Source of the DNA: Nocardioides sp. TRM66260-LWL
GTDB lineage: Bacteria; Actinomycetota; Actinomycetes; Propionibacteriales; Nocardioidaceae
Direction of reading: 5' to 3'
Length of the DNA stretch: 64,000 nucleotides
Assembly (NCBI RefSeq): GCF_020075545.1
Contig: NZ_JAIQZK010000005.1
Location: 124,001 to 188,000 of the forward strand
Below are positions 1 through 64,000 of the stretch, one piece after another. The notes below the pieces were generated by a model. It ran no database searches. It was not told the DNA's origin and saw nothing but the letters and a program-made list of their open reading frames with translations. Each line of letters starts with the position of its first letter. The stretch's first letter is position 1. The translations under genes and the position numbers were made by a program.

Positions 1-1
1 T

Positions 2-718
2 CGCGACGACGACGCCCTCGCCCACGCGCTCGAGGCCGGACGGCTGGCTCCCGAGGCGCCGGCGGCCGACGTCCCGTGGCGCACCACGCTCGCCCTGGCC
101 CTGCTCCGCACCGGCAGCCGCGCCGAGGCCCGGCGCACCGCCGAGCAGCAGGCCGAGCTCGTCGCCGGGGAGTCCCCGCGGGCCCGCGCCGCGGCGCTGC
201 GCACCCTGGCGGCCGTGGACGCCGGGGAGCGACGGGTGCGGCTGCTCGAGGACGGTCTCGCGCTGGTCGCGCCGCCCGGCGCCTTGCCGGTCGACGCGCG
301 CCTGGCCGCGCAGATCGGCACCGACCTCGCCACGCTGCTGCTCCTCCAGCCGGCCGGGCACGCCCGGGCGGTGTCGCTGCTGCGCGACGCCGAGGCGCAC
401 GCCGGCGGCCAGGGACTCCGTCCGCTGGCGCAGCGCGTCGAGCGGCTCCTCCGCCTGGCCGGGGAGACCCCGACGACCGTGGCCAGCGCCGGGGTCGCGA
501 CGCTCACCGTCACGGAGCGCCGGGTCGCGGAGGCCGCGGCGTCCGGCCTGACGAACCGCGGCATCGCCGCCGAGCTCGGCGTCAGCGTGAAGGCCGTCGA
601 GTGGCACCTCTCGCACGTCTACCGCAAGCTCGGCATCCCCTCGCGCGGTCGGCTGGCTGACGCGCTCGGCCTCCGGACCTCATCGGCGCCGGCCGCACGC
701 GAGCCGTCGGCCGGCTAG
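2..718 (+). CDS. LuxR-family transcriptional regulator, C-terminal part (5' end outside window)
   Basis: The reading frame is open from the first bases of the window and stops at TAG 716-718, so only the C-terminal 238 residues are present. The last ~65 residues form a LuxR/GerE helix-turn-helix: an LTxxERRVAEAAASG start, then TNRGIAAELGVSVKAVEWHL and a VYRKLGI end. The Ala/Leu/Arg-rich helical segment before it resembles the TPR-like linker of large ATP-dependent LuxR (LAL/MalT) regulators, which carry an N-terminal AAA ATPase; that part lies outside the window, so this class is inferred. The stop codon overlaps the convergent DUF2332 gene (shared CTAG). Target genes are unknown. The HTH call is firm; the subclass is not. 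Confidence 0.85.
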   Translation, partial: RDDDALAHALEAGRLAPEAPAADVPWRTTLALALLRTGSRAEARRTAEQQAELVAGESPRARAAALRTLAAVDAGERRVRLLEDGLALVAPPGALPVDARLAAQIGTDLATLLLLQPAGHARAVSLLRDAEAHAGGQGLRPLAQRVERLLRLAGETPTTVASAGVATLTVTERRVAEAAASGLTNRGIAAELGVSVKAVEWHLSHVYRKLGIPSRGRLADALGLRTSSAPAAREPSAG

Positions 719-1719
719 CCCCAGGCCAGCCACCGGCCGTGCCCGTGGGTGAGTGCGCGGGCGACGCCGTCGACGCCGAGCACGAAGCAGCCGCCGGCCA
801 GGCGCCGGTCGGAGGCCAGCGGGGCCGGCAGGGTCGCCGTGACGCTGGGGAGCACGCTCGCGGCCTCGTTGCTGACCCAGTGGCACGCGCCGCGCGCCTG
901 CAGGCCGGAGACGAGGGCGACGAAGCGGTCGCGGTCGGCGTCGTCGAGGTAGGCGATGACGGCCGAGTGGTAGACGACCACCGGGCCATGCGCTCCGGCC
1001 GCGGCCACCTGGGCCTCCAGCACCTCGAGCAGGTCGCCCGCGACGATCGGCGGCGGGTCCTCGCGCGCCGCGGCCAGGGCCGCGCGCAGGGTGATGAGCC
1101 GGTCGTGCTGCCCGGGCCACACGAGGTTCTCCAGCCAGGCGACCGCGTCGTCGTCCGTCACGTCGCCGGGCCGCAGGTCGACGCCCCGGCGCCAGGCGAC
1201 GGGCAGCGGACGCCGCGGCAGGGGGGCGAATCCCTCGACCCGGGCCCGCAGCTCGCGGCCCTGACCGGCGTCGAGCCGGACCTCGCCGTCCGCGGTGTGC
1301 CAGCGGTAGTCCCAGCGGTCGGGCAGCAGGCACAGCCCGGCGCTGGCGCCGACCTCGAGCAGCGCGAGCGGGACGCCCTCGGCCTCGGCGATCAGGCCGA
1401 GCGCCGGCAGCAGGGTGGCGAGGCGACCCGCCTCGTTGGTCTGGGTCGAGCGGCTCAGGAGGGTCGCGCGGATCGTCCCGTCGTCCCCGAGCAGCGCCGC
1501 GCGCAGCCCGGCGTACGGCCCCGGCGCGGGGACGCCGTGCCAGCGCGCGGCCGCGAAGACGAGGTTGGGCTGGCGCCGTAGGTCGGGCAGCGCGTCGATC
1601 CAGGCCAGCACCTCCTCGTCGCCCGCGACGCCGCGCGACCAGGCCGCGAAGGTCGGCGACTCCGCGGCGTGCCGGGCGAAGCGCTCGTACTGCGAGCGCG
1701 TCGGGCCGTAGGGATCCAC
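715..1719 (-). CDS. DUF2332 family protein
   Basis: A 334-residue protein starting with GTG. It matches the layout of the DUF2332 family: an N-terminal YxxFARHAAxSPTFAAW segment, then LRRQPNLVFAAARWHG, an LLEVGASAGLCLLPDRWDYR segment and a C-terminal WVSNEAASVLP part. The LLEVGASAGL stretch looks like the glycine-rich loop of SAM-dependent methyltransferases, so a Rossmann-type fold is plausible, but the family has no established function. It follows gabD on the same strand with a 19-nt gap and is probably co-transcribed with it. Its stop codon overlaps that of the convergent LuxR gene. Cytoplasmic; no signal peptide or membrane segment seen. Confidence 0.8.
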   Translation of the reverse strand: MDPYGPTRSQYERFARHAAESPTFAAWSRGVAGDEEVLAWIDALPDLRRQPNLVFAAARWHGVPAPGPYAGLRAALLGDDGTIRATLLSRSTQTNEAGRLATLLPALGLIAEAEGVPLALLEVGASAGLCLLPDRWDYRWHTADGEVRLDAGQGRELRARVEGFAPLPRRPLPVAWRRGVDLRPGDVTDDDAVAWLENLVWPGQHDRLITLRAALAAAREDPPPIVAGDLLEVLEAQVAAAGAHGPVVVYHSAVIAYLDDADRDRFVALVSGLQARGACHWVSNEAASVLPSVTATLPAPLASDRRLAGGCFVLGVDGVARALTHGHGRWLAWG

Positions 1720-1738
1720 GGGCGAAGGCCGGGGCGGC

Positions 1739-3217
1739 TCAGGTGGCGGGCAGCGCCACGTAGGTGGTCTCGAGGTACTCCTCGATGCCCTCGAAGCCTC
1801 CCTCGCGACCGAACCCGCTGGCCTTGACCCCGCCGAACGGCGCCGCCGGGTTGGAGATCAGGCCGGTGTTGACGCCGACCATGCCGTACTCCAGCGCCTC
1901 GGCCACCCGGATCGTCCGCGCGAGATCGCGCGTGTACACGTACGACGCCAGGCCGTACGCCGTGTCGTTGGCCCGCGCGATCGCCTCCTCCTCGGTGCGG
2001 AAGGAGAGGACGGGCGCGACCGGGCCGAAGATCTCCTCGCGGTTGAGCGCGGAGTCGGCAGGGACGTCGACCAGCACGGTCGGCGGGTAGAAGAAGCCCT
2101 CGGCCGGCACCTCGGCGTCGCTGCCGCCGGTGAGCACGCGGGCGCCCTCGGCGACCGCGTCGTCGACGCGCTTGCGGACGCCGTCGAGCGCCTTCTGCTC
2201 GATCAGCGGGCCGACGTCGACGCCGTCGTCCTGGCCGCGGCCGACGACCAGCGCGCCCATCCGGGCGGCCAGGCGCTGTCCGAACTCCTCGGCCACGGAC
2301 TCGTGCACCAGGAAGCGGTTGGCGGCCGTGCAGGCCTCGCCCATGTTGCGCATCTTGGCGGTCATCGCGCCGTCGACGGCGGCGTCGAGGTCGGCGTCCT
2401 CGAAGACGAGGAAGGGCGCGTTGCCGCCGAGCTCCATCGAGACGCGCTGCAGCTGCTCGGCGCTCTGCCGCACGAGCACGCGGCCGATGCCCGTGGAGCC
2501 GGTGAAGCTGACCTTGCGCAGGCGGTCGTCGGCCTGCAGCCGCTCGCTGATCTCCGCCGCCCGGGTCGACGGCACGATGTTGAGCACGCCGTCGGGAAGG
2601 CCCGCGTCGGCGAGGATGCCGGCGACGGCGAGCATGGTCAGCGGGGTCTGCGCGGCCGGCTTGACGACCATCGTGCAGCCGGCGGCGATCGCCGGGCCGA
2701 TCTTGCGCGTGGCCATCGCCAGCGGGAAGTTCCACGGCGTCACGAACAGGCACGGGCCGACCGGCTTCTTCATCGTCAGCAGCCGGCTGCCCCCCGCGGG
2801 CGCCTGCATCCAGCGGCCGGCGATGCGGACGGCCTCCTCCGAGAACCAGCGGAAGAACTCGTTGCCGTACGACACCTCGCCCTTCGACTCCGCGACCGTC
2901 TTGCCCATCTCGAGGCTCATCAGGAGGGCGATCTCGTCCGCGCGGGCCGCGATCGTCTCGAACGCCCCCCGCAGGATCTCGCCGCGCTCGCGCGGCGCGG
3001 TGCGCGCCCAGGCGGCCTGCGCCGCGACGGCGGCGTCGAGCGCGGTGACGGCGTCCTCGACGCTCGCGTCGGCGACCGTCGTCAGGACGCTGCCGTCGGC
3101 GGGATCGAGCACCTCGAAGACCTCACCGCCGGACGCCGGACGCCAGGCGCCGCCGATGAGCAGGCCGCGGTGGTCGTCGGGGAGCAGGTCGGACGGGAAG
3201 CGCTGGTCGAGGCCCAT
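1739..3217 (-). CDS. gabD: NAD(P)-dependent succinate-semialdehyde dehydrogenase
   Basis: A 492-residue aldehyde dehydrogenase superfamily member, full length for the family. Visible motifs are PWNFP (161-165), the cofactor-binding FTGSTGIGR (238-246), the general base Glu262 in MELGGN and the catalytic Cys296 in MGEACTAANRF. The C-terminal half carries the conserved EEIFGPVAPV segment. Sequence style fits the GabD/SSADH group, which oxidises succinate semialdehyde to succinate in GABA and 4-hydroxybutyrate breakdown; another short aldehyde as substrate cannot be excluded. The ATG at 3217 lies 6 nt after a CAGGAT -10 box, suggesting a leaderless transcript. The DUF2332 gene follows 19 nt downstream. 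Confidence 0.88.
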   Translation of the reverse strand: MGLDQRFPSDLLPDDHRGLLIGGAWRPASGGEVFEVLDPADGSVLTTVADASVEDAVTALDAAVAAQAAWARTAPRERGEILRGAFETIAARADEIALLMSLEMGKTVAESKGEVSYGNEFFRWFSEEAVRIAGRWMQAPAGGSRLLTMKKPVGPCLFVTPWNFPLAMATRKIGPAIAAGCTMVVKPAAQTPLTMLAVAGILADAGLPDGVLNIVPSTRAAEISERLQADDRLRKVSFTGSTGIGRVLVRQSAEQLQRVSMELGGNAPFLVFEDADLDAAVDGAMTAKMRNMGEACTAANRFLVHESVAEEFGQRLAARMGALVVGRGQDDGVDVGPLIEQKALDGVRKRVDDAVAEGARVLTGGSDAEVPAEGFFYPPTVLVDVPADSALNREEIFGPVAPVLSFRTEEEAIARANDTAYGLASYVYTRDLARTIRVAEALEYGMVGVNTGLISNPAAPFGGVKASGFGREGGFEGIEEYLETTYVALPAT

Positions 3218-3223
3218 GCGCCG

Positions 3224-3229
3224 ATCCTG
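3224..3229 (-). promoter_or_regulatory. -10 box of gabD (leaderless)
   Basis: On the minus strand CAGGAT ends 6 nt before the gabD ATG. This spacing puts the transcription start at or next to the start codon, as in many actinobacterial leaderless genes. No Shine-Dalgarno sequence is visible between them. Confidence 0.5.
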
Positions 3230-3372
3230 TCACCGCCCCGCCCCGCGCGCCCAGGGCCCCCACGGCCGGGTGGGCTGGACCGGTGCCACCCGATCGGGCG
3301 TTTCCGCCTCGGGCCCCGGCCGGTGCGTGGCATGATCGGGACGTCGATTCGGAGGGAGCACTCTGACGCGAC

Positions 3373-3418
3373 GATGAGCCCCGGCTGACCCCATGCAGCC
3401 CGGGGCTCATCCTCTTTC
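3373..3418 (+). terminator. Hairpin followed by a T-containing tract; end of a possible small RNA
   Basis: Arms 3373-3387 and 3396-3411 pair over 15 bp with one bulged base and an 8-nt loop, followed by CTCTTT. On the plus strand this looks like an intrinsic terminator, yet no plus-strand gene lies upstream: gabD and the penicillin-binding protein are both on the minus strand. A G-rich GGAGGGAG stretch and a possible 18-codon frame (3331-3387) precede it. It may end an unannotated small RNA or leader transcript. Confidence 0.5.
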
Positions 3419-3466
3419 CGGGCCTCCTCCCGGACCTCGTTCCGGGCGCCGGCGCGAGCCCGCGCG

Positions 3467-5359
3467 TCAGCGGGCGGACGCCAGGAACCGGCGCAGCAGC
3501 GGACCGGCCGTGCCGGAGCCGGAGTCGCCGACGTCGACGAAGACCGCCGCGGCCAGGTCGCCCTGGCCCGCGACCATCCACGCGTGGGTGAGCGTGCGAC
3601 CGTCCCGCTCGAACTCGGCCGTGCCCGTCTTGGCCCGGACCGGCGGGCCCGGCAGGTCGCCCAGGCCGCGGCCGGAGCCGCCGGTGACCACGCCGCGCAG
3701 CAGCGAGCGCAGCGCCGTCACCTCGCCCGAGGTGAGCGGGGCGACGCCGTCGCCGACGGTGGGGCACTGGTCCTGGACGAGCCACGGCAGCACGGTGCGT
3801 CCGGCCTGCACCGAGGCCATCAGGGTGGCGACGGCCATCGGCGAGGTCGTGACGGTGCCCTGACCGATCAGGTCGGCGGCGGCCTCGGTCTGGCTGCGGG
3901 GCTCAGGCACGGCGCCGAAGTAGGCGGGGAAGCCGGCGTCGTGGTCGATGCCGACGCCCAGCGACGCGGCGGCGTCGGCCAGGGCGGAGCCGTCGACCCT
4001 GCCGCGCTGGCCGATGAAGGCGGTGTTGCACGAGTTGGCCACGGCCTGGGCCAGCGTGATGCGGCCCAGCGCACCGCTCGGGTAGTCGGAGTAGTTGCCG
4101 AACCGCTTGCCGTCGACCGTGACCGAGGCGGGGCAGGTGACGGCGCTGCCCAGACGCAGCCCGGCGCGCAGCAGGGCCAGACTGCTGGCGATCTTGAAGG
4201 TGGAGCCCGGCGCGAACCGGCCGAAGGTGGCCAGGTTCAGCGAGCTCGACGGGCCGGTGGCGGCGGCGAGGACCGCGCCGGTGGACGGGCGGATCGCGAC
4301 CAGGGCGGCGTCGGGCCGCACCCCGGCCAGCACCGACTCGGCCTGCTGCTGCAGCCGGACGTCGAGGCTGAGCCGGAGGTCGCGGCCGGCCTTCGGGTCG
4401 ACCCGGAAGAGCTCGCGGGGCTCGGTCTCGGCGCCGCCCGGAGCGCCATCGCCGGGGACGGCCGTCACCAGCGCACCGGGCGTGCCCCGGAGCTGCTCGT
4501 CGTAGCGGGCCTGCAGCCCGGAGAGGCCGGCCTGGTCGCCGGGCCGGTAGACGTCGGGCTGCTTCTTCACCATCTCCGCGGTGACCTGGCCGACCGTGCC
4601 GAGGATCGGCGCGGCGAACCCCTTGCTCGGCGCCAGCGCCAGCTGGTCCTTCGTCGCGACCGCGCCCGGGATGGCCTCGTAGCCGGCCGCGACCCGCCGC
4701 GGGACGTCGTCGCGGCGGTAGACGATGGCCTCGACGTAGGCCTTGGCGCCGGCGGCTCGCACCTGCTTGACGAACCCCGCGACGTCGACGTCCAGCAGCG
4801 TCGCCAGGCGCCGGGCCGACGCAGGCGCCCGCGCGGCGCTGACGCGGGTCTTGTCGAGCCCGAACCGGACGACGGGACGCTCCGTGACCAGCGCCGTGCC
4901 GCCGGCGCCGAGCAGGTCGCCGCGGGTCGGCGTCAGCCGCTGCAGGCGCAGCGTCTCGCCCGCCTGCAGCGAGCCCTCGACGACGGCGGGCGACCACACG
5001 CCGCGCCACGCGCCGTCGACCTCGCGCAGCGGGAGCGAGGTCTCGTAGGCCCAGCTGCCGCCGACCGGCCACGTCCAGCGCAGCCGAGCGATGCGCTCGG
5101 CGTCGGACGCGCCGTCGTCGACCGACGCGACCTCGACCCGAGGCTCGAGCCCGCCGAGCCCCTCGACGATCGCCGCGTATCCCTTCGCGACGCCCCCGCT
5201 CGGCGGGTCGGCCACGGGCACGTCGGCGAGGTCGCCCGTCGTCAGCGCCGTGGCCCAGGCCTCGGCCGTCGGCCGCGGGTCGGGACCCGACGAGCCGCTG
5301 CACGCGGGCAGGCCCGCGCACAGGACGAGGGCGAGCAGGAGACCACCGAGACGCGTCAC
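3467..5359 (-). CDS. Penicillin-binding transpeptidase lipoprotein (class B, MecA-like N domain)
   Basis: A peptidoglycan D,D-transpeptidase of 630 residues when started at GTG 5359. This start gives a clean lipoprotein signal peptide: TRLGG, a hydrophobic stretch and lipobox LPAC with Cys20; the frame stays open 38 codons upstream but that part has no signal features. Residues ~28-140 resemble the NTF2-like MecA N-terminal domain, followed by a PBP dimerisation-like region and the transpeptidase domain. Catalytic motifs are STFK 386-389, SCN 443-445 and KTG 577-579, all intact. It probably crosslinks peptidoglycan at the outer membrane face and resembles PbpA/PBP2-type proteins. It appears to be a single-gene unit, with a palindromic element upstream. 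Confidence 0.9.
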   Translation of the reverse strand: MTRLGGLLLALVLCAGLPACSGSSGPDPRPTAEAWATALTTGDLADVPVADPPSGGVAKGYAAIVEGLGGLEPRVEVASVDDGASDAERIARLRWTWPVGGSWAYETSLPLREVDGAWRGVWSPAVVEGSLQAGETLRLQRLTPTRGDLLGAGGTALVTERPVVRFGLDKTRVSAARAPASARRLATLLDVDVAGFVKQVRAAGAKAYVEAIVYRRDDVPRRVAAGYEAIPGAVATKDQLALAPSKGFAAPILGTVGQVTAEMVKKQPDVYRPGDQAGLSGLQARYDEQLRGTPGALVTAVPGDGAPGGAETEPRELFRVDPKAGRDLRLSLDVRLQQQAESVLAGVRPDAALVAIRPSTGAVLAAATGPSSSLNLATFGRFAPGSTFKIASSLALLRAGLRLGSAVTCPASVTVDGKRFGNYSDYPSGALGRITLAQAVANSCNTAFIGQRGRVDGSALADAAASLGVGIDHDAGFPAYFGAVPEPRSQTEAAADLIGQGTVTTSPMAVATLMASVQAGRTVLPWLVQDQCPTVGDGVAPLTSGEVTALRSLLRGVVTGGSGRGLGDLPGPPVRAKTGTAEFERDGRTLTHAWMVAGQGDLAAAVFVDVGDSGSGTAGPLLRRFLASAR

Positions 5360-5440
5360 GCCTGCGGTTCTACCAGCCGGCGCCGACGGTCCCTGCGCGG
5401 CGCGGCGCCGGGGCGGGGATGCGGCCGGAGTCGGAATCGC

Positions 5441-5512
5441 ATGTAACGCGGAGTCCCGTGAACCTCCCACCACTCAGGAGGGGTGGTCAGTTGACCGGAC
5501 TCCGCGTCACAT
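5441..5512. repeat. 70-bp palindromic element, copy 1
   Basis: Imperfect inverted repeat with arms beginning ATGTAACGCGGAGTCC and ATGTGACGCGGAGTCC when both are read inward, meeting around a CCACC...GGTGG centre. A second copy with the same outer arms lies at 53366-53433. Both copies sit just downstream of a minus-strand gene (here the DEAD-box helicase) and could act as terminators or mRNA stabilisers. It encodes nothing. Confidence 0.75.
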
Positions 5513-5538
5513 GGGGCGAGCGGCCGAGCCCGCGGCGC

Positions 5539-7440
5539 TCAGTCCTGCGACGACCGGTGCCGCGGCTTGCGGGCCCGACGGTCGTCGGCGGCGTCCGACG
5601 CGGCCGGGGCGTCGGAGCGCTCGGGGCGGTCGTGCCGCTCCGACCGCTCGGGCCGGTCCGACCGCTCGGGCCGGTCCGAGCGCGGACGCCGGGCGCCACC
5701 GCGCGGCGGGCCGTCGTCGAGCCGCAGCTCGATCAGCTTGCCGCTGATGCGGGTGTCGGCGAGCGCCTCCCACGTCTCGGGGCCGAGGTCGGCGGGCAGC
5801 TCGACGAGGGAGAAGTCGGGGCGGATCGAGATGGCGCCGAAGTCGGCGCGGCGCAGGCCGCCCTCGTTGGCGATGGCGCCGACGATCTGCCGAGGCTCGA
5901 CGCGGTGCCGCTTGCCGACCGCGATGCGGTAGGTGACCAGCGGCGGGCCGTCGGCGCGGCGGTTCTTCCGCTCGGGCCGCTCGCCGCGGTCGCCCCGCTC
6001 CGGACGCTCGCCCCGCTCGGGACGGTCACCCCGAACAGGACGCGCCGGACGCTCGGCCGCGGGGTCGAGCAGCAGCGGGGTCTCGCCCTGCGCGACGACG
6101 GCCAGCGCGGCGGCGACGTCGAGCTCGGGCACGTCGCGGTGGCGCACGTAGTGGGCGACGATGTCGCGGAACGCGGTGATGCGCTCGGTGTCGGCGAGCG
6201 CCTCGGTGATGGCGTCGTCGAAGCGCGCGAGGCGGGTGGCGTTGACCTCGTCGACGCCCGGCAGCGGCATCTCGGCCAGCGGCTGCCGCGTCGCCTTCTC
6301 GATGTGCTTGAGCAGGTAGCGCTCGCGGGGGGTGATGAACGAGATCGCGTCGCCCGAGCGTCCCGCGCGGCCGGTGCGGCCGATGCGGTGGACGTAGGAC
6401 TCGGTGTCGGTGGGGATGTCGTAGTTGACGACGTGGCTGATCCGCTCGACGTCCAGACCGCGCGCGGCGACGTCGGTGGCCACCAGGATGTCTAGCTTGC
6501 CGGCCTTGAGCTGGTTGACCGTGCGCTCGCGCTGGGCCTGGGCGACGTCGCCGTTGAGCGGGGCCGCGGAGTAGCCCCGTGCCCGCAGCTTCTCGGCCAG
6601 GGTCTCGGTCTCGTTCTTCGTGCGGACGAAGACGATCATCCCGTCGAAGTTCTCGACCTCGAGGATCCGCGTGAGGGCGTCGACCTTCTGCGGGTAGCTG
6701 ACGACGAGGTAGCGCTGGGTGATGTTGGAGGCCGTCGACGTGCGCGCCTTGACGGTGATCTCGGCGGGGTCGCGCAGGTAGCTCTGCGAGAGCCGGCGGA
6801 TCTGCGCGGGCATCGTGGCGGAGAACAGCGCCACCTGCTTGTCGGACGGGGTGTCGGCGAGGATCGTCTCGACGTCCTCGGCGAAGCCCATGTTGAGCAT
6901 CTCGTCGGCCTCGTCGAGCACGAGGAACCGCAGCTCGGAGAGGTCGAGGGTGCCCTTCTCGAGGTGGTCCATGATGCGCCCGGGCGTGCCGACGACGACG
7001 TGGACGCCGCGGCGCAGCGCGGAGAGCTGCACCCCGTAGCCCTGGCCGCCGTAGACCGGCAGCACGTGCACGCCGGTGAGGTGGGCGGCGTAGCGCTCGA
7101 AGGCCTCGCACACCTGCAGCGCGAGCTCGCGGGTGGGGGCCAGGACGAGCGCCTGCGGCGTCTTCTGCGAGACGTCGAGGCGGTCGAGGACGGGCAGCGC
7201 GAACGCGGCGGTCTTGCCGGTGCCGGTCTGCGCGAGGCCGACGACGTCGCGTCCCTCGAGCAGGGTCGGGATGGTGGCGGCCTGGATGGCCGAGGGCGTC
7301 TCGTAGCCGACGTCGCGCAGCGCCTTGAGCACCTTGGGGCCGAGGCCGAGGTCGGCGAAGGTCGGGCCCGTGGGCTCCTCGGGTGCGTCCTCGACGGGGT
7401 TCTGGGGCTGGTCGTCGGGCAGGTCCACGGGGTCGCTCAC
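5539..7440 (-). CDS. DEAD-box ATP-dependent RNA helicase (DeaD/CsdA type)
   Basis: A 633-residue RNA helicase. Seen in order: Q-motif region around Phe28-Gln53, Walker A AQTGTGKT (70-77), PTRELA (102-107), DEAD (176-179), SAT (207-209), RGLD (327-330) and HRIGRTGR (351-358). A DbpA/CsdA-type RNA-binding domain occupies ~502-578. Between them (~463-498) and at the C-terminus (~580-633) lie low-complexity basic tracts built from RPER/DRPERS repeats, likely disordered RNA-binding tails. The family unwinds RNA in ribosome assembly, mRNA decay and cold adaptation. The GTG start at 7440 lies 6 nt after a TACCGT -10 box, so the mRNA is probably leaderless. Confidence 0.93.
   Translation of the reverse strand: MSDPVDLPDDQPQNPVEDAPEEPTGPTFADLGLGPKVLKALRDVGYETPSAIQAATIPTLLEGRDVVGLAQTGTGKTAAFALPVLDRLDVSQKTPQALVLAPTRELALQVCEAFERYAAHLTGVHVLPVYGGQGYGVQLSALRRGVHVVVGTPGRIMDHLEKGTLDLSELRFLVLDEADEMLNMGFAEDVETILADTPSDKQVALFSATMPAQIRRLSQSYLRDPAEITVKARTSTASNITQRYLVVSYPQKVDALTRILEVENFDGMIVFVRTKNETETLAEKLRARGYSAAPLNGDVAQAQRERTVNQLKAGKLDILVATDVAARGLDVERISHVVNYDIPTDTESYVHRIGRTGRAGRSGDAISFITPRERYLLKHIEKATRQPLAEMPLPGVDEVNATRLARFDDAITEALADTERITAFRDIVAHYVRHRDVPELDVAAALAVVAQGETPLLLDPAAERPARPVRGDRPERGERPERGDRGERPERKNRRADGPPLVTYRIAVGKRHRVEPRQIVGAIANEGGLRRADFGAISIRPDFSLVELPADLGPETWEALADTRISGKLIELRLDDGPPRGGARRPRSDRPERSDRPERSERHDRPERSDAPAASDAADDRRARKPRHRSSQD
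5625..5690 (-). repeat. 18-bp tandem repeat inside the helicase tail
   Basis: A unit ACCGCTCGGGCCGGTCCG (plus strand) repeats exactly at 5643-5660 and 5661-5678, with degenerate copies on both sides. It encodes the RPERSD-type repeats of the helicase C-terminus; a related degenerate tract near 5980-6035 encodes the first RPERGD block. Slippage could change the tail length between strains. Confidence 0.7.
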
Positions 7441-7446
7441 CCGTCA

Positions 7447-7452
7447 ACGGTA
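7447..7452 (-). promoter_or_regulatory. -10 box of the DEAD-box helicase gene (leaderless)
   Basis: TACCGT on the minus strand, 6 nt before the GTG start. It fits the TANNNT consensus and the leaderless spacing seen at other genes of this window. Confidence 0.5.
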
Positions 7453-7676
7453 GTGGCGACGGGGCCCAGGACGCATTCCCCGCGGGCCGGGCCGGCGACG
7501 CCGAGCGCGTGCGTCCGGCCACCGGAGGCGGGCTGCGGCATCCGCTCGCGCGGCCAGGACGGCTCCCCCAGGCGGGGGGTGGAGCGGCGACCGCACCACG
7601 AGCCCGCTCCGGACCGCCCAGGTGGAGGAGATGGTCAGGATTCCGTCAAGGACGTGGCATGCCGGTGGGGACGTGC

Positions 7677-7682
7677 TACCTT
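7677..7682 (+). promoter_or_regulatory. -10 box before the 47-residue protein gene
   Basis: TACCTT lies 31 nt upstream of the ATG. It leaves room for a short leader carrying the AGGAGG ribosome-binding site at 7702-7707. Two GTGAACAG-like repeats (7685-7701) lie between the -10 box and the ribosome-binding site. Confidence 0.45.
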
Positions 7683-7713
7683 TGGTGAACAGAGAGTGAA
7701 CAGGAGGTGTCTC

Positions 7714-7857
7714 ATGACCCACACTCAGACGACCGGTGAGATGTACCAGGTCTGGATCACGGTGCAGGACGCCGACGGCCAGGGCCACCTGGAGTCGCGC
7801 TGGCTCAGCGCCGCGACCACCGCCGGCCTGCACACGCACCACACCCACGCTGCCTGA
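7714..7857 (+). CDS. Small 47-residue protein of unknown function
   Basis: ATG 7714 is preceded at 6 nt by a perfect AGGAGG, the strongest ribosome-binding site in this part of the window, and the gene is closed by a hairpin terminator. The product begins MTHTQTTGEMYQVWITVQDADG and ends in a His-rich HTHHTHAA tail. It has no signal peptide or membrane segment. The central WITVQDADGQGHLESRWL part looks like two short beta strands. I do not recognise a family. It stands between the divergent helicase gene and yceI and seems to be its own transcription unit. Confidence 0.7.
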   Translation: MTHTQTTGEMYQVWITVQDADGQGHLESRWLSAATTAGLHTHHTHAA

Positions 7858-7910
7858 CCGACGACAGCCCGCCGATCCCCCGCCGCTCCGGCCCCGCGGG
7901 GATCGACCCT

Positions 7911-7946
7911 CGAGAGCCGTCCCCGCCACCGCGGGGGCGGCTCTCG
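7911..7946 (+). terminator. Hairpin terminator after the 47-residue protein gene
   Basis: 16-bp stem 7911-7926 / 7931-7946 with one G-T pair and a CACC loop, 53 nt after the stop codon. No long T-run follows, which is usual in very GC-rich actinobacteria. Confidence 0.65.
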
Positions 7947-8049
7947 TCGCGTCCGGACGTCCGTTCACCGCGCAGTCGCCGGCGGGCACTGGTCCAGACC
8001 GGCCGGAGACGGCAGGCTGGCCCGGGAATGCACGCGGCCACCCGTCCGT

Positions 8050-8071
8050 TAGGGTGGTTGAAAGTTGAACC
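8050..8071 (+). promoter_or_regulatory. Promoter and possible operator of the yceI-like gene
   Basis: A TAGGGT -10 box (8050-8055) is followed directly by GGTTGAAAGTTGAACC (8056-8071), which contains a TTGAA direct repeat inside GGTT/AACC ends. Its place at the transcription start suits a MarR- or PadR-type repressor. The regulator is not evident nearby, so this is inference. Confidence 0.4.
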
Positions 8072-8097
8072 AAACCCGCCGACTCCAGGAGCACACC

Positions 8098-8697
8098 ATG
8101 GGCATCTTCTCCAAGAAGACCACCGCCGAGGCCGACGTCTTCGACCCCGCCACCACCGTCCTCGAGGACATCTCGGGCGACTACACCATCGACGCCAGCC
8201 ACAGCCGCCTCGGCTTCAGCGCCCGGCACGCCATGGTCACCACCGTCCGCGGCCAGTTCGGCGAGTGGAGCGGCACCGCGCACGTCGACACCGCCAACCC
8301 GGCCGCCTCGACCGTCAACCTCACCATCAAGACCGCGTCGATCGACACCGGCAGCGCCGACCGCGACGGCCACCTGGCCTCCCCCGACTTCTTCGACGCC
8401 GAGACCAACCCCGAGATCACCTTCGTCTCCACCGAGGTCTCCCGCGACGGCGACGACTGGACGATCACCGGCGACCTCACCATCAAGGGCATCGCCAAGC
8501 CGGTCACCATCGACTTCGAGTTCACCGGCTCGGCCACCGACCCGTTCGGCAACACCCGCATCGGCTTCGAGGGCGCGACCACGATCAACCGCAAGGACTG
8601 GGACCTCACCTGGAACGCCGCGCTCGAGACCGGCGGCGTCCTCGTCTCGGAGAAGATCAAGCTCGACTTCGACGTCTCGGCGATCAAGAACGCCTGA
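8098..8697 (+). CDS. YceI family protein
   Basis: 199 residues from ATG 8098, chosen because AGGAG (8087-8091) lies 6 nt upstream; an in-frame TTG 11 codons earlier lacks a ribosome-binding site. The body shows the YceI pattern: GDYTIDASHSRLGFSARHAMVTTVRG, a DRDGHLASPDFFDAETNPEITF segment and FTGSATDPFGNTRIGFEG. YceI proteins are lipocalin-like beta barrels that bind polyisoprenoids or other amphiphiles. There is no signal peptide, so unlike E. coli YceI this one is predicted cytoplasmic, as in many actinobacterial members. It is transcribed alone, ending at a strong terminator. Confidence 0.9.
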   Translation: MGIFSKKTTAEADVFDPATTVLEDISGDYTIDASHSRLGFSARHAMVTTVRGQFGEWSGTAHVDTANPAASTVNLTIKTASIDTGSADRDGHLASPDFFDAETNPEITFVSTEVSRDGDDWTITGDLTIKGIAKPVTIDFEFTGSATDPFGNTRIGFEGATTINRKDWDLTWNAALETGGVLVSEKIKLDFDVSAIKNA

Positions 8698-8716
8698 CGC
8701 ACCCCGCACCGCCACA

Positions 8717-8755
8717 CAGCAGGGGCCGCACCCGGTTCGGGTGCGGCCCCTGCTG
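8717..8755 (+). terminator. Perfect 17-bp hairpin terminator after yceI
   Basis: Stem 8717-8733 / 8739-8755 pairs perfectly over 17 bp around a GGTTC loop, starting 19 nt after the yceI stop codon. Confidence 0.85.
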
Positions 8756-8763
8756 CGTCCGGC

Positions 8764-8769
8764 CATGCT
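8764..8769 (+). promoter_or_regulatory. -10 box of the TMEM175-type channel gene
   Basis: CATGCT lies 6 nt before ATG 8776, the leaderless arrangement. It begins only 9 nt past the yceI terminator. Confidence 0.4.
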
Positions 8770-8775
8770 GGTGCC

Positions 8776-9375
8776 ATGCCCACCAGCCGCCTCGAGGCGT
8801 TCAGCGACGGCGTCCTCGCGATCATCCTGACGATCATGGTGCTGGAGGTGCGGGTGCCCGAGGGCGAGCACTTCGCCGATCTGGCCGACTCCGCCACCAG
8901 CCTGCTCACCTACCTGCTGAGCTTCGTCTACATCGGCATCTACTGGAACAACCACCACCACCAGTTCCAGCTGGCCCGCCGCGTCGACGGCGCCGTGCTC
9001 TGGGCGAACCTCCACCTGCTCTTCTGGCTCTCGCTCGTGCCGTTCACCACCGCCTGGATGGACGAGACCTCCCTCGCCTCCGCGCCGACGGTCACCTACG
9101 GCGTCAACCTCCTGGCGGCCGCGATCGCCTACTACCTGCTGCAGATGGCGGTGGTGCGCGTCGACGACGCCGGCGACCTGAGTCGCGCGCTCGGCCGCGA
9201 CCTGAAGGGGAAGGCGTCGCCGCTGCTGTACGTGGCCGGCATCGTCGGGGCGGCGACCGTCGGTCCATGGCTGGGGCTGACGTTCTTCGTGCTCGTGGCG
9301 CTGATCTGGGTCGTGCCCGACCGGCGCCTGGAGGCGCACGTCGCCGCCCGCGCGGCTGCCTCCGGGGAGGTCTGA
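8776..9375 (+). CDS. TMEM175/DUF1211 family potassium channel protein
   Basis: 199 residues with about six hydrophobic segments. The N-terminus holds the family hallmark RLEAFSDGVLAIILTIMVLE, the F-S-D motif of TMEM175 helix 1. The NNHHHQF and LHLLFWLSLVPFTTAWM segments are also typical of bacterial TMEM175. Bacterial members form tetrameric potassium-selective channels in the cytoplasmic membrane. The start is leaderless. No other ion-transport gene is nearby, so its trigger and role here are unknown. Confidence 0.88.
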   Translation: MPTSRLEAFSDGVLAIILTIMVLEVRVPEGEHFADLADSATSLLTYLLSFVYIGIYWNNHHHQFQLARRVDGAVLWANLHLLFWLSLVPFTTAWMDETSLASAPTVTYGVNLLAAAIAYYLLQMAVVRVDDAGDLSRALGRDLKGKASPLLYVAGIVGAATVGPWLGLTFFVLVALIWVVPDRRLEAHVAARAAASGEV

Positions 9376-9487
9376 GCGCGGACGGCCCGGGCGCCCGGCG
9401 GCCCGTCGAGGACGCGGCCGCCCGCGCGGAGGACCCCGGCGGCGTGGCGCGGTCGCGTCCCACCACCGGGCGCCCGGAGCAGGGGCG

Positions 9488-10864
9488 CTAGGTGCGCGCG
9501 GGGTGACCGGGCGGGGCGCCGGCGGTCGACTCGTCCGTCCGCGTGCCCGATCCGGGCGTGTCGGCCGGACCGACCGAGCCGGGCGGTCCTGAGGCCTCGA
9601 GCGCCTCGACGAGCTCGTCGGGGGGCGGCGCGGTGGCGTCCTTGCGTTCCGCGCCGGCCCCGCCGGAGCCGGCGGTGCGCTTCTTGTTCCACACGTCGAA
9701 CGCGACGGCGAGCAGCAGCACGAGGCCCTTGATCGCCTGCTGCCAGTCGATGGAGACGCCCTGCAGCGACATGCCGTTGTTCAACACGCCCATCACCAGG
9801 CCGCCGATCATCGCCCCGACGACCGTGCCGACGCCGCCGGTGACGGCCGCGCCGCCGATGAACGCGGCGGCGATGGCGTCGAGCTCGAAGTTGGTGCCGG
9901 CCTTCGGGTTCGCGGCCGTGAGGCGGGCCGTGGTCACCAGGCCCGCGAGGCCGGCCAGCACGCCCATGTTGACCATCACCAGGAAGTCGACGCGGCGGGT
10001 GTTGACGCCCGACATGGTGGCGGCGTCGACGTTGCCGCCGATCGCGTAGACCTGCCGGCCGATCACGGTGCGGGTCATGACGAAGGTGTACAGCGCGATC
10101 AGGCCGAAGAGGATGAGCCCGACGATCGGCAGGCCCTTGGCCTGCGCGAGCAGCCACGTCAGCTCGAGCACCACTGCGGCGATCACCACCTGCTGCAGCG
10201 CCCACAGCCCGGTGGGCAGCACCGCGAAGCCGTACCTCGCCGACGCGGCCCGCTTGCGCCAGGCCAGCGCGACCAGCACGACGACGACCAGCACGCCGAG
10301 GACGAGCGTCAGGTTGTGGTAGCCGGTGTCGGGGCCGACCTTCGGAAGGAACCCGTTGCCGAGGTCGAGGAAGCCCCGGGGCAGGTCGCCCACCGTGGCG
10401 CCCCCGAGCACGACCAGGGTGAGGCCGCGGAAGAGCAGCATCGACGACAGCGTCACGATGAACGCCGGGATGCCCACGTAGGCGACCCAGAAGCCGTGCC
10501 AGGCGCCGATCAGGCCGGCGACGACCAGGCAGATCACCACCGCGAGCGGCCACGGCACGTCGTGGCGGGTCATCAGGATCGCCCCCACCGCGCCGGTGAA
10601 CGCGGCCACCGAGCCGACCGAGAGGTCGATGTGCCGCGACACGATCACGATGACCATGCCGATCGCGAGGATCAGGATCTGGGCGTTCTGGACGACGAGG
10701 TTCGAGACGTTGAGCGGCTTGAGGAGCACGCCGTCGGTGAGCAGCTGGAAGAGCAGCACGATCGCCGCGAGGGCGATGATCATGCCGTACTGGCGCACGT
10801 TGCCGCGCAGCAGCGAGCCGAGGTCGACGCCGGGGCGGCGTGGACGGGCGGGGGTGGTGGTCAT
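9488..10864 (-). CDS. mmsB: Sugar ABC transporter permease (multiple monosaccharide type)
   Basis: 458 residues from ATG 10864, which has GAGAGGGA just upstream; an in-frame GTG six codons earlier is less likely. It has about ten to twelve hydrophobic segments and the branched-chain amino acid/ribose permease pattern, including IDLSVGSVAAFTGAVGA, the AGVxTxRV-like SGVNTRRVDFLVMVNMGVLAGLAGL and GGAAVTGGVGTVVGAMIGGLVMGVLNNG. Its length fits the larger XylH/GguB subgroup rather than RbsC. The tail after ~415 is Pro/Gly-rich and probably cytoplasmic. Last gene of the arabinose transport operon; with MmsA and ChvE it would import L-arabinose and related sugars. Confidence 0.88.
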   Translation of the reverse strand: MTTTPARPRRPGVDLGSLLRGNVRQYGMIIALAAIVLLFQLLTDGVLLKPLNVSNLVVQNAQILILAIGMVIVIVSRHIDLSVGSVAAFTGAVGAILMTRHDVPWPLAVVICLVVAGLIGAWHGFWVAYVGIPAFIVTLSSMLLFRGLTLVVLGGATVGDLPRGFLDLGNGFLPKVGPDTGYHNLTLVLGVLVVVVLVALAWRKRAASARYGFAVLPTGLWALQQVVIAAVVLELTWLLAQAKGLPIVGLILFGLIALYTFVMTRTVIGRQVYAIGGNVDAATMSGVNTRRVDFLVMVNMGVLAGLAGLVTTARLTAANPKAGTNFELDAIAAAFIGGAAVTGGVGTVVGAMIGGLVMGVLNNGMSLQGVSIDWQQAIKGLVLLLAVAFDVWNKKRTAGSGGAGAERKDATAPPPDELVEALEASGPPGSVGPADTPGSGTRTDESTAGAPPGHPART

Positions 10865-10887
10865 GGCTTCCCTCTCTCGCACGGCGG

Positions 10888-12501
10888 TCAGCGGACGTCC
10901 GCCGTCATGTGACGCATCAGCGCTTCCTGGCTGGCCTCGTCACGGGTGAACTCGTGGGTGATCACGCCCTCGGCGAGGGTGTAGATGCGGTCGCACAGCC
11001 CGAGCAGCTCGGGCAGCTCGGAGCTGATGACCAGGACGCCGCGGCCCTCGCGGGCCAGGCGCTGGACGATGCCGTAGATCTCGAACTTGGCGCCGACGTC
11101 GATGCCGCGGGTGGGCTCGTCGAGGATCAGCAGCCGCGGCTCGGTGAAGAGCCACTTGGCGAGCACGACCTTCTGCTGGTTGCCGCCCGAGAGCTTGCCG
11201 ACGCCGGCGGTGACGCTGGGCGCCTTGATGTTCAGCGAGCGGCGGTACTCCTCGGCCACCGCGACCTCGCGGCCGGCGTCGACCACCCGGGCGGGGCCGG
11301 TGCGCAGCCGCTCGAGGCCGGCGGAGACGACCGAGGTCTTGATGTCGTCGAGCAGGTTGAGGCCCAGCCCCTTGCGGTCCTCGCTGACGTAGGCGATGCC
11401 GGCGCGGATCGCGTCGCGCACCGAGCGCAGCCGCACCTCCTCGCCGTCCAGCAGCAGGCGTCCGGCGTGCTTGGCGCCGTAGGAGCGGCCGAAGACGCTG
11501 CGGGCGAGCTCGGTGCGTCCGGCGCCCATCAGGCCGGCGATGCCGACGATCTCGCCGTGCCGCACCGTGAGGCTCGCGTCGCGGATGACGAGCCGGTCGT
11601 GGTCGTCGGGGTGGGCGACGCTCCACCCCTCGAGCTCGAGCAGCACCTCGCCGATCCGCGGCTCGTGCGCCGGGAAGCGGTGCTCGAGGTCGCGGCCGAC
11701 CATGCCGCGGATGATGCGGTCCTCGTCGACCCGCTCCGCGGGCGCGGTGCGCTCGGCCTCGGGGGCCGAGGCGTCCGGCCGCACCTGGAGCGTCTCGATC
11801 GAGCGACCGTCGCGGATGATCGTGATCGCGTCGGCGACCTGCTCGATCTCGTTGAGCTTGTGGCTGATCATGATCGAGGTCAGCCCCTTGGCGCGCAGCC
11901 CGTCGAGCAGCCCGAGCAGGTGCTCGGAGTCGTCGTCGTTGAGGGCGGCGGTGGGCTCGTCGAGGATCAGCAGCCGCACGTCCTTGGCCAGCGCCTTGGC
12001 GATCTCGACGAGCTGCTGCTTGCCGATGCCGAGGTCCTTGACCGGGGTCAGCGGGTTCTCCCGCAGCCCGACCCGGGCCATCAGCTCGATCGCCCGGTGG
12101 TGGGTGCGGTCCCAGTCGACGACGCCGCCGGCCCAGCGCCGGCGGCGCCCGGTACGGCCGCCGCCGCCCACGAGCTGCTCGTTGCCGAGGAAGACGTTCT
12201 CCGCGATCGACAGCTCGGGGATCAGCGCGAGCTCCTGGTGGATGATCACGACGCCGGCGGCCTCGCTGTCGCGGATGCTGGCGAAGCGCACCGGCTCGCC
12301 GCCGAGCAGGATCTCGCCGTCGAAGGAGCCGTGCGGGTAGACGCCCGAGAGCACCTTCATCAGCGTGCTCTTGCCGGCGCCGTTCTCGCCGCACACGGCG
12401 TGGACGGTGCCGGGCCGCACGGCGAGGCTGACGTCGTCGAGCGCGAGGACGCCGGGGAAGCGCTTGGTGATGGAGCGCATCTCCAGGAGGGGGGCGGTCA
12501 T
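10888..12501 (-). CDS. mmsA: Sugar ABC transporter ATP-binding protein with two ATPase domains
   Basis: 537 residues. The first domain has Walker A GENGAGKS (38-45), a [14 protein letters not shown] signature and [11 protein letters not shown]. The second has the degenerate Walker [10 protein letters not shown], the signature [15 protein letters not shown] and [16 protein letters not shown], as normal in RbsA/XylG/GguA proteins. It drives uptake through MmsB. It lies between chvE (111 nt upstream) and mmsB (23 nt downstream). The linker around residues 120-140 and 255-275 is slightly longer than usual, with a basic and an acidic insert. The substrate is inferred as L-arabinose from the adjacent araBDA genes. 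Confidence 0.92.
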
Positions 12502-12612
12502 GGCTCCCTTTCGTCGGGCTGGGCGGAGGTCGGAGGGGTCGGAGGGGCGGGCCGGACGCGGGGGAGATCGCGCCCGACCCGCCGGTGTCCCGGGGGACGG
12601 GACCGGAGAGGG

Positions 12613-13692
12613 CTACTTCAGGTCGGCCTGGGTGTAGTACCCGGAGTCGACGAGCACCTTCGTGACGTCGTCCTTGCCGACCACCACGGGGTCGAGCAGG
12701 TACGCGGGCACGACCTTCTTGCCGTTGTCGTAGGTCTTGGTGTCGTTGACCTCGGGGTCCTTGCCCTCGGCGATCGCCTTGATCATCTCGACGGTGACCT
12801 TCGCGAGCTCGCGGGTGTCCTTGAAGATCGTGGAGTACTGCTCGCCGCCGAGGATCGACTTCACCGACTGCACCTCGGCGTCCTGGCCGGTGACCACCGG
12901 CAGGTCGTCGTCGGTGTAGCCGTTGCCCTTGAGCGCGGCGATGATGCCGAGCGAGAGGCCGTCGTAGGGCGAGAGCACGCCCTGCACCTTCTTCGAGGCG
13001 TAGGTGCTGGTGAGGATGTCCTCCATCCGCTTCTGCGCGGTGGCGGGGTCCCAGCGCAGGATCGCGGCCTGCTCGAACTTGGTCTGCCCCGAGGGCACGA
13101 CGATGTCGCCGGAGTCGATGAGCGGCTGCAGCACCGACATGGCGCCGTTCCAGAAGAAGGTGGCGTTGTTGTCGTCCGGCGAGCCGGCGAACAGCTCGAC
13201 GTTGTAGGGCGCCTTGCCCCGCGCCTTGAGGCCGTCGACGAGCGAGGTGGCCTGGAGGACGCCGACCTTCTCGTTGTCGAAGGTCGTGTAGTAGTCGACC
13301 GCGTCGGTGTCGCGGATGAGCCGGTCGTAGGCGATCACCGGGATGTCGGACGACTGAGCGCTGGCGAGCACGTCGCCGAGGGCGGTGCCGTCGATCGCGG
13401 CGATGACCAGCATCTTGTCGCCCTTGGTGACCATGTTCTCGACCTGGGAGACCTGGGTCGGGATGTCGTCCTCGGCGTACTGCAGGTCGACGCTGTAGCC
13501 GGCGTCCTCCAGCTGCTTCTTGATGTTGTTCCCGTCGGCGATCCAGCGCTCGGAGGACTTGGTCGGCATGGCGACGCCGATCGTCCCCTTCCCGCCTCCG
13601 CCGTCCGAGGCCGAGCCCGAGTCGCCGCCGCCGCAGGCGGCGAGGCCGACCGCGAGGGTCAGCGCCGCTGCGGTCGTCATGAGCTTGCGCAC
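12613..13692 (-). CDS. chvE: Multiple monosaccharide ABC transporter, substrate-binding lipoprotein
   Basis: 359 residues from GTG 13692, preceded by AAGGAG at 6 nt; the frame is open 29 codons further but that part carries no signal peptide. The start gives [18 protein letters not shown], a lipoprotein signal with lipobox LAAC and a Gly/Ser-rich linker. The mature part follows Chv[59 protein letters not shown] and a [11 protein letters not shown] segment. ChvE-type proteins bind arabinose, galactose and glucose. Placed 52 nt after araA, so probably in one long operon araBDA-chvE-mmsA-mmsB. Confidence 0.92.
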
Positions 13693-13744
13693 CGTGAACT
13701 CCTTCGTCCGTTCGCGTGGGTGTGGGGGTCGCCGGGCCACGGGA

Positions 13745-15259
13745 TCACAGTCCCGCGGCGAGGCGGTGGTAGGCGGCACTCCAGCGCAGCTCCCGAGCGA
13801 GCGTGCGGACGGTGGTGTCGCGGTCGATGAGGACCAGCTCGGTCCTCACCATCTCGGCGAGGTCGTCGAGATGCTCGGCGGTCAGGGCCGTCGAGAGCAC
13901 GGTGTGGTGGGGGCCGCCGGCCAGGAGCCACGCCTCGGTGGAGGTGCGCAGGTCGGGCGCGGGACGCCAGACGGCGTGGGCCACCGGCAGCGCGGGCAGC
14001 GGCTCGGGCGGGGTGACGACCTCGACGTCGTTGGCGACGAGGCGGAACCGCTCGCCCAGGTCGGCGGTGCCGAGCACCACGGCGGGGCCGGGCGCGGCGG
14101 TGAAGACCAGGCGCACCGGGTCCTCGCGTCCGCCGATGCCGAGCGGGTGGACCTCGAGGCGAGGACGCTCGGCGGCGATGCTCGGGCAGACCTCGAGCAT
14201 GTGGGCGCCGAGGATCAGCTCCTCGCCGGGCACCAGGTGGTAGGTGTAGTCCTCCATGAACGAGGTGCCGCCGGGCAGCCCGTCGGCCATCGCCTTGAGG
14301 GTGCGCAGCATGACGCTGGTCTTCCAGTCGCCCTCGCCGCCGAAGCCGTAGCCGTCGGCCATCAGCCGCTGCACCGCCAGGCCGGGCAGCTGGCGCAGGC
14401 CGCCGAGGTCCTCGAAGTTGGTGGTGAAGGCGCGGAAGCCGCCGTCGACCAGGAACCGTCGCAGCCCGGCCTCGATGCGCGCGCCGGTGCGCAGCGCGTC
14501 GTGACGCGCGGCGCCGGGCCGCAGCTCGGGGGCGACGTCGTAGGCGTCGCCGTACTCCTCGACGAGCGCGTCGACCTCGTGCTCCCCGACCGCGTCGACC
14601 ACGGCGACGAGGTCGTTGACGCCCCAGGTGTTGACGCTGACGCCGAAGCGTCGCTCGGCCTCGACCTTGTCGCCCTCGGTGACCGCGACGCCGCGCATGT
14701 TGTCGCCGAACCGGGCGACCCGCAGGCCGACCATCTCGGCGCGGGCGCGGGCCGCGCGGGCCCACACGCCGATGCGCCGGGCGGTGGCGGGGTCGTCGAC
14801 GTGGCCTGTGACCGTGGTGCGGACGACGCCGAGCCGGGTCTGCACCGAGGCGAACTCGCGGTCGCCGTGCGCGGCCTGGTGGAGGTTCATGAAGTCCATG
14901 TCGATGGTCGACCACGGCAGCGCCTGGTGCACCTGGGTGTGCAGGTGGAGCAGCGGCTTGCCGAGGGCCTCGAGGCCGGTGACCCACATCTTCGCGGGGC
15001 TGAAGGTGTGCATCCAGGCGATCACGCCGAGGCAGTCGTCGTCGGCGGTGGCCTCGACGAGCGTGCGGCGGATGGCGTCGGTGTCGGTGAGCACCGGCCG
15101 GACGACGACCTCCACCGGCACGTCCGGCGAGGCGTCGAGGGCGGCGGCGATGGCGCGGCTGTGCTCCGCGACCTGCTCGAGGACCTCGGGGCCGTACAGG
15201 TGCTGGCTGCCGGTGAGGAACCAGACGCGGTGGCTCGGGCGCAGGGCGAGGGCGGTCAT
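13745..15259 (-). CDS. araA: L-arabinose isomerase
   Basis: 504 residues, the usual length. Starts [19 protein letters not shown], the AraA signature. It also shows [55 protein letters not shown] and [25 protein letters not shown], with the Glu and His residues that bind Mn2+. It converts L-arabinose to L-ribulose, the first step of the pathway. The start ATG overlaps the araD stop (ATGA), so the two are translationally coupled. The order araB-araD-araA differs from the enteric araBAD. Confidence 0.96.
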
Positions 15260-15984
15260 CGGAGCGACTCCTGGGTGGTCGGGGCGGCGGGCGGCGGAGA
15301 CTGCTGGCCGTACACGTGCTGGTAGCGCTCGTGGAGCGCGTCGACGTCGGCCGGCGCGATCGCGGCCGGCTCGCCGAGCTGCCTGGCGAGGTGGATGGTG
15401 CGGGCGACGTCCTCGACCATCACGGCCGCCTTGACCGCGGCGCGGGCGTCGGCGCCGACGGTGAACGGCCCGTGGTTGGCCATGAGCACCGCGGGCGAGC
15501 GGCTGCCGCGCAGCGTCTCGACGATGCCGCGGCCGATGGAGTCGTCGCCGATGAGCGCGAACGGCCCGACCGGCACCTCGCCGCCGAACTCGTCGGCGAT
15601 CATCGTCAGCACGCAGGGGATGGGCTCGCGGCGCGCGGCCCAGGCGGTGGCGTAGGTGGAGTGGGTGTGCACGACCCCGCCCACCTCGGGCATGTGCCGG
15701 TAGACGTAGGCGTGGGCGGCGGTGTCGCTGCTCGGCGCGCGGTCGCCGTCGACGAGCCGGCCGTCGAGGTCGCAGACGACCATCGTGTCGGCGCGGAGGT
15801 CGTCGTAGGCGACGCCGGAGGGCTTGATCACGAACAGGTCGACGCCCGGCACGCGGGCCGAGACGTTGCCGGCCGTCCAGACGACCAGGCCGTAGCGGGT
15901 CAGCTCGGCGTGCAGGGCCGCGACCTCCGTGCGCACGGCCCACGCCCGCTCGGCGAGCGCCGCGTCCAGCGCCGGGGCGCTCAT
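15256..15984 (-). CDS. araD: L-ribulose-5-phosphate 4-epimerase
   Basis: 242 residues of the class II aldolase/AraD fold. Visible are [11 protein letters not shown] with the substrate loop, [17 protein letters not shown], the zinc-binding HTHS and the C-terminal ANHGPFTVG. It converts L-ribulose 5-phosphate into D-xylulose 5-phosphate, which enters the pentose phosphate pathway. ATGA overlaps join it to araB upstream and araA downstream. The C-terminal ~10 residues are a Pro/Ala-rich extension. Confidence 0.95.
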
Positions 15985-17711
15985 CGGGCGCTCCCGGCGA
16001 GGGCGGTCGCGGTGGCGGTGGCAGGGGCGGCGGGGGCGGCGGGGGCGGTCTCGCGAGCCGCCTCCGCCAGGGCGGCGCGGCGCCGGGCCTTGAGCCGGCG
16101 CATCATCGCGTCGCCGCGGCCGAAGTGGTCGTGCAGCGCGCGGTACTCGGCGAACAGCTCGTCGTAGGCGGCGTGGCGCTCGGGGTCGGGCACGAACGAG
16201 GCCCGCTCGACGCCGCCCATCGCCGCGGCGGCGGCGTGCACGTCGGCGTGGCAGCCGGCGGCGACGGCGGCGTGGATGGCCGAGCCGAGGGCGGGACCCT
16301 GGCCGGAGCGGATGGTCGAGATCGGCATGCCGAGCACGTCGGCGTAGACCTGCATGAGGAAGCGGTTGGCCACCAGGCCGCCGGCCGCGACGAACTCGGT
16401 GACCGGCACCCCGGCGGCGCCGAAGGTCTCGACGATCACCCGGGCGCCGAAGGCGGTGGCCTCGACCAGCGCGCGGTAGACGTCCTCGGGCCGGGTGGCC
16501 AGGCTCAGCCCGAGCACGAGCCCGCTCAGCTCGTGGTCGACGAGCACCGAGCGGTTGCCGGAGTGCCAGTCGAGCGCGACGAGGCCGTGCTCGCCGACCC
16601 GCTGCCGAGCGGCCAGCCGGCTCAGCAGCGCGTGCACCGACTCGCCGGCCGCCTCGGCCTCGCGGCGGTACGACTCGGGGACACCGTTCTCGACCCACCA
16701 GCCGAGGACGTCCCCGACGCCCGACTGACCCGCCTCGTACCCCCACAGCCCGGGGGTGATGCCGCCCTCGACGGCGCCGCACATGCCCGGCACCTCGCGC
16801 AGCACCTCGCCGTTCATGACATGGCACGTGGAGGTGCCCATGATCGCGAGCATCTGGCCGGGCCGGGTGGCCTGGGCGGCGGGGGCGGTGACGTGCGCGT
16901 CGACGTTGCCGACGGCCACGGGGATGCCGACCGGCAGGCCGGTCCAGGCGGCGGCCTCGGGCGTCAGGGCGCCGGCCGCGGCGCCGAGCGTGCCGACGGG
17001 GTGGGCGATGCGGGTCGGCACGACGTCGGCGAAGCCCGGGTGGAGCGCCGCGCAGTACTCCGCGCTCGGGTAGGCGCCGTCCTGGAGGTTGCCCTTGTAG
17101 CCGGCGCTGCAGGCGTTGCGCACGTAGGTGCCGCACAGTCGCCAGACGATCCAGTCGGCCGCCTCGACCCAGTGCTCGATGCGGGCGTAGACCTCGGGCG
17201 CCTCCTCGAGGACCTGCAGGGCCTTGGCGAGCTCCCACTCCGAGGAGATGTGGCCGCCGTAGCGCGCCAGCCACGGCTCGCCGCGCTCGGCGGCCAGCGC
17301 CGTGATCCGGTCGGCCTGCGGCTGGGCGGCGTGGTGCTTCCACAGCTTGACGTAGGCGTGCGGCTCGTTCACGAGGTCGGGCAGCTCGCACAGCGGGGTG
17401 CCGTCGGCTGTCGTCGGCACCATCGTGCAGGCGGTGAAGTCGGTGCCGATGCCGACGACGGACGCGGGGTCGACGCCGCTGGCGGCCAGCGCGGCGGGCA
17501 CCGCCTCGCGCAGCACGACGACGTAGTCGGCCGGCACCTGCAGCGCCCAGTCGGCGCCGAGCCGGCGACCGCCCGGCAGGGCGTGGTCGAGGACGCCGTG
17601 GGCGTAGGGCGTCGTGGCGCTGCCGAGCTCGGCGCCGTCGCCGACCCGGACGACGACCGCCCGGCCCGACAGCGTCCCGAAGTCGACGCCCACCACGTGC
17701 TGCTCGCCCAT
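15981..17711 (-). CDS. araB: Ribulokinase
   Basis: 576 residues from ATG 17711, which is preceded by GGAGGAGG; the frame runs on 24 codons upstream without a better start. FGGY-family kinase: N-terminal [19 protein letters not shown] phosphate loop, [35 protein letters not shown] and a C-terminal [24 protein letters not shown] segment. It phosphorylates L-ribulose to L-ribulose 5-phosphate. First gene of the arabinose operon, regulated by the divergent LacI-type gene through operators at 17756 and 17824. The last ~30 residues are an Ala-rich tail. Confidence 0.95.
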
Positions 17712-17755
17712 CGTCCCTCCTCCTGTGACCGGCGCCACGCCGGCGCCCGGAGTAC

Positions 17756-17769
17756 TGTGAGCGCTAACA
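17756..17769. promoter_or_regulatory. LacI-family operator O1, araB side
   Basis: TGTGAGCGCTAACA, a palindrome with one mismatch around the central CG, typical of LacI-family sites. It lies 44 nt upstream of the araB start, over the likely -10 region: a TTGACG -35 candidate sits at 17778-17783 on the minus strand, 17 nt away. Binding there should block araB transcription. Confidence 0.8.
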
Positions 17770-17823
17770 TTCATCGCCGTCAAGCCCTCCGGCCCACATC
17801 GCCGCCGAGTGGACCAGACCAGT

Positions 17824-17837
17824 TGTGAGCGCTCACA
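17824..17837. promoter_or_regulatory. LacI-family operator O2, regulator side
   Basis: TGTGAGCGCTCACA, a perfect 14-bp palindrome, 68 bp centre to centre from O1 and 44 nt before the regulator's start codon. It is well placed for autoregulation of the lacI-type gene, and for looping with O1. Confidence 0.85.
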
Positions 17838-17868
17838 TCCTGACGCTGGACACGTGGGCCGGGGTGGC

Positions 17869-17874
17869 TACGCT
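17869..17874 (+). promoter_or_regulatory. -10 box of the LacI-type regulator gene
   Basis: TACGCT, 7 nt before ATG 17882, consistent with a leaderless mRNA. Operator O2 covers the expected -35 region. Confidence 0.6.
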
Positions 17875-17881
17875 CCCCCGC

Positions 17882-18886
17882 ATGACCCGACCGCCGACGC
17901 TGCAGGACGTCGCCGCGCGTGCCCGCGTCTCGCACCAGACGGTGTCGCGCGTCGTCAACGGCTCCGGCAACGTGCGACCGGCCACCGAGGAGCGCGTCCG
18001 CGCCGCGATCGAGGAGCTCGGCTACCGGCAGAACCTCAGCGCCCGGGCGCTCGCCGCCGGACGCTCCGGCCTGATCGGCGCGGTGATGTTCGGCTCCGGC
18101 CAGTTCGGGCCGCAGCAGATCCTGCTGAGCGTCGACCGCGCGGCCCGGGCCGCCGGCTACCGGCTGGCCACCCGCACCGCCCACGAGCTGGTCGAGGACG
18201 AGGTGCGCGCGTGCGTCGGCGAGCTGCTCGGCTACGGCGTCGAGGCGGTCGTCCTGATCGCGGCGCACGACAGCGCCCTGCGCGTGCAGTCGGCCGAGCT
18301 CGGCGTCCCCGTGCTGGTGCTCGCCGGCGACGACCCGGACCGCCGCCCCGCGGGCCCGAGCGTCGGCATGGACAACCGCGGCGGCGCCCGCGAGGCCACC
18401 CGCCACCTGCTCGGGCTCGGCCACGGCGACGTCGCGCACCTGGCCGGCCCGCCCGGATGGTCGGAGACCGTCCAGCGCGTCCTCGGCTGGCAGGACGCCC
18501 GGGCCGAGGCGGGCCTGCCGCCCGCCGAGCCGCTCGTGGCCGGTGACTGGTCGGCCGCCAGCGGGCACCTGGCGGCGTCGCTCGTGGAGCCCGGCACGAC
18601 GGCGGTGTTCGCCGCCAACGACCAGATGGCCATGGGGCTGGTCGCCGGGCTCGAGGGCCGCGGACGCCGCGTGCCCCGCGACGTCTCGGTGGTCGGCTTC
18701 GACGACCTGCCCGAGGCCCCCTACCTGCGTCCTGCGCTGACGACCGTCCGGCAGGACTTCGCCGCCCTCGGCGCCGAGGCCCTCGCCGTGCTCGCCCGCC
18801 TCCTGCACGGCGAGGACGCCGGGCCGACCGCGCTGGTGCCGTGCCCGCTGCAGGTGCGGGCGTCGACCGCGCCGCCGCCGGCCTGA
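17882..18886 (+). CDS. LacI-family transcriptional regulator of the arabinose operon
   Basis: 334 residues. The N-terminal helix-turn-helix TLQDVAARARVSHQTVSRVVNG (about 6-27) and hinge helix ALAAGRSG lead into a periplasmic-binding-protein-like domain with GMDNRGGAREATRHLLGLGH, FAANDQMAMGLVAGL and VSVVGFDDLPEAPYLRPALTTVRQD. The chosen ATG gives the canonical start MTRPPTLQDV and sits 7 nt after a TACGCT -10 box. It is divergent from araB with two LacI-type operators in the 170-nt gap, so it most likely represses araBDA-chvE-mmsAB until arabinose or a derivative binds. Confidence 0.92.
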   Translation: MTRPPTLQDVAARARVSHQTVSRVVNGSGNVRPATEERVRAAIEELGYRQNLSARALAAGRSGLIGAVMFGSGQFGPQQILLSVDRAARAAGYRLATRTAHELVEDEVRACVGELLGYGVEAVVLIAAHDSALRVQSAELGVPVLVLAGDDPDRRPAGPSVGMDNRGGAREATRHLLGLGHGDVAHLAGPPGWSETVQRVLGWQDARAEAGLPPAEPLVAGDWSAASGHLAASLVEPGTTAVFAANDQMAMGLVAGLEGRGRRVPRDVSVVGFDDLPEAPYLRPALTTVRQDFAALGAEALAVLARLLHGEDAGPTALVPCPLQVRASTAPPPA

Positions 18887-19003
18887 GCGTTCCTCGCCCA
18901 CCGGGGTAGGCGGCTGACCTGCGGGTTTCCGCCTCTCGCCCCGCGGTCACGCTGACGGGGATCGGGTCCCGCCCGAGGACCCGCCACCCGAGAGAAGGTC
19001 CCC

Positions 19004-19150
19004 ATGCTCCACACGATCCTGTGGCTCATCGCCGTCGTGCTGGTCGTCTACGGCATCGTCCGCGCCGTGCGCGGCGACCTGCTGATCGGCCTGCTGATCG
19101 TCGTCGTCGGCCTGCTCATCGGCCCCGGAGGCGTGTCGATCTTCGGCTGA
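19004..19150 (+). CDS. GPGG-motif small membrane protein
   Basis: 48 residues, starting MLHTILWLIAVVLVVYGIVRAVRGDLL, with two short hydrophobic helices and the C-terminal motif LIGPGGVSIFG. This matches the actinobacterial GPGG-motif small membrane proteins, whose function is unknown. AGAAGG lies 8 nt before the ATG as a ribosome-binding site. It is likely monocistronic and is followed by a short GC hairpin. It stands between the arabinose regulator and the phytochrome gene with no evident link to either. Confidence 0.75.
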   Translation: MLHTILWLIAVVLVVYGIVRAVRGDLLIGLLIVVVGLLIGPGGVSIFG

Positions 19151-19168
19151 GCCCGGTCTGGACCGGGC
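19151..19168 (+). terminator. Short GC hairpin after the GPGG protein gene
   Basis: GCCCGGTC and GACCGGGC (19151-19158 / 19161-19168) pair directly behind the stop codon. The loop is tight, so this is a weak terminator candidate. Confidence 0.4.
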
Positions 19169-19324
19169 CTAGCCCCTCGGGGTGGGGCCGCATCGCCGGC
19201 ATTCGGGTGATCGGTCGATGAGTTAGCGTACGTCTGTCCGCCGGCCCCGCCCTCCCGACGGGCGCGCACCACGTCGTCCCCGGCGCTCCGGGGTTCTCGG
19301 GCAGCCTGCGCAAGGGAGCCCGAC

Positions 19325-21604
19325 ATGACCCAGGTCGAGCCCGCCGCCCACAGCCCCGCTCACCCGCCGTTCGACCTCGACACCTGCGAGCGGGAGCCGA
19401 TCCACGTCCCGGGCGCGATCCAGCCGCACGGCGTGCTTCTGGCCGTCCGCGAGTCCGACGGCCAGATCGTCATGACGTCGGCCAACGTCCTCGAGCTGCT
19501 CGGCGTCCCGCCCGAGAAGGCGCTGCGGCTCCGGCTCGCCGACCTCGTCGGCGACGATCTCGGCTCGCGCGTGGTCGAGCACGCCGACGCCGTGCGCGGC
19601 GAGCCGGTGAGCCTGGTGCTGCCCTCGGTGCGCGCCGACGCCGACGACGCCGGCAGCCTCCGCGGACGCGCCGTCGAGGCGGTCGTCCACCGCTCGGGCC
19701 TGCGCATCGTGGTGGAGCTCGAGGAGGTCGACGGCGACCAGACGATGCTCAGCTACCAGTCCGCGCGCTCGGCCATGGCCCGGCTCGTCGACGCGCGCAG
19801 CGTCACGCAGCTGGCCGACCGGCTGGCGCAGGAGATCCGCGACGTCACCGGCTTCGACCGCGTGATGGTCTACCGCTTCGACGCCGACTGGAACGGCGAG
19901 GTGATCGCCGAGCAGCGACGCGACGACCTCAACCCGTTCCTCGGCCTGCACTACCCCGCCACCGACATCCCCGCCCAGGCGCGCCGGCTCTACACCGTCA
20001 ACTGGATCCGGCTCATCGCCGACGTCTCCTACCGGCCCGTGCCGTGCGTGCCCGTGCTCGACCCCGGCACCGGCGCCCCGCTCGACCTGTCGTTCTCGAC
20101 CCTGCGCAGCGTCTCCCCGATCCACGTCGAGTACCTGACGAACATGGGCGTCACGTCCTCGATGTCGGTCTCGCTGATCGTCGACGGCGAGCTGTGGGGG
20201 CTCATCGCCTGCCACCACTACTCCGGCCCCCACCGGCCCAGCCACGAGGCGCGGGCGGCGGCGGAGTTCCTCGGGCAGATCGCCTCGCAGATGATGGCCG
20301 AGCGCGAGCGCAGCGACGTCCGCGAGCAGGAGCTGCGCAGCCAGAGCCTCTACGCCGAGCTCACCGCCGCCATGATCGGCGCAGGCGACCGGATGCTCGA
20401 GGTGCTCGCCGCCCACCCCAACACCCTCGAGATCGCCGACGCCGACGGCGTCGCGCTGTTCTACAACGGCCGGGTCATCACCGGGGGCCGGACGCCGCCG
20501 GACGACGTCTGCCGGCGGATCGCGGCGCTGCTGCGTCGGGCCGACGGTGAGCCGGCGTCGACCCACCACCTGGCGGGTCTCGACCCCGCGCTCGAGGAGC
20601 ACGCCGACACCGCCGCGGGCGCGCTGATCGTGGGCACCGCGGGCGACCGCTGGCTGGCGTTCTACCGCCCCGAGATGCCGCGGGTCGTCGACTGGGGCGG
20701 CGATCCCGCCAACGCCAAGCTGTACGAGCGCGAGGGCGACCACGTGCGGCTCTCGCCGCGCAAGTCCTTCGACCAGTGGCGCGAGATCGTGCGTCACCAC
20801 TCGCGCCCCTGGACCCAGGCCCAGCACGACCTCGCCAACGGCATCCGCGCCCACGCCGCCGGGCTGCTGCTGCACCGCTCGCGGGAGCAGATCGCGGTCA
20901 CCGAGGCGCTGCAGCGCACGGTCGTCACCGACCTCGTCACCGACGTCGGCGGCCTGCAGATCGCCTCGCGCTACCGCCCCGCGAGCGAGGTGCGTCTCGG
21001 CGGGGACTGGTGGGACCACCTGGAGTTCCCCGACGGCCGGGTCGCCTTCACCCTCGGCGACGTCGCCGGCCACGGCGTCGCCGCGGTGGCCGCGATGACG
21101 CAGATCCGCACCGCGCTGCGCTCCTACCTCTACGCCGGGGCGGAGCCGTCGCTGTGCCTGGACCTGCTCGACCAGATGATGGTCGGGCTGCTGGAGGACC
21201 AGGTGGCCTCCGCGCTGCTGCTGGTGATCGACCCCGGCACGGGGGAGGTCGAGATGATCAACGCCGGGCACCCGGCGCCGATGATCTTCGGCGACGGGCC
21301 CGCGCGGCCGCTCGAGGGCATCTCGCGGCCGCTGCTCGGCGTCGGCGCCGGCACCGCGCGGACGTTCAGCGCGACCCTGCCCCCGGGCGCCACCCTGCTC
21401 GCCTACACCGACGGGCTCCACGAGCGGCGCGACCGCGATCTCGCCGCCACCGTCGAGGAGCTGCGCGCCTCCGCCGAGCCCGGACCCGTCGACGGCGTCG
21501 GCCCGTGGGTCGCGCGGCTGGTCGACGACGCCAGCGCCGGAGGCGACGACGACACCACCGTGCTGGCGATCCATCGCCCGATCGATCGCTCATCCAACGG
21601 GTGA
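19325..21604 (+). CDS. Bacteriophytochrome with PP2C (SpoIIE-type) phosphatase output domain
   Basis: 759 residues with a complete photosensory core. Cys21 in CEREPIHVPGAIQPHG is the biliverdin attachment site. The PAS domain is followed by a GAF domain with PATDIP (211-216, variant of PASDIP) and a PHY domain with the tongue motif PRKSF (478-482). The C-terminus (~535-755) is not a histidine kinase but a PP2C/SpoIIE serine phosphatase with GGDWWD (559-564), GDVAGHG, YTDGLHERRD and GGDDDTTV, all metal-binding Asp residues present. It should sense red/far-red light and dephosphorylate an anti-sigma antagonist or similar substrate. No heme oxygenase gene lies in the window. A possible -10 TAGCGT lies at 19224. 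Confidence 0.94.
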   Translation: MTQVEPAAHSPAHPPFDLDTCEREPIHVPGAIQPHGVLLAVRESDGQIVMTSANVLELLGVPPEKALRLRLADLVGDDLGSRVVEHADAVRGEPVSLVLPSVRADADDAGSLRGRAVEAVVHRSGLRIVVELEEVDGDQTMLSYQSARSAMARLVDARSVTQLADRLAQEIRDVTGFDRVMVYRFDADWNGEVIAEQRRDDLNPFLGLHYPATDIPAQARRLYTVNWIRLIADVSYRPVPCVPVLDPGTGAPLDLSFSTLRSVSPIHVEYLTNMGVTSSMSVSLIVDGELWGLIACHHYSGPHRPSHEARAAAEFLGQIASQMMAERERSDVREQELRSQSLYAELTAAMIGAGDRMLEVLAAHPNTLEIADADGVALFYNGRVITGGRTPPDDVCRRIAALLRRADGEPASTHHLAGLDPALEEHADTAAGALIVGTAGDRWLAFYRPEMPRVVDWGGDPANAKLYEREGDHVRLSPRKSFDQWREIVRHHSRPWTQAQHDLANGIRAHAAGLLLHRSREQIAVTEALQRTVVTDLVTDVGGLQIASRYRPASEVRLGGDWWDHLEFPDGRVAFTLGDVAGHGVAAVAAMTQIRTALRSYLYAGAEPSLCLDLLDQMMVGLLEDQVASALLLVIDPGTGEVEMINAGHPAPMIFGDGPARPLEGISRPLLGVGAGTARTFSATLPPGATLLAYTDGLHERRDRDLAATVEELRASAEPGPVDGVGPWVARLVDDASAGGDDDTTVLAIHRPIDRSSNG

Positions 21605-21627
21605 GCCCCGGCGGGCCCCGTCCCGTG

Positions 21628-22017
21628 ATGATCGACGAGGCTCCCCGGCCGAGGCGGTCCTCCCCAGCACCCGCCCCCACCTGCGATTGCGAGGCCCTCG
21701 TGGCCCAGCCCGACCTCTGGCTCCGCTCGACCACCGACGACCTGCGTCGCCTGGCCGAGGTGTTCCTCGACCCCGTCTTCGTCGCCGACCTCTCCGCCGA
21801 GGGGCCCCGACTGTCCGCTCCCCTGGCCCGCGCCGCCGAGCGCTCGGCGGCCCTGCTGGCGGTCCTCGACGCCGGCGACCTCTCGTGCGCCGACGTCACG
21901 GCCTGCCTCGAGGCGGTCGACCGCTCCATGCTCGAGCTGCAGGCGGCCACCGCCGGACTCGACGTCGAGCCCTGGTGGAGCCACGCCGCGCTGCGGGAGG
22001 CCGTGCGCGCGGCGTGA
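21628..22017 (+). CDS. Hypothetical protein downstream of the phytochrome
   Basis: About 129 residues, starting at ATG 21628 (an adjacent in-frame GTG at 21625 is possible), 23 nt after the phytochrome stop and probably co-transcribed. Third codon positions are strongly GC, as for a real gene. The protein is Ala/Leu-rich, predicted helical, and starts with a short proline-rich part and CDCEALV. The body LRRLAEVFLDPVFVADLSAEG...LAAVLDAGDLSCADVTACLEAVDRSM looks like a small helical bundle. I do not recognise a family. A role as partner of the phytochrome phosphatase is a guess from position only. Confidence 0.55.
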   Translation: MIDEAPRPRRSSPAPAPTCDCEALVAQPDLWLRSTTDDLRRLAEVFLDPVFVADLSAEGPRLSAPLARAAERSAALLAVLDAGDLSCADVTACLEAVDRSMLELQAATAGLDVEPWWSHAALREAVRAA

Positions 22018-22340
22018 GGTGTCGGGGTGATCGGGGCGGCTCCCGTCGGTTTCCCCGGGCGACCCGGGAAACCGACGCTCCGTGACGGTGGCCCCCCCCC
22101 GCGGGGGGGGGGGCGGGGCGCGCGGGGGGGGGGGGGGGGGTGGGGGGGGGGGCCCCGGGGGGTGCCCCGGGGCCCCGGGGCAACCCGACGCTCCGTGACG
22201 CGTCCGGCACCTCAGGGCGTCCAGGGAGGTGCCGTACGCGTCACGGACGACTGCTCGACCCCGCTCCCAGGTCGTGGTGGGGTGATCCCCGACGGCTGCG
22301 GCCCCGCGGCCACGACAGGAGCCAGGACAGGAGCCCCGCC
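22018..22340. other. 323-nt gene-free stretch with hairpins and extreme G/C homopolymers
   Basis: Contains a hairpin 22045-22055 / 22066-22076 (11 bp), a run of C then long runs of G (22091-22162) interrupted by single bases, the 15-nt repeat CGACGCTCCGTGACG at 22073 and again at 22186, and a 20-bp hairpin 22193-22212 / 22227-22246 with one mismatch. No convincing coding frame is present. The homopolymers are much longer than elsewhere in the window, and the base calls there are doubtful. Confidence 0.8.
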
Positions 22341-22604
22341 ATGCCCACCTTCCGCACCGTCCTCGAGGCCACCGGCGGCAACAACGTCGGCATCATCGTC
22401 CCGGAGGACGTCGTGCTGTCGTTCGATCGCGGCAAGCGCGTGCCGGTCGTCGTGACCATCGACGGCGACTACGAGTACCGCACCACCATCGGCGTCATGG
22501 GCGGGCGGTACCTGGTGTCGTTCAACGCCGAGACCCGCAAGCGCACCGGACGCGGCGCGGGCGACGAGATCGAGGTGCGACTCGAGGTCGACGCCGAGCG
22601 CTGA
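22341..22604 (+). CDS. DUF1905 domain protein
   Basis: 87 residues, starting MPTFRTVLEATGGNNVGIIVPEDVVLSFDRGKRVPV. It matches the DUF1905 small beta-barrel, with RVPVVVTIDGDYEYRTTIGVMGGRYLVSFNAETRKRTG and DEIEVRLEVD. Many DUF1905 proteins carry a YdeI/OmpD-associated domain behind it; here only the first domain is present. ACAGGAG lies 7 nt upstream as a ribosome-binding site. The fold is related to double-psi barrels, but no biochemical function is established. Transcription appears to start after the G-rich region. Confidence 0.85.
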   Translation: MPTFRTVLEATGGNNVGIIVPEDVVLSFDRGKRVPVVVTIDGDYEYRTTIGVMGGRYLVSFNAETRKRTGRGAGDEIEVRLEVDAER

Positions 22605-22625
22605 GCGGCTCGGCTGTCGACTCGC

Positions 22626-22970
22626 TCAGCCCTCGTCCGACGACGCCGGGCGGCCCGAACGCTGCTCGCGTCGCTCCTGCAGCCGCGCCTGGGCCTCCGG
22701 CAGGTAGGCCAGGCACGGCGCCGAGGCGTCCGGGTGCTTCGCGGCGAGGTGGAGGATCCAGCGGTCCATCGCCGCGAGGTAGCCGTTGTCCTCACCGCGC
22801 CGCCGCGTGCTCCACGACCGCGTCCCGCTGCCGGGACGCGGCACCTCGCACCGCGTGCACGCGATCGTATAGGCGAACGAGTCGTCCGGGGCGAGGTCGA
22901 TGGTCACCGTCGCCAGCGCTCCCGCCTCGGCGGCGGCCTTCCTCTGACGGGCGGAGCGGGTGGCGGGCAA
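22626..22970 (-). CDS. Hypothetical protein with a CxxC pair
   Basis: 114 residues if started at TTG 22970, which has GAGGTGA 4 nt upstream; GTG 22904 is an alternative. GC at third positions is high throughout, supporting a real gene. The sequence contains CTRCEVPRPGSG with one CxxC, a GEDNGYLAAMDRWILHLAAKHPDA helix and a charged C-terminus. The CxxC followed by a His-containing helix (HLAAKH) suggests a small zinc-binding fold, but the family is not recognised. Transcribed toward the DUF1905 gene (convergent). Confidence 0.5.
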   Translation of the reverse strand: MPATRSARQRKAAAEAGALATVTIDLAPDDSFAYTIACTRCEVPRPGSGTRSWSTRRRGEDNGYLAAMDRWILHLAAKHPDASAPCLAYLPEAQARLQERREQRSGRPASSDEG

Positions 22971-23041
22971 CGGTCACCTCGGGCATCGGGATCGGACGGA
23001 CCGGCTCAGCCTAGGCGGGCGGCCGACCGCGCCCGACGGCG

Positions 23042-23845
23042 TCACCGGGACAGGTGCCGTGCCCGCGCGAAGCAGAACAGGCCGTACGCGGCGAAGCCGA
23101 GCGCGATCGCCCCGAGCAGCACCGGACCGAACGGCTGCCGGAGGACCGTGCGCAGGGCCTGGTCGAGGCCGCCGGAGCGCTCCGGATCGTGGCTGACCGC
23201 GGCGTAGACGAACAGCCCGCCGACCGCGGCGATCGCGACGCCCTTGGCGACGTAGCCGACCGTGCCGAGCGCCAGGTAGAGCGACCCCGCGTCGCCGCTG
23301 CGACCCTCGGCGGTCAGGTGGTCGGCGTGGTCCTCGCCCAGCCCGCGCTGGGCGTGCCGTAGGCCGTAGGCGACGATGCCGAGTCCGACCAGCCCGACGA
23401 GCACCGCGCCGGCCGGCAGGTCCATCAGCCGAGCCGTGGCGGAGCGACCGTCGTCGCCCGAGGCCGGACCCGTCGTCGCCCTGACCGCGCTCGAGCCGAC
23501 GGCGACGTAGACGATCGCCTTGCCCAGCGACGTCGCACGCCTCCACCAGCGGGCCGCGCCGTCGTCCTGCCGGTGGCCCACGGCCGCCTCGAGCAGACGC
23601 CACACCACCAGCGCGCCCATGCCGAGCGCGACCGCCCCCAGCAGCACGCCTCCGAACGGCTGCTCCGCGAGCTGCTGCATCGCGCCGGCCGAGTCAGCCG
23701 AGCCCTGCCGGTCGCCCAGCGCGAGCTGGAGCCCGAGCCAGGCGATCAGCAGGTGCACCAGGCCGTAGGCGACCAGGCCGAGCCGCACCCCGACGTCGAG
23801 GCCGTCGCTGCGCGCCACCCGCCGCGCGGTCGCCTCGACGTCCAT
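23042..23845 (-). CDS. DUF1206 integral membrane protein
   Basis: 267 residues. The sequence shows the threefold internal repeat of DUF1206, each with two hydrophobic segments: GLVAYGLVHLLIAWLGLQLALG, then AIVYVAVGSSAVRATTG, then GTVGYVAKGVAIAAVGGLFVYAAV, with GVLLGAVALGMGALVVWRLLEA-type segments between. Six transmembrane helices are expected. Function is unknown. It stands alone between a hypothetical gene and the acyl-CoA dehydrogenase, facing the same way as the latter but separated from it by a strong terminator. Confidence 0.88.
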   Translation of the reverse strand: MDVEATARRVARSDGLDVGVRLGLVAYGLVHLLIAWLGLQLALGDRQGSADSAGAMQQLAEQPFGGVLLGAVALGMGALVVWRLLEAAVGHRQDDGAARWWRRATSLGKAIVYVAVGSSAVRATTGPASGDDGRSATARLMDLPAGAVLVGLVGLGIVAYGLRHAQRGLGEDHADHLTAEGRSGDAGSLYLALGTVGYVAKGVAIAAVGGLFVYAAVSHDPERSGGLDQALRTVLRQPFGPVLLGAIALGFAAYGLFCFARARHLSR

Positions 23846-23906
23846 GGGCCGGAACCTAGACCCGGTCCGCGCCCGCGGGCACCCTCCCGCGGGAGACGCG
23901 ACGCGA

Positions 23907-23941
23907 CGAGGCCCCGTCCGGCACAGCCGGACGGGGCCTCG
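23907..23941 (-). terminator. Perfect 16-bp hairpin terminator after the acyl-CoA dehydrogenase
   Basis: Stem 23907-23922 / 23926-23941 with a 3-nt ACA loop, perfectly paired, starting about 40 nt downstream of the acyl-CoA dehydrogenase stop codon. It separates that gene from the DUF1206 gene. Confidence 0.85.
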
Positions 23942-23981
23942 GGTGCTGCAGGGCGGGGCGCTCGACCACCGCCGGGGTGCG

Positions 23982-25214
23982 TCAGCGGATCGACGCGCCC
24001 GAGATCGAGCGGGCGATGACGAGGCGCTGGATCTCGCTGGTGCCCTCGAAGATCGTGTAGATCTTCGCGTCGCGCGACCAGCGCTCCACCGGGTACTCGC
24101 GGGTGAAGCCGTTGCCGCCCAGGATCTGCATGGCCTGGGTGGTGACCTTGACGGCGGTCTCGCCGGCGAACAGCTTCGACATCGAGCCCTCGGCGGCCTC
24201 GAACGGCAGACCCTGCGAGGCCATCCACGCGGCGCGGTGGACGAGCAGGCGGGCGGCGTCGATCGAGGTCTTCATGTCGGCCAGGGCGAACGCGACGGCC
24301 TGGTTCTCGACGATCGCCTTGCCGAACTGCTCGCGGGTCTTGGCGTAGTCGAGCGCGGTCTCGTAGGCGGCGCGGGCGATGCCGACGGCCTGGGCGCCCA
24401 CGGCGGGACGGGTGCGCTCGAAGGTGGCCATCGAGGCGTTCGCGCCGCCGGTGCTGGCGCCCTCGCGGGCGCGGGCGAGCCGGGCGTCCAGCTTCTCCTT
24501 GCCGCCGAGCAGGCAGCGGCCGGGGATGCGGACGTTGTCGAGGACGACCTCGGCGGTGTGCGAGGCGCGGATGCCGTGCTTGTGGAACTTCTGGCCCTGG
24601 GAGAGGCCCTTCGTGCCCGGCGGGATGATGAACGACGCCTGGCCGCGGGTGCGCAGGTCGGGGTCGACGACGGCGGTGACGACGTGGACGTTGGCGATGC
24701 CGCCGTTCGTGGCCCACGTCTTGGTGCCGTTGATGACCCACTCGTCGGTCTTCTCGTCGTAGATCGCGCGGGTGCGCATGGCGCCCACGTCGGAGCCGGC
24801 GTCGGGCTCGGAGGAGCAGAACGCCGCGACCTTGAGGTCGCCGGGCTCGCCGAACATCTGCGGCAGCCACTCCATGACCTGCTCCTCGGTGCCGTTGCCC
24901 GAGAGGCCGGCGGCGGCGAGCGAGGTGCCGGTGATGGCCAGGCCGATGCCGGCGTCGCCCCAGAACAGCTCCTCGAGGAACACCGGGATGCCGAGGCCCG
25001 TGGGGTCGAAGGCCTGGGTCGCCATGAAGTCGACGGAGTAGAGGCCGATCTTGGCGGCCTCCTCCAGCACGGGCCAGGGGAACTCCTCCTTCTCGTCCCA
25101 CTCGGCGGCGGCCGGACGCACGACGTCGGCCGCGAACTGGTGCACCCACGCCTGGAGGTCGCGGTGGTCCTGGGACAGGCCGAAGTTGGTCGGCGTCTCG
25201 GTGGTCTCGCTCAT
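23982..25214 (-). CDS. Acyl-CoA dehydrogenase
   Basis: 410 residues, full length. It shows LAITGTSLAAAGLSGNGTEEQ, the FAD-binding CSSEPDAGSDVGAM, WVINGTKTWATNGG, ILGGNGFTREYPVERWSRDAKIYTIFEGTSEIQ and the C-terminal RLVIARSI. The catalytic base is the Glu of FEGTSE, as in short/medium-chain enzymes. It oxidises an acyl-CoA to the enoyl-CoA, passing electrons to ETF. The ATG lies 7 nt after a TACGCT -10 box (leaderless), and a perfect palindrome covers the -35 region. The TetR gene directly upstream on the same strand, with a 61-nt gap, is the likely regulator. Chain length preference cannot be read from the sequence. Confidence 0.93.
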   Translation of the reverse strand: MSETTETPTNFGLSQDHRDLQAWVHQFAADVVRPAAAEWDEKEEFPWPVLEEAAKIGLYSVDFMATQAFDPTGLGIPVFLEELFWGDAGIGLAITGTSLAAAGLSGNGTEEQVMEWLPQMFGEPGDLKVAAFCSSEPDAGSDVGAMRTRAIYDEKTDEWVINGTKTWATNGGIANVHVVTAVVDPDLRTRGQASFIIPPGTKGLSQGQKFHKHGIRASHTAEVVLDNVRIPGRCLLGGKEKLDARLARAREGASTGGANASMATFERTRPAVGAQAVGIARAAYETALDYAKTREQFGKAIVENQAVAFALADMKTSIDAARLLVHRAAWMASQGLPFEAAEGSMSKLFAGETAVKVTTQAMQILGGNGFTREYPVERWSRDAKIYTIFEGTSEIQRLVIARSISGASIR

Positions 25215-25221
25215 ACAGGCG

Positions 25222-25227
25222 AGCGTA
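25222..25227 (-). promoter_or_regulatory. -10 box of the acyl-CoA dehydrogenase gene (leaderless)
   Basis: TACGCT on the minus strand, 7 nt before the ATG. The palindrome at 25235-25253 covers the spacer and -35 region of this promoter. Confidence 0.6.
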
Positions 25228-25234
25228 CTCGCCG

Positions 25235-25253
25235 GTGTAACTGCGAGTTACAC
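25235..25253. promoter_or_regulatory. TetR-type operator upstream of the acyl-CoA dehydrogenase
   Basis: GTGTAACTGCGAGTTACAC: two perfect 8-bp arms around a 3-nt centre, overlapping the -35/spacer of the acyl-CoA dehydrogenase promoter. It is the expected place for repression by the neighbouring TetR protein. A second palindrome, CGTTCCGTGGAACG (25253-25266), abuts it and could be a second site. Confidence 0.75.
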
Positions 25254-25275
25254 GTTCCGTGGAACGTCTCGCGAC

Positions 25276-25911
25276 TCAGCGGTGACCGGTGCGGGTGAAC
25301 ATGAAGGTGGCCGAGTCGACGATCTCCTCGACATCGGCGTCGACCTCGCCGCCGAGCCAGGACGTGACGAGCTCCTGGATCCCGCCGATGAACATCAGCG
25401 CCTGCAGGTGGGCGTCGCGCTCCTCGAGCGCCTCGGCGCCGTAGAGCGCCCGACCCTCCCGCGAGACCAGGTCGACGAAGGTGCGCATGAGCGCTCGCTG
25501 CGTGGGCCGCAGGGACGGCCACCCGGGCGCCTCGATGGTCAGGACGCGGCCCTTGCGCGGATCGTCGGTGATGACGCCGACGAACGCCGCGAGACCGGCG
25601 CGCACCCGCTCGGCCGGACCGCCCTGCGCGGCCGCGATGGCCGCGACGCCGTCGTCCTCGATCTCCTGCGCGATGCCCTCGAGCACCGCGGCGAGCAGGG
25701 CGTCGAGCCCGGTGAACGACTCGTAGAAGTACCGCTCCGAGAGCCCCGCCTCGGTGCAGATCGCGGTCATCGTGACCCGCGGGCCCTCGGCGCCGGCGTC
25801 GCGTCCCCACACCTCGAGGGCGGCGTCGAGCAGCTGCGCGCGACGCGCCGCGACGCGCTCGTCCGCCGTCATGCCGCGATAGCGCCCGGCCTTCACCGCC
25901 ATGCGGCGCAT
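25276..25911 (-). CDS. TetR-family transcriptional regulator
   Basis: 211 residues from ATG 25911; the ATG three codons later (25902) is equally possible. The N-terminal HTH is ADERVAARRAQLLDAALEVWG...VTMTAICTEAGLSERYFYESFTGLDALLAAVLE, the classical TetR/AcrR DNA-binding domain. The C-terminal ligand domain is not assignable. The gene lies between the acyl-CoA dehydrogenase (same strand, 61 nt downstream) and the divergent P450-SDR operon (95 nt). It may control both, responding to a lipid or acyl-CoA; the palindromes at 25235-25266 are candidate sites. A leaky arrangement TetR-acyl-CoA dehydrogenase readthrough is likely since no terminator separates them. Confidence 0.88.
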   Translation of the reverse strand: MRRMAVKAGRYRGMTADERVAARRAQLLDAALEVWGRDAGAEGPRVTMTAICTEAGLSERYFYESFTGLDALLAAVLEGIAQEIEDDGVAAIAAAQGGPAERVRAGLAAFVGVITDDPRKGRVLTIEAPGWPSLRPTQRALMRTFVDLVSREGRALYGAEALEERDAHLQALMFIGGIQELVTSWLGGEVDADVEEIVDSATFMFTRTGHR

Positions 25912-25971
25912 CCTCCCATCCGAGTCCCGACGAGCGACGTCCCGCTCCTGCGATCAGCCTCGCCCCACATA

Positions 25972-26000
25972 TTGACAGGGCGTCCTTCCTGATTGACAGT
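25972..26000 (+). promoter_or_regulatory. Promoter of the P450-SDR operon
   Basis: TTGACA (25972-25977), a 17-nt spacer and GACAGT (25995-26000), then 6 nt to the GTG start: a near-consensus sigma-70 type promoter with a leaderless start. A second TTGACA (25993-25998) overlaps the -10 box, forming an ATTGACAG direct repeat 21 nt apart. Confidence 0.6.
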
Positions 26001-26006
26001 GGGCAC

Positions 26007-27374
26007 GTGACCCAGACCACAGCCCGCCGTCCGGAGCCCTCCGCGGTGCGTCCGCTCCCGGCGATCCGGCCCGGCGACCGCGGCCTGCCCCTGCTCGGGC
26101 GCGCGCTGGAGTACGCGAAGGACCCGATGGCGCTGTTCACGCGCCAGTGGGAGGCCTACGGGCCGGTCTCGCCGTTCCCGATGCTCACCAAGCAGTGGGT
26201 CTTCCTGCTCGGGCCCGACGCCTGCGAGGCCGCGCTCACCAACCGCGAGAAGGCCTTCGTCAGCGGCCCCGGCTGGGGGGAGATCGTCGGCCCGTTCTTC
26301 CAGCGCGGCCTGATGTTCCTCGACTTCGAGGAGCACCACCTGCACCGGCGGATCATGCAGGAGGCGTTCGTCCGGCCCCGGCTCGAGGGGTACGTCGAGC
26401 GCATGCACCCCGCCATCGAGGAGGGCCTGCGCCGCTGGCGTCCGCTGCCCGACTTCCGCGCCTACCCCGAGCTCAAGACCCTGACGCTCGGCATCGCCGC
26501 CGAGATCTTCATGGGCGGCGCCGAGCACACCCCGCCCGCGGAGATGGCGCAGATCAACAAGGCGTTCATCGACTGCGTGCAGGCCGCCTCGGGCATCGTC
26601 CAGCGGCCGTGGCCGTTCACGCGCTGGGGGCGCGCGACGAGGAGCCGCGCGGTGCTCGAGGAGTTCCTGCGCTCCTACCTGCCGGCGCGGCGCGCGGTGG
26701 AGTCGAGCGACATGCTCAGCCGCCTGTGCCACCTGCGCACCGAGGACGGCGAGCGGTTCAGCGACGACGACGTCGTCAACCACATGATCTTCCTGATGAT
26801 GGCCGCGCACGACACCTCGACGCTCACCGTCACCACCATCCTCGAGCTGCTCGGCAAGCACCCCGCGTGGCAGGAGCGGCTGCGGGCCGAGGCCGACGCG
26901 ATGCCCGAGCGGCCCACGCTCGCCGATCTCGACGCCTGGGACACCATGGACCGCGTCATGCGCGAGGCGCTGCGGCTGCGCGCCCCCGTGCCGGTGATCG
27001 TGCGCAAGACGATCAAGCCGGTCGTGGTGTGCGGCGTGGAGATCCCCGCCGACACCTTCTGCTCCCTCGCCCCCCAGTTCAGCCACCTCATGCCCGAGCT
27101 GTGGAGCGACCCGCTTGCCTTCGACCCCGACCGGTTCGGCCCCGAGCGGCGCGAGGACAAGTCGCACCGCTACGCCTGGGAGCCCTTCGGCGGCGGCGTG
27201 CACAAGTGCCTCGGCCTCTTCTTCGCCGGTGCCGAGATCAAGGCCATCACCCACCACCTGCTCCGCGGCTGGACCTGGTCGGTCGACCCCGACTACGTCG
27301 CGCCGATGAACAACCACTCCCTGCCCTTCCCCTCGGACGGGCTCCCCCTCGACCTTCTCCGGAGGACCTCATGA
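26007..27374 (+). CDS. Cytochrome P450
   Basis: 455 residues from GTG 26007. The I-helix motif is MAAHDTSTLT, the K-helix ExxR is in REALRLRAPVPVIVR, then FDPDRFGPERRED and the heme loop FGGGVHKCLG with Cys401 as thiolate ligand. No N-terminal membrane anchor, so soluble. The overall style (FLDFEEHHLHRRIMQEAF, ALTNREKAFVSGPG) resembles CYP51-like and steroid/fatty acid-oxidising actinobacterial P450s, but no subfamily can be fixed. Its stop overlaps the SDR start (ATGA), so the SDR probably oxidises the alcohol made by the P450. Redox partners are not adjacent; the ferredoxin at 39.2 kb could serve. Confidence 0.93.
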   Translation: MTQTTARRPEPSAVRPLPAIRPGDRGLPLLGRALEYAKDPMALFTRQWEAYGPVSPFPMLTKQWVFLLGPDACEAALTNREKAFVSGPGWGEIVGPFFQRGLMFLDFEEHHLHRRIMQEAFVRPRLEGYVERMHPAIEEGLRRWRPLPDFRAYPELKTLTLGIAAEIFMGGAEHTPPAEMAQINKAFIDCVQAASGIVQRPWPFTRWGRATRSRAVLEEFLRSYLPARRAVESSDMLSRLCHLRTEDGERFSDDDVVNHMIFLMMAAHDTSTLTVTTILELLGKHPAWQERLRAEADAMPERPTLADLDAWDTMDRVMREALRLRAPVPVIVRKTIKPVVVCGVEIPADTFCSLAPQFSHLMPELWSDPLAFDPDRFGPERREDKSHRYAWEPFGGGVHKCLGLFFAGAEIKAITHHLLRGWTWSVDPDYVAPMNNHSLPFPSDGLPLDLLRRTS

Positions 27375-28204
27375 CCACCGACCTCACCGGCCAGCTCGTC
27401 GTCATCACCGGTGCCGGACGCGGCATCGGCCTGGCCACCGCCGCCCGCTTCGTCGACGCCGGGGCGCGCGTCGTCATCGGCGACCTCGACGACGACGTCG
27501 CCGCCAAGGCCGCCCTGCAGGTCTCCCGCGGACGCGCCGGCGTGGCCGAGGGCCACGTCGTCGACGTGGCGGACCGCGCGTCCTACGCGGCCTTCCTCGA
27601 CTTCGCCCGCACCCTCGGGCCGATCGACGTGCTGGTCAACAACGCCGGCATCATGCCGCTCTCGCTGCTCGAGCAGCACGCCGACGAGTCGATCGACAAG
27701 ACCCTCGACGTCAACGTGCGCGGGGTCATCACCGGCACCAAGCTGGTCGTGCCGGACATGATCGCGCGCCGACGCGGCCACGTCATCAACGTCGCCTCGG
27801 CCGTCGGCCGCATGGGGTACGCGGGCGCGGCGGTCTACTCGGCCAGCAAGTTCGCGGTCGTGGGCTTCACCGAGGCCATGTACGCCGAGCTGGCGCCCTA
27901 CGGCGTGCACGCCTCGGTGGTGCTGCCGACCGTCGTCGCCACCGAGCTCTCCGCCGGCGTCGGCAACGCGCCGGGCATGAAGCCGTGCACGCCGGAGCAG
28001 GTGGCCGACACCATCCTCGCGGTCGCCCGCAAGCCGCGGCTCGAGAGCTGGGTGCCCGGCTACGCGCAGGGCGTCGGCACCGCGGTGAACCTGCTGCCGC
28101 GCTCGGCCCGCGACTGGCTGGGCCGGGTCACCAAGGGCGACCAGATCCTGCTCGACGTCGACGCCGCCGCCCGCGCGGAGTACGAGCGCCGCGCGAGCCG
28201 CTGA
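27371..28204 (+). CDS. Short-chain dehydrogenase/reductase
   Basis: 277 residues, classical SDR. Cofactor loop TGAGRGIG, then DVADR, NNAGIMP, the catalytic Ser in VINVASAVG, and YSASK with Tyr and Lys. GDLDDD after the second strand (Asp following beta-2) suggests NAD(H) preference. It is translationally coupled to the P450 by an ATGA overlap and most likely oxidises the P450 product or a related lipid alcohol. The C-terminal extension ~200-277 (KPRLESWVPGYAQGVGTAVNLLPRSARDWLGR) is typical of SDRs in mycolic-acid and lipid metabolism (SDR_c11-like). Confidence 0.9.
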   Translation: MTTDLTGQLVVITGAGRGIGLATAARFVDAGARVVIGDLDDDVAAKAALQVSRGRAGVAEGHVVDVADRASYAAFLDFARTLGPIDVLVNNAGIMPLSLLEQHADESIDKTLDVNVRGVITGTKLVVPDMIARRRGHVINVASAVGRMGYAGAAVYSASKFAVVGFTEAMYAELAPYGVHASVVLPTVVATELSAGVGNAPGMKPCTPEQVADTILAVARKPRLESWVPGYAQGVGTAVNLLPRSARDWLGRVTKGDQILLDVDAAARAEYERRASR

Positions 28205-28278
28205 CCGGCTCGACCGCGATGTGACGCAGGTCCGTGGGCCCGCGCGCCGGAACCCCGGTGCGTGGGCCCACGCTGACC

Positions 28279-28284
28279 TAGCCT
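28279..28284 (+). promoter_or_regulatory. -10 box of the GH6 gene (leaderless)
   Basis: TAGCCT, 6 nt before GTG 28291. Confidence 0.6.
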
Positions 28285-28290
28285 CGACGG

Positions 28291-29286
28291 GTGCCCCGCC
28301 GCCCTCCCCTCGTCCCGGCCGTCCTGGCCCTGCTCGTCCCGGTCCTGGGCCTGCTCCTGCTCGCCGGGCTGGTCGGACCCGCCGCCGCGCCGAGCGTCGG
28401 CGCCGGCGACCCGCGCGCCTCGCGCGGGCTCTTCGTCGACCCGTACATGCCCGGCTCGAAGGCGGCCGCGCAGGACTCCCGCTACGCCCGGATCGGCCGC
28501 AGCGCCCAGCCGCTGTGGATCACCGACTACTACGGCGTCGACGACGTCCGCGGCGCGGTGCGCCGCTACGTCCAGCGCGCGGAGGACGCCGGGAAGACGC
28601 CGCTGCTGGTGATCTACGCGATCCCCGGACGCGACTGCGGCCTCTACTCCTCCGGCGGCCTGCCGGACGCCGCCAGCTACCGCCGCTGGGTCTCGCGCGC
28701 CGCCGCCGGGCTGCGCGGCAGCCACCCGCTGGTGGTCGTCGAGCCCGACGCCGTGCCGTTCATCGGCAACGAGCGCTGCCGCTTCGACGTCGACGAGCGG
28801 CTCTCGCTGCTGCGCTACGCGCTCTCGCACCTGACGAGGGCCGGGGCGTGGGCGTACCTCGACGCCGGCCACTCCGGCTGGCGCACCCCGGCGCAGATGG
28901 CGCCGCTGCTGAAGCGGGCCGGCATCGGCTCGGCGCGGGGCTTCAGCACCGACGTCGGCAACTTCCGGCCCACCGCCGACGAGCAGCGATACGCCCGGGC
29001 GCTGGTGGCGGCGCTGGCGCGGCAGGGCGTGTCGGGGCGCCGCTACGTGATCGACACCGGCCGCAACGGCGCCGCCCGGCCCGTCGACGGCGACGTCTGC
29101 AACCCGACGTGGGCGCGCCTCGGGGAGCCGCCGCGGCTCGTGCTGCGCGGCTCCTTCGACGGACGGCTGTGGGTGAAGAACCCCGGCGAGTCCGACGGGC
29201 AGTCCTCGGACGACACCTGCCACGGCGGCCCGCCGTCCGGGCAGTGGTGGCCGCAGGGCGCGCGACGGCTGCTGCAGGCGCGGTAG
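28291..29286 (+). CDS. Secreted glycoside hydrolase family 6 (endoglucanase/cellobiohydrolase)
   Basis: 331 residues from GTG 28291. A Sec signal peptide of about 34 residues (RRPPLVPAVLALLVPVLGLLLLAG...) is followed by the GH6 domain. Seen are LFVDPYMPGS, WITDYYG, LLVIYAIPGRDCGLYSSGG containing the catalytic acid Asp in GRDC, VVVEPDAVPF, AYLDAGHSGW, FSTDVGNF, DTGRNG, and the C-terminal WVKNPGESDG with TCHGGPPSGQWW. It cleaves beta-1,4-glucan by inversion. No cellulose-binding module is present. The protein is at the short end of GH6, as in Mycobacterium CelA1-type catalytic domains. Leaderless start. Confidence 0.93.
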   Translation: MPRRPPLVPAVLALLVPVLGLLLLAGLVGPAAAPSVGAGDPRASRGLFVDPYMPGSKAAAQDSRYARIGRSAQPLWITDYYGVDDVRGAVRRYVQRAEDAGKTPLLVIYAIPGRDCGLYSSGGLPDAASYRRWVSRAAAGLRGSHPLVVVEPDAVPFIGNERCRFDVDERLSLLRYALSHLTRAGAWAYLDAGHSGWRTPAQMAPLLKRAGIGSARGFSTDVGNFRPTADEQRYARALVAALARQGVSGRRYVIDTGRNGAARPVDGDVCNPTWARLGEPPRLVLRGSFDGRLWVKNPGESDGQSSDDTCHGGPPSGQWWPQGARRLLQAR

Positions 29287-29304
29287 TCGTCCGGACGACG
29301 GGCT

Positions 29305-29396
29305 CGCCGTCGCGGGCGGGTGCGGGGGTCTCGACAGGCTCGACCGCCGACGCCGTCGCGGGCGGGTGCGGGGGTCTCGACAGGCTCGACCACCGA
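29305..29396. repeat. 46-bp tandem direct repeat, two copies
   Basis: Copies 29305-29350 and 29351-29396 are identical except for one G-to-A change. The unit contains GGTCTCGACAGGCTCGACC; partial GGCTCGACCGCCGACAG units continue to about 29430. It lies between the GH6 gene and the 3' end of the recQ-like gene (convergent). The TCTCGACAGGCTCGACC core resembles intergenic repeats I recall from other actinobacterial genomes. Confidence 0.85.
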
Positions 29397-29438
29397 CGCG
29401 GGCTCGACCGCCGACAGGCTCGACCGCCGGCGCGAGGC

Positions 29439-31589
29439 TCAGGCGTCGAGCGCGAGCGCCACGGGCAGCACCCGGCCGGCGCCGGCGTCGAGGAGCGCGC
29501 GGGCGGCGAGGGTGAGGGTCCAGCCGGTGCCGACGCGGTCGTCGACCAGCAGCACCGAAGCGCCCGAGGGCACGTCGGCCTGCAGCGCGAAGCGCCGCGA
29601 CACCGCCGCCACCCGCTGCGCCGAGTTGGTGGCGCCCTGGCCGGGCCGCACCGAGGAGTCGACGATCGCGAAGCGACCCACCACGGGCACGCGCAGGTAG
29701 CGGGAGAGGCCGTCGGCGAGGTCGGCCACGAGCGCGGGTCGCGAGGCCGACTCGACGGCCACGATGGCGTCGACCGGCGGACGCCAGTCGTCCAGCACCG
29801 CCAGCAGCGCCCGGACGAGCGGCACGGGCACGGACTCCGGGCCGCGCGCGTCGGGATCGCCCGGTTCGCCCGGATCGCCGGGGTCGCCGGCGAACAGCGC
29901 GCGCAGCGCCGGGCCGTAGCCGAGGTCGGTGAGCCGGGCGATCGCGCGGCCCTCGTCGGCGCCGCTGCTGAGCCGGCCCTTCAGGCCGATGCCGAGGGCG
30001 GACAGGCCGGTGGGCCACATCTTGCGCGGCTCGATCGGCACCCCGGGGCGCGCCAGCCGCTCGCGGGCCTCGACCAGCGCGTCGTCGGAGACCGAGGTGG
30101 CGGGGGCGAACCCGCCGCAGACGTCGCAGCGGCCGCAGTCGACGGCCTCGGGGTCGTCGAGCTGCTCGCGCAGGAACCGCATGCGGCAGCGATCGGTGGC
30201 GAGGTAGGCGAGCATCGCGGCCTGCTCGCGCTCGCGGGCCTCGCGGACGCGGGCGTACCGCTCGGCGTCGTAGGTCCACGGCCGTCCGGTGGACTCCCAC
30301 CCGCCCTTCACCCGGCGCACCGCGCCGTCGACGTCGAGCACCTTGAGCATCTGCTCCAGGCGCGAGCGGGAGAGGTCGACGCGGGTCTCCAGCGCCGCGG
30401 TGCTGAGCGGGGCGCCCTCAGCGGCGAGCACGTCGAGGGTCTGCCGCACGACCTCCTCGCGCGGGAAGGCCAGGGAGGCGAAGTACGCCCAGATGTCGCG
30501 GTCCTCCGTGCTCGGCAGCAGCACGACGCTGGCCGTCTGCCCCGGCGGGAGCGCACGGCCCGCGCGGCCGACCTGCTGGTAGTACGACACCGGCGACGAC
30601 GGCGCCCCGAGGTTGACCACGAACCCGAGCGGCGCGTCGTAGCCCATCCCGAGCGCGGAGGTCGCGACCAGCGCCTTGACCCGGCCCGCGGCGAGGTCGG
30701 CCTCGAGCGCCTGCCGCTCGGTGGGCTCGGTCTGGCCCGAGTAGGCCGCCACCGCGTGGCCCCGCGAGCGGAGGTAGTCGGCGACCTCCGCGGTGGCGGC
30801 GACCGTCAGGCAGTAGACGATGCCCGAGCCCGGCTGCTCGGCGAGGTGGTCGGCCAGCCACGCCAGCCGCTGCTCGGCGGTCGTCAGCCGGACGACGGCC
30901 AGCCGCAGCGAGTCGCGGTCGAGGCTGCCGCGCAGCACCAGGACGTCGGTGCCGAGCTGCTCGGCGACGTCGGCGGTGACCCGTGCGTTGGCGGTGGCGG
31001 TGGTGGCCAGCACCGGGATGCCGTCGGGCAGGTCGCCCAGCAGCGTGCGGATGCGGCGGTAGTCGGGCCGGAAGTCGTGGCCCCAGTCGGAGATGCAGTG
31101 TGCCTCGTCGACGACGAGCAGGCCGCAGGTGGCCGCCAGCCGCGGGAGCACCTCGTCGCGGAAGCCGGGGTTGTTGAGCCGCTCGGGGCTGACCAGCAGG
31201 ACGTCGAGCTCGCCGGCGCGCACCGCCTGCTCGACGCCGCTCCACTCCTCGATGTTGGTGGAGTTGATCGTCGCCGCCCGGATGCCCGCCCGCTCGGCCG
31301 CGGCGATCTGGTTGCGCATCAGCGCCAGCAGCGGCGAGACGATGACCGTCGGGCCGGCGCCCCGCGTCCGCAGCAGGAGCGTGGCGACGAAGTAGACCGC
31401 CGACTTGCCCCAGCCGGTGCGCTGGACGACCAGCGCCCGCCGGTGCTGGGCCGCCAGCGCCTGGATCGCCGTCCACTGGTCGTCGCGGAGCACCGCGTCG
31501 TCGCGCCCGACGAGCGCGCGCAGGTGCGCCTCGGCCTCCGCACGGGTGGGGGCGGCGTCGGTGGCGGGTGAGGGGACGGCGGGGGGCAT
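29439..31589 (-). CDS. RecQ-family DNA helicase fused to a phosphoribosyltransferase-like domain
   Basis: 716 residues. SF2 helicase core: QRTGWGKS Walker A (56-63), DEAH (161-164), TATAN (198-202), QVGRAGR (339-345). The RecQ-Ct zinc site uses Cys468, Cys485, Cys488 and Cys491 (CGRCDVCG), followed by a winged-helix-like part. No HRDC domain follows. Instead residues ~585-716 resemble a type I phosphoribosyltransferase: VDAIVAVESASRPALVADLADGL, FAIVDSS and the PRPP loop VLLVDDRVGTGWTL (679-692), like ComF proteins. It presumably unwinds DNA in repair; the second domain may sense a nucleotide. The start is ATG 31589, 7 nt after TAGACA. Confidence 0.9.
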   Translation of the reverse strand: MPPAVPSPATDAAPTRAEAEAHLRALVGRDDAVLRDDQWTAIQALAAQHRRALVVQRTGWGKSAVYFVATLLLRTRGAGPTVIVSPLLALMRNQIAAAERAGIRAATINSTNIEEWSGVEQAVRAGELDVLLVSPERLNNPGFRDEVLPRLAATCGLLVVDEAHCISDWGHDFRPDYRRIRTLLGDLPDGIPVLATTATANARVTADVAEQLGTDVLVLRGSLDRDSLRLAVVRLTTAEQRLAWLADHLAEQPGSGIVYCLTVAATAEVADYLRSRGHAVAAYSGQTEPTERQALEADLAAGRVKALVATSALGMGYDAPLGFVVNLGAPSSPVSYYQQVGRAGRALPPGQTASVVLLPSTEDRDIWAYFASLAFPREEVVRQTLDVLAAEGAPLSTAALETRVDLSRSRLEQMLKVLDVDGAVRRVKGGWESTGRPWTYDAERYARVREAREREQAAMLAYLATDRCRMRFLREQLDDPEAVDCGRCDVCGGFAPATSVSDDALVEARERLARPGVPIEPRKMWPTGLSALGIGLKGRLSSGADEGRAIARLTDLGYGPALRALFAGDPGDPGEPGDPDARGPESVPVPLVRALLAVLDDWRPPVDAIVAVESASRPALVADLADGLSRYLRVPVVGRFAIVDSSVRPGQGATNSAQRVAAVSRRFALQADVPSGASVLLVDDRVGTGWTLTLAARALLDAGAGRVLPVALALDA

Positions 31590-31596
31590 GACCGCG

Positions 31597-31602
31597 TGTC
31601 TA
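31597..31602 (-). promoter_or_regulatory. -10 box of the recQ-like gene
   Basis: TAGACA on the minus strand, 7 nt before the ATG, consistent with leaderless transcription. Confidence 0.45.
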
Positions 31603-31712
31603 GCAGGTGACGCCGACAGGTCTGGACCGGCCGTCCCCAGCAGCCCGGACGCCGGGCGCGCGACGCGGTAGGTTCGGCCCCACCCGCACCCTCCAGCAGC
31701 CAGGAGCCCCCG

Positions 31713-32123
31713 ATGGCCGATCCCGCACGTCTCCAGCGGCTCGACCTGTTCGCGTCGTGCACCCCGAAGGAGCTCAAGCGGCTCGCGGGACTGCTCGACG
31801 AGACCACGGTCGCGGCCGGCACCGTGCTCACCGAGCAGGGCGGTCTCGGCTCGCAGGCCTTCGTGCTGCTCTCCGGCTCCGCCGACGTGCTCTCCGGCGG
31901 CCGGGCCATCGCCACCCTCGGCGCCGGCGACCTGATCGGCGAGATGGCCCTCCTCGACCGGGCCGGCGCCCGCTCGGCCACGGTCGTCACCACCTCCGAG
32001 GCCGACGTGCTGGTGATGGACCCGCAGTCGTTCGAGACCGTGATGAGCACGTTCCCCACCGTGGCGCGGCAGGTCGCCACCACGCTGGCCCGCCGGCTGC
32101 GCGAGGCCGGTCAGGACGACTGA
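31713..32123 (+). CDS. Cyclic nucleotide-binding domain protein (no DNA-binding domain)
   Basis: 136 residues comprising just one Crp-like cNMP-binding domain: LFASCTPKELKRLAGLLDETTVAAGTVLTEQGGLGSQAFVLLSGSADVLSGGRAIATLGAGDLIGEMALLDRAGARSATV. The phosphate-binding cassette GDLIGEMALLDRAGARSATV has the Glu and Arg that hold a cyclic nucleotide. There is no HTH, kinase or channel attached, so it would act as a stand-alone sensor or protein partner. CAGGAG precedes ATG by 7 nt; TAGGTT upstream (about 31669) is a -10 candidate. Divergent from the recQ-like gene. Confidence 0.88.
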   Translation: MADPARLQRLDLFASCTPKELKRLAGLLDETTVAAGTVLTEQGGLGSQAFVLLSGSADVLSGGRAIATLGAGDLIGEMALLDRAGARSATVVTTSEADVLVMDPQSFETVMSTFPTVARQVATTLARRLREAGQDD

Positions 32124-32127
32124 CGCC

Positions 32128-32910
32128 TCAGCCCACGAACCGCCCGTCCCGCAGCGTGGGGACGACGGCGGTGACGTCGAGGGTGGCGGCGACGCCGACG
32201 TCGTCGAGGTAGCCGCGGGCGGCGAGCTCGTGGCCGCTGGCGCAGCCGAGCACGGCGGGCCCCAGGTCGTCGACGGCGGTGAAGGTCGAGGCGGCGAGCG
32301 CGGCCTCGGGGCTGAGCAGCTCGCCGGGCAGGGCGGCCAGGACGGCGCCGGCGCCCCACCAGTCCTCGGCCGCGGGCCGCAGCGTGCCGTCAGGCCACCG
32401 CTCGCCGCAGGCGACCACGACGATGCTGCCGCCGGCGTCGAGCACCTCCCAGGCGCGCAGGGCGACGGCGCCGGCGTTGCGCAGGCAGCCGGCGACGACC
32501 TCCAGGCCGGAGTCGGCGAGCTCGGCGGAGATCGTCGAGCCGTTGGGCGAGGGCAGCACGGCCCGCGGGACGTCCTCGACTCCGGCCATCTCGGCCGGCG
32601 ACAGGCTCACCGTCGCCCGCGGCGGAGCGCCCGGCGCGCGCGACTCCAGGCGTCCGACGGCGAGCACCGCGTCGACGTCGCGGGCCAGCCGCTCGGCGCG
32701 CTCGTCGCGCCAGCGGCACGGCCACACCTGCATGCCGAGCTCGACGGCCACCGTGACGGTCGTCGAGAACGACAGCACGTCGACCACGATCGCGAGGTCG
32801 CCGGGGCCGAGGTCGCCGACGAGCGCGTGCGCGCCGGACGGGCCCCATTCGCAGCGCACCCGGTGGGAGCGCTGGAGGTGGGCGGGATCGAACGTCCCGA
32901 GGGCGGTCAC
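32128..32910 (-). CDS. 2-phosphosulfolactate phosphatase (ComB) family protein
   Basis: 260 residues with the ComB pattern: DLAIVVDVLSFSTTVTVAVELG, PSPNGSTISAELADSG, VVAGCLRNAGAVA, VVVACGERWPDGTLRPAAEDWWGAGAVLAAL. The family is named for the coenzyme M biosynthetic step that dephosphorylates 2-phosphosulfolactate. No other CoM gene (comA, comC, comDE) is visible here, so the true substrate in this bacterium is open. Its ATG overlaps the M13 peptidase stop (ATGA), so the two are co-translated. Mg-dependent; cytoplasmic. Confidence 0.85.
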   Translation of the reverse strand: MTALGTFDPAHLQRSHRVRCEWGPSGAHALVGDLGPGDLAIVVDVLSFSTTVTVAVELGMQVWPCRWRDERAERLARDVDAVLAVGRLESRAPGAPPRATVSLSPAEMAGVEDVPRAVLPSPNGSTISAELADSGLEVVAGCLRNAGAVALRAWEVLDAGGSIVVVACGERWPDGTLRPAAEDWWGAGAVLAALPGELLSPEAALAASTFTAVDDLGPAVLGCASGHELAARGYLDDVGVAATLDVTAVVPTLRDGRFVG

Positions 32911-34871
32911 CAGATCCGCACCCGCTCCTCGGGGTCGAGCCAGAGGCCGTCGCCGGGTCGGGTGTCGAAGACCTCGTGGAACTCGTCGAGGTTGCGCACG
33001 ATGTTCGCGCGGAACTCCGCCGGGCTGTGCGGGTCGACGGTGAGGAACTGCCGCGCCTGCTCGTCACGACGCTTGGTGCGCCACACGAACGCCCAGTTCA
33101 GGAAGAGGCGCTCGCGGTCGTCACGGCTCGCCTCGCCGCCCTGGGAGATGACGAACGCGCGGTGGGCGATGGTGAGGCCGCCGAGGTCGCCGATGTTCTC
33201 GCCGACGGTGAGCGAGCCGTTGACCTTCTCGCCCGGCAGCTGACGCGGCTCGAAGCCGTCGTACTGGGCCACCAGCGCCTGCGACTTGACGCGGAACGCC
33301 GCCTCGTCGGCCTCGCTCCACCAGTTGTTCAGGTTGCCCGCGCCGTCGTACTGCGCGCCCTGGTCGTCGAAGCCGTGGCCGATCTCGTGGCCGATCACGG
33401 CCCCGATGCCGCCGTAGTTCTCCGCCGGCAGCGCGTCGGGGCTGAAGAACGGCGCCTGCAGGATGCCGGCCGGGAAGCAGATCTCGTTGGTGCCCGGGTT
33501 GTAGTAGGCGTTGACGGTCTGCGGGAGCATGAACCACTCGTCGCGGTCGACCGGCCCGCCGAGCTTGGCCAGCTGCCGGTCGGTCTCGAAGACCGACGCG
33601 GCGACGACGTTGCCGACCAGGTCGTCGGCGGTGACCCGCAGCGCGGAGTAGTCGCGGAAGCGGTCGGGGTAGCCGATCTTCGGCCGGAAGGTGTCGAGCT
33701 TCTCGTAGGCCCGCTGCTTGGTCTCCTCGGTCATCCAGTCGAGCTCGGAGATCGAGACGCGGTAGGCCGCGAGCAGGTTGGCGACCAGCTCGTCCATCAT
33801 CGCCTTCGAGCTCGGCGGGAAGTGCCGGGCGACGTACTCCGCGCCGACCGCCTCGCCGAGCGCGCCCTCGACGAGCGAGACGCCCCGCTTCCACCGGGCC
33901 CGCAGCTCGGGGGTGCCGTTGAGGGTGCGGCCGTAGAAGCCGAAGTTCAGCTCGACGAGGTCGTCGGTGAGGTACGGCGCCCAGGCGCGCAGCACGTGGC
34001 TGGCCAGCCAGGTGCGCCACTGCTCGATCGGCAGCTCCTCGAGCACGCCGGAGAGGTGGGAGAGGTAGGACGGCTGCCGCACGCAGACCTCGCCGAGCAG
34101 CACGTCGAGCTCGACCTTGGTGCCGGCGAGGTTGCGGCCGTAGGCGTCCCAGTCGAAGGCCGGCGCGAGCTCGCGCAGGCCCTCGAGGGTGAAGAGGTTG
34201 TAGGTCTTCTGGACGTCGCGGGTCTCCGCGCGCTCCCAGTGACCCTGGGCCAGGCGGGTGTCGACGGCCAGCACGGTGGCGGCATCGGCCTCGGCGTCCC
34301 GGCGTCCGGCCGCGCGGAACAGCCCGGTGAGGTACTCGACGTAGGCGGTGCGCACCTCGGCGAACTTCTCGTCGCGGTAGTACGACTCGTCGGGCAGGCC
34401 GAGACCGCCCTGGGTGAGGTGGAAGAGGTAGCGGTCGGAGTCCTTGGAGTCGGAGTCGACGTAGGAGCCGAAGAGGCCGTGGCCGCCGATGCGCTCGAAC
34501 TCGCCGAGGAACGCCGCGAGGTCGCGGACGTCGCGCAGCGCCTCGACCGCGTCGAGCAGCGGACGCACCGGCTCGAGGCCGCGGGCGGCGATGGCGTCGA
34601 CGTCCATGAAGGAGGCGAACAGGTCGCCGATCTTGCGCGCATCGGGCGAGAGGCCGCTCTCGCCGGCGGCGACCCGCCCGGCGAGGTCCTCGATGATCGC
34701 GCGCACCTGCTCCTCCGCGCGGTCGGCCAGCTGCACGAACGGACCCCAGCTGGAGCGGTCGGAGGGGATCTCCGTCTCCTCCAGCCACCGGCCGTTGACG
34801 TGGCCGAAGAGGTCGTCCTGGGGTCGGGTGTCGAGGTCCATGCCCGGACGGGCGTCGTCGAGGATGCTCAC
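32907..34871 (-). CDS. M13 family zinc metallopeptidase (PepO/neprilysin type)
   Basis: 654 residues. The zinc site is HEIGH (H495-E496-x-x-H499) in AVIGHEIGHGFDDQGAQYDGAGNLNNWW, with the third ligand Glu in GENIGDLGG. The N-terminal domain starts RPGMDLDTRPQDDLFGHVNGRWLEETEIPSDRSSWG, and NAYYNPGTNEICFPAGILQAPFF precedes the active site. There is no signal peptide or anchor, so a cytoplasmic oligopeptidase is predicted, as for Mtb Zmp1-like proteins. The GTG start is 7 nt after TAGCCT (leaderless), so the gene has its own promoter although the His-rich gene lies just upstream. Confidence 0.95.
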   Translation of the reverse strand: MSILDDARPGMDLDTRPQDDLFGHVNGRWLEETEIPSDRSSWGPFVQLADRAEEQVRAIIEDLAGRVAAGESGLSPDARKIGDLFASFMDVDAIAARGLEPVRPLLDAVEALRDVRDLAAFLGEFERIGGHGLFGSYVDSDSKDSDRYLFHLTQGGLGLPDESYYRDEKFAEVRTAYVEYLTGLFRAAGRRDAEADAATVLAVDTRLAQGHWERAETRDVQKTYNLFTLEGLRELAPAFDWDAYGRNLAGTKVELDVLLGEVCVRQPSYLSHLSGVLEELPIEQWRTWLASHVLRAWAPYLTDDLVELNFGFYGRTLNGTPELRARWKRGVSLVEGALGEAVGAEYVARHFPPSSKAMMDELVANLLAAYRVSISELDWMTEETKQRAYEKLDTFRPKIGYPDRFRDYSALRVTADDLVGNVVAASVFETDRQLAKLGGPVDRDEWFMLPQTVNAYYNPGTNEICFPAGILQAPFFSPDALPAENYGGIGAVIGHEIGHGFDDQGAQYDGAGNLNNWWSEADEAAFRVKSQALVAQYDGFEPRQLPGEKVNGSLTVGENIGDLGGLTIAHRAFVISQGGEASRDDRERLFLNWAFVWRTKRRDEQARQFLTVDPHSPAEFRANIVRNLDEFHEVFDTRPGDGLWLDPEERVRIW

Positions 34872-34878
34872 GGCGCCG

Positions 34879-34884
34879 AGGCTA
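34879..34884 (-). promoter_or_regulatory. -10 box of the M13 peptidase gene (leaderless)
   Basis: TAGCCT on the minus strand, 7 nt before the GTG. It overlaps the stop codon (TAG, 34882-34884) of the upstream His-rich protein gene. Confidence 0.6.
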
Positions 34885-35253
34885 GTCCTGCGGTCCAGCG
34901 AGGCGGGCGTCGAGGCGTCCGCGCACCGTCTGGAGCACCTCCTCGACCGAGGTGCCCTCCTGCTCGGCGAGCAGCTCGACGAGCTCGCCGACGACGACCA
35001 GCACCCCGCCCATCAGGGGCGAGACGTCGAGCTCGAGCTCCTCGTTCTCCTCGTCGAGGTGGATCTCGATGGCCTCGAGCTCGACCAGCCGACCGAAGGC
35101 GAGCTCGACGGGGTCGGTGCCGGCGTCGTCGAGGTCGGCGCTGACGCCGTCGAGCACCACGTGCGCCACCTGGCGCAGGAGCTCGGGGTCGGGCGCGTGG
35201 TCGTGGTCGTGGTGGTCGTGGTCGTGACCGGCGTGGTCGTGCTCGTGGCTCAT
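34882..35253 (-). CDS. Hypothetical protein with a His-rich N-terminus
   Basis: 123 residues. The first 19 contain nine His in HD/HDH repeats (SHEHDHAGHDHDHHDHDH), a likely flexible Ni/Zn/Co-binding tail. The rest is acidic and predicted alpha/beta: PELLRQVAHVVLDGVSADLDDAG, FGRLVELEAIEIHLDEENEELELDVSPLMGGVLVVVGELVELLAEQEGTSVEEVLQTVRGRLD. The family is not recognised. The His-rich tail recalls metallochaperones such as HypB, UreE or SlyD, but no metal enzyme maturation gene is near, other than the zinc peptidase just downstream. It precedes that gene on the same strand, and the quinone oxidoreductase precedes it by 10 nt. Confidence 0.75.
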   Translation of the reverse strand: MSHEHDHAGHDHDHHDHDHAPDPELLRQVAHVVLDGVSADLDDAGTDPVELAFGRLVELEAIEIHLDEENEELELDVSPLMGGVLVVVGELVELLAEQEGTSVEEVLQTVRGRLDARLAGPQD

Positions 35254-35263
35254 GGCGGGCCTC

Positions 35264-36250
35264 TCAGGATCGGACGTGGACGACGGACTTGCCGAGCGCG
35301 CGCCGCTCGTCGAGGTCGACGAGGGCCTGCCCGAACTCCTCCAGCGGGTAGGTGCGGCCGACGGGCGGCTTGACGACGCCGCTGGCCATCATCGGCTCGA
35401 GCTCGGCCCACTGGGCGTGCATGTAGCCGGGGCGGCGCATCGCGTACTCGCCCCAGCCGACGCCGCGCACGTCGGTGTTGTTCAGCAGCAGTCGGTTGAC
35501 CTTGACCTCGGGGATGCCCTGGCCGGCGGCGAACCCGACGACCAGCAGGCGGCCCTGCGGGGCCAGCGAGCGCAGGGAGTCGAGGAAGACCTCGCCGCCC
35601 ACGACGTCCATGACGACGTCGACGCCGCGGCCCCCGGTGAGCTCCTTGACGGCCTCGCGGAACCCCTCGACGCGGACGACCTCGTCGGCCCCGGCGTCCC
35701 GCGCGACCTGCGCCTTCTCGTCGGTGGAGACCACCGCGATCGTCCGGGCGCCGTAGCCCTTCGCGACCTGCACGGTGGCGGTGCCGACGCCGCCGGCGGC
35801 GCCGTGCACGAGCACCGTCTCGCCCTCGCGCAGCGAGCCGCGCTCGGCCAGCGCGAACTGGGCGGTGAGGTAGTTCATCGGCAGCGCCGCGCCCTCGTCG
35901 AAGGTGATCGAGTCGGGCAGCGGGAAGGTGAAGATGCCGGGGCTGGCGACCAGCTCGCCCGCGCCGCCGTAGGCGCCGACGCCGGCCACCCGGGTGCCGA
36001 CGGAGAGCCGCTCGGTGCTCGGGTGCTCGAGGTCGCCGCCGACGACGACGCCGGCGAAGTCGACGCCGAGGGTGAACGGCGGCTCGGGCCGCAGCTGGTA
36101 CTCGCCCTTGCTCAGCAGCAGGTCGGGGAAGGAGATGCCGACGCTGTGCACCTCCACGAGCACCTCCCCCGGCCCGGGCGTCGGCTCGGGGACGTCCTGG
36201 ACGACGACGTCGCGGGGTCCGGTGGTCGTGACGACCTGCACTGCGCGCAT
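35264..36250 (-). CDS. NADPH:quinone oxidoreductase family protein (MDR superfamily)
   Basis: 328 residues from ATG 36250; the open frame upstream is not gene-like. Zinc-free medium-chain reductase: GISFPDLLLSKGEYQLRPEPPFTLGVDFAGVV, VLVHGAAGGVGTATVQVAKGYGARTIAVVSTDEK (NAD(P)-binding GAAGGVG) and a VGRTYPLEEFGQALVDLDERRALGKSVV C-terminus. It reduces quinones or enone/enoyl substrates with NADPH. It ends 10 nt before the His-rich protein gene, so the minus-strand genes from here to the ComB-like gene may form one transcript with internal promoters. Confidence 0.9.
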   Translation of the reverse strand: MRAVQVVTTTGPRDVVVQDVPEPTPGPGEVLVEVHSVGISFPDLLLSKGEYQLRPEPPFTLGVDFAGVVVGGDLEHPSTERLSVGTRVAGVGAYGGAGELVASPGIFTFPLPDSITFDEGAALPMNYLTAQFALAERGSLREGETVLVHGAAGGVGTATVQVAKGYGARTIAVVSTDEKAQVARDAGADEVVRVEGFREAVKELTGGRGVDVVMDVVGGEVFLDSLRSLAPQGRLLVVGFAAGQGIPEVKVNRLLLNNTDVRGVGWGEYAMRRPGYMHAQWAELEPMMASGVVKPPVGRTYPLEEFGQALVDLDERRALGKSVVHVRS

Positions 36251-36353
36251 GGTGGCCACCGTAGCCGCCGGGGCGGGGCGCGGCGGGCGGGGCATCCGGG
36301 GAGGCCCGCGGCGCCGAACCCGACGCGTGCGCCCCTCCGACCGCCTCCAGGCC

Positions 36354-37181
36354 ATGACCATGCACGCCCTCGCCCGGTTCACCGTGCGCTACGGCGCGGA
36401 GCTGCGGTTCGCCGGGCAGGACCTCCCGCGTCCGCGCCGCGAGCGGGTGCCGACCCGGTACGGCGCGGTGCCGGTCGACGTCTACTCCCCGCCCGCCGGC
36501 AGCCCCGGGGCGGGCGAGCGGGCGCACGTGCACTTCCACGGCGGCGCGTGGCTGATGCGCTACCCGCGGATGGACGACTGGTGGTGCCGCTACCTGGCCG
36601 CGACGGCCGGCGTCGAGGTGTGGAACGTCGACTTCCGCACCGGCCCGTACGTCGCGTACCCGGTGGCCCAGCACGAGTGCCACGACGTCGCCAGCGTGGT
36701 GGCGCGACGGCGTGCCGCCGTGTCGGTCGGCGGATTCTCCTCCGGCGGCGGGCTGGCGGCGTCGGTGTGCCTGCAGGCGCGGGACGCGGGCTCGTTCACC
36801 CCCCGGCTGCAGGTGCTGGGCGTCCCGGCGCTCGACCTCGCCACCGACGTGCCGGCCGCCCCCGGCATGATCTCGCCGTCGCTGCGCGCGCTCGTGCGCC
36901 GCGTCTACTTCCCCGACCCGGCCACCCGCGCGCACCCCTACGCCTCGCCGGTGCTCGCCCCCGACCTCGCCGGCCTGCCGCCGGCCGTCGTCCTGACCGC
37001 CGAGCGCGACACCCTGCGGCGCGACGGCGACGCCTACGCGCGCCGCCTCGCCGAGGCCGGCGTCGAGGTCGTGCACGACGTGACGCCGGGCGTCGACCAC
37101 TACTTCCTGACCGAGGACCCCACGCGCGCCCGCACGACGATGGCGATGGTCGCCGGCGAGGTCGCACGTCGCCTGGCCTGA
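36354..37181 (+). CDS. Alpha/beta hydrolase (HSL-type esterase)
   Basis: 275 residues from ATG 36354; ATG 36360 is also possible and neither has a strong ribosome-binding site. Hormone-sensitive-lipase family: oxyanion HFHGGAWLMRYPR, nucleophile elbow GGFSSGGGLAAS (GxSxG), acid in VVLTAERDTLRRDGDAYARRL and His in GVDHYF. It hydrolyses esters of short to medium acyl chain. No signal peptide. Divergent from the oxidoreductase and convergent with the carboxypeptidase gene. Confidence 0.85.
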   Translation: MTMHALARFTVRYGAELRFAGQDLPRPRRERVPTRYGAVPVDVYSPPAGSPGAGERAHVHFHGGAWLMRYPRMDDWWCRYLAATAGVEVWNVDFRTGPYVAYPVAQHECHDVASVVARRRAAVSVGGFSSGGGLAASVCLQARDAGSFTPRLQVLGVPALDLATDVPAAPGMISPSLRALVRRVYFPDPATRAHPYASPVLAPDLAGLPPAVVLTAERDTLRRDGDAYARRLAEAGVEVVHDVTPGVDHYFLTEDPTRARTTMAMVAGEVARRLA

Positions 37182-37191
37182 ACGGGCCGGC

Positions 37192-38457
37192 TCAGCGGGG
37201 CGCGACCAGCCGCGCGAGCTCGAAGTGCATGGGGTCGGTGTAGTTCCAGTCGCCTCCCCAGGCGAAGCCCCACTTCTTGAAGATCGCGACGACGCCGCGG
37301 TCGATCTGGCCGACGGTGCCGCGCTGGTTGCCCGGCACGTTGACGTCGAAGGCCAGGCCGAAGGAGTGGTTGGAGAGCGTCGTGGTTCCGGCGATGAACC
37401 GCGGGTAGTAGCAGCCGGCGTACTGGCCGGGGAAGATCTTCGAGGCGAGGCCGACCTGCTGGATCTCCAGGAGCGCCGCGCGCAACTGCGGGAAGATCTT
37501 CGTGTTGCAGGTCATCCGGCCGATGATCGGCATCGTCTCGGTGCCGATGTGCGAGGCCACCCACGCGGGCGCGGGGGCGATGCGCCCGCCGCCGAGCACG
37601 CTGTAGGTGAAGCTGCCGACCGCGTCGGCCACCGAGCCGACGACGAACGCGGTCTGGGTGGCGCCGGGGTCGAGGCCGTAGCGCGCCACCGCGTCGAGAC
37701 CCTGGACGGACGCCCCGGCGGGCGCGAGCCGGCGGATCTGGCCGCGCACCTTCGTCGGCGAGGCGATGCCAGTCGAGACCACCACCGCGTTGCCGGCGGG
37801 CATCCGCAGGTCACGGCCCCAGGACTCGTTGACGACCAGGTCGATCGACGGCACCTGGGGCGCGTACGCGCCGACGTGCAGCCGCGCGTCGGAGTCGTCG
37901 TTGCCGAGCCGCAGGTAGCCCTCGCGGTCGATCGGCAGGGTCTTCCGCAGCCCCGGCAGGGCGGCGATCTCGCCGCCGGCCACGCGCCGCCACACCGACT
38001 GCGCCTGCGCCGAGGCCTGCGGCGTCAGCCGGCGGTACGACGCGGCGTCGACCGCGGCCAGGGTCAGCGCGCGGTTCTCGATGCTGACCTTCGCGATCGA
38101 GAGCGACGTGACGCTCTGGACGCCCTTCAGCCCGCGGATCCGCTCGAGCAGCCGGGGCGTGAGCGGACGGTCGTCGACGAGCAGCACGTCGGCCGTGCGC
38201 AGCGGCAGCCGCAGCGGGCCGGGATCGGCCACTGCGTGGGCGGCGCCGGGGGACGCCGGCGCCGAGGCCCCCGGGGACGCCGGGCCCGCGGCGGGAGACG
38301 CCGACCCGGACGGGCTCGCGGCCACGGCCGAGGGGTCGGCCGCCGGCGCGTCGGACGCGCGTCCGCCGCAGCCCCCGAGCGCCGGCACCGCCAGCAGGGT
38401 CGCGGTCAGCAGCGCGACGGATCGTCCGGCACGCCGAGTGCGCCCGAGATGCGGCAC
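37192..38457 (-). CDS. D-alanyl-D-alanine carboxypeptidase (VanY/M15) lipoprotein
   Basis: 421 residues. Lipoprotein signal RSVALLTATLLAVPALGGC (lipobox LGGC) and a long Ala/Ser/Pro linker to ~75. Residues ~80-310 form a separate domain (LLVDDRPLTPRLLERIRGLKGVQSVTSL...) that resembles the extracellular MacB/FtsX-like core of ABC permeases, an unusual partner. The C-terminal M15 peptidase has the zinc set NHSFGLAFDV (His364, Asp371) and DPMHFE (His411). It trims D-Ala from peptidoglycan stems on the outer face. Single gene convergent with the esterase. Confidence 0.87.
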   Translation of the reverse strand: MPHLGRTRRAGRSVALLTATLLAVPALGGCGGRASDAPAADPSAVAASPSGSASPAAGPASPGASAPASPGAAHAVADPGPLRLPLRTADVLLVDDRPLTPRLLERIRGLKGVQSVTSLSIAKVSIENRALTLAAVDAASYRRLTPQASAQAQSVWRRVAGGEIAALPGLRKTLPIDREGYLRLGNDDSDARLHVGAYAPQVPSIDLVVNESWGRDLRMPAGNAVVVSTGIASPTKVRGQIRRLAPAGASVQGLDAVARYGLDPGATQTAFVVGSVADAVGSFTYSVLGGGRIAPAPAWVASHIGTETMPIIGRMTCNTKIFPQLRAALLEIQQVGLASKIFPGQYAGCYYPRFIAGTTTLSNHSFGLAFDVNVPGNQRGTVGQIDRGVVAIFKKWGFAWGGDWNYTDPMHFELARLVAPR

Positions 38458-38541
38458 GGCGGTTCCTCCCCTGGTCCGCGACTGTGGTCGAGGTCACCAG
38501 GGTAGGCGGCCTCCGGGCATCGCGCCCATCGGACGGCGCGC

Positions 38542-39117
38542 TCAGTCCAGGTCGAGGACCTTCGCGGCGACGAACGAGACGGACTCGGCGGTGTCGTCCG
38601 GCGCGGCGCTCGGCGCCATGACGTGCGAGAGCACGACCCGCACCACCATGTCGATCATCGCCTCGACCTGCGCGGGGGCGAGGGAGAGCTGGTAGGGCGC
38701 GACCCGGGCCGCGATGACCTGCTTGGCGGTCTCGAGCAGCGACTGCGCGTGCGTGGTCAGCAGCGGCAGGAGCTCGGTGTCGGCGCCGTGGGTGGCCGAG
38801 ACCACCGCGTGCAGCAGGGGGTTGTCGGAGGCGTGCACGAGCACGTCGTGCGCGGAGGCTCGGATCGCCGCCACGAGGTCGCCGGAGTGCCGGTCGAAGG
38901 CGGCGTCGACGACGCCCATGAACCGCTCGAGCTCGGCGAGGATCATCGCCTCGGCCAGCCCGGCCTTGGTGCCGACCTCGTTGTAGACGGTCTGCCGGCT
39001 GACGCCGACCACCTCGGCCAGCCGCGCCATGGTGACGCCCGACCAGCCGACCTCGGTGGTGAGCGCGACGCCGGCGTCGACGATGCGCTCGCGCGTCGAG
39101 GCCTGACGGGTGCTCAC
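38542..39117 (-). CDS. TetR-family regulator downstream of the alkane hydroxylase genes
   Basis: 191 residues from GTG 39117. HTH: TRERIVDAGVALTTEVGWSGVTMARLAEVVGVSRQTVYNEVGTKAGLAEAMI. It stands 69 nt downstream of the ferredoxin gene on the same strand, the position of alkX-type regulators next to alkB-rubredoxin genes in Dietzia and relatives, so control of alkB is a good guess. It has its own leaderless promoter (TAGACT 6 nt before GTG). The TGTCAA/TTGACA array in front of alkB is the candidate binding site; no such site is seen in front of the tetR gene itself. Confidence 0.88.
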   Translation of the reverse strand: MSTRQASTRERIVDAGVALTTEVGWSGVTMARLAEVVGVSRQTVYNEVGTKAGLAEAMILAELERFMGVVDAAFDRHSGDLVAAIRASAHDVLVHASDNPLLHAVVSATHGADTELLPLLTTHAQSLLETAKQVIAARVAPYQLSLAPAQVEAMIDMVVRVVLSHVMAPSAAPDDTAESVSFVAAKVLDLD

Positions 39118-39123
39118 CCCCTG

Positions 39124-39129
39124 AGTCTA
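39124..39129 (-). promoter_or_regulatory. -10 box of the alkX-like tetR gene (leaderless)
   Basis: TAGACT on the minus strand, 6 nt before the GTG. Confidence 0.6.
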
Positions 39130-39186
39130 AGGACCGAGGGGAGGCGAGCGCCCGTCAGGCCGGGACGCGTGCGTGCGGGCAGGGGC

Positions 39187-39384
39187 TCAGCCCTCGAGCC
39201 GCAGCGCGAGCACCGGGCACGCCTGCACGGCGGCGTTGACGTGGGCCCGGTCGGCCTCGTCGGGGTGCTCGTTGAGGATGTGCATCTGCTCGTCGTCGTC
39301 CAGCTCGAAGTAGTCGCTGGCCATCGCCTCGCACATGCCGAGGCCCTCGCAGGTGTCGTAGTCGGCGACGATGCGCATGCCCAT
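39187..39384 (-). CDS. Small ferredoxin, 3Fe-4S type
   Basis: 65 residues, starting MGMRIVADYDTCEGLGMCEAMASDYFELDDDEQ and ending VQACPVLALRLEG. The Cys set C-x5-C ... CP fits 3Fe-4S ferredoxins that serve actinobacterial P450s. ATG 39384 shares one base with the alkB stop (TGATG), so both are co-translated. It may carry electrons to AlkB beside the fused rubredoxin, or to the P450 at 26 kb. The ferredoxin reductase is not in this window. Confidence 0.88.
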   Translation of the reverse strand: MGMRIVADYDTCEGLGMCEAMASDYFELDDDEQMHILNEHPDEADRAHVNAAVQACPVLALRLEG

Positions 39385-40856
39385 CAGGAGACCTCCACGT
39401 TGTTCAGCGGGACGAAGTCGACCTTCTCGCGAACGCCGCAGTCGGGGCAGCACCAGTCGTCGGGGATCTCCGACCAGGCGGTGCCGGCCGCGAAGCCCTC
39501 GAGCTCGTTGCCGACCTCGACCTCGTAGGTGTAGCCGCAGCCCGGGCAGCGGGCGGCGAGCACCTCGTCGGCCACCGCGCCGGGGGTGACGTCCTCGCGC
39601 ACCGGACCGACCGCGGCGGCCCGCTCGGCCTCGAGCGCCGCCAGGTGCGGGGCGTACTTGGCGATCAGCCGCTCCCGCTTGCGGGGCATGAGGTTCGCGC
39701 GGCTGATGTCGCCGTCGAAGTGGTCGAGCACCCGTCGGTCCATGACGCGGCGGAACAGCGGCGGGACGAGCGCGAGCACGATCATGCCGGCGTAGCCGGT
39801 CGGCAGCACCGGGCTCTCCTCGAAGTCGCGCAGGGTCTGGTAGCGCCGGGTCGGGTTGGCGTGGTGGTCGCTGTGGCGCTGCAGGTGGTAGAGCAGCACG
39901 TTGGTGGCGATGTTGTTGGAGTTCCACGAGTGCGAGGGGTCGACGCGCTCGTAGCGCTGGCGCTCGCCGCTGCCGACCTTCTGCCGCAGCATCCCGTAGT
40001 GCTCCATGAAGTTGACGACCTCGAGCAGCGAGAAGCCGATGACGGCCTGCAGCACCAGGAACGGGGCGATGCCGACGCCGAGCCACACCATCAGCGCCCC
40101 CCAGAGCACGGCGGTCATCAGCCAGGCGTTGAGCACGTCGTTGCCCAGGTGGAAGGGGTGGGTGTGCTTGCGGGCGTACCGCTTCTGCTCCAGGTGCCAC
40201 GCGCTCTTGAGGGAGCCGAGGACGGTGCGCGGCCAGAACTGGTAGAAGTTCTCGCCCATCCGGCTCGAGGCGGGGTCCTCCGGCGTCGCGACCCGCACGT
40301 GGTGGCCGCGGTTGTGCTCGATGTAGAAGTGGCCGTAGGCGACCTGCGCGAGGGCGATCTTGGCCAGCCAGCGCTCGTTCTCCTCGCGCTTGTGGCCGAG
40401 CTCGTGCGCGGTGTTGATGCCGATGCCGCCGATGGTGCCGATGGAGGCCGCCAGGCCGATCTTGCCGAGCAGCGTCAGGTCGCCGAGGCCGCCGCCGTCG
40501 GTGGCGATCAGCCACATCGCGGTGACGAAGCCCGCGTACTGGATCGGCAGGAACAGATACGTGATCCAGCGGTAGTACCTGTCGTTCTCGAGCTGCTCGA
40601 TGACGTCGTCCGGCGGGTTGGAGCGGTCGAGGCCGGCGACGAGGTCGATCGCCGGCACGACGCCCAGCACGATGATCGGGCCGAGCCACAGCAGGGCCGT
40701 CCAGCCGGTGGCCGCCCAGAGGCCGATGGCGGCGAACGCCAGCGACGGCACGACGAGGCCGATCAGCCAGAGGTAGCGCTTCTTGTCCTTCCACCGCTCG
40801 GTGGAGCCGGCGGGCACCGTCGAGTTCGGGATGCCGGCGCTCGGAGTCGCGGTCAT
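39384..40856 (-). CDS. alkB: Alkane 1-monooxygenase fused to rubredoxin
   Basis: 490 residues from ATG 40856, which has AGGAGGA 7 nt upstream. The integral membrane di-iron hydroxylase shows the four His motifs HELGH (151-155), HNRGHH (181-186), NFMEHYGML (282-290) and LQRHSDHH (325-332) with about six transmembrane helices. After a charged linker (~385-430) follows a rubredoxin domain with Cys437, Cys440, Cys470 and Cys473 (CPGCGYTYE, CCPDCG). It hydroxylates the terminal carbon of n-alkanes. Such fusions are known in Nocardioides, Dietzia and related genera. It begins an operon with the ferredoxin, and a palindromic operator array covers the promoter. Confidence 0.96.
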   Translation of the reverse strand: MTATPSAGIPNSTVPAGSTERWKDKKRYLWLIGLVVPSLAFAAIGLWAATGWTALLWLGPIIVLGVVPAIDLVAGLDRSNPPDDVIEQLENDRYYRWITYLFLPIQYAGFVTAMWLIATDGGGLGDLTLLGKIGLAASIGTIGGIGINTAHELGHKREENERWLAKIALAQVAYGHFYIEHNRGHHVRVATPEDPASSRMGENFYQFWPRTVLGSLKSAWHLEQKRYARKHTHPFHLGNDVLNAWLMTAVLWGALMVWLGVGIAPFLVLQAVIGFSLLEVVNFMEHYGMLRQKVGSGERQRYERVDPSHSWNSNNIATNVLLYHLQRHSDHHANPTRRYQTLRDFEESPVLPTGYAGMIVLALVPPLFRRVMDRRVLDHFDGDISRANLMPRKRERLIAKYAPHLAALEAERAAAVGPVREDVTPGAVADEVLAARCPGCGYTYEVEVGNELEGFAAGTAWSEIPDDWCCPDCGVREKVDFVPLNNVEVS

Positions 40857-40894
40857 GGGGATTCCTCCTGGGGTGACGGCCGTCACCGGCCGGG

Positions 40895-40931
40895 TTGACA
40901 GAACCATAGGGAATGTCAAACGCGTTGACAA
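40895..40931. promoter_or_regulatory. alkB promoter with overlapping operator array
   Basis: On the minus strand TTGTCA (40926-40931), a 17-nt spacer and TATGGT (40903-40908) form a near-consensus alkB promoter. Over it lie three half-sites: TTGACA (40895-40900), TGTCAA (40914-40919) and TTGACA (40925-40930), giving an inverted repeat of 13-nt spacing around the -10 box and one of 5-nt spacing around the -35 box. The alkX-like TetR is the likely binder. Confidence 0.7.
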
Positions 40932-40951
40932 CCCCCCTTGATTTGTAAAGT
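40925..40951 (+). promoter_or_regulatory. Possible promoter of ppgK
   Basis: TTGACA (40925-40930), a short 15-nt spacer and TAAAGT (40946-40951) face ppgK. The -35 box is shared with the alkB operator array, so the two divergent genes may be co-regulated. Confidence 0.4.
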
Positions 40952-40996
40952 CACCCGGGTGTGGACGGCGACCCGCGGGTCGGTGAGGGTGGCGCG

Positions 40997-41770
40997 GTGA
41001 GCGACAGCCAGACCAGCCGCGCGTTCGGCATCGACATCGGCGGCACCGGCATCAAGGGCGCGCCGGTCGACCTCGAGGCGGGCGACTTCGCCGCCGAGCG
41101 CGTCCGCATCCCCACCCCGCAGCCCGCCACCCCGGAGGCGATCGGCGACGTCGTCGTCGAGCTGCTCGGCGAGTTCGAGGGCGACGACGCCGCCCCGGGC
41201 GCGCCGATCGGCATCACCGTGCCGGGCGTCGTCTCGCACGGCGTCGTCCGCTCGGCCGCGAACATCGACGAGTCGTGGCTCGGCACCGACGCCGACGCGC
41301 TCTTCTCCAACCTCACCGGACGCCGGGTGCACGCCGTCAACGACGCCGACGCCGCCGGCCTGGCCGAGGCCCGCTACGGCGCCGCCCGCGGGCGCGGCGG
41401 CCTGGTGATCGTCACGACCCTCGGCACCGGCATCGGCTCGGCGCTGCTGCTCGACGGGGTGCTCGTGCCGAACACCGAGCTCGGCCACCTCGAGGTCGAG
41501 GGTCACCACGCGGAGACCTGGGCGGCCAACAGCGCCCGCGAGCGCAAGGACCTCTCGATGGAGGAGTGGGCCGAGCGGCTCACGGTCTACTACGGCACGC
41601 TCGAGCGGCTGTTCTCCCCCGAGCTGATCGTGGTCGGCGGCGGCATCAGCAAGCGCTCCGACGAGTTCCTGCCGCTGATCGACATCGGCACCACGATCGT
41701 GCCCGCCCGGCTGCGCAACCGCGCCGGCGTCGTCGGCGCCGCGGTCTACGCGTCCGAGCGCGCAGGCTGA
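40997..41770 (+). CDS. ppgK: Polyphosphate glucokinase
   Basis: 257 residues from GTG 40997, preceded by GAGGGTGG; an in-frame GTG at 40961, just after a TAAAGT -10 box, could be a leaderless start and add 12 residues. ROK-type kinase with [17 protein letters not shown] (phosphate loop), [45 protein letters not shown] and [11 protein letters not shown]. PpgK phosphorylates glucose with polyphosphate or ATP and is characteristic of Actinobacteria. Divergent from alkB, convergent with the malic enzyme gene. Confidence 0.93.
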
Positions 41771-41791
41771 CGGGACCTGTCGCAGCCTGCG
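41761..41791. terminator. Bidirectional hairpin between ppgK and malic enzyme
   Basis: CGCAGGCTG (41761-41769) pairs with CAGCCTGCG (41783-41791) around a 13-nt loop. It covers the ppgK stop codon and lies 3 nt before the 3' end of the malic enzyme gene, so it could serve both convergent genes. Confidence 0.5.
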
Positions 41792-41794
41792 ATC

Positions 41795-43180
41795 TCAGCC
41801 GCCGGCGGCGTCCCGGATGGCGGCGGCGACGGCGCCGGGCACGTCGGGGTGGAAGACCGACGGGATGATGAAGCTCGGGTTGAGCTCGTCGTCGCCGACC
41901 ACCAGCGCGATCGCCTCGGCCGCCCGCAGCAGCATCTCGACGGTGACGTCGCTGGCCCGCGCGTCGAGCAGACCGCGGAAGACGCCGGGGAAGGCCAGCA
42001 CGTTGTTGATCTGGTTCGGGTAGTCCGAGCGGCCGCTGGCCACCACGGCGGCGTACCGGGCGGCCTCGGCGGGATCGACCTCCGGATCGGGGTTGGCCAG
42101 GGCGAAGACGACGGCGTCGTCGGCCATCTCGCCGATCCACGCGGGCTCGAGGATCCCCGGCGCGCTGACGCCGATGAACACGTCGGCGCCCACCAGCACG
42201 TCGTGCAGCGAGCCGGTGACCCGACGCGGGTTGGTGGCCGCGGCGAGCTCGCGGTGCGCCGGGGGCAACGTGTCGTCGTCGGCCGAGAGCGCGCCGGCCC
42301 GGTCGACCACCACCACGTCGACGGCGCCCGCCGCGAGCAGCAGGGTGACGATGGCGGTGCCGGCCGCGCCGCCGCCGGAGACGACGACCCGCACGTCGGC
42401 CAGCCGCTTGCGCACGACCCGCAGCGCGTTGGTCAGCGCCGCCAGGACGACGATCGCCGTGCCGTGCTGGTCGTCGTGGAAGACCGGGATGTCGAGGCTC
42501 TCGCGCAGCCGCCGCTCGATCTCGAAGCAGCGCGGCGCGGCGATGTCCTCCAGGTTGATGCCGCCGAACCCGGGCGCGATCAGCTCGACGGCCCGGACGA
42601 TCTCGTCGGCGTCCTGGGAGTCCAGGCAGATCGGCCAGGCGTCGATGTCGGCGAACCGCTTGAACAGCGCGGCCTTGCCCTCCATGACCGGCAGCGCGGC
42701 GCCGGGGCCGATGTTGCCCAGGCCCAGCACGGCCGAGCCGTCGGTGACGACGGCGACGGAGTTGCCCTTGATCGTCAGCCGCGGGACGTCCTCGGGGTGC
42801 TCGGCCAGCGCCCGGCTGACCCGGCCGACGCCCGGGGTGTAGGCCATCGAGAGGTCGTCGCGGTTCTTCAGCGGCACCTTCGAGCCCACCTCGATCTTGC
42901 CGCCGATGTGCAGCAGGAAGGTGCGGTCGCTGACCTTGTAGACCTCGACGCCGTCGAGCGCGTCGACGGCCACCTCGAGCTCGTGGGCGTGGTCGGCGTC
43001 GCCGGCCGAGCAGGTGACGTCGACGACCAGCCGGGCGTTGCTCGACTCCGCGACGTCGATGGCGGTGACGATGCCGCCGGCCTGCGCGATCGTCGTGGCC
43101 ACCGCCCCGACGACGCCGTGGTCGGGCGCCGTGTGCAGGCGCATGGTGATCGAGTAGCTCGAGGCGGTCGCGCGGTTCAT
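41795..43180 (-). CDS. NAD-dependent malic enzyme with N-terminal ACT domain
   Basis: 461 residues from ATG 43180; the frame stays open far upstream but that stretch is antisense to the MMPL gene. Residues ~10-90 are an ACT domain (SITMRLHTAPDHGVVGAVATTIAQAGGIVTAIDV). The catalytic part shows LSMAYTPGVGRVSRA, VVTDGSAVLGLGNIGPGAALPVMEGKAALFKRFADIDAWPI, NLEDIAAPRCFEIE, PVFHDDQHGTAIV and VVSGGGAAGTAIV. It decarboxylates malate to pyruvate. The ACT domain suggests control by an amino acid or other small effector. It stands opposite the TetR-MMPL pair. Confidence 0.93.
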   Translation of the reverse strand: MNRATASSYSITMRLHTAPDHGVVGAVATTIAQAGGIVTAIDVAESSNARLVVDVTCSAGDADHAHELEVAVDALDGVEVYKVSDRTFLLHIGGKIEVGSKVPLKNRDDLSMAYTPGVGRVSRALAEHPEDVPRLTIKGNSVAVVTDGSAVLGLGNIGPGAALPVMEGKAALFKRFADIDAWPICLDSQDADEIVRAVELIAPGFGGINLEDIAAPRCFEIERRLRESLDIPVFHDDQHGTAIVVLAALTNALRVVRKRLADVRVVVSGGGAAGTAIVTLLLAAGAVDVVVVDRAGALSADDDTLPPAHRELAAATNPRRVTGSLHDVLVGADVFIGVSAPGILEPAWIGEMADDAVVFALANPDPEVDPAEAARYAAVVASGRSDYPNQINNVLAFPGVFRGLLDARASDVTVEMLLRAAEAIALVVGDDELNPSFIIPSVFHPDVPGAVAAAIRDAAGG

Positions 43181-43289
43181 CCCGCCAGCGTCCGGCCCGG
43201 GCTCGGTTACCGGCAAGTCCGACGCGCGTCCGCGCACCACCCGCACGGAGGGCCCTGCGGGACGACGCGGGTGACCGTCGTCACGATTC

Positions 43290-43339
43290 TGCACTCCTTG
43301 AACGACAGTGCAATACTGCACTCCATGTCCATCAGTGCA
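43290..43339. promoter_or_regulatory. Tandem operators in front of the tetR-MMPL pair
   Basis: Four half-sites: TGCACT (43290), AGTGCA (43307), TGCACT (43317) and AGTGCA (43334). They form two direct copies, 27 bp apart, of TGCACT-N11-AGTGCA, and the inner pair forms a perfect AGTGCA-ATAC-TGCACT palindrome. The tetR ATG (43325) lies inside the second copy, so binding should repress tetR and the MMPL gene. Confidence 0.8.
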
Positions 43340-43933
43340 ATGACCGGCCCGATCACGGGGCGCGAGGCGAAGAAGGCGGCGACCCTGCGTCGCATCCAGC
43401 TGCGCGCCCTCGAGCTCACCCGCGACCGCGGCCTCGACGGCTGGACGATGGACGAGCTCGCCGACGCTGCGGAGGTCTCGCGGCGCACGCTGTTCAACTA
43501 CGTGCCCGGCAAGGTCGACGCCGTCATCGGCTCGGTGCCCGAGATCCCGGACGCCGCGCTCGCCACCTTCGTCGGCGGCGGGCCGCACGGCGTGCTCCTC
43601 GACGACGTCGGCGAGCTCGCGCTGCACCTGCTGGACGACGAGGACTTCACGCCCGACCTCGTCGACCTGCGCATGCAGGTCGCCACCGCCACGCCGCGCC
43701 TGATGCTCGTCGCGCACGAGCGGTTCCAGGAGGTGCTCACCCAGATGAGCGGCCACATCCTGGCCCGCGAGGGGAAGGAGTTCGGCGAGCACCGCGCCGC
43801 GCTCCTCGTGCGCCTGTGCGTCGCGTTCTTCGACGTCGCCCTGCAGCAGTTCTCCCAGGACCCGCACGAGGCCCCGCTCTCGCAGCGCTTCCTCGACGCG
43901 CTCGCCACCGGCCGCGAGCTGCTCGGCCCCTGA
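43325..43933 (+). CDS. TetR-family regulator of the MMPL transporter
   Basis: 202 residues from ATG 43325. HTH: EAKKAATLRRIQLRALELTRDRGLDGWTMDELADAAEVSRRTLFNYVPGKVDAVIGS. The C-terminal domain resembles AcrR-type ligand domains of lipid or drug-efflux regulators. It precedes the MMPL gene by 63 nt in the same direction and carries two matched operators around its own start codon, so autoregulation plus control of the transporter is likely. Divergent from malic enzyme. Confidence 0.9.
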   Translation: MSISAMTGPITGREAKKAATLRRIQLRALELTRDRGLDGWTMDELADAAEVSRRTLFNYVPGKVDAVIGSVPEIPDAALATFVGGGPHGVLLDDVGELALHLLDDEDFTPDLVDLRMQVATATPRLMLVAHERFQEVLTQMSGHILAREGKEFGEHRAALLVRLCVAFFDVALQQFSQDPHEAPLSQRFLDALATGRELLGP

Positions 43934-43996
43934 CGTCACGCACCACCCCGCACCACCCGGCAGCACCCATCCCGTCCCACGAGAGAGACCACCACC

Positions 43997-46339
43997 ATGG
44001 CCACCTTCCTCTACCGCCTCGGCCGCGGCGCCTACCGGCGCTGGCCGCTCGCGCTCGCCTCCTGGCTGGTCGCGATCATCGCCGTCGGCGTCGTCGCCGC
44101 CGGCTTCGGCAAGCCGATGACCGACGCGTTCACCATCCCGGGCATCCCCTCGGAGAAGGCGGCCGACCTGCAGTCCGAGCTCTACCCCGACGCGGTCGAC
44201 GCCTTCGACCAGGCCGGCGTCACCGTCGTCGTCCGCGCCCCCGAGGGCCAGACGCTGCGCGACGCCGGCCCCGAGCAGGCCGTCACCGACCTGGTCGGCC
44301 GGCTCAAGGCGCTGCCCCAGCTGAGCCGCGAGGGCCGCCAGGCCATCGTGGGCCCGGTCCAGGCCGCGGACGGGCAGCGCCAGCAGGCGCTGAAGGGCGC
44401 GCGGCAGGCGGGCACGCCGCAGGCCACGGTCGAGCGGAACCTGGAGGCCACCTCCCCGCTCTCGCAGGACGCCCGCACCGGCCTGATCACCTTCGCCTGG
44501 GACGTCGCCACCCCGGCCGACGTGCAGGCCGACACCATCGACGCCCTCGACGCCGCGCTCGCCTCGGCCCGCACCGACGGGCTCACCGCCGAGGCCAACG
44601 GCACCGGCTCGAAGGTGCAGGCCGCGGTCGACGGCACGTCCGAGCTCATCGGCATCGGCGTCGCCCTGGTCGTGCTGCTGCTGACCTTCGGCTCGCTGGT
44701 GGCCGCCGGCCTGCCGATCCTGATCGCGCTGGTCGGCGTCGGGCTCGGCGTCTCGGGCATCACCGCCTCGACGCTGCTCTTCGACATCGGCTCGACCACG
44801 CCGATCCTCGCGACGATGATCGGCCTGGCCGTCGGCATCGACTACACGCTCTTCATCCTGGCCCGCTACCGCGCGGAGCTCGAGCGCACCGACGACCGCG
44901 AGGACGCCATCGGCGTCGCGGTCGGCACGGCCGGCTCCGCGGTGGTCTTCGCCGGCCTCACCGTGCTCATCGCGCTGGCCGCGCTGTCGATCGTCCGCAT
45001 CCCGTTCCTCACCGCGATGGGCCTGGCCGCGGCCGGCACCGTCCTGGTGGCCGTGCTCGTCGCGCTCACCCTGCTGCCGGCGATCCTCGGCATCCTGAAG
45101 TCGAAGGCGTTCGCCGGCCGCGTCCGCCGCACCGGCGGCACCCGCGACGCGGACGGCCGGCTGCTCAACAACGGCGTTCGCTGGGCCCGGCTCGTCGGCC
45201 GCGCGCCGGTGGCCGCGGTGCTGCTCGTCGTGGTCGCGCTCGGCGCGCTGGCCATCCCGGCCAAGGGCCTGCACCTGGCCTTCCCGAGCGACTCCACCGC
45301 CTCCAGCGACACCACCCAGCGCAAGGCGTCCGACCTGATCACCGACGCGTTCGGCCCGGGCCGCGACGGCCCGCTGCTGGTGGTCGTCGACGCCCGCGCG
45401 CTCCCCGAGGCCGATCGTCAGGCCGCCTTCGGGCAGGTCGTGGAGTGGGCCGCCGGCCAGCAGGGCGTCGCCAACGCCCAGCTGACCCTGCCCTCGCCGG
45501 ACGGCGCCGGCCAGCAGGTGCTGATCACGCCGTCCTCCGGACCCGACGACACCGCCACCGAGCAGCTGCTGCGCGACCTGCGCGACGGCCAGGCCGGCAT
45601 CGAGCAGCGCACCGGCACGACGATCGGCGTCACCGGCCTCACCGCCATCACCACCGACGTCTCCGACCGGCTCGCCGGCGCCCTGCCGATCTACCTCGCC
45701 GTGGTCATCGGCCTGGCGTTCGTGCTGCTCATGGTCGTCTTCCGCTCGGTGCTCGTGCCGCTGACCGCCACCCTGGGCTTCCTGCTCTCGGTGCTGGCCA
45801 CGCTCGGTGCGACGGTCGCGGTCTTCCAGGAGGGCGCCTTCGGCCTGATGGAGGGGCAGCCGATCGTCAGCTTCATGCCGATCTTCCTGATCGGCGTGGT
45901 GTTCGGCCTGGCGATGGACTATCAGGTGTTCCTGGTGACCCGCATCCGCGAGGCGCACGTGCACGGCATGAGCACGCGCGAGGCCGTCGTCGACGGCTTC
46001 CGCAACAGCGCGCGGGTCGTCGCGGCCGCCGCGACCATCATGACCGCGGTGTTCTCCGCCTTCATGCTGCAGAGCGACCCGATCGTGAAGTCGATGGGCT
46101 TCGCGCTGGCCGTGGCCGTCGTCTTCGACGCCTTCGTCGTCCGGATGGTGCTCATCCCGGCGCTGCTGCAGCTGCTCGGCGAGCGGGCCTGGTGGCTGCC
46201 GCGCTGGCTCGACCGGCTGCTGCCGAACGTCGACGTCGAGGGCGAGTCGCTGCAGCGGCCGGGCGCCTCGACCGACCGCGAGCTGGACGAGGAGCTGCGC
46301 ACCCTCGGCGGCGACGCCGAGCACGCCGGCAGCCGCTGA
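43997..46339 (+). CDS. MMPL-family RND transporter
   Basis: 780 residues with about twelve transmembrane helices in two similar halves. First helix RWPLALASWLVAIIAVGVVAAGFG, then the large outside loop with the EGQTLRD...LSREGRQAIVGPVQAADGQRQQALKG coiled region, and the membrane motifs GLAVGIDYTLFILARYRAEL and VFGLAMDYQVFLVTRIREAHVHG with the conserved Asp residues of proton relay. MMPL proteins export lipids, siderophores or drugs. Its TetR neighbour upstream and a strong terminator downstream define a two-gene unit. Substrate cannot be told. Confidence 0.93.
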   Translation: MATFLYRLGRGAYRRWPLALASWLVAIIAVGVVAAGFGKPMTDAFTIPGIPSEKAADLQSELYPDAVDAFDQAGVTVVVRAPEGQTLRDAGPEQAVTDLVGRLKALPQLSREGRQAIVGPVQAADGQRQQALKGARQAGTPQATVERNLEATSPLSQDARTGLITFAWDVATPADVQADTIDALDAALASARTDGLTAEANGTGSKVQAAVDGTSELIGIGVALVVLLLTFGSLVAAGLPILIALVGVGLGVSGITASTLLFDIGSTTPILATMIGLAVGIDYTLFILARYRAELERTDDREDAIGVAVGTAGSAVVFAGLTVLIALAALSIVRIPFLTAMGLAAAGTVLVAVLVALTLLPAILGILKSKAFAGRVRRTGGTRDADGRLLNNGVRWARLVGRAPVAAVLLVVVALGALAIPAKGLHLAFPSDSTASSDTTQRKASDLITDAFGPGRDGPLLVVVDARALPEADRQAAFGQVVEWAAGQQGVANAQLTLPSPDGAGQQVLITPSSGPDDTATEQLLRDLRDGQAGIEQRTGTTIGVTGLTAITTDVSDRLAGALPIYLAVVIGLAFVLLMVVFRSVLVPLTATLGFLLSVLATLGATVAVFQEGAFGLMEGQPIVSFMPIFLIGVVFGLAMDYQVFLVTRIREAHVHGMSTREAVVDGFRNSARVVAAAATIMTAVFSAFMLQSDPIVKSMGFALAVAVVFDAFVVRMVLIPALLQLLGERAWWLPRWLDRLLPNVDVEGESLQRPGASTDRELDEELRTLGGDAEHAGSR

Positions 46340-46347
46340 CCGACGCA

Positions 46348-46390
46348 GCACCGCGGCCCGGCCCGTCCTCGACGGGCCGGGCCGCGGTGC
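46348..46390. terminator. 20-bp hairpin terminator after the MMPL gene
   Basis: Perfect 20-bp stem 46348-46367 / 46371-46390 with a 3-nt CTC loop. It lies between the convergent MMPL and SRPBCC genes and can serve both. Confidence 0.9.
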
Positions 46391-46402
46391 GTCCGGGTGG
46401 GC

Positions 46403-46906
46403 CTAGGCGGCCGAGCCGGGCGGGAGGCCGAGCTCGCGCAGCAGGTTGGCGGCGAACCGGTCGCCCATCTGCGCGATGACGCCGCGCATCGTGGTCTCGA
46501 CCGTGCGTCGCGCGAGCCCCGGCAGCGGGAGCTCCACGGTGATGTCGAGGCCCGTGGCCAGGGCGGTGCGCTCGGTGCCGTCGGCAGCCGGCTCGAGGGC
46601 GGTGAGCTCGTACCAGCCGGTGACGCCCGCCCGCTCGGTGACGCCCGCCGGCGGCTCGTGGTGGAACTCCAGCCGCTCTGGCGGCGTCAGCTCCATCCGC
46701 TCGGTGAAGGTGGGCGCGATGTCGAGCCCGGCGACCTTCAGCCCGCTCATCTCCCACCGCCAGTGGTGCTCGTCGACGGCCTCGATCGTCCGCAGGAACG
46801 GGACGAGGGAGGCCAGCCGCGGCGGGTCGGTGAGGACCGCCCAGATCGCCTCGCGCGGGGCGTCGACGACGGCGTGGGCCTCACGCGAGGCGGTGAAGGC
46901 GGTCAT
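46403..46906 (-). CDS. SRPBCC family protein
   Basis: 167 residues of the START/Bet v1-like fold (polyketide cyclase/dehydrase and CoxG-type): EAHAVVDAPREAIWAVLTDPPRLASLVPFLRTIEAVDEHHWRWEMSG, a central MELTPPERLEFHHEPP and the amphipathic C-terminal helix RTVETTMRGVIAQMGDRFAANLLRELG. The fold holds a hydrophobic ligand; the specific ligand is unknown. AGGAG lies 7 nt before ATG 46906. Placed 27 nt before the 5' neighbour's end (glutathione peroxidase, same strand), so probably co-transcribed with it. Confidence 0.87.
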   Translation of the reverse strand: MTAFTASREAHAVVDAPREAIWAVLTDPPRLASLVPFLRTIEAVDEHHWRWEMSGLKVAGLDIAPTFTERMELTPPERLEFHHEPPAGVTERAGVTGWYELTALEPAADGTERTALATGLDITVELPLPGLARRTVETTMRGVIAQMGDRFAANLLRELGLPPGSAA

Positions 46907-46933
46907 GGCGGGCTCCTGACGAGCTACCCGACG

Positions 46934-47416
46934 TCAGGCGGCGAGCGCCTTCTCGATGTCGGAGGCGATCTTCTCGGGCTTCGTGGTGGGCGAGTAGCGA
47001 CCGATGACCTGGCCGTCCTTGCCGAGGAGGAACTTGGTGAAGTTCCACTTGATCTTGCCGCCGAGCAGGCCGCTCTTCTCCTTGCGCAGCCACGCGAAGA
47101 GCGGGTGGGCGCCGTCGCCGTTGACCTCGATCTTCGAGAACAGCGGGAAGGTGACGCCGAAGTTGCGCTCGCAGAAGCCGGCGATCTCGGCGTCGTCGCC
47201 GGGCTCCTGGTGACCGAACTGGTCGCAGGGGAAGCCGAGCACCGCGAAGCCGCGGGCGGAGTACTGGTCGTGCAGCTGCTGCAGGCCCTGGTACTGCGGG
47301 GTGAAGCCGCACTTCGACGCGGTGTTGACGACCAGGACGACCTGGCCGAGGTAGTCGCCGAGGTCGACCGGGCGGCCGTCGATCGAGGTGGCGGAGAAGT
47401 CCTGAAGGGAGGTCAT
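46934..47416 (-). CDS. Glutathione peroxidase family (thioredoxin-type) peroxidase
   Basis: 160 residues. Catalytic set: Cys36 in NTASKCGFTPQY, Gln70 in FPCDQFGHQEPG, Trp124-Asn125 in WNFTKFL. Cys64 in FPCDQFG and Cys82 are further thiols; the resolving Cys usual in thioredoxin-dependent GPx lies in the same FPCNQF-like region. Actinobacteria lack glutathione, so thioredoxin is the likely reductant. It reduces H2O2 and organic hydroperoxides. Followed on the same strand by the SRPBCC gene. Confidence 0.94.
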   Translation of the reverse strand: MTSLQDFSATSIDGRPVDLGDYLGQVVLVVNTASKCGFTPQYQGLQQLHDQYSARGFAVLGFPCDQFGHQEPGDDAEIAGFCERNFGVTFPLFSKIEVNGDGAHPLFAWLRKEKSGLLGGKIKWNFTKFLLGKDGQVIGRYSPTTKPEKIASDIEKALAA

Positions 47417-47481
47417 GCCCCCCAGCCTGCCAAACCGGTGGTCGCCGGTGGTACTGGGTGGCGCGACGAGGCGTCGACGTC

Positions 47482-48483
47482 TCAGCGGGCGGCGGCCAGC
47501 CCCACGCCCGTGGCCTCCTCGACGTACGCCAGCAGCCGGCGGACGTCCTGGGGGTCGTGGCCGCGCTCCCAGCCGAAGGTCGTGGGCCGCTGGCGGCGGT
47601 CGTGCCAGAAGTGGCCGGCGCGCGAGGCGGGCCGGGTCGCGAGCAGCCACACCGCGGTGTCGGCGCCGTCGGCCGGGGTGCGCAGCAGCGGGCGCAGCAC
47701 CCGCTCGAAGGCCGGCAGGTGCTCGGTGACGCCGGGGGTCGCGGCCCAGCCCGGGTGCATGCTCTCGATCCGCAGGTCGTCGCCGCCGACCGCCCGCGCC
47801 CACGCGTCCGCGAGCACGACCTGCATGCGCTTGGTGCGCGCGTAGGCCTGGACGCCGTCGTACTCGCCCTCGGCGTACTGGAGGTCGTCGCGGCCGTCGA
47901 CGTGCAGCCGGGCGCCGTACATGCCGCCCGAGCTCATCCAGACCACGCTCGCGGCGCCGGAGGCCCGCAGCGCGTCGAGCAGCAGCGAGGTCATCAGGTG
48001 GGGGCCGAGCACGTGCACCGCGAGCGACATCTCGTGGCCCTGCGGGCTCTCCTGCCGCTGCGGCGGCATGACGCCGGCGTTGTGCAGGAGGCCGTGGACG
48101 GCGGGCACCCGGTCGCGGAGGCCGCGAGCCCAGCGCTCGACGGCGGCGAGGTCGCCGACGTCGCAGACCTCCTCGACGATCTCGGAGTGCGGGTGCGCCT
48201 CGCGCAGCGAGCGCGCGGTGGCCTCGACCTTGCCCGGGTTGCGGCCCAGCACGTGCACCGAGGCGCCGAGGGCGAGCAGGCCGTCCGCCGCGGCCGTCCC
48301 GAGACCGGAGGTCGCGCCCGTGACGACGTACCGCCGTCCCTGCAGGGAGCCGGGCTGCGGGTCGGCGGGCCACCAGCGACGGCGCAGGCGACTGCCGACC
48401 CGGCTGTAGCCGAGGAGGACGGTGCGGTCGAGCGCACCGTCGAGCAGCGCGTCGAGCGAGCGGGTGGAGCGGCTCCGAGCCAT
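47482..48483 (-). CDS. Short-chain dehydrogenase/reductase (DHRS12-like)
   Basis: 333 residues from ATG 48483; the frame is open further but overlaps the divergent gene. The N-terminal ~45 residues (LLDGALDRTVLLGYSRVGSRLRRRWWPADPQPGSLQG) are typical of DHRS12-like SDRs. Motifs are TGATSGLG, NAGVMPP, the Ser in VVWMSSGGMYGARL and YARTK in place of YxxxK. The C-terminal part ends FWHDRRQRPTTFGWERG, also a DHRS12 feature. NAD(P)-dependent; the substrate is unknown. Divergent from the PP2C gene at 48.6 kb. Confidence 0.9.
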   Translation of the reverse strand: MARSRSTRSLDALLDGALDRTVLLGYSRVGSRLRRRWWPADPQPGSLQGRRYVVTGATSGLGTAAADGLLALGASVHVLGRNPGKVEATARSLREAHPHSEIVEEVCDVGDLAAVERWARGLRDRVPAVHGLLHNAGVMPPQRQESPQGHEMSLAVHVLGPHLMTSLLLDALRASGAASVVWMSSGGMYGARLHVDGRDDLQYAEGEYDGVQAYARTKRMQVVLADAWARAVGGDDLRIESMHPGWAATPGVTEHLPAFERVLRPLLRTPADGADTAVWLLATRPASRAGHFWHDRRQRPTTFGWERGHDPQDVRRLLAYVEEATGVGLAAAR

Positions 48484-48574
48484 GCCCCGACTGTAGGGGG
48501 CGCCGCCGCATGAGGGTCCTCTCATCGGGGTGCCCGATCGACGCGAGCGCCGGACGCCGCGCCACCCCGGCTGG

Positions 48575-48580
48575 CAGACT
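48575..48580 (+). promoter_or_regulatory. -10 box of the membrane PP2C gene (leaderless)
   Basis: CAGACT, 6 nt before GTG 48587. The spacing supports this GTG over one at 48530. Confidence 0.5.
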
Positions 48581-48586
48581 TCGCCC

Positions 48587-49633
48587 GTGCCCGCCGCCTG
48601 TCGAGTCCCGCCTGCCCTGCAGGCGTGCCTGACCACGGGCGTCCTGGCCGGTCTGAGCCTGCTCGTGGTGCTGGTGGCCATCGACGTCGAGGCCTTCCGG
48701 CTGGCCGGCGCGTTCAGCGCCGCCGCGCTGCTCACCTCGGTGATCGGACGCTGGCGCGAGACCGCCGGCATCGCGGTCGCGAGCGTGGTCGTCGCGCTGC
48801 TCAGCGGCGCCTGGCACGACTACACCGGCACCGCCGAGTGGTGGCTGCGGGTGGGCGTGTGCACCCTGATCGCCGTGCTGGCCGTCGTCGGCTCCTACGT
48901 GCGCGACCAGCGCGAGGACCGCCTCAAGCGGATGACCGTCATCGCCGAGACCGCCCAGCGCGCGGTGCTCCGCTCCACCCCCAGCGCGGTCGGCTCGGTG
49001 GGCGTCGCGAGCCGCTACGTCTCGGCCAGCGCCGAGGCCCTCGTCGGCGGCGACCTCTACGAGGTGGCCGAGACCCCGCACGGGGTGCGGGTGATCGTGG
49101 GCGACGTGCGCGGCAAGGGCCTGCCGGCCGTCCAGACCGCGAGCGCCGTGCTCGGCGCCTTCCGCACCGCCGCGTTCACCGAGCCCGACCTGTGCCGGCT
49201 GGCGCGGATGATCGACGTCGTCGTCGAGCAGGAGCCCGACGACGAGGAGTTCGTCACCGCGGTCGTGGCGGAGTTCCAGGGTGACTCGGTGCGCCTGGTC
49301 AACTGCGGGCACCACGCGCCGCTGCTGGTCAGCGACGGCGCGGTCGAGGCGCTCGACGACGGCGACGTCACCGTGCCGCTGGGCCTCGGCAGCGACCCGA
49401 CCGCCAGCGTGCACGCCTGGCCGCGGGGCGCCCGCATGCTGTTCTTCACCGACGGCCTGGTCGAGCACCGCGACCGCGCGGGCCGCTTCTTCGATCTCGA
49501 CGCCTACGCGCCGTCGCTGGGCCAGGGCGATCTCGAGCAGGCGCTCGACCGGCTCGTCGCCCGGCTGCTCGGGCACAGCCGGCGCGCGCTGTGCGACGAC
49601 CTCGCCCTCGTGCTGGCCGAGAACCGGGCGTGA
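48587..49633 (+). CDS. Membrane PP2C (SpoIIE/RsbU) serine phosphatase
   Basis: 348 residues from GTG 48587; GTG 48530 would add 19 residues with no visible feature. The N-terminus has about four hydrophobic helices (TTGVLAGLSLLVVLVAIDV, LAGAFSAAALLTSVIG, AGIAVASVVVALLSGAW, LRVGVCTLIAVLAVVGSYV), then a cytoplasmic phosphatase: GGDLYEVAET, GDVRGKGLPAVQ, FTDGLVEHRD and CDDLALVL hold the metal-binding Asp residues. Such proteins act in partner-switching control of alternative sigma factors. The stop overlaps the hydratase start (GTGA). No anti-sigma pair is adjacent. Confidence 0.9.
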   Translation: MPAACRVPPALQACLTTGVLAGLSLLVVLVAIDVEAFRLAGAFSAAALLTSVIGRWRETAGIAVASVVVALLSGAWHDYTGTAEWWLRVGVCTLIAVLAVVGSYVRDQREDRLKRMTVIAETAQRAVLRSTPSAVGSVGVASRYVSASAEALVGGDLYEVAETPHGVRVIVGDVRGKGLPAVQTASAVLGAFRTAAFTEPDLCRLARMIDVVVEQEPDDEEFVTAVVAEFQGDSVRLVNCGHHAPLLVSDGAVEALDDGDVTVPLGLGSDPTASVHAWPRGARMLFFTDGLVEHRDRAGRFFDLDAYAPSLGQGDLEQALDRLVARLLGHSRRALCDDLALVLAENRA

Positions 49634-50415
49634 GCGGCGCGCCGGATCCCGCGCGGGCGGCTGCCGTCCTCGCCGACGCCCGGCGATCGGGGCGGCTGCT
49701 GCGGCCCTTCACCGACGACCACCCGGCCCTGGACGACGCCTGGGCGTACGCCGTGCAGGACGCCGACCGGCGCGCCCGCGTCGCCGCCGGCGAGCGGGTG
49801 GTCGGCGCCAAGCTGGGGCTGACGTCGCGGGCCAAGCAGGAGCGGATGGGCGTCGACCGGCCGATCGTCGGGTTCCTGACCGACGCGATGCTGCTCGGGG
49901 TCGAGGACGTCCCGGCCCGGCTGGCGGGCTGGACGCAGCCGCGGATCGAGCCCGAGATCGTCGTCCGCACCGCCGTCGACCTCGCCGGCGAGCCCCTCCA
50001 CCTGCGCGGCGTCGTGGCCGAGGTCGGGCTGGCCGCCGAGGTGATCGACTCGCGCTTCGAGGGCTACCGCTTCCGCCTGCCCGACGTCGTCGCCGACGAC
50101 ACCAGCGCGGCGGGCGTCGTGCTCGACCCCGTGACGGCGCCGCTGCGTCCACCGGGCGATCTCGACCTCGCCGCGCTCGCCTGCACCGTCGAGGTCGACG
50201 GCGCGATCGTGCACCGCGCGACCGGCGCCGCGATCCTTGGCGAGCCGCTGCGGGCGCTGGGCCACCTGCTCGCGCACCTGGAGTCGCGCGGCGAGGTGCT
50301 GCCGGCGGGCTCGCTGGTGCTCCTCGGCGCGCTCACCGACGCCGTCCCGCTGGTGGCCGGCTCGTCGTACCGACTGGCGATCGAGGGACTCGGCGAGCTC
50401 GCCGTCGCGCCCTGA
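49630..50415 (+). CDS. 2-keto-4-pentenoate hydratase family protein
   Basis: 261 residues from GTG 49630, which overlaps the PP2C stop (GTGA), so translation is coupled. Family pattern of MhpD/TesE/HsaE: VGAKLGLTSRAKQERMGVDRPIVGFLTDAML, RIEPEIVVRTAVDL with the metal-binding Glu pair, and a C-terminal GSLVLLGALTDAVPLVAGSSYRLAIEGLG. It hydrates 2-hydroxypenta-2,4-dienoate to 4-hydroxy-2-oxovalerate in meta-cleavage of aromatics or steroids. The coupling to a signalling phosphatase is odd, but the HsaA-like gene 0.7 kb away suggests a steroid-catabolism context. Confidence 0.88.
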   Translation: MSGAPDPARAAAVLADARRSGRLLRPFTDDHPALDDAWAYAVQDADRRARVAAGERVVGAKLGLTSRAKQERMGVDRPIVGFLTDAMLLGVEDVPARLAGWTQPRIEPEIVVRTAVDLAGEPLHLRGVVAEVGLAAEVIDSRFEGYRFRLPDVVADDTSAAGVVLDPVTAPLRPPGDLDLAALACTVEVDGAIVHRATGAAILGEPLRALGHLLAHLESRGEVLPAGSLVLLGALTDAVPLVAGSSYRLAIEGLGELAVAP

Positions 50416-50433
50416 CGCGGGTCGAGGCGCCCG

Positions 50434-50455
50434 GCCGGCGTGGCATCGCGCCGGC
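50434..50455. terminator. Weak hairpin between the convergent hydratase and DUF2867 genes
   Basis: GCCGGCG (50434-50440) pairs with CGCCGGC (50449-50455), a 7-bp stem with an 8-nt loop, in the 49-nt gap. Confidence 0.35.
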
Positions 50456-50464
50456 TCGAGCGAC

Positions 50465-51049
50465 TCAGCCTCTGGTCCCCTCGCGACGCCCCTCGCGACG
50501 CTCCTCCCGGCGCCGGGCCCGGCGCTGCTCGCGGGTGGGGTCGTGCCGCAGCTCGCGCAGCAGCCGGCGGTGCACCAGCTCGATGACGGTCTCGCGGGCC
50601 GGCAGGTCGGCGGTCAGGTAGGCCAGGCCGAGCAGGCCGTCGGGGTCGAGCCGGACGATCTGCTCGACGCGGGTGCGGTCGTCGTCGAGCGGCACCACGC
50701 GGGTGACGAGGGTGACCGTGCCCGGCGCCCGGACGATCGCCCGCAGCGCCAGCTCGCCGCGCAGCCGCAGGCCGGGGGGCCGGACGGCGTCGACGTGCCA
50801 GAGGCCGACGCGGTCGCCCGCGACCAGCGGGAACGGCGCGGCCGGCGGGATGATCCGCCCCTCGCCGCCCACGGCGCGGTCGAGCAGCCCGCGCACGACC
50901 AGCGGCAGCGCGTCGACGTACCACGCGCTCGGGCCGACCTCCGACACCGTGCGCCACACCTCGGCGGCCGGCAGCGGGAGGGCGGTGACGCGGGCGCTGG
51001 TGCGGGCGGTCGGGAGCGGACGCGGCAGGGAGGGACGGGGGACGCGCAT
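50465..51049 (-). CDS. DUF2867/SRPBCC-like protein
   Basis: 194 residues from ATG 51049, 7 nt after a TAGGCT -10 box; an ATG 7 codons earlier lies inside the promoter. Pattern PLPAAEVWRTVSEVGPSAWYVDALPLVVRGLLDRAVGG, PLVAGDRVGLWHVDAVRPPGLRLRGELALRA fits DUF2867, a START-like fold often fused to NAD-dependent epimerases. The C-terminal REERREGRREGTRG tail is highly basic. Function unknown. Transcribed with a gap of 52 nt behind the HsaA-like gene. Confidence 0.8.
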   Translation of the reverse strand: MRVPRPSLPRPLPTARTSARVTALPLPAAEVWRTVSEVGPSAWYVDALPLVVRGLLDRAVGGEGRIIPPAAPFPLVAGDRVGLWHVDAVRPPGLRLRGELALRAIVRAPGTVTLVTRVVPLDDDRTRVEQIVRLDPDGLLGLAYLTADLPARETVIELVHRRLLRELRHDPTREQRRARRREERREGRREGTRG

Positions 51050-51056
51050 GCCGCCG

Positions 51057-51062
51057 AGCCTA
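51057..51062 (-). promoter_or_regulatory. -10 box of the DUF2867 gene (leaderless)
   Basis: TAGGCT on the minus strand, 7 nt before the ATG. Confidence 0.55.
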
Positions 51063-51101
51063 GGAGGCACGGCGGCATGCGGCGGGTGCGTCGGGGTGGG
51101 C

Positions 51102-52298
51102 TCAGATCATCGGGCGCATGTACCCCGGCGCCTCGACGTCGATCATCGACAGCGAGGAGGCGTGGTAGACCAGCCCGGGCACGTGGATGGCATGGGTGAG
51201 GCCCATGTGGATGTCGCGCCAGAACCGCTGCAGCGGGTGCGACATGCGCATGCCGTTGCCGCCGGAGCGGGCGACGATCTCGTCGACGGCCCGCACCGCA
51301 CGCCACGCGGCGGCGACCTGGTTGCGGCGCGAGAGCGAGCGCTCGCCGAACTCGAACTCCTTGCCCTGCGCGACGGCGTCGTACATCTGGCTGACGCCGT
51401 CGAGCAGCGTCACCCGGGAGGCGTGGATCTCGGCCGCGGCGTCGGCGACGGCGTACATGACGTAGGGGTCGTCCTTGACCTTGCGGCCGGTGATCTGGAC
51501 GCGGGTGCGCTGGTAGGCGAGGTGGTGGGCCAGGGCGCCCTCGGCCATGCCGATGACCGCGGAGGTGATGCCCAGCGGGAAGATCGCCGAGAACGGCATC
51601 TGGTACGTCGGGCTCTCCAGCCCGCGGCTGCGCCAGGCCGAGCCGTCGACCAGCGAGGTGTAGGTGATGGTGCGGTACTCGGGGATGATCGCCTTGTCGA
51701 CGATCACGTCCTTGCTGCCGGTGCCCTTGAGGCCGACGACGTCCCACGAGTCGTCGACGATCGTGTAGTCGCTGCGCGGCAGCAGCACGTGGATCAGCTG
51801 CGGCGGGTCGAGCAGGGGGACCCCGTTCTCGTCGCCGAGCAGCGCGCCGAGGAAGACCCAGTCGCAGTGGTCGGTGCCGGACGAGAACTGCCAGCGGCCG
51901 GAGAACTCGTAGGTGCCGTCGCCGAGCGGCTTCAGCACGCCCATCGGCGCGTACGGCGAGCCGACCCAGACCTCGTGGTCCTGGCCCCACACCTCGTCCT
52001 GGACCTTCGGGTCCATGAACGCCATCTCCCAGGGGTGGACGCCGACGATGCCGCAGATCCAGCCGGTGGCGCCGTCGAGGGACGCGGCCTTCATCGTCGC
52101 CTCGGCCCACTCGCGCGGGTGCGACTCGTAGCCGCCGTACTGCGCGGGCTGGAGCATCTTGATGACGCCCGCGTCACGGAGGATCTTGGCGGCGCGGTCG
52201 TCGAGGCGCCCGAGCTCCTCGTTGACGGGCCCGAGCGAGGCGATCTCCTCGGCGTGCTCCTCGAGCTTCGCGAGGACCTCGGCTGCGGTACGGGTCAC
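51102..52298 (-). CDS. HsaA-like flavin-dependent monooxygenase (acyl-CoA dehydrogenase fold)
   Basis: 398 residues from GTG 52298. Group D flavin monooxygenase, built like HsaA/HpaB-type oxygenase components: LRDAGVIKMLQPAQYGGYESHP, DGATGWICGIVGVHPWEMAFMDPKVQDEVWG, FSGRWQFSSGTDHCDWVFLGAL, SWDVVGLKGTGSKDVIV and ARSGGNGMRMSHPLQRFWRDIHMGLTHA with GNG/MRMSHPLQR in place of acyl-CoA dehydrogenase catalytic Glu. HsaA hydroxylates 3-HSA in cholesterol breakdown. A KstR-type box lies upstream (52331-52344), supporting a steroid or sterol role. A flavin reductase partner is not adjacent. Confidence 0.87.
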   Translation of the reverse strand: MTRTAAEVLAKLEEHAEEIASLGPVNEELGRLDDRAAKILRDAGVIKMLQPAQYGGYESHPREWAEATMKAASLDGATGWICGIVGVHPWEMAFMDPKVQDEVWGQDHEVWVGSPYAPMGVLKPLGDGTYEFSGRWQFSSGTDHCDWVFLGALLGDENGVPLLDPPQLIHVLLPRSDYTIVDDSWDVVGLKGTGSKDVIVDKAIIPEYRTITYTSLVDGSAWRSRGLESPTYQMPFSAIFPLGITSAVIGMAEGALAHHLAYQRTRVQITGRKVKDDPYVMYAVADAAAEIHASRVTLLDGVSQMYDAVAQGKEFEFGERSLSRRNQVAAAWRAVRAVDEIVARSGGNGMRMSHPLQRFWRDIHMGLTHAIHVPGLVYHASSLSMIDVEAPGYMRPMI

Positions 52299-52330
52299 GG
52301 TGCATCAACCTCTCGGGGCGGGCGCAGAAC

Positions 52331-52344
52331 TAGAACTCGTTCTA
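52331..52344. promoter_or_regulatory. KstR-type operator of the HsaA-like gene
   Basis: TAGAACTCGTTCTA, perfect arms TAGAAC/GTTCTA with a 2-nt centre, matches the published mycobacterial KstR motif TnnAACnnGTTnnA. It is 33 nt upstream of the GTG. Confidence 0.7.
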
Positions 52345-52434
52345 CATTCTGCCCGACGAGGGGCCGATCCGCCAAGGGAGTGGTCCGGACCACCCCCTCG
52401 GCGGTCGCCGTCCGGCGCCGCCGGCGCGCCCCGC

Positions 52435-53322
52435 TCAGGCCCCCTGCGGACTGCTGGCGGCGTGCGCGGCGGCCATGTCGTGGGCGCCGAGCCCGGCCTC
52501 GGACGCCCGCTGCAGCCGGTCGCGTGCCGCGGCGAGGCCGTCGACCCGTCGTCCCCCGGCCTCGGCCGCGGCGACGATCAGCCGGGCGTCCTTCGCCGCG
52601 GTGTCGACGCCGAAGCTCGCCTCCTCCGTGCGATCCTCGAGGATCAGCGCGGTCTTGGCCCGCAGGTAGGGCAGGTCGAGCGGCCCGCCGCCGATCGCCT
52701 CCAGGAACGCCGAGGGCTCCACGCCCAGCGCCTCCGCGACCGCGACGGTCTCGCCGGCGGCGTTGTTGATCGCCAGCACCCAGCTGTTCGCGACCAGCTT
52801 GAGCCGGGTCGCGGCGGCCGACGCGGCGTCGTCGCCCACCCACTGCGTCCGGGCGCCGACGGCGTCCAGCACGGGCGCGAGGGCGTCCCGACCCTGCTCT
52901 GGACCCGCGGCGAGGACGACCAGGTTGCCAGCCTCGGCCGGCTCGCGGGTGCCGAGCACGGGGGCGTCGTAGAGGACGAGGTCGTGGCTCGCCGCGATGT
53001 CGGCCAGGCCGGGCAGCTCGTCGGGGCCGACGGTCGTGCACTGCAGCCACCGAGCGCCGGGCGCCGTCGCGGGGCCGGCCTGGGCCAGCACGTCGCGCAC
53101 GGCCGCGCCGTCGTGCAGCATCGTGACGACGACGTCCGCCCCGCTCACCGCCTCCTCGACGCTCGCGCACACCCGCGCCCCCGCCTCGGCGAGCGGCTCG
53201 GCGCCGGACGGCGTGCGGTTCCAGACGCGGACGGGGAGGTCGGCGCGGCACAGGCTGCGGGCCATCGCCGCGCCCATGATGCCGGTGCCGAGGACGGCGA
53301 CGGTCGGAGTGGTCTCGCTCAT
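52435..53322 (-). CDS. NAD(P)-dependent oxidoreductase, 3-hydroxyisobutyrate dehydrogenase family
   Basis: 295 residues from ATG 53322 (MSETTPTVAVLGTGIMGAAMARSL); the open frame upstream runs through the palindromic element. N-terminal Rossmann GTGIMGAAMARSL, VWNRTPSGAE, then YDAPVLGTREPAEAGNLVVLAAG and the catalytic-Lys region RLKLVANSWVLAINNAAGE. Family members reduce short hydroxy acids or semialdehydes. The D-A-P-V-L segment replaces the usual DAPVSGG, suggesting a non-HIBADH substrate such as an imine or succinic semialdehyde. Monocistronic by appearance; the palindromic element lies upstream. Confidence 0.9.
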   Translation of the reverse strand: MSETTPTVAVLGTGIMGAAMARSLCRADLPVRVWNRTPSGAEPLAEAGARVCASVEEAVSGADVVVTMLHDGAAVRDVLAQAGPATAPGARWLQCTTVGPDELPGLADIAASHDLVLYDAPVLGTREPAEAGNLVVLAAGPEQGRDALAPVLDAVGARTQWVGDDAASAAATRLKLVANSWVLAINNAAGETVAVAEALGVEPSAFLEAIGGGPLDLPYLRAKTALILEDRTEEASFGVDTAAKDARLIVAAAEAGGRRVDGLAAARDRLQRASEAGLGAHDMAAAHAASSPQGA

Positions 53323-53365
53323 GCCGCCAGCCTGGCACGCGGTGGGCGCGGCTCGATCACCCCTT

Positions 53366-53433
53366 GTAACGCGGAGTCCCGTCAACTGACCACCACTCCT
53401 GAGGGCTGGTCAGTTCACGGGACTCCGCGTTAC
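53366..53433. repeat. 70-bp palindromic element, copy 2
   Basis: Inverted repeat whose 28-nt arms, starting GTAACGCGGAGTCCCGT, match with two mismatches around a short CTCC-TGAGGG centre. It shares the outer arm sequence with copy 1 at 5441-5512. It lies 19 nt downstream of the GT2 gene and upstream of the dehydrogenase gene, both minus strand, so it may terminate the glycan operon. Confidence 0.8.
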
Positions 53434-53452
53434 GTGCGAGCTGCGGCCAGGC

Positions 53453-54505
53453 TCAGCGGGCGCGCTGGGCCCGAGGCACCGACCGCAGGAAGCCGCTGCC
53501 CCAGGCGAGGTGCATGGTGACGATGACGACCGGCAGCCACAGCCGCGCCCGGCCGCTGAGGCCGCGACCCTCGCGCAGGCTCACCGCGACGACGCCGAGG
53601 GCGTAGACGAGGGGCACCGCGAGGCCGAGGGTCAGCCAGCCGAGCGGGCCGGCGCCCAGCGCGGCGCCGAGCAGGCCGACGAGGCCCAGCAGCACGCCGA
53701 CGCCGATCGCCAGGGTGACGACGGGGGCGGCGAGGTAGCGGAAGGACGCGGTGTCGGGGTAGGCGGCGATGATCTGCCGGCGCCAGCGCCCCGAGCCGTG
53801 GAACTGGGTGGCCAGCGCCCGCAGGTCGCGGCGCGGTCGGTAGGTGACGGCGAGGTCGGGCGAGAACCAGATCGTGTGGCCGGCCTTGCGGATGCGGTAG
53901 TTCAGCTCCCAGTCCTGCGCGCGGGTGAACTGCTCGTCGTAGCCGCCCAGAGCGGTGAGCACGTCGCGCCGGAACGCGCCGAGGTAGACGGTGTCGGCCG
54001 GGCCGGCCTGGCCCCCGACGTGGAACTTCGCGCCGCCGATGCCGTAGGGCGACGACATCGCCACCGCGACTGCGTGCCCGAAGTCGGTCTCGCCCTCGAC
54101 GTGCATGAGCCCGCCGACGTTGGCCGCCCCGGTGGTCTCCAGCAGGGCGACGACGTCGCGCACGTAGCCGTCCGGCAGCAGCCCGTGGGCGTCGACGCGC
54201 ACCACGTACGCGTGGCTGGACGCGCCGATCGCGGCGTTGAGGGCGTGCGGGGTGCGTCCGGTGGGGTTGTCGACGACCCGGATGCGCGGGTCGTCGGCGG
54301 CCAGCCCGGCGGCGATCTCGGCGGTGCGGTCGCGGCTGGGGCCGACGGCGAGCACGACCTCCATCGGGCCGTCGTAGGCCTGGTCGAGCACCCGCTGCAC
54401 CGACTGCGCCAGGTAGCGCTCCTCGTTGAGCACCGGCATCACCACCGACACCGGCGGCGCGGGCCGCGCGCCGTGCTCCTGGGCGTCGGGAGCGTCAGCG
54501 GCCAC
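53453..54505 (-). CDS. Family 2 glycosyltransferase with C-terminal membrane helices
   Basis: 350 residues. GT-A domain: VSVVMPVLNEERYLAQSVQRVL, VVDNPTGRTPHALNAAIGAS, YVVRVDAHGLLPDGYV (DxD-like DAH), LGAFRRDVLTALGGYDEQFTRAQDWELNYRIRKAGH with the ED/QDW catalytic segment. The C-terminus has three to four hydrophobic segments (APVVTLAIGVGVLLGLVGLLGAAL, LTLGLAVPLVYALGVVAVSL). It probably elongates a lipid-linked glycan at the inner membrane face. Its start overlaps the preceding GT4 gene by 11 nt; last gene of the glycan operon. Confidence 0.92.
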   Translation of the reverse strand: MAADAPDAQEHGARPAPPVSVVMPVLNEERYLAQSVQRVLDQAYDGPMEVVLAVGPSRDRTAEIAAGLAADDPRIRVVDNPTGRTPHALNAAIGASSHAYVVRVDAHGLLPDGYVRDVVALLETTGAANVGGLMHVEGETDFGHAVAVAMSSPYGIGGAKFHVGGQAGPADTVYLGAFRRDVLTALGGYDEQFTRAQDWELNYRIRKAGHTIWFSPDLAVTYRPRRDLRALATQFHGSGRWRRQIIAAYPDTASFRYLAAPVVTLAIGVGVLLGLVGLLGAALGAGPLGWLTLGLAVPLVYALGVVAVSLREGRGLSGRARLWLPVVIVTMHLAWGSGFLRSVPRAQRAR

Positions 54506-56711
54506 GGGCGTGCTCGGCGATGATCGCGTCGTAGTTCGTCGCGAGGATGTCGACCAGCTGGTGCCAGTCGCGCTCGCGGCGCACCCAGTCGCGGGCCTCG
54601 CCGCCGAGACGGGCGCGCAGGTCGGGGTCGTCGATCAGGGTGTTCAGCACCCGCGCCAGGTCGGTGGCCGAGCCCTTCTCGAAGACCAGGCCCGTCACGC
54701 CGTCCTGCACGATCTCGGTGAGCGCCGCCACCGAGGAGACGATCACCGCGCGGCCCATCGCCATCGACTCGAACGGCTTGATCGGCGAGATCAGCTCGCA
54801 CACCGGCAGCGGACGCCGCGGGAACGGCGTGATGTCGAAGAGCGAGAGGTACCGGCTGACCTCCTCGTGCGGCACGCGGCCGGTGAAGGTGACCAGGTCG
54901 TGCAGCTGCAGCCGCTCCGCGGTGGCGTGGACGACGGACTGGTACGGGCCATCGCCGACGACGACGAGGTGGAAGTCGGGCGTCTCCGAGCCGGACGCGG
55001 CACGGCGGGCGACCCGCAGCTCCGCGACCGCCTCGAGCAGCAGGTCGAGGCCCTCGTAGTCGACCATGCCGCCGGCGTAGCCGATGACGGTCTTGCCCTG
55101 CAGTCCGAGCTCGGCCTGCAGCTCGAGGTCCTTCGGACGCGGCTCGAAGCGGTGGGTGTGCACGCCGTTCGGCAGCACGACGAGGTTCTCCTCCGGGACG
55201 CCGCGGGCGGCCATCTCCTTGCGCAGCGCCTCGGTGATGACGAAGACCTTCGCCGCGCCGAGGCACGACTGCAGCTCGACCTCGTCGAGGAACCGCTGCC
55301 GGTCGCTCGCCCCGAAGCCGGGGTCGCGCGAGATCTTCATCAGGTCTTCCAGGCCGCGCATCTCGTAGACGTACGGCACGCCGAGCCGGGCCGCGGCCTC
55401 GCGGGTGGCCAGGCCGTTGACGTAGAAGCTGGACGACTGCAGCAGCGCCGGGCGGTGGCGCCGGGCGTGGGCGACGATCGCGTCGGCGTACTTCCCGACG
55501 TAGCGCGTCAGGGGGTACTGCGGGTACGGGCCGGGCGCCTCGACCTCGATGGTGCGGTGGTAGCGGATGCCGTCGACGTCGTCGTAGGGCTCGACGACGC
55601 GCTGGTCGCTGGTGCTCCACCGGTCGTAGGGGAACCCGAGGCGGGTGACGCCCTCGACGTCGAAGCCGTGCGCGGCCAGGCCGGTCATCAGGCCGTGGGT
55701 GCGGGTGGCGTAGCCGCCGGAGAGGTGCGGCAGCGACTGCGCGAGCATCGCCAGGACGGCCTTGGGACGCGGCTCGTACGCCGGGCTGGTGCGCGGCGTG
55801 GCGGCCTGCCAGCCGTCGCGGACGACGGCCAGCTGGTCGGTGGCGTTCTCCCAGGTGGCGCGGGCGTAGCGGTCGTCGGGGTGGCGCGCGAGGGCCTCGC
55901 CGGCGAGCCGCTGGGCCGGGCCGGTGTAGCCGGCGGTGAGCGCCCGGGCCGCGGCCCGGCGCAGCTCCAGGGCGGGCTCGCGACGCGCCGAGATGGCGAT
56001 CGTGTCGGCGATCTGCCGCTCGGCGAAGTCCGCCAGCCGGCTCCACTCGCGACGCTGGTCGAGGGCGCGCGCGATCGGCGCCAGCGGACGGCGCAGCCGC
56101 TCGCCCACCTCCTCGACGAGGGCGTCGAGCTCGGCGGCGTCGGCCGCCACGAGCTCCTGCTCGGCGAGGGTCTCGTCGAGGTCCTCCTCGTAGCCGGTGA
56201 GACCCCACCGCGCGAGGTTGGCCTCGAACCGGCGGACGTCGGCCTCGCCGGCCGAGCGGAGCGCCTCGATGGTCGCGAGGATCTCGCGCTTGTTGCGCGG
56301 TCGCGCGTCGATCAGGGCGTGCAGCGCGGCGTCGGCCTCGGCGGCGTCGGTGCCGGCGCTGGCCAGGCGGTGGTGGGCGAGTCGGGCGTCGAAGGTGTCG
56401 CCGGCGCGCACGGCGCGACGGGCGGCGTCGAGCGCGCCCGCGCGGTCGCCCGTGGCCTCGTGCACCTCGGCGGCCACGACCCACGCCCGCGGGATGGCGT
56501 CGTCACGCTCGAGCAGCGGCTGCAGCAGCGCGAGCGCGCCGGCGGGGTCCTTGCCCTGCACCAGGCGACGACGGGCCTCGGCCACGTGCGCGCGCTCGAC
56601 GATCTCCTGCACCTTCGCGGGCCCGCGGTCAGCCGGGACCCGCACCGAGGCGGTGGCGACCTGGCGGCGCAGCTTCTGCTTGACGCGGGTGCGAGCGGAC
56701 TTGCCGGCCAT
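54495..56711 (-). CDS. Family 4 glycosyltransferase with helical N-terminal domain
   Basis: 738 residues. The first ~270 are helical and TPR-like (VHEATGDRAGALDAARRAVRAGD), also with EDLDETLAEQELVAADAAELDALVEEVGERL. Residues ~325-735 are a GT-B GT4: SGGYATRTHGLMTGLAAHGFDVEGVTRLGFPYDR, NLVVLPNGVHTHRFEPRP, GKTVIGYAGGMVDYEGLDLLLEAVAEL, and the donor motif CELISPIKPFESMAMGRAVIVS, then GLVFEKGS. It adds a nucleotide-activated sugar to the glycan. The N-terminal helical domain resembles that of the partial gene at 63.6 kb. It follows the preceding GT with a 3-nt gap. Confidence 0.9.
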   Translation of the reverse strand: MAGKSARTRVKQKLRRQVATASVRVPADRGPAKVQEIVERAHVAEARRRLVQGKDPAGALALLQPLLERDDAIPRAWVVAAEVHEATGDRAGALDAARRAVRAGDTFDARLAHHRLASAGTDAAEADAALHALIDARPRNKREILATIEALRSAGEADVRRFEANLARWGLTGYEEDLDETLAEQELVAADAAELDALVEEVGERLRRPLAPIARALDQRREWSRLADFAERQIADTIAISARREPALELRRAAARALTAGYTGPAQRLAGEALARHPDDRYARATWENATDQLAVVRDGWQAATPRTSPAYEPRPKAVLAMLAQSLPHLSGGYATRTHGLMTGLAAHGFDVEGVTRLGFPYDRWSTSDQRVVEPYDDVDGIRYHRTIEVEAPGPYPQYPLTRYVGKYADAIVAHARRHRPALLQSSSFYVNGLATREAAARLGVPYVYEMRGLEDLMKISRDPGFGASDRQRFLDEVELQSCLGAAKVFVITEALRKEMAARGVPEENLVVLPNGVHTHRFEPRPKDLELQAELGLQGKTVIGYAGGMVDYEGLDLLLEAVAELRVARRAASGSETPDFHLVVVGDGPYQSVVHATAERLQLHDLVTFTGRVPHEEVSRYLSLFDITPFPRRPLPVCELISPIKPFESMAMGRAVIVSSVAALTEIVQDGVTGLVFEKGSATDLARVLNTLIDDPDLRARLGGEARDWVRRERDWHQLVDILATNYDAIIAEHARGR

Positions 56712-56714
56712 GGG

Positions 56715-58544
56715 TCAGACCTCCACGTGGGGACGCGGATCGCCGTAGAACGCCAGCCGACCGGCGGCGGTGAGGAAGCTGGCGTCCTCGACGGTCCAGG
56801 TGTGCGCGGCGCGGTCCTCGCCGCGCACGCTGACGAAGTTGAAGCGGTCGGCCGACCAGATCGACACGCCGTCGGCGATCGCCCGGTCGAGGATGTCGGA
56901 GTCGACGGCGCGCGGCAGGTCGCCGAAGCGCAGCCCGCGGGCGACGTCGCCGTCGAAGAGCATCGCGCCGCCCTGGATGCGCCGCACCCAGGAGTGCTCG
57001 AACTCGGGGTAGCGCAGCACGACCGCGCCGGTGGAGCGCAGCCACACGTAGTGGCCCCACTTGCCGGCGATGCCGGCCCCCTGCGCGCGCAGCTCGGCGG
57101 CGAGATCGCCGAGGTAGTGCGGCCCGTAGTGGTTGTCGTCGTCCATCTTCGCGATCAGCTCGCCGGACGAGGCGTCGATGCCGAGGTTCATGCAGGCGCC
57201 GAGGGTCAGCGAGGCGTCGGCGGCCACGATCTCGAGCTGCTCGACGCCGGCCTCCTTCGCCCGGGCGCGCAGGTCGGCCTCGTCGACGGCGAGGCCGTGC
57301 AGCACGAGGACGAGCTCGACCCGGGGGTGCTGCTGCCGGGCGATGTTGGCCAGCACGTTGTCGAGCTCGTGCAGCCGGTTGGTGGGCACGATCGCCGAGA
57401 TCATCGGCGGCTGCGGCTCGCGGACCTCCTCGGCCGGACGACCGACGGCGGCCAGCAGGGTGCGGGCCCGGTGCCCGAAGGTGTGCGCGCGCAGCACGCT
57501 GCGCCGCAGCAGCAGCGACTCGCGGTCGGCCAGCTCGGGCTGGTTGAGCAGGGCGACGACCTCGGCGCGCAGGCCGGCGCGGTCGGCGGGCGCGAGCACG
57601 TCGACGCCCTCGGGCTGCGGCAGCCCGGCGAGCGAGATGACGGGGGTGCCGAGCGCCATCGCCTCCAGCGGGATCCAGGTGTCGTCGACCGTGCGACGCG
57701 GCACGTCGACGAGCACCGCCGCGTGCTCGATCGCCTCGACCACGCCGGCGTGGTCGGCCGGCTGGGCCAGCCGCGAGAGCGGGTTGGGCAGCACGCCGCG
57801 CGGCGGGATCGCGACGTCCTGCAGGCGCACGTCGGTGCGCGGTGCCAGCGAGCGCAGAGCCGGACCGAGCACGGTGGCGACCGGCCCGGCGACCTCCGGG
57901 TCGCTCGGCCCGGTCGAGACCACGAGGGCGCGACGCTCGGCCGGGCTGGCGGCCTCCGGCACGGCGGAGAAGCCGGGGGTCGGGGTGGAGCCGATGGTGC
58001 GCGGAGGCCGCTGGGTGCGGGCGGCCGGGAGCAGCGGCTCGACGGGGACGAGCGCGCCCCACAGGCCGAGCAGCCGCTCGCCGCCGGCGACGAAGACGTG
58101 GTCGGCGAGCGCCAGCAGGCGTCGCAGGGCGGCGACGTCGGCCTGGCCGGCCGGCGGGCGGCCGCGGGTGATCCAGACGACCACGGGGACCTCGGCGGCG
58201 CGCGCGGCCTGCAGCAGGTCGACGACGCGGGGCTCGTCGGCGCGGCCGAAGCCGGGCACCGCGAGGTCGCACAGCTCGACGAGCAGCAGGTCGGCTCCGG
58301 CGGCGGACGGCGTCTCGGCGGTCAGCGTGCGCGCGTGCCACTGGTCGTCGAGGCCCGTGGCCAGGCGCGCCGAGACGGCCATGGCGACGGTGAGCCCGGG
58401 GCGCTGGGGCCGCAGGGCCGGGGCCAGCGCCCAGGCGGGCGTCTCCTCCTCGACGACGTGCTCGCGCAGCCGGCGCAGGCGATCGCGCACGACGCGCACC
58501 GCGGTGGCGGCGCTGGCGGAGGGGGTCGGGCTGGTCAGGCTCAT
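56715..58544 (-). CDS. Two-domain glycosyltransferase with C-terminal GT2 domain
   Basis: 609 residues from ATG 58544, overlapping the acyltransferase stop (ATGA). Residues ~45-375 resemble a GT-B/CgeB-like donor domain: LLLVELCDLAVPGFG, VPVVVWITRGRP, HVFVAGGERLLGLWG, DDTWIPLEAMALGTPVISLAGLPQPEGVDVL. Residues ~380-609 are a GT2-like domain: MISAIVPTNRLHELDNVLANIARQ, LTLGACMNLGIDASSGELIAKMDDDNHYG, RRIQGGAMLF, SADRFNFVSVRGEDRAAHTW. It is a paralogue of the protein at 60.7-62.4 kb. Not a known named enzyme; probably a polymer-forming or dual transferase. Confidence 0.85.
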   Translation of the reverse strand: MSLTSPTPSASAATAVRVVRDRLRRLREHVVEEETPAWALAPALRPQRPGLTVAMAVSARLATGLDDQWHARTLTAETPSAAGADLLLVELCDLAVPGFGRADEPRVVDLLQAARAAEVPVVVWITRGRPPAGQADVAALRRLLALADHVFVAGGERLLGLWGALVPVEPLLPAARTQRPPRTIGSTPTPGFSAVPEAASPAERRALVVSTGPSDPEVAGPVATVLGPALRSLAPRTDVRLQDVAIPPRGVLPNPLSRLAQPADHAGVVEAIEHAAVLVDVPRRTVDDTWIPLEAMALGTPVISLAGLPQPEGVDVLAPADRAGLRAEVVALLNQPELADRESLLLRRSVLRAHTFGHRARTLLAAVGRPAEEVREPQPPMISAIVPTNRLHELDNVLANIARQQHPRVELVLVLHGLAVDEADLRARAKEAGVEQLEIVAADASLTLGACMNLGIDASSGELIAKMDDDNHYGPHYLGDLAAELRAQGAGIAGKWGHYVWLRSTGAVVLRYPEFEHSWVRRIQGGAMLFDGDVARGLRFGDLPRAVDSDILDRAIADGVSIWSADRFNFVSVRGEDRAAHTWTVEDASFLTAAGRLAFYGDPRPHVEV

Positions 58545-60682
58545 CCGGGCACTCCCGCCTTGCGGAGCTCCTCGTAGAAGGGCTGCGCCATGGTCTCGAT
58601 GTAGGTCCTGGTGATGTGGGATCCCTGGCGGTAGATCATCACGTTGCCGATCACCGGCGGGCAGCGGCCGTCGTAGGCGGTGGGGCAGATGAAGTCGTTC
58701 ATGTCGATGAACGGCACGTCCGCCTTCCTCGCCGCGGCCTCCTGCGTCGACTGGCCGCTGGCGTCGATGCCCTTGGCGCGGTCGTAGGTGCAGGCGGTGA
58801 AGTAGTCGCCCTCGTGCTCGGAGACGCACTCGTAGATCGCCTTGCCCTGCGTCTGCGGGGTGTCGGAGAGCGAGATCACCTTCACGCCGGCCTGCTCCAG
58901 CCGACCCCAGGTGTCGGCGAGCGCGGCGACCATGGCGTCCTTGCTCAGCCGCGGGCTGCCGTCGGCCTTGGTGCCGTCGATGCCGGTGGACTTCAGGCTG
59001 ACGGTGACGACGTAGTCGGGCTTGTTCGCCCCCGTGAGGTCCTTCAGGACGTTGTCGGTCCAGGTGCGGCAGCTGGTGTAGGGCTGCTTGTCGTTGATCG
59101 TGGTGATGGTCGCGAAGGCGCACGCCGACTTGGTGTAGGTGCGGATGCGCCAGTCGTGGGCGTCGGCTAGCTGCTGGAAGGCCGGCACCCACTGCGCGGC
59201 CTTGGAGTCGCCGACCACCGCGATCGTCGTCTTGGCGTCCTGGGGGCCGTACTCGCAGACCTTCGGCTCGTCGGTGTCCTGGTCGACCTGGCAGCCGGCG
59301 GCGTAGAGGTCGGGCAGGTCCTTGGCCGCGACGAGCGGGTCGGGGTAGATGGCCGCGTAGTCCTCCGAGCCGGGGCCCTGGCCGGCGAGCACCGAGGTGG
59401 CCGGCGGGTCGCCGAGGATCGCCGCACCCGGGGTGTCCGCGACATTGCGCGCGCTGGCCGAGACGGCCGACGAGAGCAGCAGGCCGGCGACCACGCCGAT
59501 CGCGGTGAAGAACGCGCCGACGCCCGCCGCGGTGCGCTTGCTGCGCGAGATGCGGGCGGAGTGCCGGATCGGGTTCTCGACGAACCGGTACGACAGGTAG
59601 GCGGGCACGGCGCACACCAGCAGGATCAGCACGCCGATCGGCGTGGTGATCTCCTTGTCGCCGTAGTGCGCCCGGGCGACGGTGAGCAGCGGCCAGTGCC
59701 ACAGGTACAGCGAGTAGCTCATGTTGCCGACCTGCTGCATGAAGCCGTTGCGCAGCACCACCACCGGGCCGAGCGCGCCGGCGGCGGGGCCTGCGGCGAG
59801 CACGAGGGCCGTGCCGACGACCGGCACCAGGGTGTAGGCCCCGGGCCAGGTCATCTTCTCGTTCAGGAACAGGCCGCTGCCGGCGACGAGCGCCAGGCCG
59901 ACCCAGCCCGCGAGCTGCGCCAGCCGGGCGGGCGCGCGGTCGAGCCAGGGCGCGGCGATGGCGACGAACGCGCCCGCGGAGAACTCCCAGATGCGGGTGC
60001 CGGTGTTGAAGTACGACGCCGTCGGGTCGCTCAGCGCGAGGTGCGCGGCGTAGGCCAGCGACGGGACGGTGATGACCGCGAGGCCGAGCGTCAGCGAGAG
60101 CCGGCGCGCCAGGCCGAACCGGCGCGCGACCAGCAGGAAGACGATGAACAGCAGCGGCCAGAGGAAGTAGAACTGCTCCTCGACCGAGAGCGACCAGAAG
60201 TGCTGCACGACCGACGGCGGCTCGTCCTCGGCCAGGTAGTCGACCTGGCGGGCCGCGAGGTGCCAGTTCACGAAGTAGAGCGACGAGGCGACGATGTCGC
60301 CGCCGGTGGTCTCCCAGCGGATCTTGGGCACGAACGCCCACACGAGCACGGCCGTCGAGACCAGCACGAGGCCGGCGGCCGGCAGCAGCCGCTTCGCGCG
60401 CCGGGCGTAGAAGCCGAGCAGCGAGACGGTGCCGGTGCGGTCGCCCTCCTTCAGCAGCTGGCCGGTGATGACGAAGCCGGAGATGACGAAGAAGACGTCG
60501 ACGCCCACGAAGCCGCCCGGCAGCACCGAGAGGCCCGCGTGGTAGAGCAGCACGAGCAGGCAGGCGATCGCCCGCATGCCCTGGATGTCGGGCCGGAACC
60601 GGTCGTTGCGCACCGGCGCCTCGGGGCCGACGGGTCCGGCGCTGGACGGGGTCGCCGCCGGCCGGCTGGTGGTCGTGCTCAC
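58541..60682 (-). CDS. Membrane acyltransferase with SGNH domain (OafA type)
   Basis: 713 residues from GTG 60682. The N-terminal half has ten to eleven transmembrane segments: RPDIQGMRAIACLLVLLYHAG (acyltransferase 3 signature), FVGVDVFFVISGFVITGQLL, HFWSLSVEEQFYFLWPLLFIVFLL. The periplasmic C-terminal SGNH domain has TTIAVVGDSKAAQWVPAFQQLA (block I Ser), VVTVSLK and a SHITRTYIETMAQPFYEEL His-containing end. It O-acetylates a surface polysaccharide. It starts directly after the upstream gene's stop and its stop overlaps the next GT gene. Confidence 0.93.
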   Translation of the reverse strand: MSTTTSRPAATPSSAGPVGPEAPVRNDRFRPDIQGMRAIACLLVLLYHAGLSVLPGGFVGVDVFFVISGFVITGQLLKEGDRTGTVSLLGFYARRAKRLLPAAGLVLVSTAVLVWAFVPKIRWETTGGDIVASSLYFVNWHLAARQVDYLAEDEPPSVVQHFWSLSVEEQFYFLWPLLFIVFLLVARRFGLARRLSLTLGLAVITVPSLAYAAHLALSDPTASYFNTGTRIWEFSAGAFVAIAAPWLDRAPARLAQLAGWVGLALVAGSGLFLNEKMTWPGAYTLVPVVGTALVLAAGPAAGALGPVVVLRNGFMQQVGNMSYSLYLWHWPLLTVARAHYGDKEITTPIGVLILLVCAVPAYLSYRFVENPIRHSARISRSKRTAAGVGAFFTAIGVVAGLLLSSAVSASARNVADTPGAAILGDPPATSVLAGQGPGSEDYAAIYPDPLVAAKDLPDLYAAGCQVDQDTDEPKVCEYGPQDAKTTIAVVGDSKAAQWVPAFQQLADAHDWRIRTYTKSACAFATITTINDKQPYTSCRTWTDNVLKDLTGANKPDYVVTVSLKSTGIDGTKADGSPRLSKDAMVAALADTWGRLEQAGVKVISLSDTPQTQGKAIYECVSEHEGDYFTACTYDRAKGIDASGQSTQEAAARKADVPFIDMNDFICPTAYDGRCPPVIGNVMIYRQGSHITRTYIETMAQPFYEELRKAGVPG

Positions 60683-62422
60683 TCAGACCTCCGCGAGGGC
60701 GTAGGGGTCGGGGACGTCGAGCACCTGGGAGGAGCGCTGACGGATCTCGTCGTCGCTGATCGACCAGGTGTGCGTGCTGGGGTCGTGGCTGCGGATCGAC
60801 ACGAAGTTGAACCGGTCGGCGGAGTACACCGTCAGCCCGGCCTCGGCGACCCGGTTGAGGAAGGCGGTGTCGACGCCACGGGGCAGGTCGTCGTACGGGA
60901 TGCGCTCGGCGACGTCGCGGCGGGTCAGCAGGGTGCCGCCCTGCACCTGCTTGACGTAGCGGTGCTCGGCGTGGGCGAAGCGCAGCAGGGTCTCGCCCGT
61001 GCCCTCGAGCCGCACCAGGTGCGCCCACTTGCCGACCACGTCGGCGCCGGAGAAGTCCAGCGCCCGGACGAGGTCGGTGAGGTAGTGGGTGCCGTAGAAG
61101 TTGTCGTCGTCCATCTTGCCGACGAGCTCGCCGGTGGACGCCTCGGTGCCGAGGTTGAGGATGCGCCCGAGGCTGAGCGCGCCGTCGGCGGGCACCAGCA
61201 CCAGCCGCTGGACGCCGGCCGCGGCCGCGCGGGCCTGCAGCTCGGCCTCGTCCGGGGCGAACCCGTGCGTGACGAGCACGAGCTCGACGTCGGGGTGGCT
61301 CTGCCGGGCGATGGTCTCGAGCACGTGGTCGAGCTGCTCGGGACGCCGGGTCGGGACGACCGCCGAGACCCGCGGCGCGGGCCGGGGGCCGCCGGCCAGC
61401 CCGACGGTGGTGAGCACGGTGTCGACGCGGTGGGAGTAGAGGTGCTCGTCGAACACCCGCCGGTGGGCGCGCAGCGCCTGCCGGTCGCGGGCGTCGTCGT
61501 CGCCGAGCAGGCGGGTCAGCGCGGCCTCGGTCTGGGCGGCGTCCTGGACGACGGTGACGGTGTCGCCGAAGAACGGCTCGATGCTGGCGGCGGGCGCCGA
61601 GACGATCGCGGTCTGGGCCGCGGAGAGCTCGAAGAGCCGGCGCGAGCACATGGTGCGGCTGCCGGTGACCGAGTTGACGTTGAGGAAGACCTTGTAGGCG
61701 GTGTAGGCGCCGATCATCTTCCGGTACGGCAGCGAGCCGACGACGTGGCTGCGGTACGGCTTCGGGAAGCGGTAGCGCTTGTCGCCGCGCTGCATCCGCG
61801 ACCAGATGTGCAGGCCGTGCTCGACGGCCGGGCCGAGCACGTACTCCATCTGGGCGCGCCGCTCGGGGTGCTTCTCGGCGAACCAGGTGCCGGCGAAGGC
61901 CACCTCGTAGGGGCGTCCGGGCATCCAGCGCACCGGCCGGTGCAGCCGCTGCTGGGCCGCGAACGGCAGCAGCGCGATCCGGTCGTGGCCGAGGTCGCGC
62001 TGGTAGACGGGGATGCGGTCGGCGTCGACGGTGAACACGTGGTCGAAGAGCCGCGCGGTCTCGAGGAACTTCGCGTAGTTGGGCGGGTCCTCCTTGTTCC
62101 AGAAGACCGTCGGGACGCCGCGCTCACGGCACCACGCGACGAGCGCCTGCAGCTCGGGGCTGGGCCGGTCGTCGCGGGTCATGTGCAGCCGCCACCGGCC
62201 GTCGTTGCCGTTCCAGGCCGACTCGACGAAGAGCAGGTCGGGCCGCCGGGCCTCGAGCGTCGCGCGCCAGTCGTCCGGCCCGAACGTCACCTGGCTCCAC
62301 TCGTACCCGAACGCGAGCTCGGAGAAGGGGTCGAGCACCACCGCGACCGTGAGGTCGGGGCGGGAGGGGACGACGGGCGGGATGCGGTTCGCGCCGAGCC
62401 GAGGACGGCGGCGCAGGATCAT
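60683..62422 (-). CDS. CgeB-like plus GT2 two-domain glycosyltransferase
   Basis: 579 residues from ATG 62422, overlapping the wecB stop (ATGA). The N-terminal ~330 residues resemble the CgeB/GT-B group: LLFVESAWNGNDGRWRLHMTRDDRPSPEL, PTVFWNKEDPPNYAKFLETARLFDHVFTVDADRIPVY, VAFAGTWFAEKHPERR, NVNSVTGSRTMCSRRLFELSAAQTAIVSAP. The C-terminal ~230 are a GT2 domain: VSAVVPTRRPEQLDHVLETIARQ, LSLGRILNLGTEASTGELVGKMDDDNFYG, YVKQVQGGTLL and SADRFNFVSIRSHDP. Clearly paralogous to the gene at 56.7 kb. Likely teichuronic- or teichoic-like polymer synthesis. Confidence 0.88.
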   Translation of the reverse strand: MILRRRPRLGANRIPPVVPSRPDLTVAVVLDPFSELAFGYEWSQVTFGPDDWRATLEARRPDLLFVESAWNGNDGRWRLHMTRDDRPSPELQALVAWCRERGVPTVFWNKEDPPNYAKFLETARLFDHVFTVDADRIPVYQRDLGHDRIALLPFAAQQRLHRPVRWMPGRPYEVAFAGTWFAEKHPERRAQMEYVLGPAVEHGLHIWSRMQRGDKRYRFPKPYRSHVVGSLPYRKMIGAYTAYKVFLNVNSVTGSRTMCSRRLFELSAAQTAIVSAPAASIEPFFGDTVTVVQDAAQTEAALTRLLGDDDARDRQALRAHRRVFDEHLYSHRVDTVLTTVGLAGGPRPAPRVSAVVPTRRPEQLDHVLETIARQSHPDVELVLVTHGFAPDEAELQARAAAAGVQRLVLVPADGALSLGRILNLGTEASTGELVGKMDDDNFYGTHYLTDLVRALDFSGADVVGKWAHLVRLEGTGETLLRFAHAEHRYVKQVQGGTLLTRRDVAERIPYDDLPRGVDTAFLNRVAEAGLTVYSADRFNFVSIRSHDPSTHTWSISDDEIRQRSSQVLDVPDPYALAEV

Positions 62423-63501
62423 GCGTAGGCCTCGACCAGGACCTCGGCGATGCGCGGGCCGGCGTGGCCGTCCCACAGGGGCGGGACCTTGTGGCTGGAG
62501 CGGTCGGTGGCGAGCGCGACCTCGACCTCGGCGGCCAGCGACTCGCGGGTGACGAGCCGGTTGGTGCCGTGGGTGATGGTGACCGGACGCTCGGTGTTGG
62601 GCCGCAGCGTCAGGCACGGCACGCCGAGGACGGTGGTCTCCTCCTGCACGCCGCCGGAGTCGGTGATGACGACGTCGGCGCCGCGCACCAGGCCGAGGAA
62701 CTCGACGTAGCCCAGCGGCTCGCACAGGCTGATGCCCGGGTGCTCGAGCAGGCCGGCGCCCTCGAGCGCGGCGCGGCCGCGCGGGTGCAGCGGGACGACG
62801 ATCGGCACCTGGTCGGCGGCGGCGTGCAGCGTGCGGACGAGCGCCTCGGCGTCGGCCCCGGCGTCGACGTTGGCCGGACGGTGCAGCGTGGCGACCGCGT
62901 AGCGACCCTCGAGCGCGTGCCGCGCGCGGGCGGCCTCGACGTCGAAGGCGTCGAGGTGGGCCAGCAGGGTGTCGATCATCGGGTTGCCGACCAGGTGGAT
63001 GCGGTCGGGGTCGGTGCCCTCGTTGCCGAGGTGGGCCACCGCGTCGGCGCTGGTGGCGAAGAGCAGGTCGGAGAGCCGGTCGGTGACCAGCCGGTTGACC
63101 TCCTCGGGCATGGTGGCGTCGAAGCTGCGCAGGCCGGCCTCGACGTGGGCCAGCGGGATCTGCAGCTTCGCGGCGACCAGCGCGGCCGCGACGGTGGAGT
63201 TGACGTCGCCGTAGACGACCACGGCGTCGGGGCGCTCGGCGAGGAAGAGCTCCTCGAGGCCGACCATGACGGCGGCGGTCTGGGAGGCGTGGGTGCCGGA
63301 GCCGACGCCGAGGTTGACGTCGGGCTCGGGCAGGCCGAGCTGGCGGAAGAAGACCTCCGACATGCGCTCGTCGTAGTGCTGGCCGGTGTGCACGAGCCGC
63401 TGCTGGACGCGATCGCCGCCGAGCGCCGCGACGGCGTCGATGACCGGGGCCGCCTTCGGGAAGTTGGGCCGCGCACCGGTGATGTGGATGACGAGCGACA
63501 T
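62419..63501 (-). CDS. wecB: UDP-N-acetylglucosamine 2-epimerase, non-hydrolysing
   Basis: 360 residues. Signature: HITGARPNFPKAAPVIDAV, LVHTGQHYDERMS, VYGDVNSTVAAALVAAKLQIPLAHVEAGLRSFDATMPEEVNR, ATSADAVAHLGNEG, VGNPMIDTL, TDSGGVQEETTVLGVPCLTLRPNTERPVTI. It makes UDP-ManNAc from UDP-GlcNAc, the precursor of many surface glycans. No wecC (UDP-ManNAc dehydrogenase) is visible. First gene of the minus-strand glycan operon; ATGA coupling to the next gene. Confidence 0.95.
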   Translation of the reverse strand: MSLVIHITGARPNFPKAAPVIDAVAALGGDRVQQRLVHTGQHYDERMSEVFFRQLGLPEPDVNLGVGSGTHASQTAAVMVGLEELFLAERPDAVVVYGDVNSTVAAALVAAKLQIPLAHVEAGLRSFDATMPEEVNRLVTDRLSDLLFATSADAVAHLGNEGTDPDRIHLVGNPMIDTLLAHLDAFDVEAARARHALEGRYAVATLHRPANVDAGADAEALVRTLHAAADQVPIVVPLHPRGRAALEGAGLLEHPGISLCEPLGYVEFLGLVRGADVVITDSGGVQEETTVLGVPCLTLRPNTERPVTITHGTNRLVTRESLAAEVEVALATDRSSHKVPPLWDGHAGPRIAEVLVEAYA

Positions 63502-63621
63502 GCGACCTCCGCGGGCGAGACGCCCGCCGCCTCGGTGGGACTTGACTGCGGAAACTTACTACAGTGCGGCGGCGGGCCCGGAATCGCACGACCGTCCCAC
63601 AGCAGGCAGCGAGGAGTCCTC

Positions 63622-64000
63622 ATGGGTGCAGGCAGCCGGCGTCTCGACGCCGCGGGCCGCACCCTCCGCGACGCCCCCGCGGCGGCCGTCGTCACGCTGC
63701 GTCACCTGCTGCGCGCGACCGCCCACGTCGGCGGCGTGCCGGCGCCGTGGCAGGACGACCCGCGCTACCGCGCCGCCCTCGACGCCCACGCCCGCGGCGA
63801 GCTGCGGCTGGCCCGCGAGCTCGCCCGCGCCGCCGGCCCGGTCGGTCCGCTCCTGGCCCGGCTGATCGACGGCGAGCTCGCGATGCTGCTCGCGCCCGTG
63901 CCCGCCGGCCCGCTGCCGCCGCGCCGGCTCGGGCCGCCCGCGCCCGCCGGCGCCGAGCGCGTGCTGCACCTCGTCACCAACTCCGAGCCCGAGATCGTCG
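63622..64000 (+). CDS. Family 4 glycosyltransferase, N-terminal part (cut by window end)
   Basis: Open frame from ATG 63622 to the window end (126 codons), preceded by GAGGAG at 5 nt. The first ~110 residues are helical and Ala/Arg/Leu-rich, like the N-terminal domain of the GT4 at 54.5 kb, and the frame ends ...ERVLHLVTNSEPEIV, the start of a GT4 (RVLHLVTNSLP-like) domain. Divergent from wecB across 120 nt. The catalytic part is outside the window. Confidence 0.75.
   Translation, partial: MGAGSRRLDAAGRTLRDAPAAAVVTLRHLLRATAHVGGVPAPWQDDPRYRAALDAHARGELRLARELARAAGPVGPLLARLIDGELAMLLAPVPAGPLPPRRLGPPAPAGAERVLHLVTNSEPEIV

What the first reader, a model, noticed from the sequence alone, without database searches (positions are those of the whole stretch)
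29439..31589. RecQ-type helicase joined to a ComF-like phosphoribosyltransferase domain
The helicase core and four-Cys zinc site are intact, the HRDC domain is missing, and a PRPP loop VLLVDDRVGTGWTL ends the protein. Phosphoribosyltransferase folds in ComF proteins occur with DNA uptake and repair. The fused domain may make helicase activity depend on PRPP or a nucleotide alarmone.
Basis: partly seen in the sequence, partly recalled or inferred. Interest (0 to 1): 0.6.

Follow-up and report, generated by a model that had tools for sequence, protein, structure and literature searches.

The report
Orphan RqlH helicase with phosphoribosyltransferase tail
The gene encodes RqlH, an already described bacterial DNA helicase with a phosphoribosyltransferase-like tail; here it is an actinobacterial copy without the partner protein that restrains it in E. 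coli, so the fusion is real but not new.

Summary
Window 29439-31589 (-) encodes 716 residues: RecQ-type motor, four-Cys zinc site, no HRDC match, C-terminal phosphoribosyltransferase (PRTase) domain. Residues 500-716 are modelled at mean pLDDT 93.3; realignment ranks ComF with PRPP (Z 12.3) and toxin ShosT with PRPP-Mg (Z 10.8) first. The fusion is known: it is RqlH (PsyrT in PADLOC, 679.5 bits over residues 16-713), described in Mycobacterium smegmatis and pathogenic E. coli. In E. coli, D663 is needed for self-toxicity and a DprA-like partner, RqlI, restrains it; D663 aligns with D684 here. No RqlI was found in this genome. In a class sample RqlH is in 70 of 118 genomes; the one strong RqlI match lies in a genome without an RqlH match. 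Solitary RqlH in Gram-positives is already published. PRPP gating of the helicase is disfavoured, because the tail is reported dispensable for ATPase and helicase activity in M. smegmatis (citing a paper not held). The tail's ligand and reaction remain unknown.

The parts
29439..31589 (-). RqlH/PsyrT-type protein, 716 aa: RecQ-like helicase fused to a C-terminal PRTase
   Evidence: ORF; PADLOC PsyrT 679.5 bits over residues 16-713; 80 kept relatives
30510..31490 (-). Residues 34-360: RecQ-type motor core with Walker A K62 and DEAH box D161-E162
   Evidence: Pfam DEAD and Helicase_C; K62 and D161 align with K49 and D148 of E. coli RqlH
30105..30269 (-). Residues 441-495: four-Cys zinc site C468, C485, C488, C491
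   Evidence: RecQ_Zn_bind match just below cut-off; Cys kept in 79 of 80 kept relatives, the 80th not read that far
29835..30104 (-). Residues 496-585: stretch between zinc site and PRTase core; from about residue 513 it aligns with ComF and so probably includes the hood of the PRTase; holds a Gly-Asp-Pro-rich insert at about 567-585
   Evidence: VIA range starts at model residue 14, that is residue 513; insert from alignment A2; pLDDT under 50 at 570-582 in the whole model
29442..29834 (-). Residues 586-716: core of the ComF/ShosT-like PRTase domain
   Evidence: Pfam Pribosyltran 607-707; domain model mean pLDDT 93.3; 7p0h Z 12.3, 8zvc Z 10.8
29514..29555 (-). Residues 679-692: PRPP loop VLLVDDRVGTGWTL with D683, D684, G689, W690, T691
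   Evidence: Translation; residue counts; D684 aligns with E. coli RqlH D663

Best explanation
The protein is an RqlH (PsyrT): an ATP-driven 3'-to-5' DNA translocase and helicase of the RecQ superfamily whose tail is a ComF/ShosT-like PRTase. The most likely way it works is that the motor moves on DNA without needing the tail, and the tail is a module that binds PRPP or a nucleotide and acts on a base, nucleotide or DNA end at opened DNA, with the helicase part also holding the tail in check. In Gram-negative systems a DprA-like protein (RqlI/PsyrA) adds a second restraint and the pair behaves like a toxin-antitoxin or defence module. In this actinobacterial branch the same protein stands alone, probably in a DNA-stress role with weaker or self-limited tail activity. 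Shown here: identity, architecture, fold, residue conservation, absence of RqlI. Taken from print: motor direction, dispensability of the tail for the motor, tail-dependent toxicity in E. coli, restraint of the tail by RqlI and by the helicase part, solitary state in Gram-positives. Inferred: ligand, reaction and role here.
For: Full-length PsyrT match, 679.5 bits, residues 16-713; 43.6% identity over 677 aligned residues to an E. coli ST131 chromosomal RqlH followed by an overlapping dprA-like gene. E. coli D663, whose change to Ala removes growth inhibition and SOS induction with only modest loss of viable counts, aligns with D684 here; K49 and D148 align with K62 and D161 (F11 numbering applied to the ST131 copy, which has the same 698 residues and the same letters at these places). 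T691 matches by motif position T165 of H. pylori ComFC, needed there for nucleotide binding. Top solved matches on realignment are ComF with PRPP and ShosT with PRPP-Mg. PRPP-loop residues are kept although the tail is the most divergent part: median identity to the window 42% in the PRTase against 74% in the motor core of the set, yet D683, D684, G689 and W690 in 79 of 79. Solitary: the genome has two DprA genes, 55% identical to each other, neither RqlI-like; 0 of 80 loci, with up to 6 kb flanks, have a DprA match; class sample 70 of 118 with RqlH and one strong RqlI match, in a genome without an RqlH match at that threshold. The window falls in an all-solitary set of 51 rows with SH-aLRT 98 (quick tree).
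Against: No ligand, enzyme or DNA assay exists for this protein here. In E. coli the helicase-dead K49A and D148A proteins still cause filamentation and SOS induction, and the tail alone is not toxic: motor activity is not needed for the tail's effect, which weakens a simple delivery model. The Pfam PRTase score is only just above cut-off. W690 stands where ComFC has a Thr in DDIITTGTTL; G689 is Arg in 24 of 66 class and 11 of 33 phylum sequences, and D684 is lost in 2 of 66 and 8 of 33 (10 genomes are in both sets), so PRPP chemistry may not be the general function. Two Rhodococcus plasmid matches reach only residues 504 and 520 and were not read further. RqlH is missing at the threshold in 48 of 118 class genomes. 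Solitary rows also occur among paired ones elsewhere in the tree (5 changes).
Confidence: 0.5

Rival explanations
1. Ligand gating: PRPP, a nucleotide or (p)ppGpp bound in the tail switches helicase activity on or off.
For: PRTase fold with a PRPP loop; B. subtilis PurR bound to ppGpp is among the Foldseek matches, and ComFC binds PRPP and AMP, so the fold can bind such ligands.
Against: The domain is reported dispensable for ATPase and helicase activity in M. smegmatis. PRTases match PurR-ppGpp by fold alone. Loop residues vary between branches.
Confidence: 0.12
2. The tail is a non-catalytic scaffold: a PRTase fold that binds DNA or a partner protein, as it does RqlI in E. coli, kept in actinobacteria for a different partner.
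For: RqlI binding is lost without the PRTase domain in E. coli; W690 is kept in all 178 sequences with a letter there (10 genomes counted twice, the window's own copy included once) while D684 and G689 vary; ComFC T165A still binds ssDNA.
Against: D683 and D684 are kept in 79 of 79 close relatives, and D663A removes toxicity in E. coli. No gene near RqlH recurs widely: the widest cluster reaches 11 of 81 loci in 5 family labels, though a distant partner or a short gene is not excluded.
Confidence: 0.25
3. The gene is an orphan antiphage effector of the PsyrTA/ShosTA kind that lacks its antitoxin.
For: Paired relatives sit inside a type I restriction operon on an E. coli plasmid and inside a BREX operon on an Acinetobacter plasmid; the tail resembles ShosT; a DprA plus PRTase system protects against T7 and lambda (passage of PMC9122126).
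Against: The gene is in 8 of 8 genomes sampled from the window's own family, unlike a mobile defence gene; its Pfam-scanned neighbours are metabolic or unmatched (no defence scan of the neighbours was run). PsyrTA of strain NILS69 showed no protection when overexpressed in a native-host study.
Confidence: 0.15

Closest known systems
RqlH of Mycobacterium smegmatis (MSMEG_5935) and E. coli F11
   Same: Same order of domains over full length; E. coli ST131 copy 43.6% identical over 677 residues; solitary state as reported for M. smegmatis and Streptomyces
   Different: Differs from the E. coli pair by lacking RqlI; loop reads DDRVGTGWT where the ST131 copy has DDIVDSAWT
PsyrT of the PsyrTA toxin-antitoxin/defence module (PADLOC)
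   Same: 679.5 bits over residues 16-713
   Different: No PsyrA beside it or elsewhere in the genome
ComF/ComFC
   Same: Top solved match of the tail on realignment, Z 12.3, 3.1 A over 160 residues, 17% identity
   Different: ComFC is a separate protein with its own N-terminal four-Cys finger; this genome has a separate 268-codon open frame with motif DDVLTTGAT and a Cys cluster, ComF-like by reading only
ShosT of ShosTA
   Same: Second solved match of the tail, with PRPP-Mg, Z 10.8; RqlI proteins also match the ShosA model
   Different: ShosT has no RecQ motor (recalled; no ShosT paper appeared in the 15 listed)
RecQ
   Same: Motor core matches solved RecQ structures
   Different: Below the NCBIfam cut-offs of recQ and recQ_fam; no HRDC or RQC match

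Membership tests
RqlH/PsyrT | RecQ-like motor with Walker A and DEAH box | tested here: met
RqlH/PsyrT | C-terminal PRTase domain in the same chain | tested here: met
RqlH/PsyrT | Full-length match to the family profile | tested here: met
   PDLC03928, 679.5 bits, residues 16-713
RqlH/PsyrT | 3'-to-5' translocation and unwinding | not testable with these tools
   Reported for M. smegmatis RqlH; title of the original paper seen in a reference list
PsyrTA/RqlHI two-gene module | DprA-like RqlI/PsyrA gene directly downstream | tested here: not met
   No DprA match in the window; the genome's two DprA genes lie on another contig and are not RqlI-like; no PsyrA match at E 1e-30 in G000
ComF | PRTase fold with PRPP loop | tested here: met
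ComF | Own N-terminal four-Cys zinc finger before the PRTase, as a stand-alone protein | tested here: not met
   No Cys at all in residues 496-716; the zinc site at 468-491 is the RecQ-type one
RecQ proper | HRDC and RQC domains and a score over the RecQ equivalog cut-off | tested here: not met
   No HRDC or RQC match; 254.7 bits against 640.2 for TIGR01389
Type I phosphoribosyltransferase enzyme | Catalyses phosphoribosyl transfer from PRPP | not testable with these tools
   Only the fold and the loop could be examined

The most novel reading that the evidence does not exclude
In the actinobacterial branch RqlH is a self-restrained, single-gene effector: the PRTase is catalytically live on the same chain as the motor, is held in check by the helicase part alone, fires only on particular DNA structures, and uses a loop with a conserved Trp to act on DNA or nucleotides in a way no known PRTase does.
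Probability: 0.12. Interest if true: 0.6.

Novelty: new member of a known kind. Interest (0 to 1): 0.22.

Why it matters
The fusion is established, but what its PRTase tail does is called unclear in the E. coli study, which also found it surprising that many bacteria carry RqlH without RqlI. The solitary branch around the window keeps the residue needed for toxicity in E. coli, so it is a clean place to test the tail without the restraining partner.

Tried and rejected
Replacement antitoxin next to RqlH: clustering of flanking frames in 80 relatives plus the window found no cluster wider than 11 of 81 loci in 5 family labels, one of them 'unknown'. A first pass was discarded because low-complexity shadow frames chained into two giant clusters. 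The method uses stop-to-stop frames of at least 110 codons and flanks of at most 6 kb, shorter in several loci, and could miss short genes.

RqlI elsewhere in the genome: two DprA genes exist. They are 55% identical to each other and 26-31% identical to the three RqlI proteins in their main match, while those three are 34-40% identical to one another. Both match ShosA better than PsyrA and DNA_processg_A at 204 bits. Rejected as RqlI.

Pairing versus loop state: D684 is kept in 8 of 8 paired rows and 53 of 60 solitary rows of the tree set; too few paired rows to conclude. Rows L103 and L109 come from fragmented genomes and were labelled solitary; a wider look found only DprA-level scores in their genomes.

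Rows dropped or doubled: L008 of the set counts as a gap. The class set has 69 rows (70 genomes less the window's own), 3 of which lack the tail because the contig ends; 10 genomes are in both the class and the phylum set, and the phylum set also holds the window's own copy. The alignments for folding used 45 sequences (the window and 44 of the 80 relatives). The tree set took every second class row of 640 aa or more, 6 of 80 relatives, 22 phylum rows and 6 plasmid proteins.

Results that do not point to ComF: the tail's sequence profile finds PRPP synthetases first (5.6e-06 over 39 positions) and no ComF among the 60 shown; Foldseek ranks ComF sixth. Foldseek on the whole model listed only helicases among the 50 shown, hence the separate domain model. 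Families absent from the VIA list are not excluded.

Mobile records: 8 of 243 matching plasmid records have one place covering at least 80% of the query, and 0 of 33 phage records; one of the former, 11.85 Mb long, is hardly a plasmid.

Paper searches. The founding paper on M. smegmatis RqlH (PMC3378886) is not held; what is said of it comes from passages of PMC4670107 and from reference lists. PMC4670107, PMC5512222, PMC9122126, PMC9005727, PMC12409345, PMC8790059 and PMC4176160 were seen as passages only, PMC10117892 in a listing only.

Change after re-checking: confidence in the best explanation was lowered from 0.6 to 0.5 because the helicase-dead results had been left out.

Full report
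Observation. The ORF at 29439-31589 on the minus strand starts with ATG and encodes 716 residues. Pfam places DEAD at 36-205, Helicase_C at 243-346, a RecQ zinc-binding match just under cut-off at 447-491 and Pribosyltran just over cut-off at 607-707; no HRDC or RQC match is reported up to E = 1. NCBIfam RecQ models match the motor but below their cut-offs, and TIGR00201 comF and PRPP synthetase models match the tail weakly.

Reality of the fusion. All 80 have the motor and 79 the tail; L008 is read only to a stop at 451 residues. AlphaFold2 on 45 aligned sequences gives mean pLDDT 85.5 for the whole protein and 93.3 for residues 500-716 alone. With the latter, Foldseek lists PRTases of several kinds, an adenine PRTase first (5.3e-05) and ComF sixth (1.6e-04). 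Realignment of Foldseek's 1000 best chains puts H. pylori ComF crystallised with PRPP first (7p0h, Z 12.3, 3.1 A, 160 residues, 17% identity), then ShosT with PRPP-Mg (8zvc, Z 10.8, 3.7 A, 170 residues), then other PRTases from Z 9.6 down. The ComF and ShosT alignments start at about residues 513 and 509, so the stretch before the Pfam domain probably forms the hood of the PRTase. By sequence profile the best PDB matches are PRPP synthetases over 39 positions, with no ComF among the 60 shown. The PRTase assignment stands on fold and sequence; the ComF kinship rests on fold.

What it is. PADLOC's PsyrT model matches residues 16-713 with 679.5 bits, more than twice the next model. PsyrT and RqlH are one family: an E. 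coli plasmid protein annotated RecQ with a DprA-like gene behind it scores 1018.9 bits to PsyrT, and its neighbour 576.8 bits to PsyrA. PMC4670107 (passages) describes RqlH as a RecQ-like helicase with a C-terminal PRTase domain unique among known helicases; the M. smegmatis protein unwinds DNA 3' to 5' and its PRTase domain is dispensable for ATPase and helicase activity. In E. coli, deletion of the domain or D663A removes growth inhibition and SOS induction, the tail alone is not toxic, helicase-dead K49A and D148A still cause SOS induction and filamentation, and RqlI, which has a DprA-like region, binds RqlH only when the PRTase domain is present. [quoted passage not shown] PMC5512222 (passages) mentions the same fusion and its DprA partner.

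Residue mapping. Against a 698-residue E. coli ST131 chromosomal RqlH (43.6% identity over 677 residues), K49, D148 and D663 correspond to K62, D161 and D684 of the window. T691 corresponds by motif position to T165 of H. pylori ComFC, whose change to Ala abolished nucleotide binding (passages). In the set D683, D684, G689 and W690 are kept in 79 of 79 sequences with a letter there. In 66 class sequences with the tail: D683 65, D684 64, G689 41 (Arg in 24), W690 66. In 33 phylum sequences: D683 32, D684 25, G689 18 (Arg in 11), W690 33 (10 genomes are in both sets and the phylum set holds the window's own copy). So the site is strictly kept near the window and relaxes further away, except for the Trp. 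The tail is otherwise the fastest-changing part: median identity to the window 42% in the PRTase against 74% in the motor core in the set.

Solitary state. The own genome has two genes with the DprA domain, 55% identical to each other and apart from RqlI; one lies between a magnesium chelatase-like frame and a recombinase-like frame (these two labels are readings from memory). None of 80 relatives has a DprA match within the held flanks, up to 6 kb. In a phylum sample of 149 genomes, 32 have an RqlH: 31 with one match of 582 bits or more (one of these, G108, matched only to model position 546) and one, G097, matched in two pieces; G108 and G097 both read through to the tail. Of these, 11 are among the 12 sampled genomes of the window's class. 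PsyrA matches of at least 170 bits occur in 4 of the 149 genomes at 5 places, all directly behind RqlH; the next score is 130.7. In a class sample RqlH is found in 70 of 118 genomes at E up to 1e-130, a few cut by contig ends, including 8 of 8 of the window's family; a PsyrA match over 170 bits occurs in one genome, which has no RqlH match at that threshold. A quick tree of 68 motor sequences puts the window in an all-solitary set of 51 rows (SH-aLRT 98), with all 8 paired rows outside; other solitary rows lie among the paired ones (5 changes). This agrees with the published count that 99.6% of Gram-positive bacteria in that data set carry RqlH alone, with Streptomyces and M. smegmatis named, so the solitary state is not a discovery.

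Surroundings. On the 5' side of the gene lie a cyclic-nucleotide-binding protein, a 2-phosphosulfolactate phosphatase family protein and an M13 peptidase, on the 3' side a glycosyl hydrolase family 6 protein. They are not a conserved set: of six neighbour proteins, the M13 peptidase matches 9 and the phosphatase 5 of the 80 loci, the others at most 1, and no flanking cluster exceeds 11 of 81 loci. By contrast, paired genes on plasmids sit inside a type I restriction operon and inside a BREX operon between pglX and pglZ.

Mechanism. Motor activity without the tail is reported, so a PRPP switch on the motor is unlikely, though not excluded here. The tail's site is kept, so a ligand is likely; whether it is PRPP, a nucleotide or a DNA end, and whether chemistry follows, is inference. 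The E. coli study proposes that the tail alters a nucleotide in the genome and that RqlI resolves it with the helicase. Because helicase-dead proteins still act, the motor is not strictly needed for the tail's effect; the helicase part may instead restrain the tail, which would also explain how solitary copies are tolerated. That last step is inference and is the core of the novel case.

Verdict. A correctly seen, known fusion. The remaining interest is the unsolved role of the tail and the tolerance of a copy without RqlI.

Noticed in passing
L081:1267-2313 (G000:C1, match 789336-789983): A second DprA gene in the window's genome, 348 aa, 55% identical to the other one over 12-302; its role is unknown.
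   Followed up: partly
L100:3998-7527: An RqlH-RqlI pair inside a BREX operon (pglX, RecQ, DprA, DUF262, pglZ) on an Acinetobacter plasmid. One listed paper, PMC10117892 on plasmid pCl107, holds the terms BREX, RecQ and DprA (listing only).
   Followed up: partly
L093:1691-11770: An RqlH-RqlI pair between the S and R genes of a type I restriction operon on an E. coli conjugative plasmid.
   Followed up: no
29835-29891: Window residues about 567-585 are a Gly-Asp-Pro-rich insert (GDPGDPGEPGDPD) longer than in the 11 other rows of alignment A2; pLDDT under 50 at 570-582.
   Followed up: no
L108, L121, L129, L130, L131, L182, L215, L216: Relatives whose loop has lost the second Asp (VDA, VDT, VDV, LDA) but keeps the following Trp.
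   Followed up: partly
L132 and L211: Relatives with more strongly degenerate loops (CATSMRTGWT, VVDASSTQWP) that still keep the Trp.
   Followed up: no
L098:3926-6034: A Tsukamurella plasmid relative with a degenerate loop (VVDESGTGWAV).
   Followed up: no
NZ_CP124405.1 3043220-3046606: An E. coli chromosomal match whose annotated features are RecQ helicase, an IS3-like transposase, a ComF family protein and DprA: an RqlH apparently split by the element.
   Followed up: no
L217:3941-7239: In E. coli ST131 the pair lies on the chromosome between gntU and yhgN, and the dprA-like gene overlaps the end of rqlH.
   Followed up: no
L094:3929-6010: An RqlH-like protein on a haloarchaeal plasmid with no DprA gene in the listed annotation beside it.
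   Followed up: no
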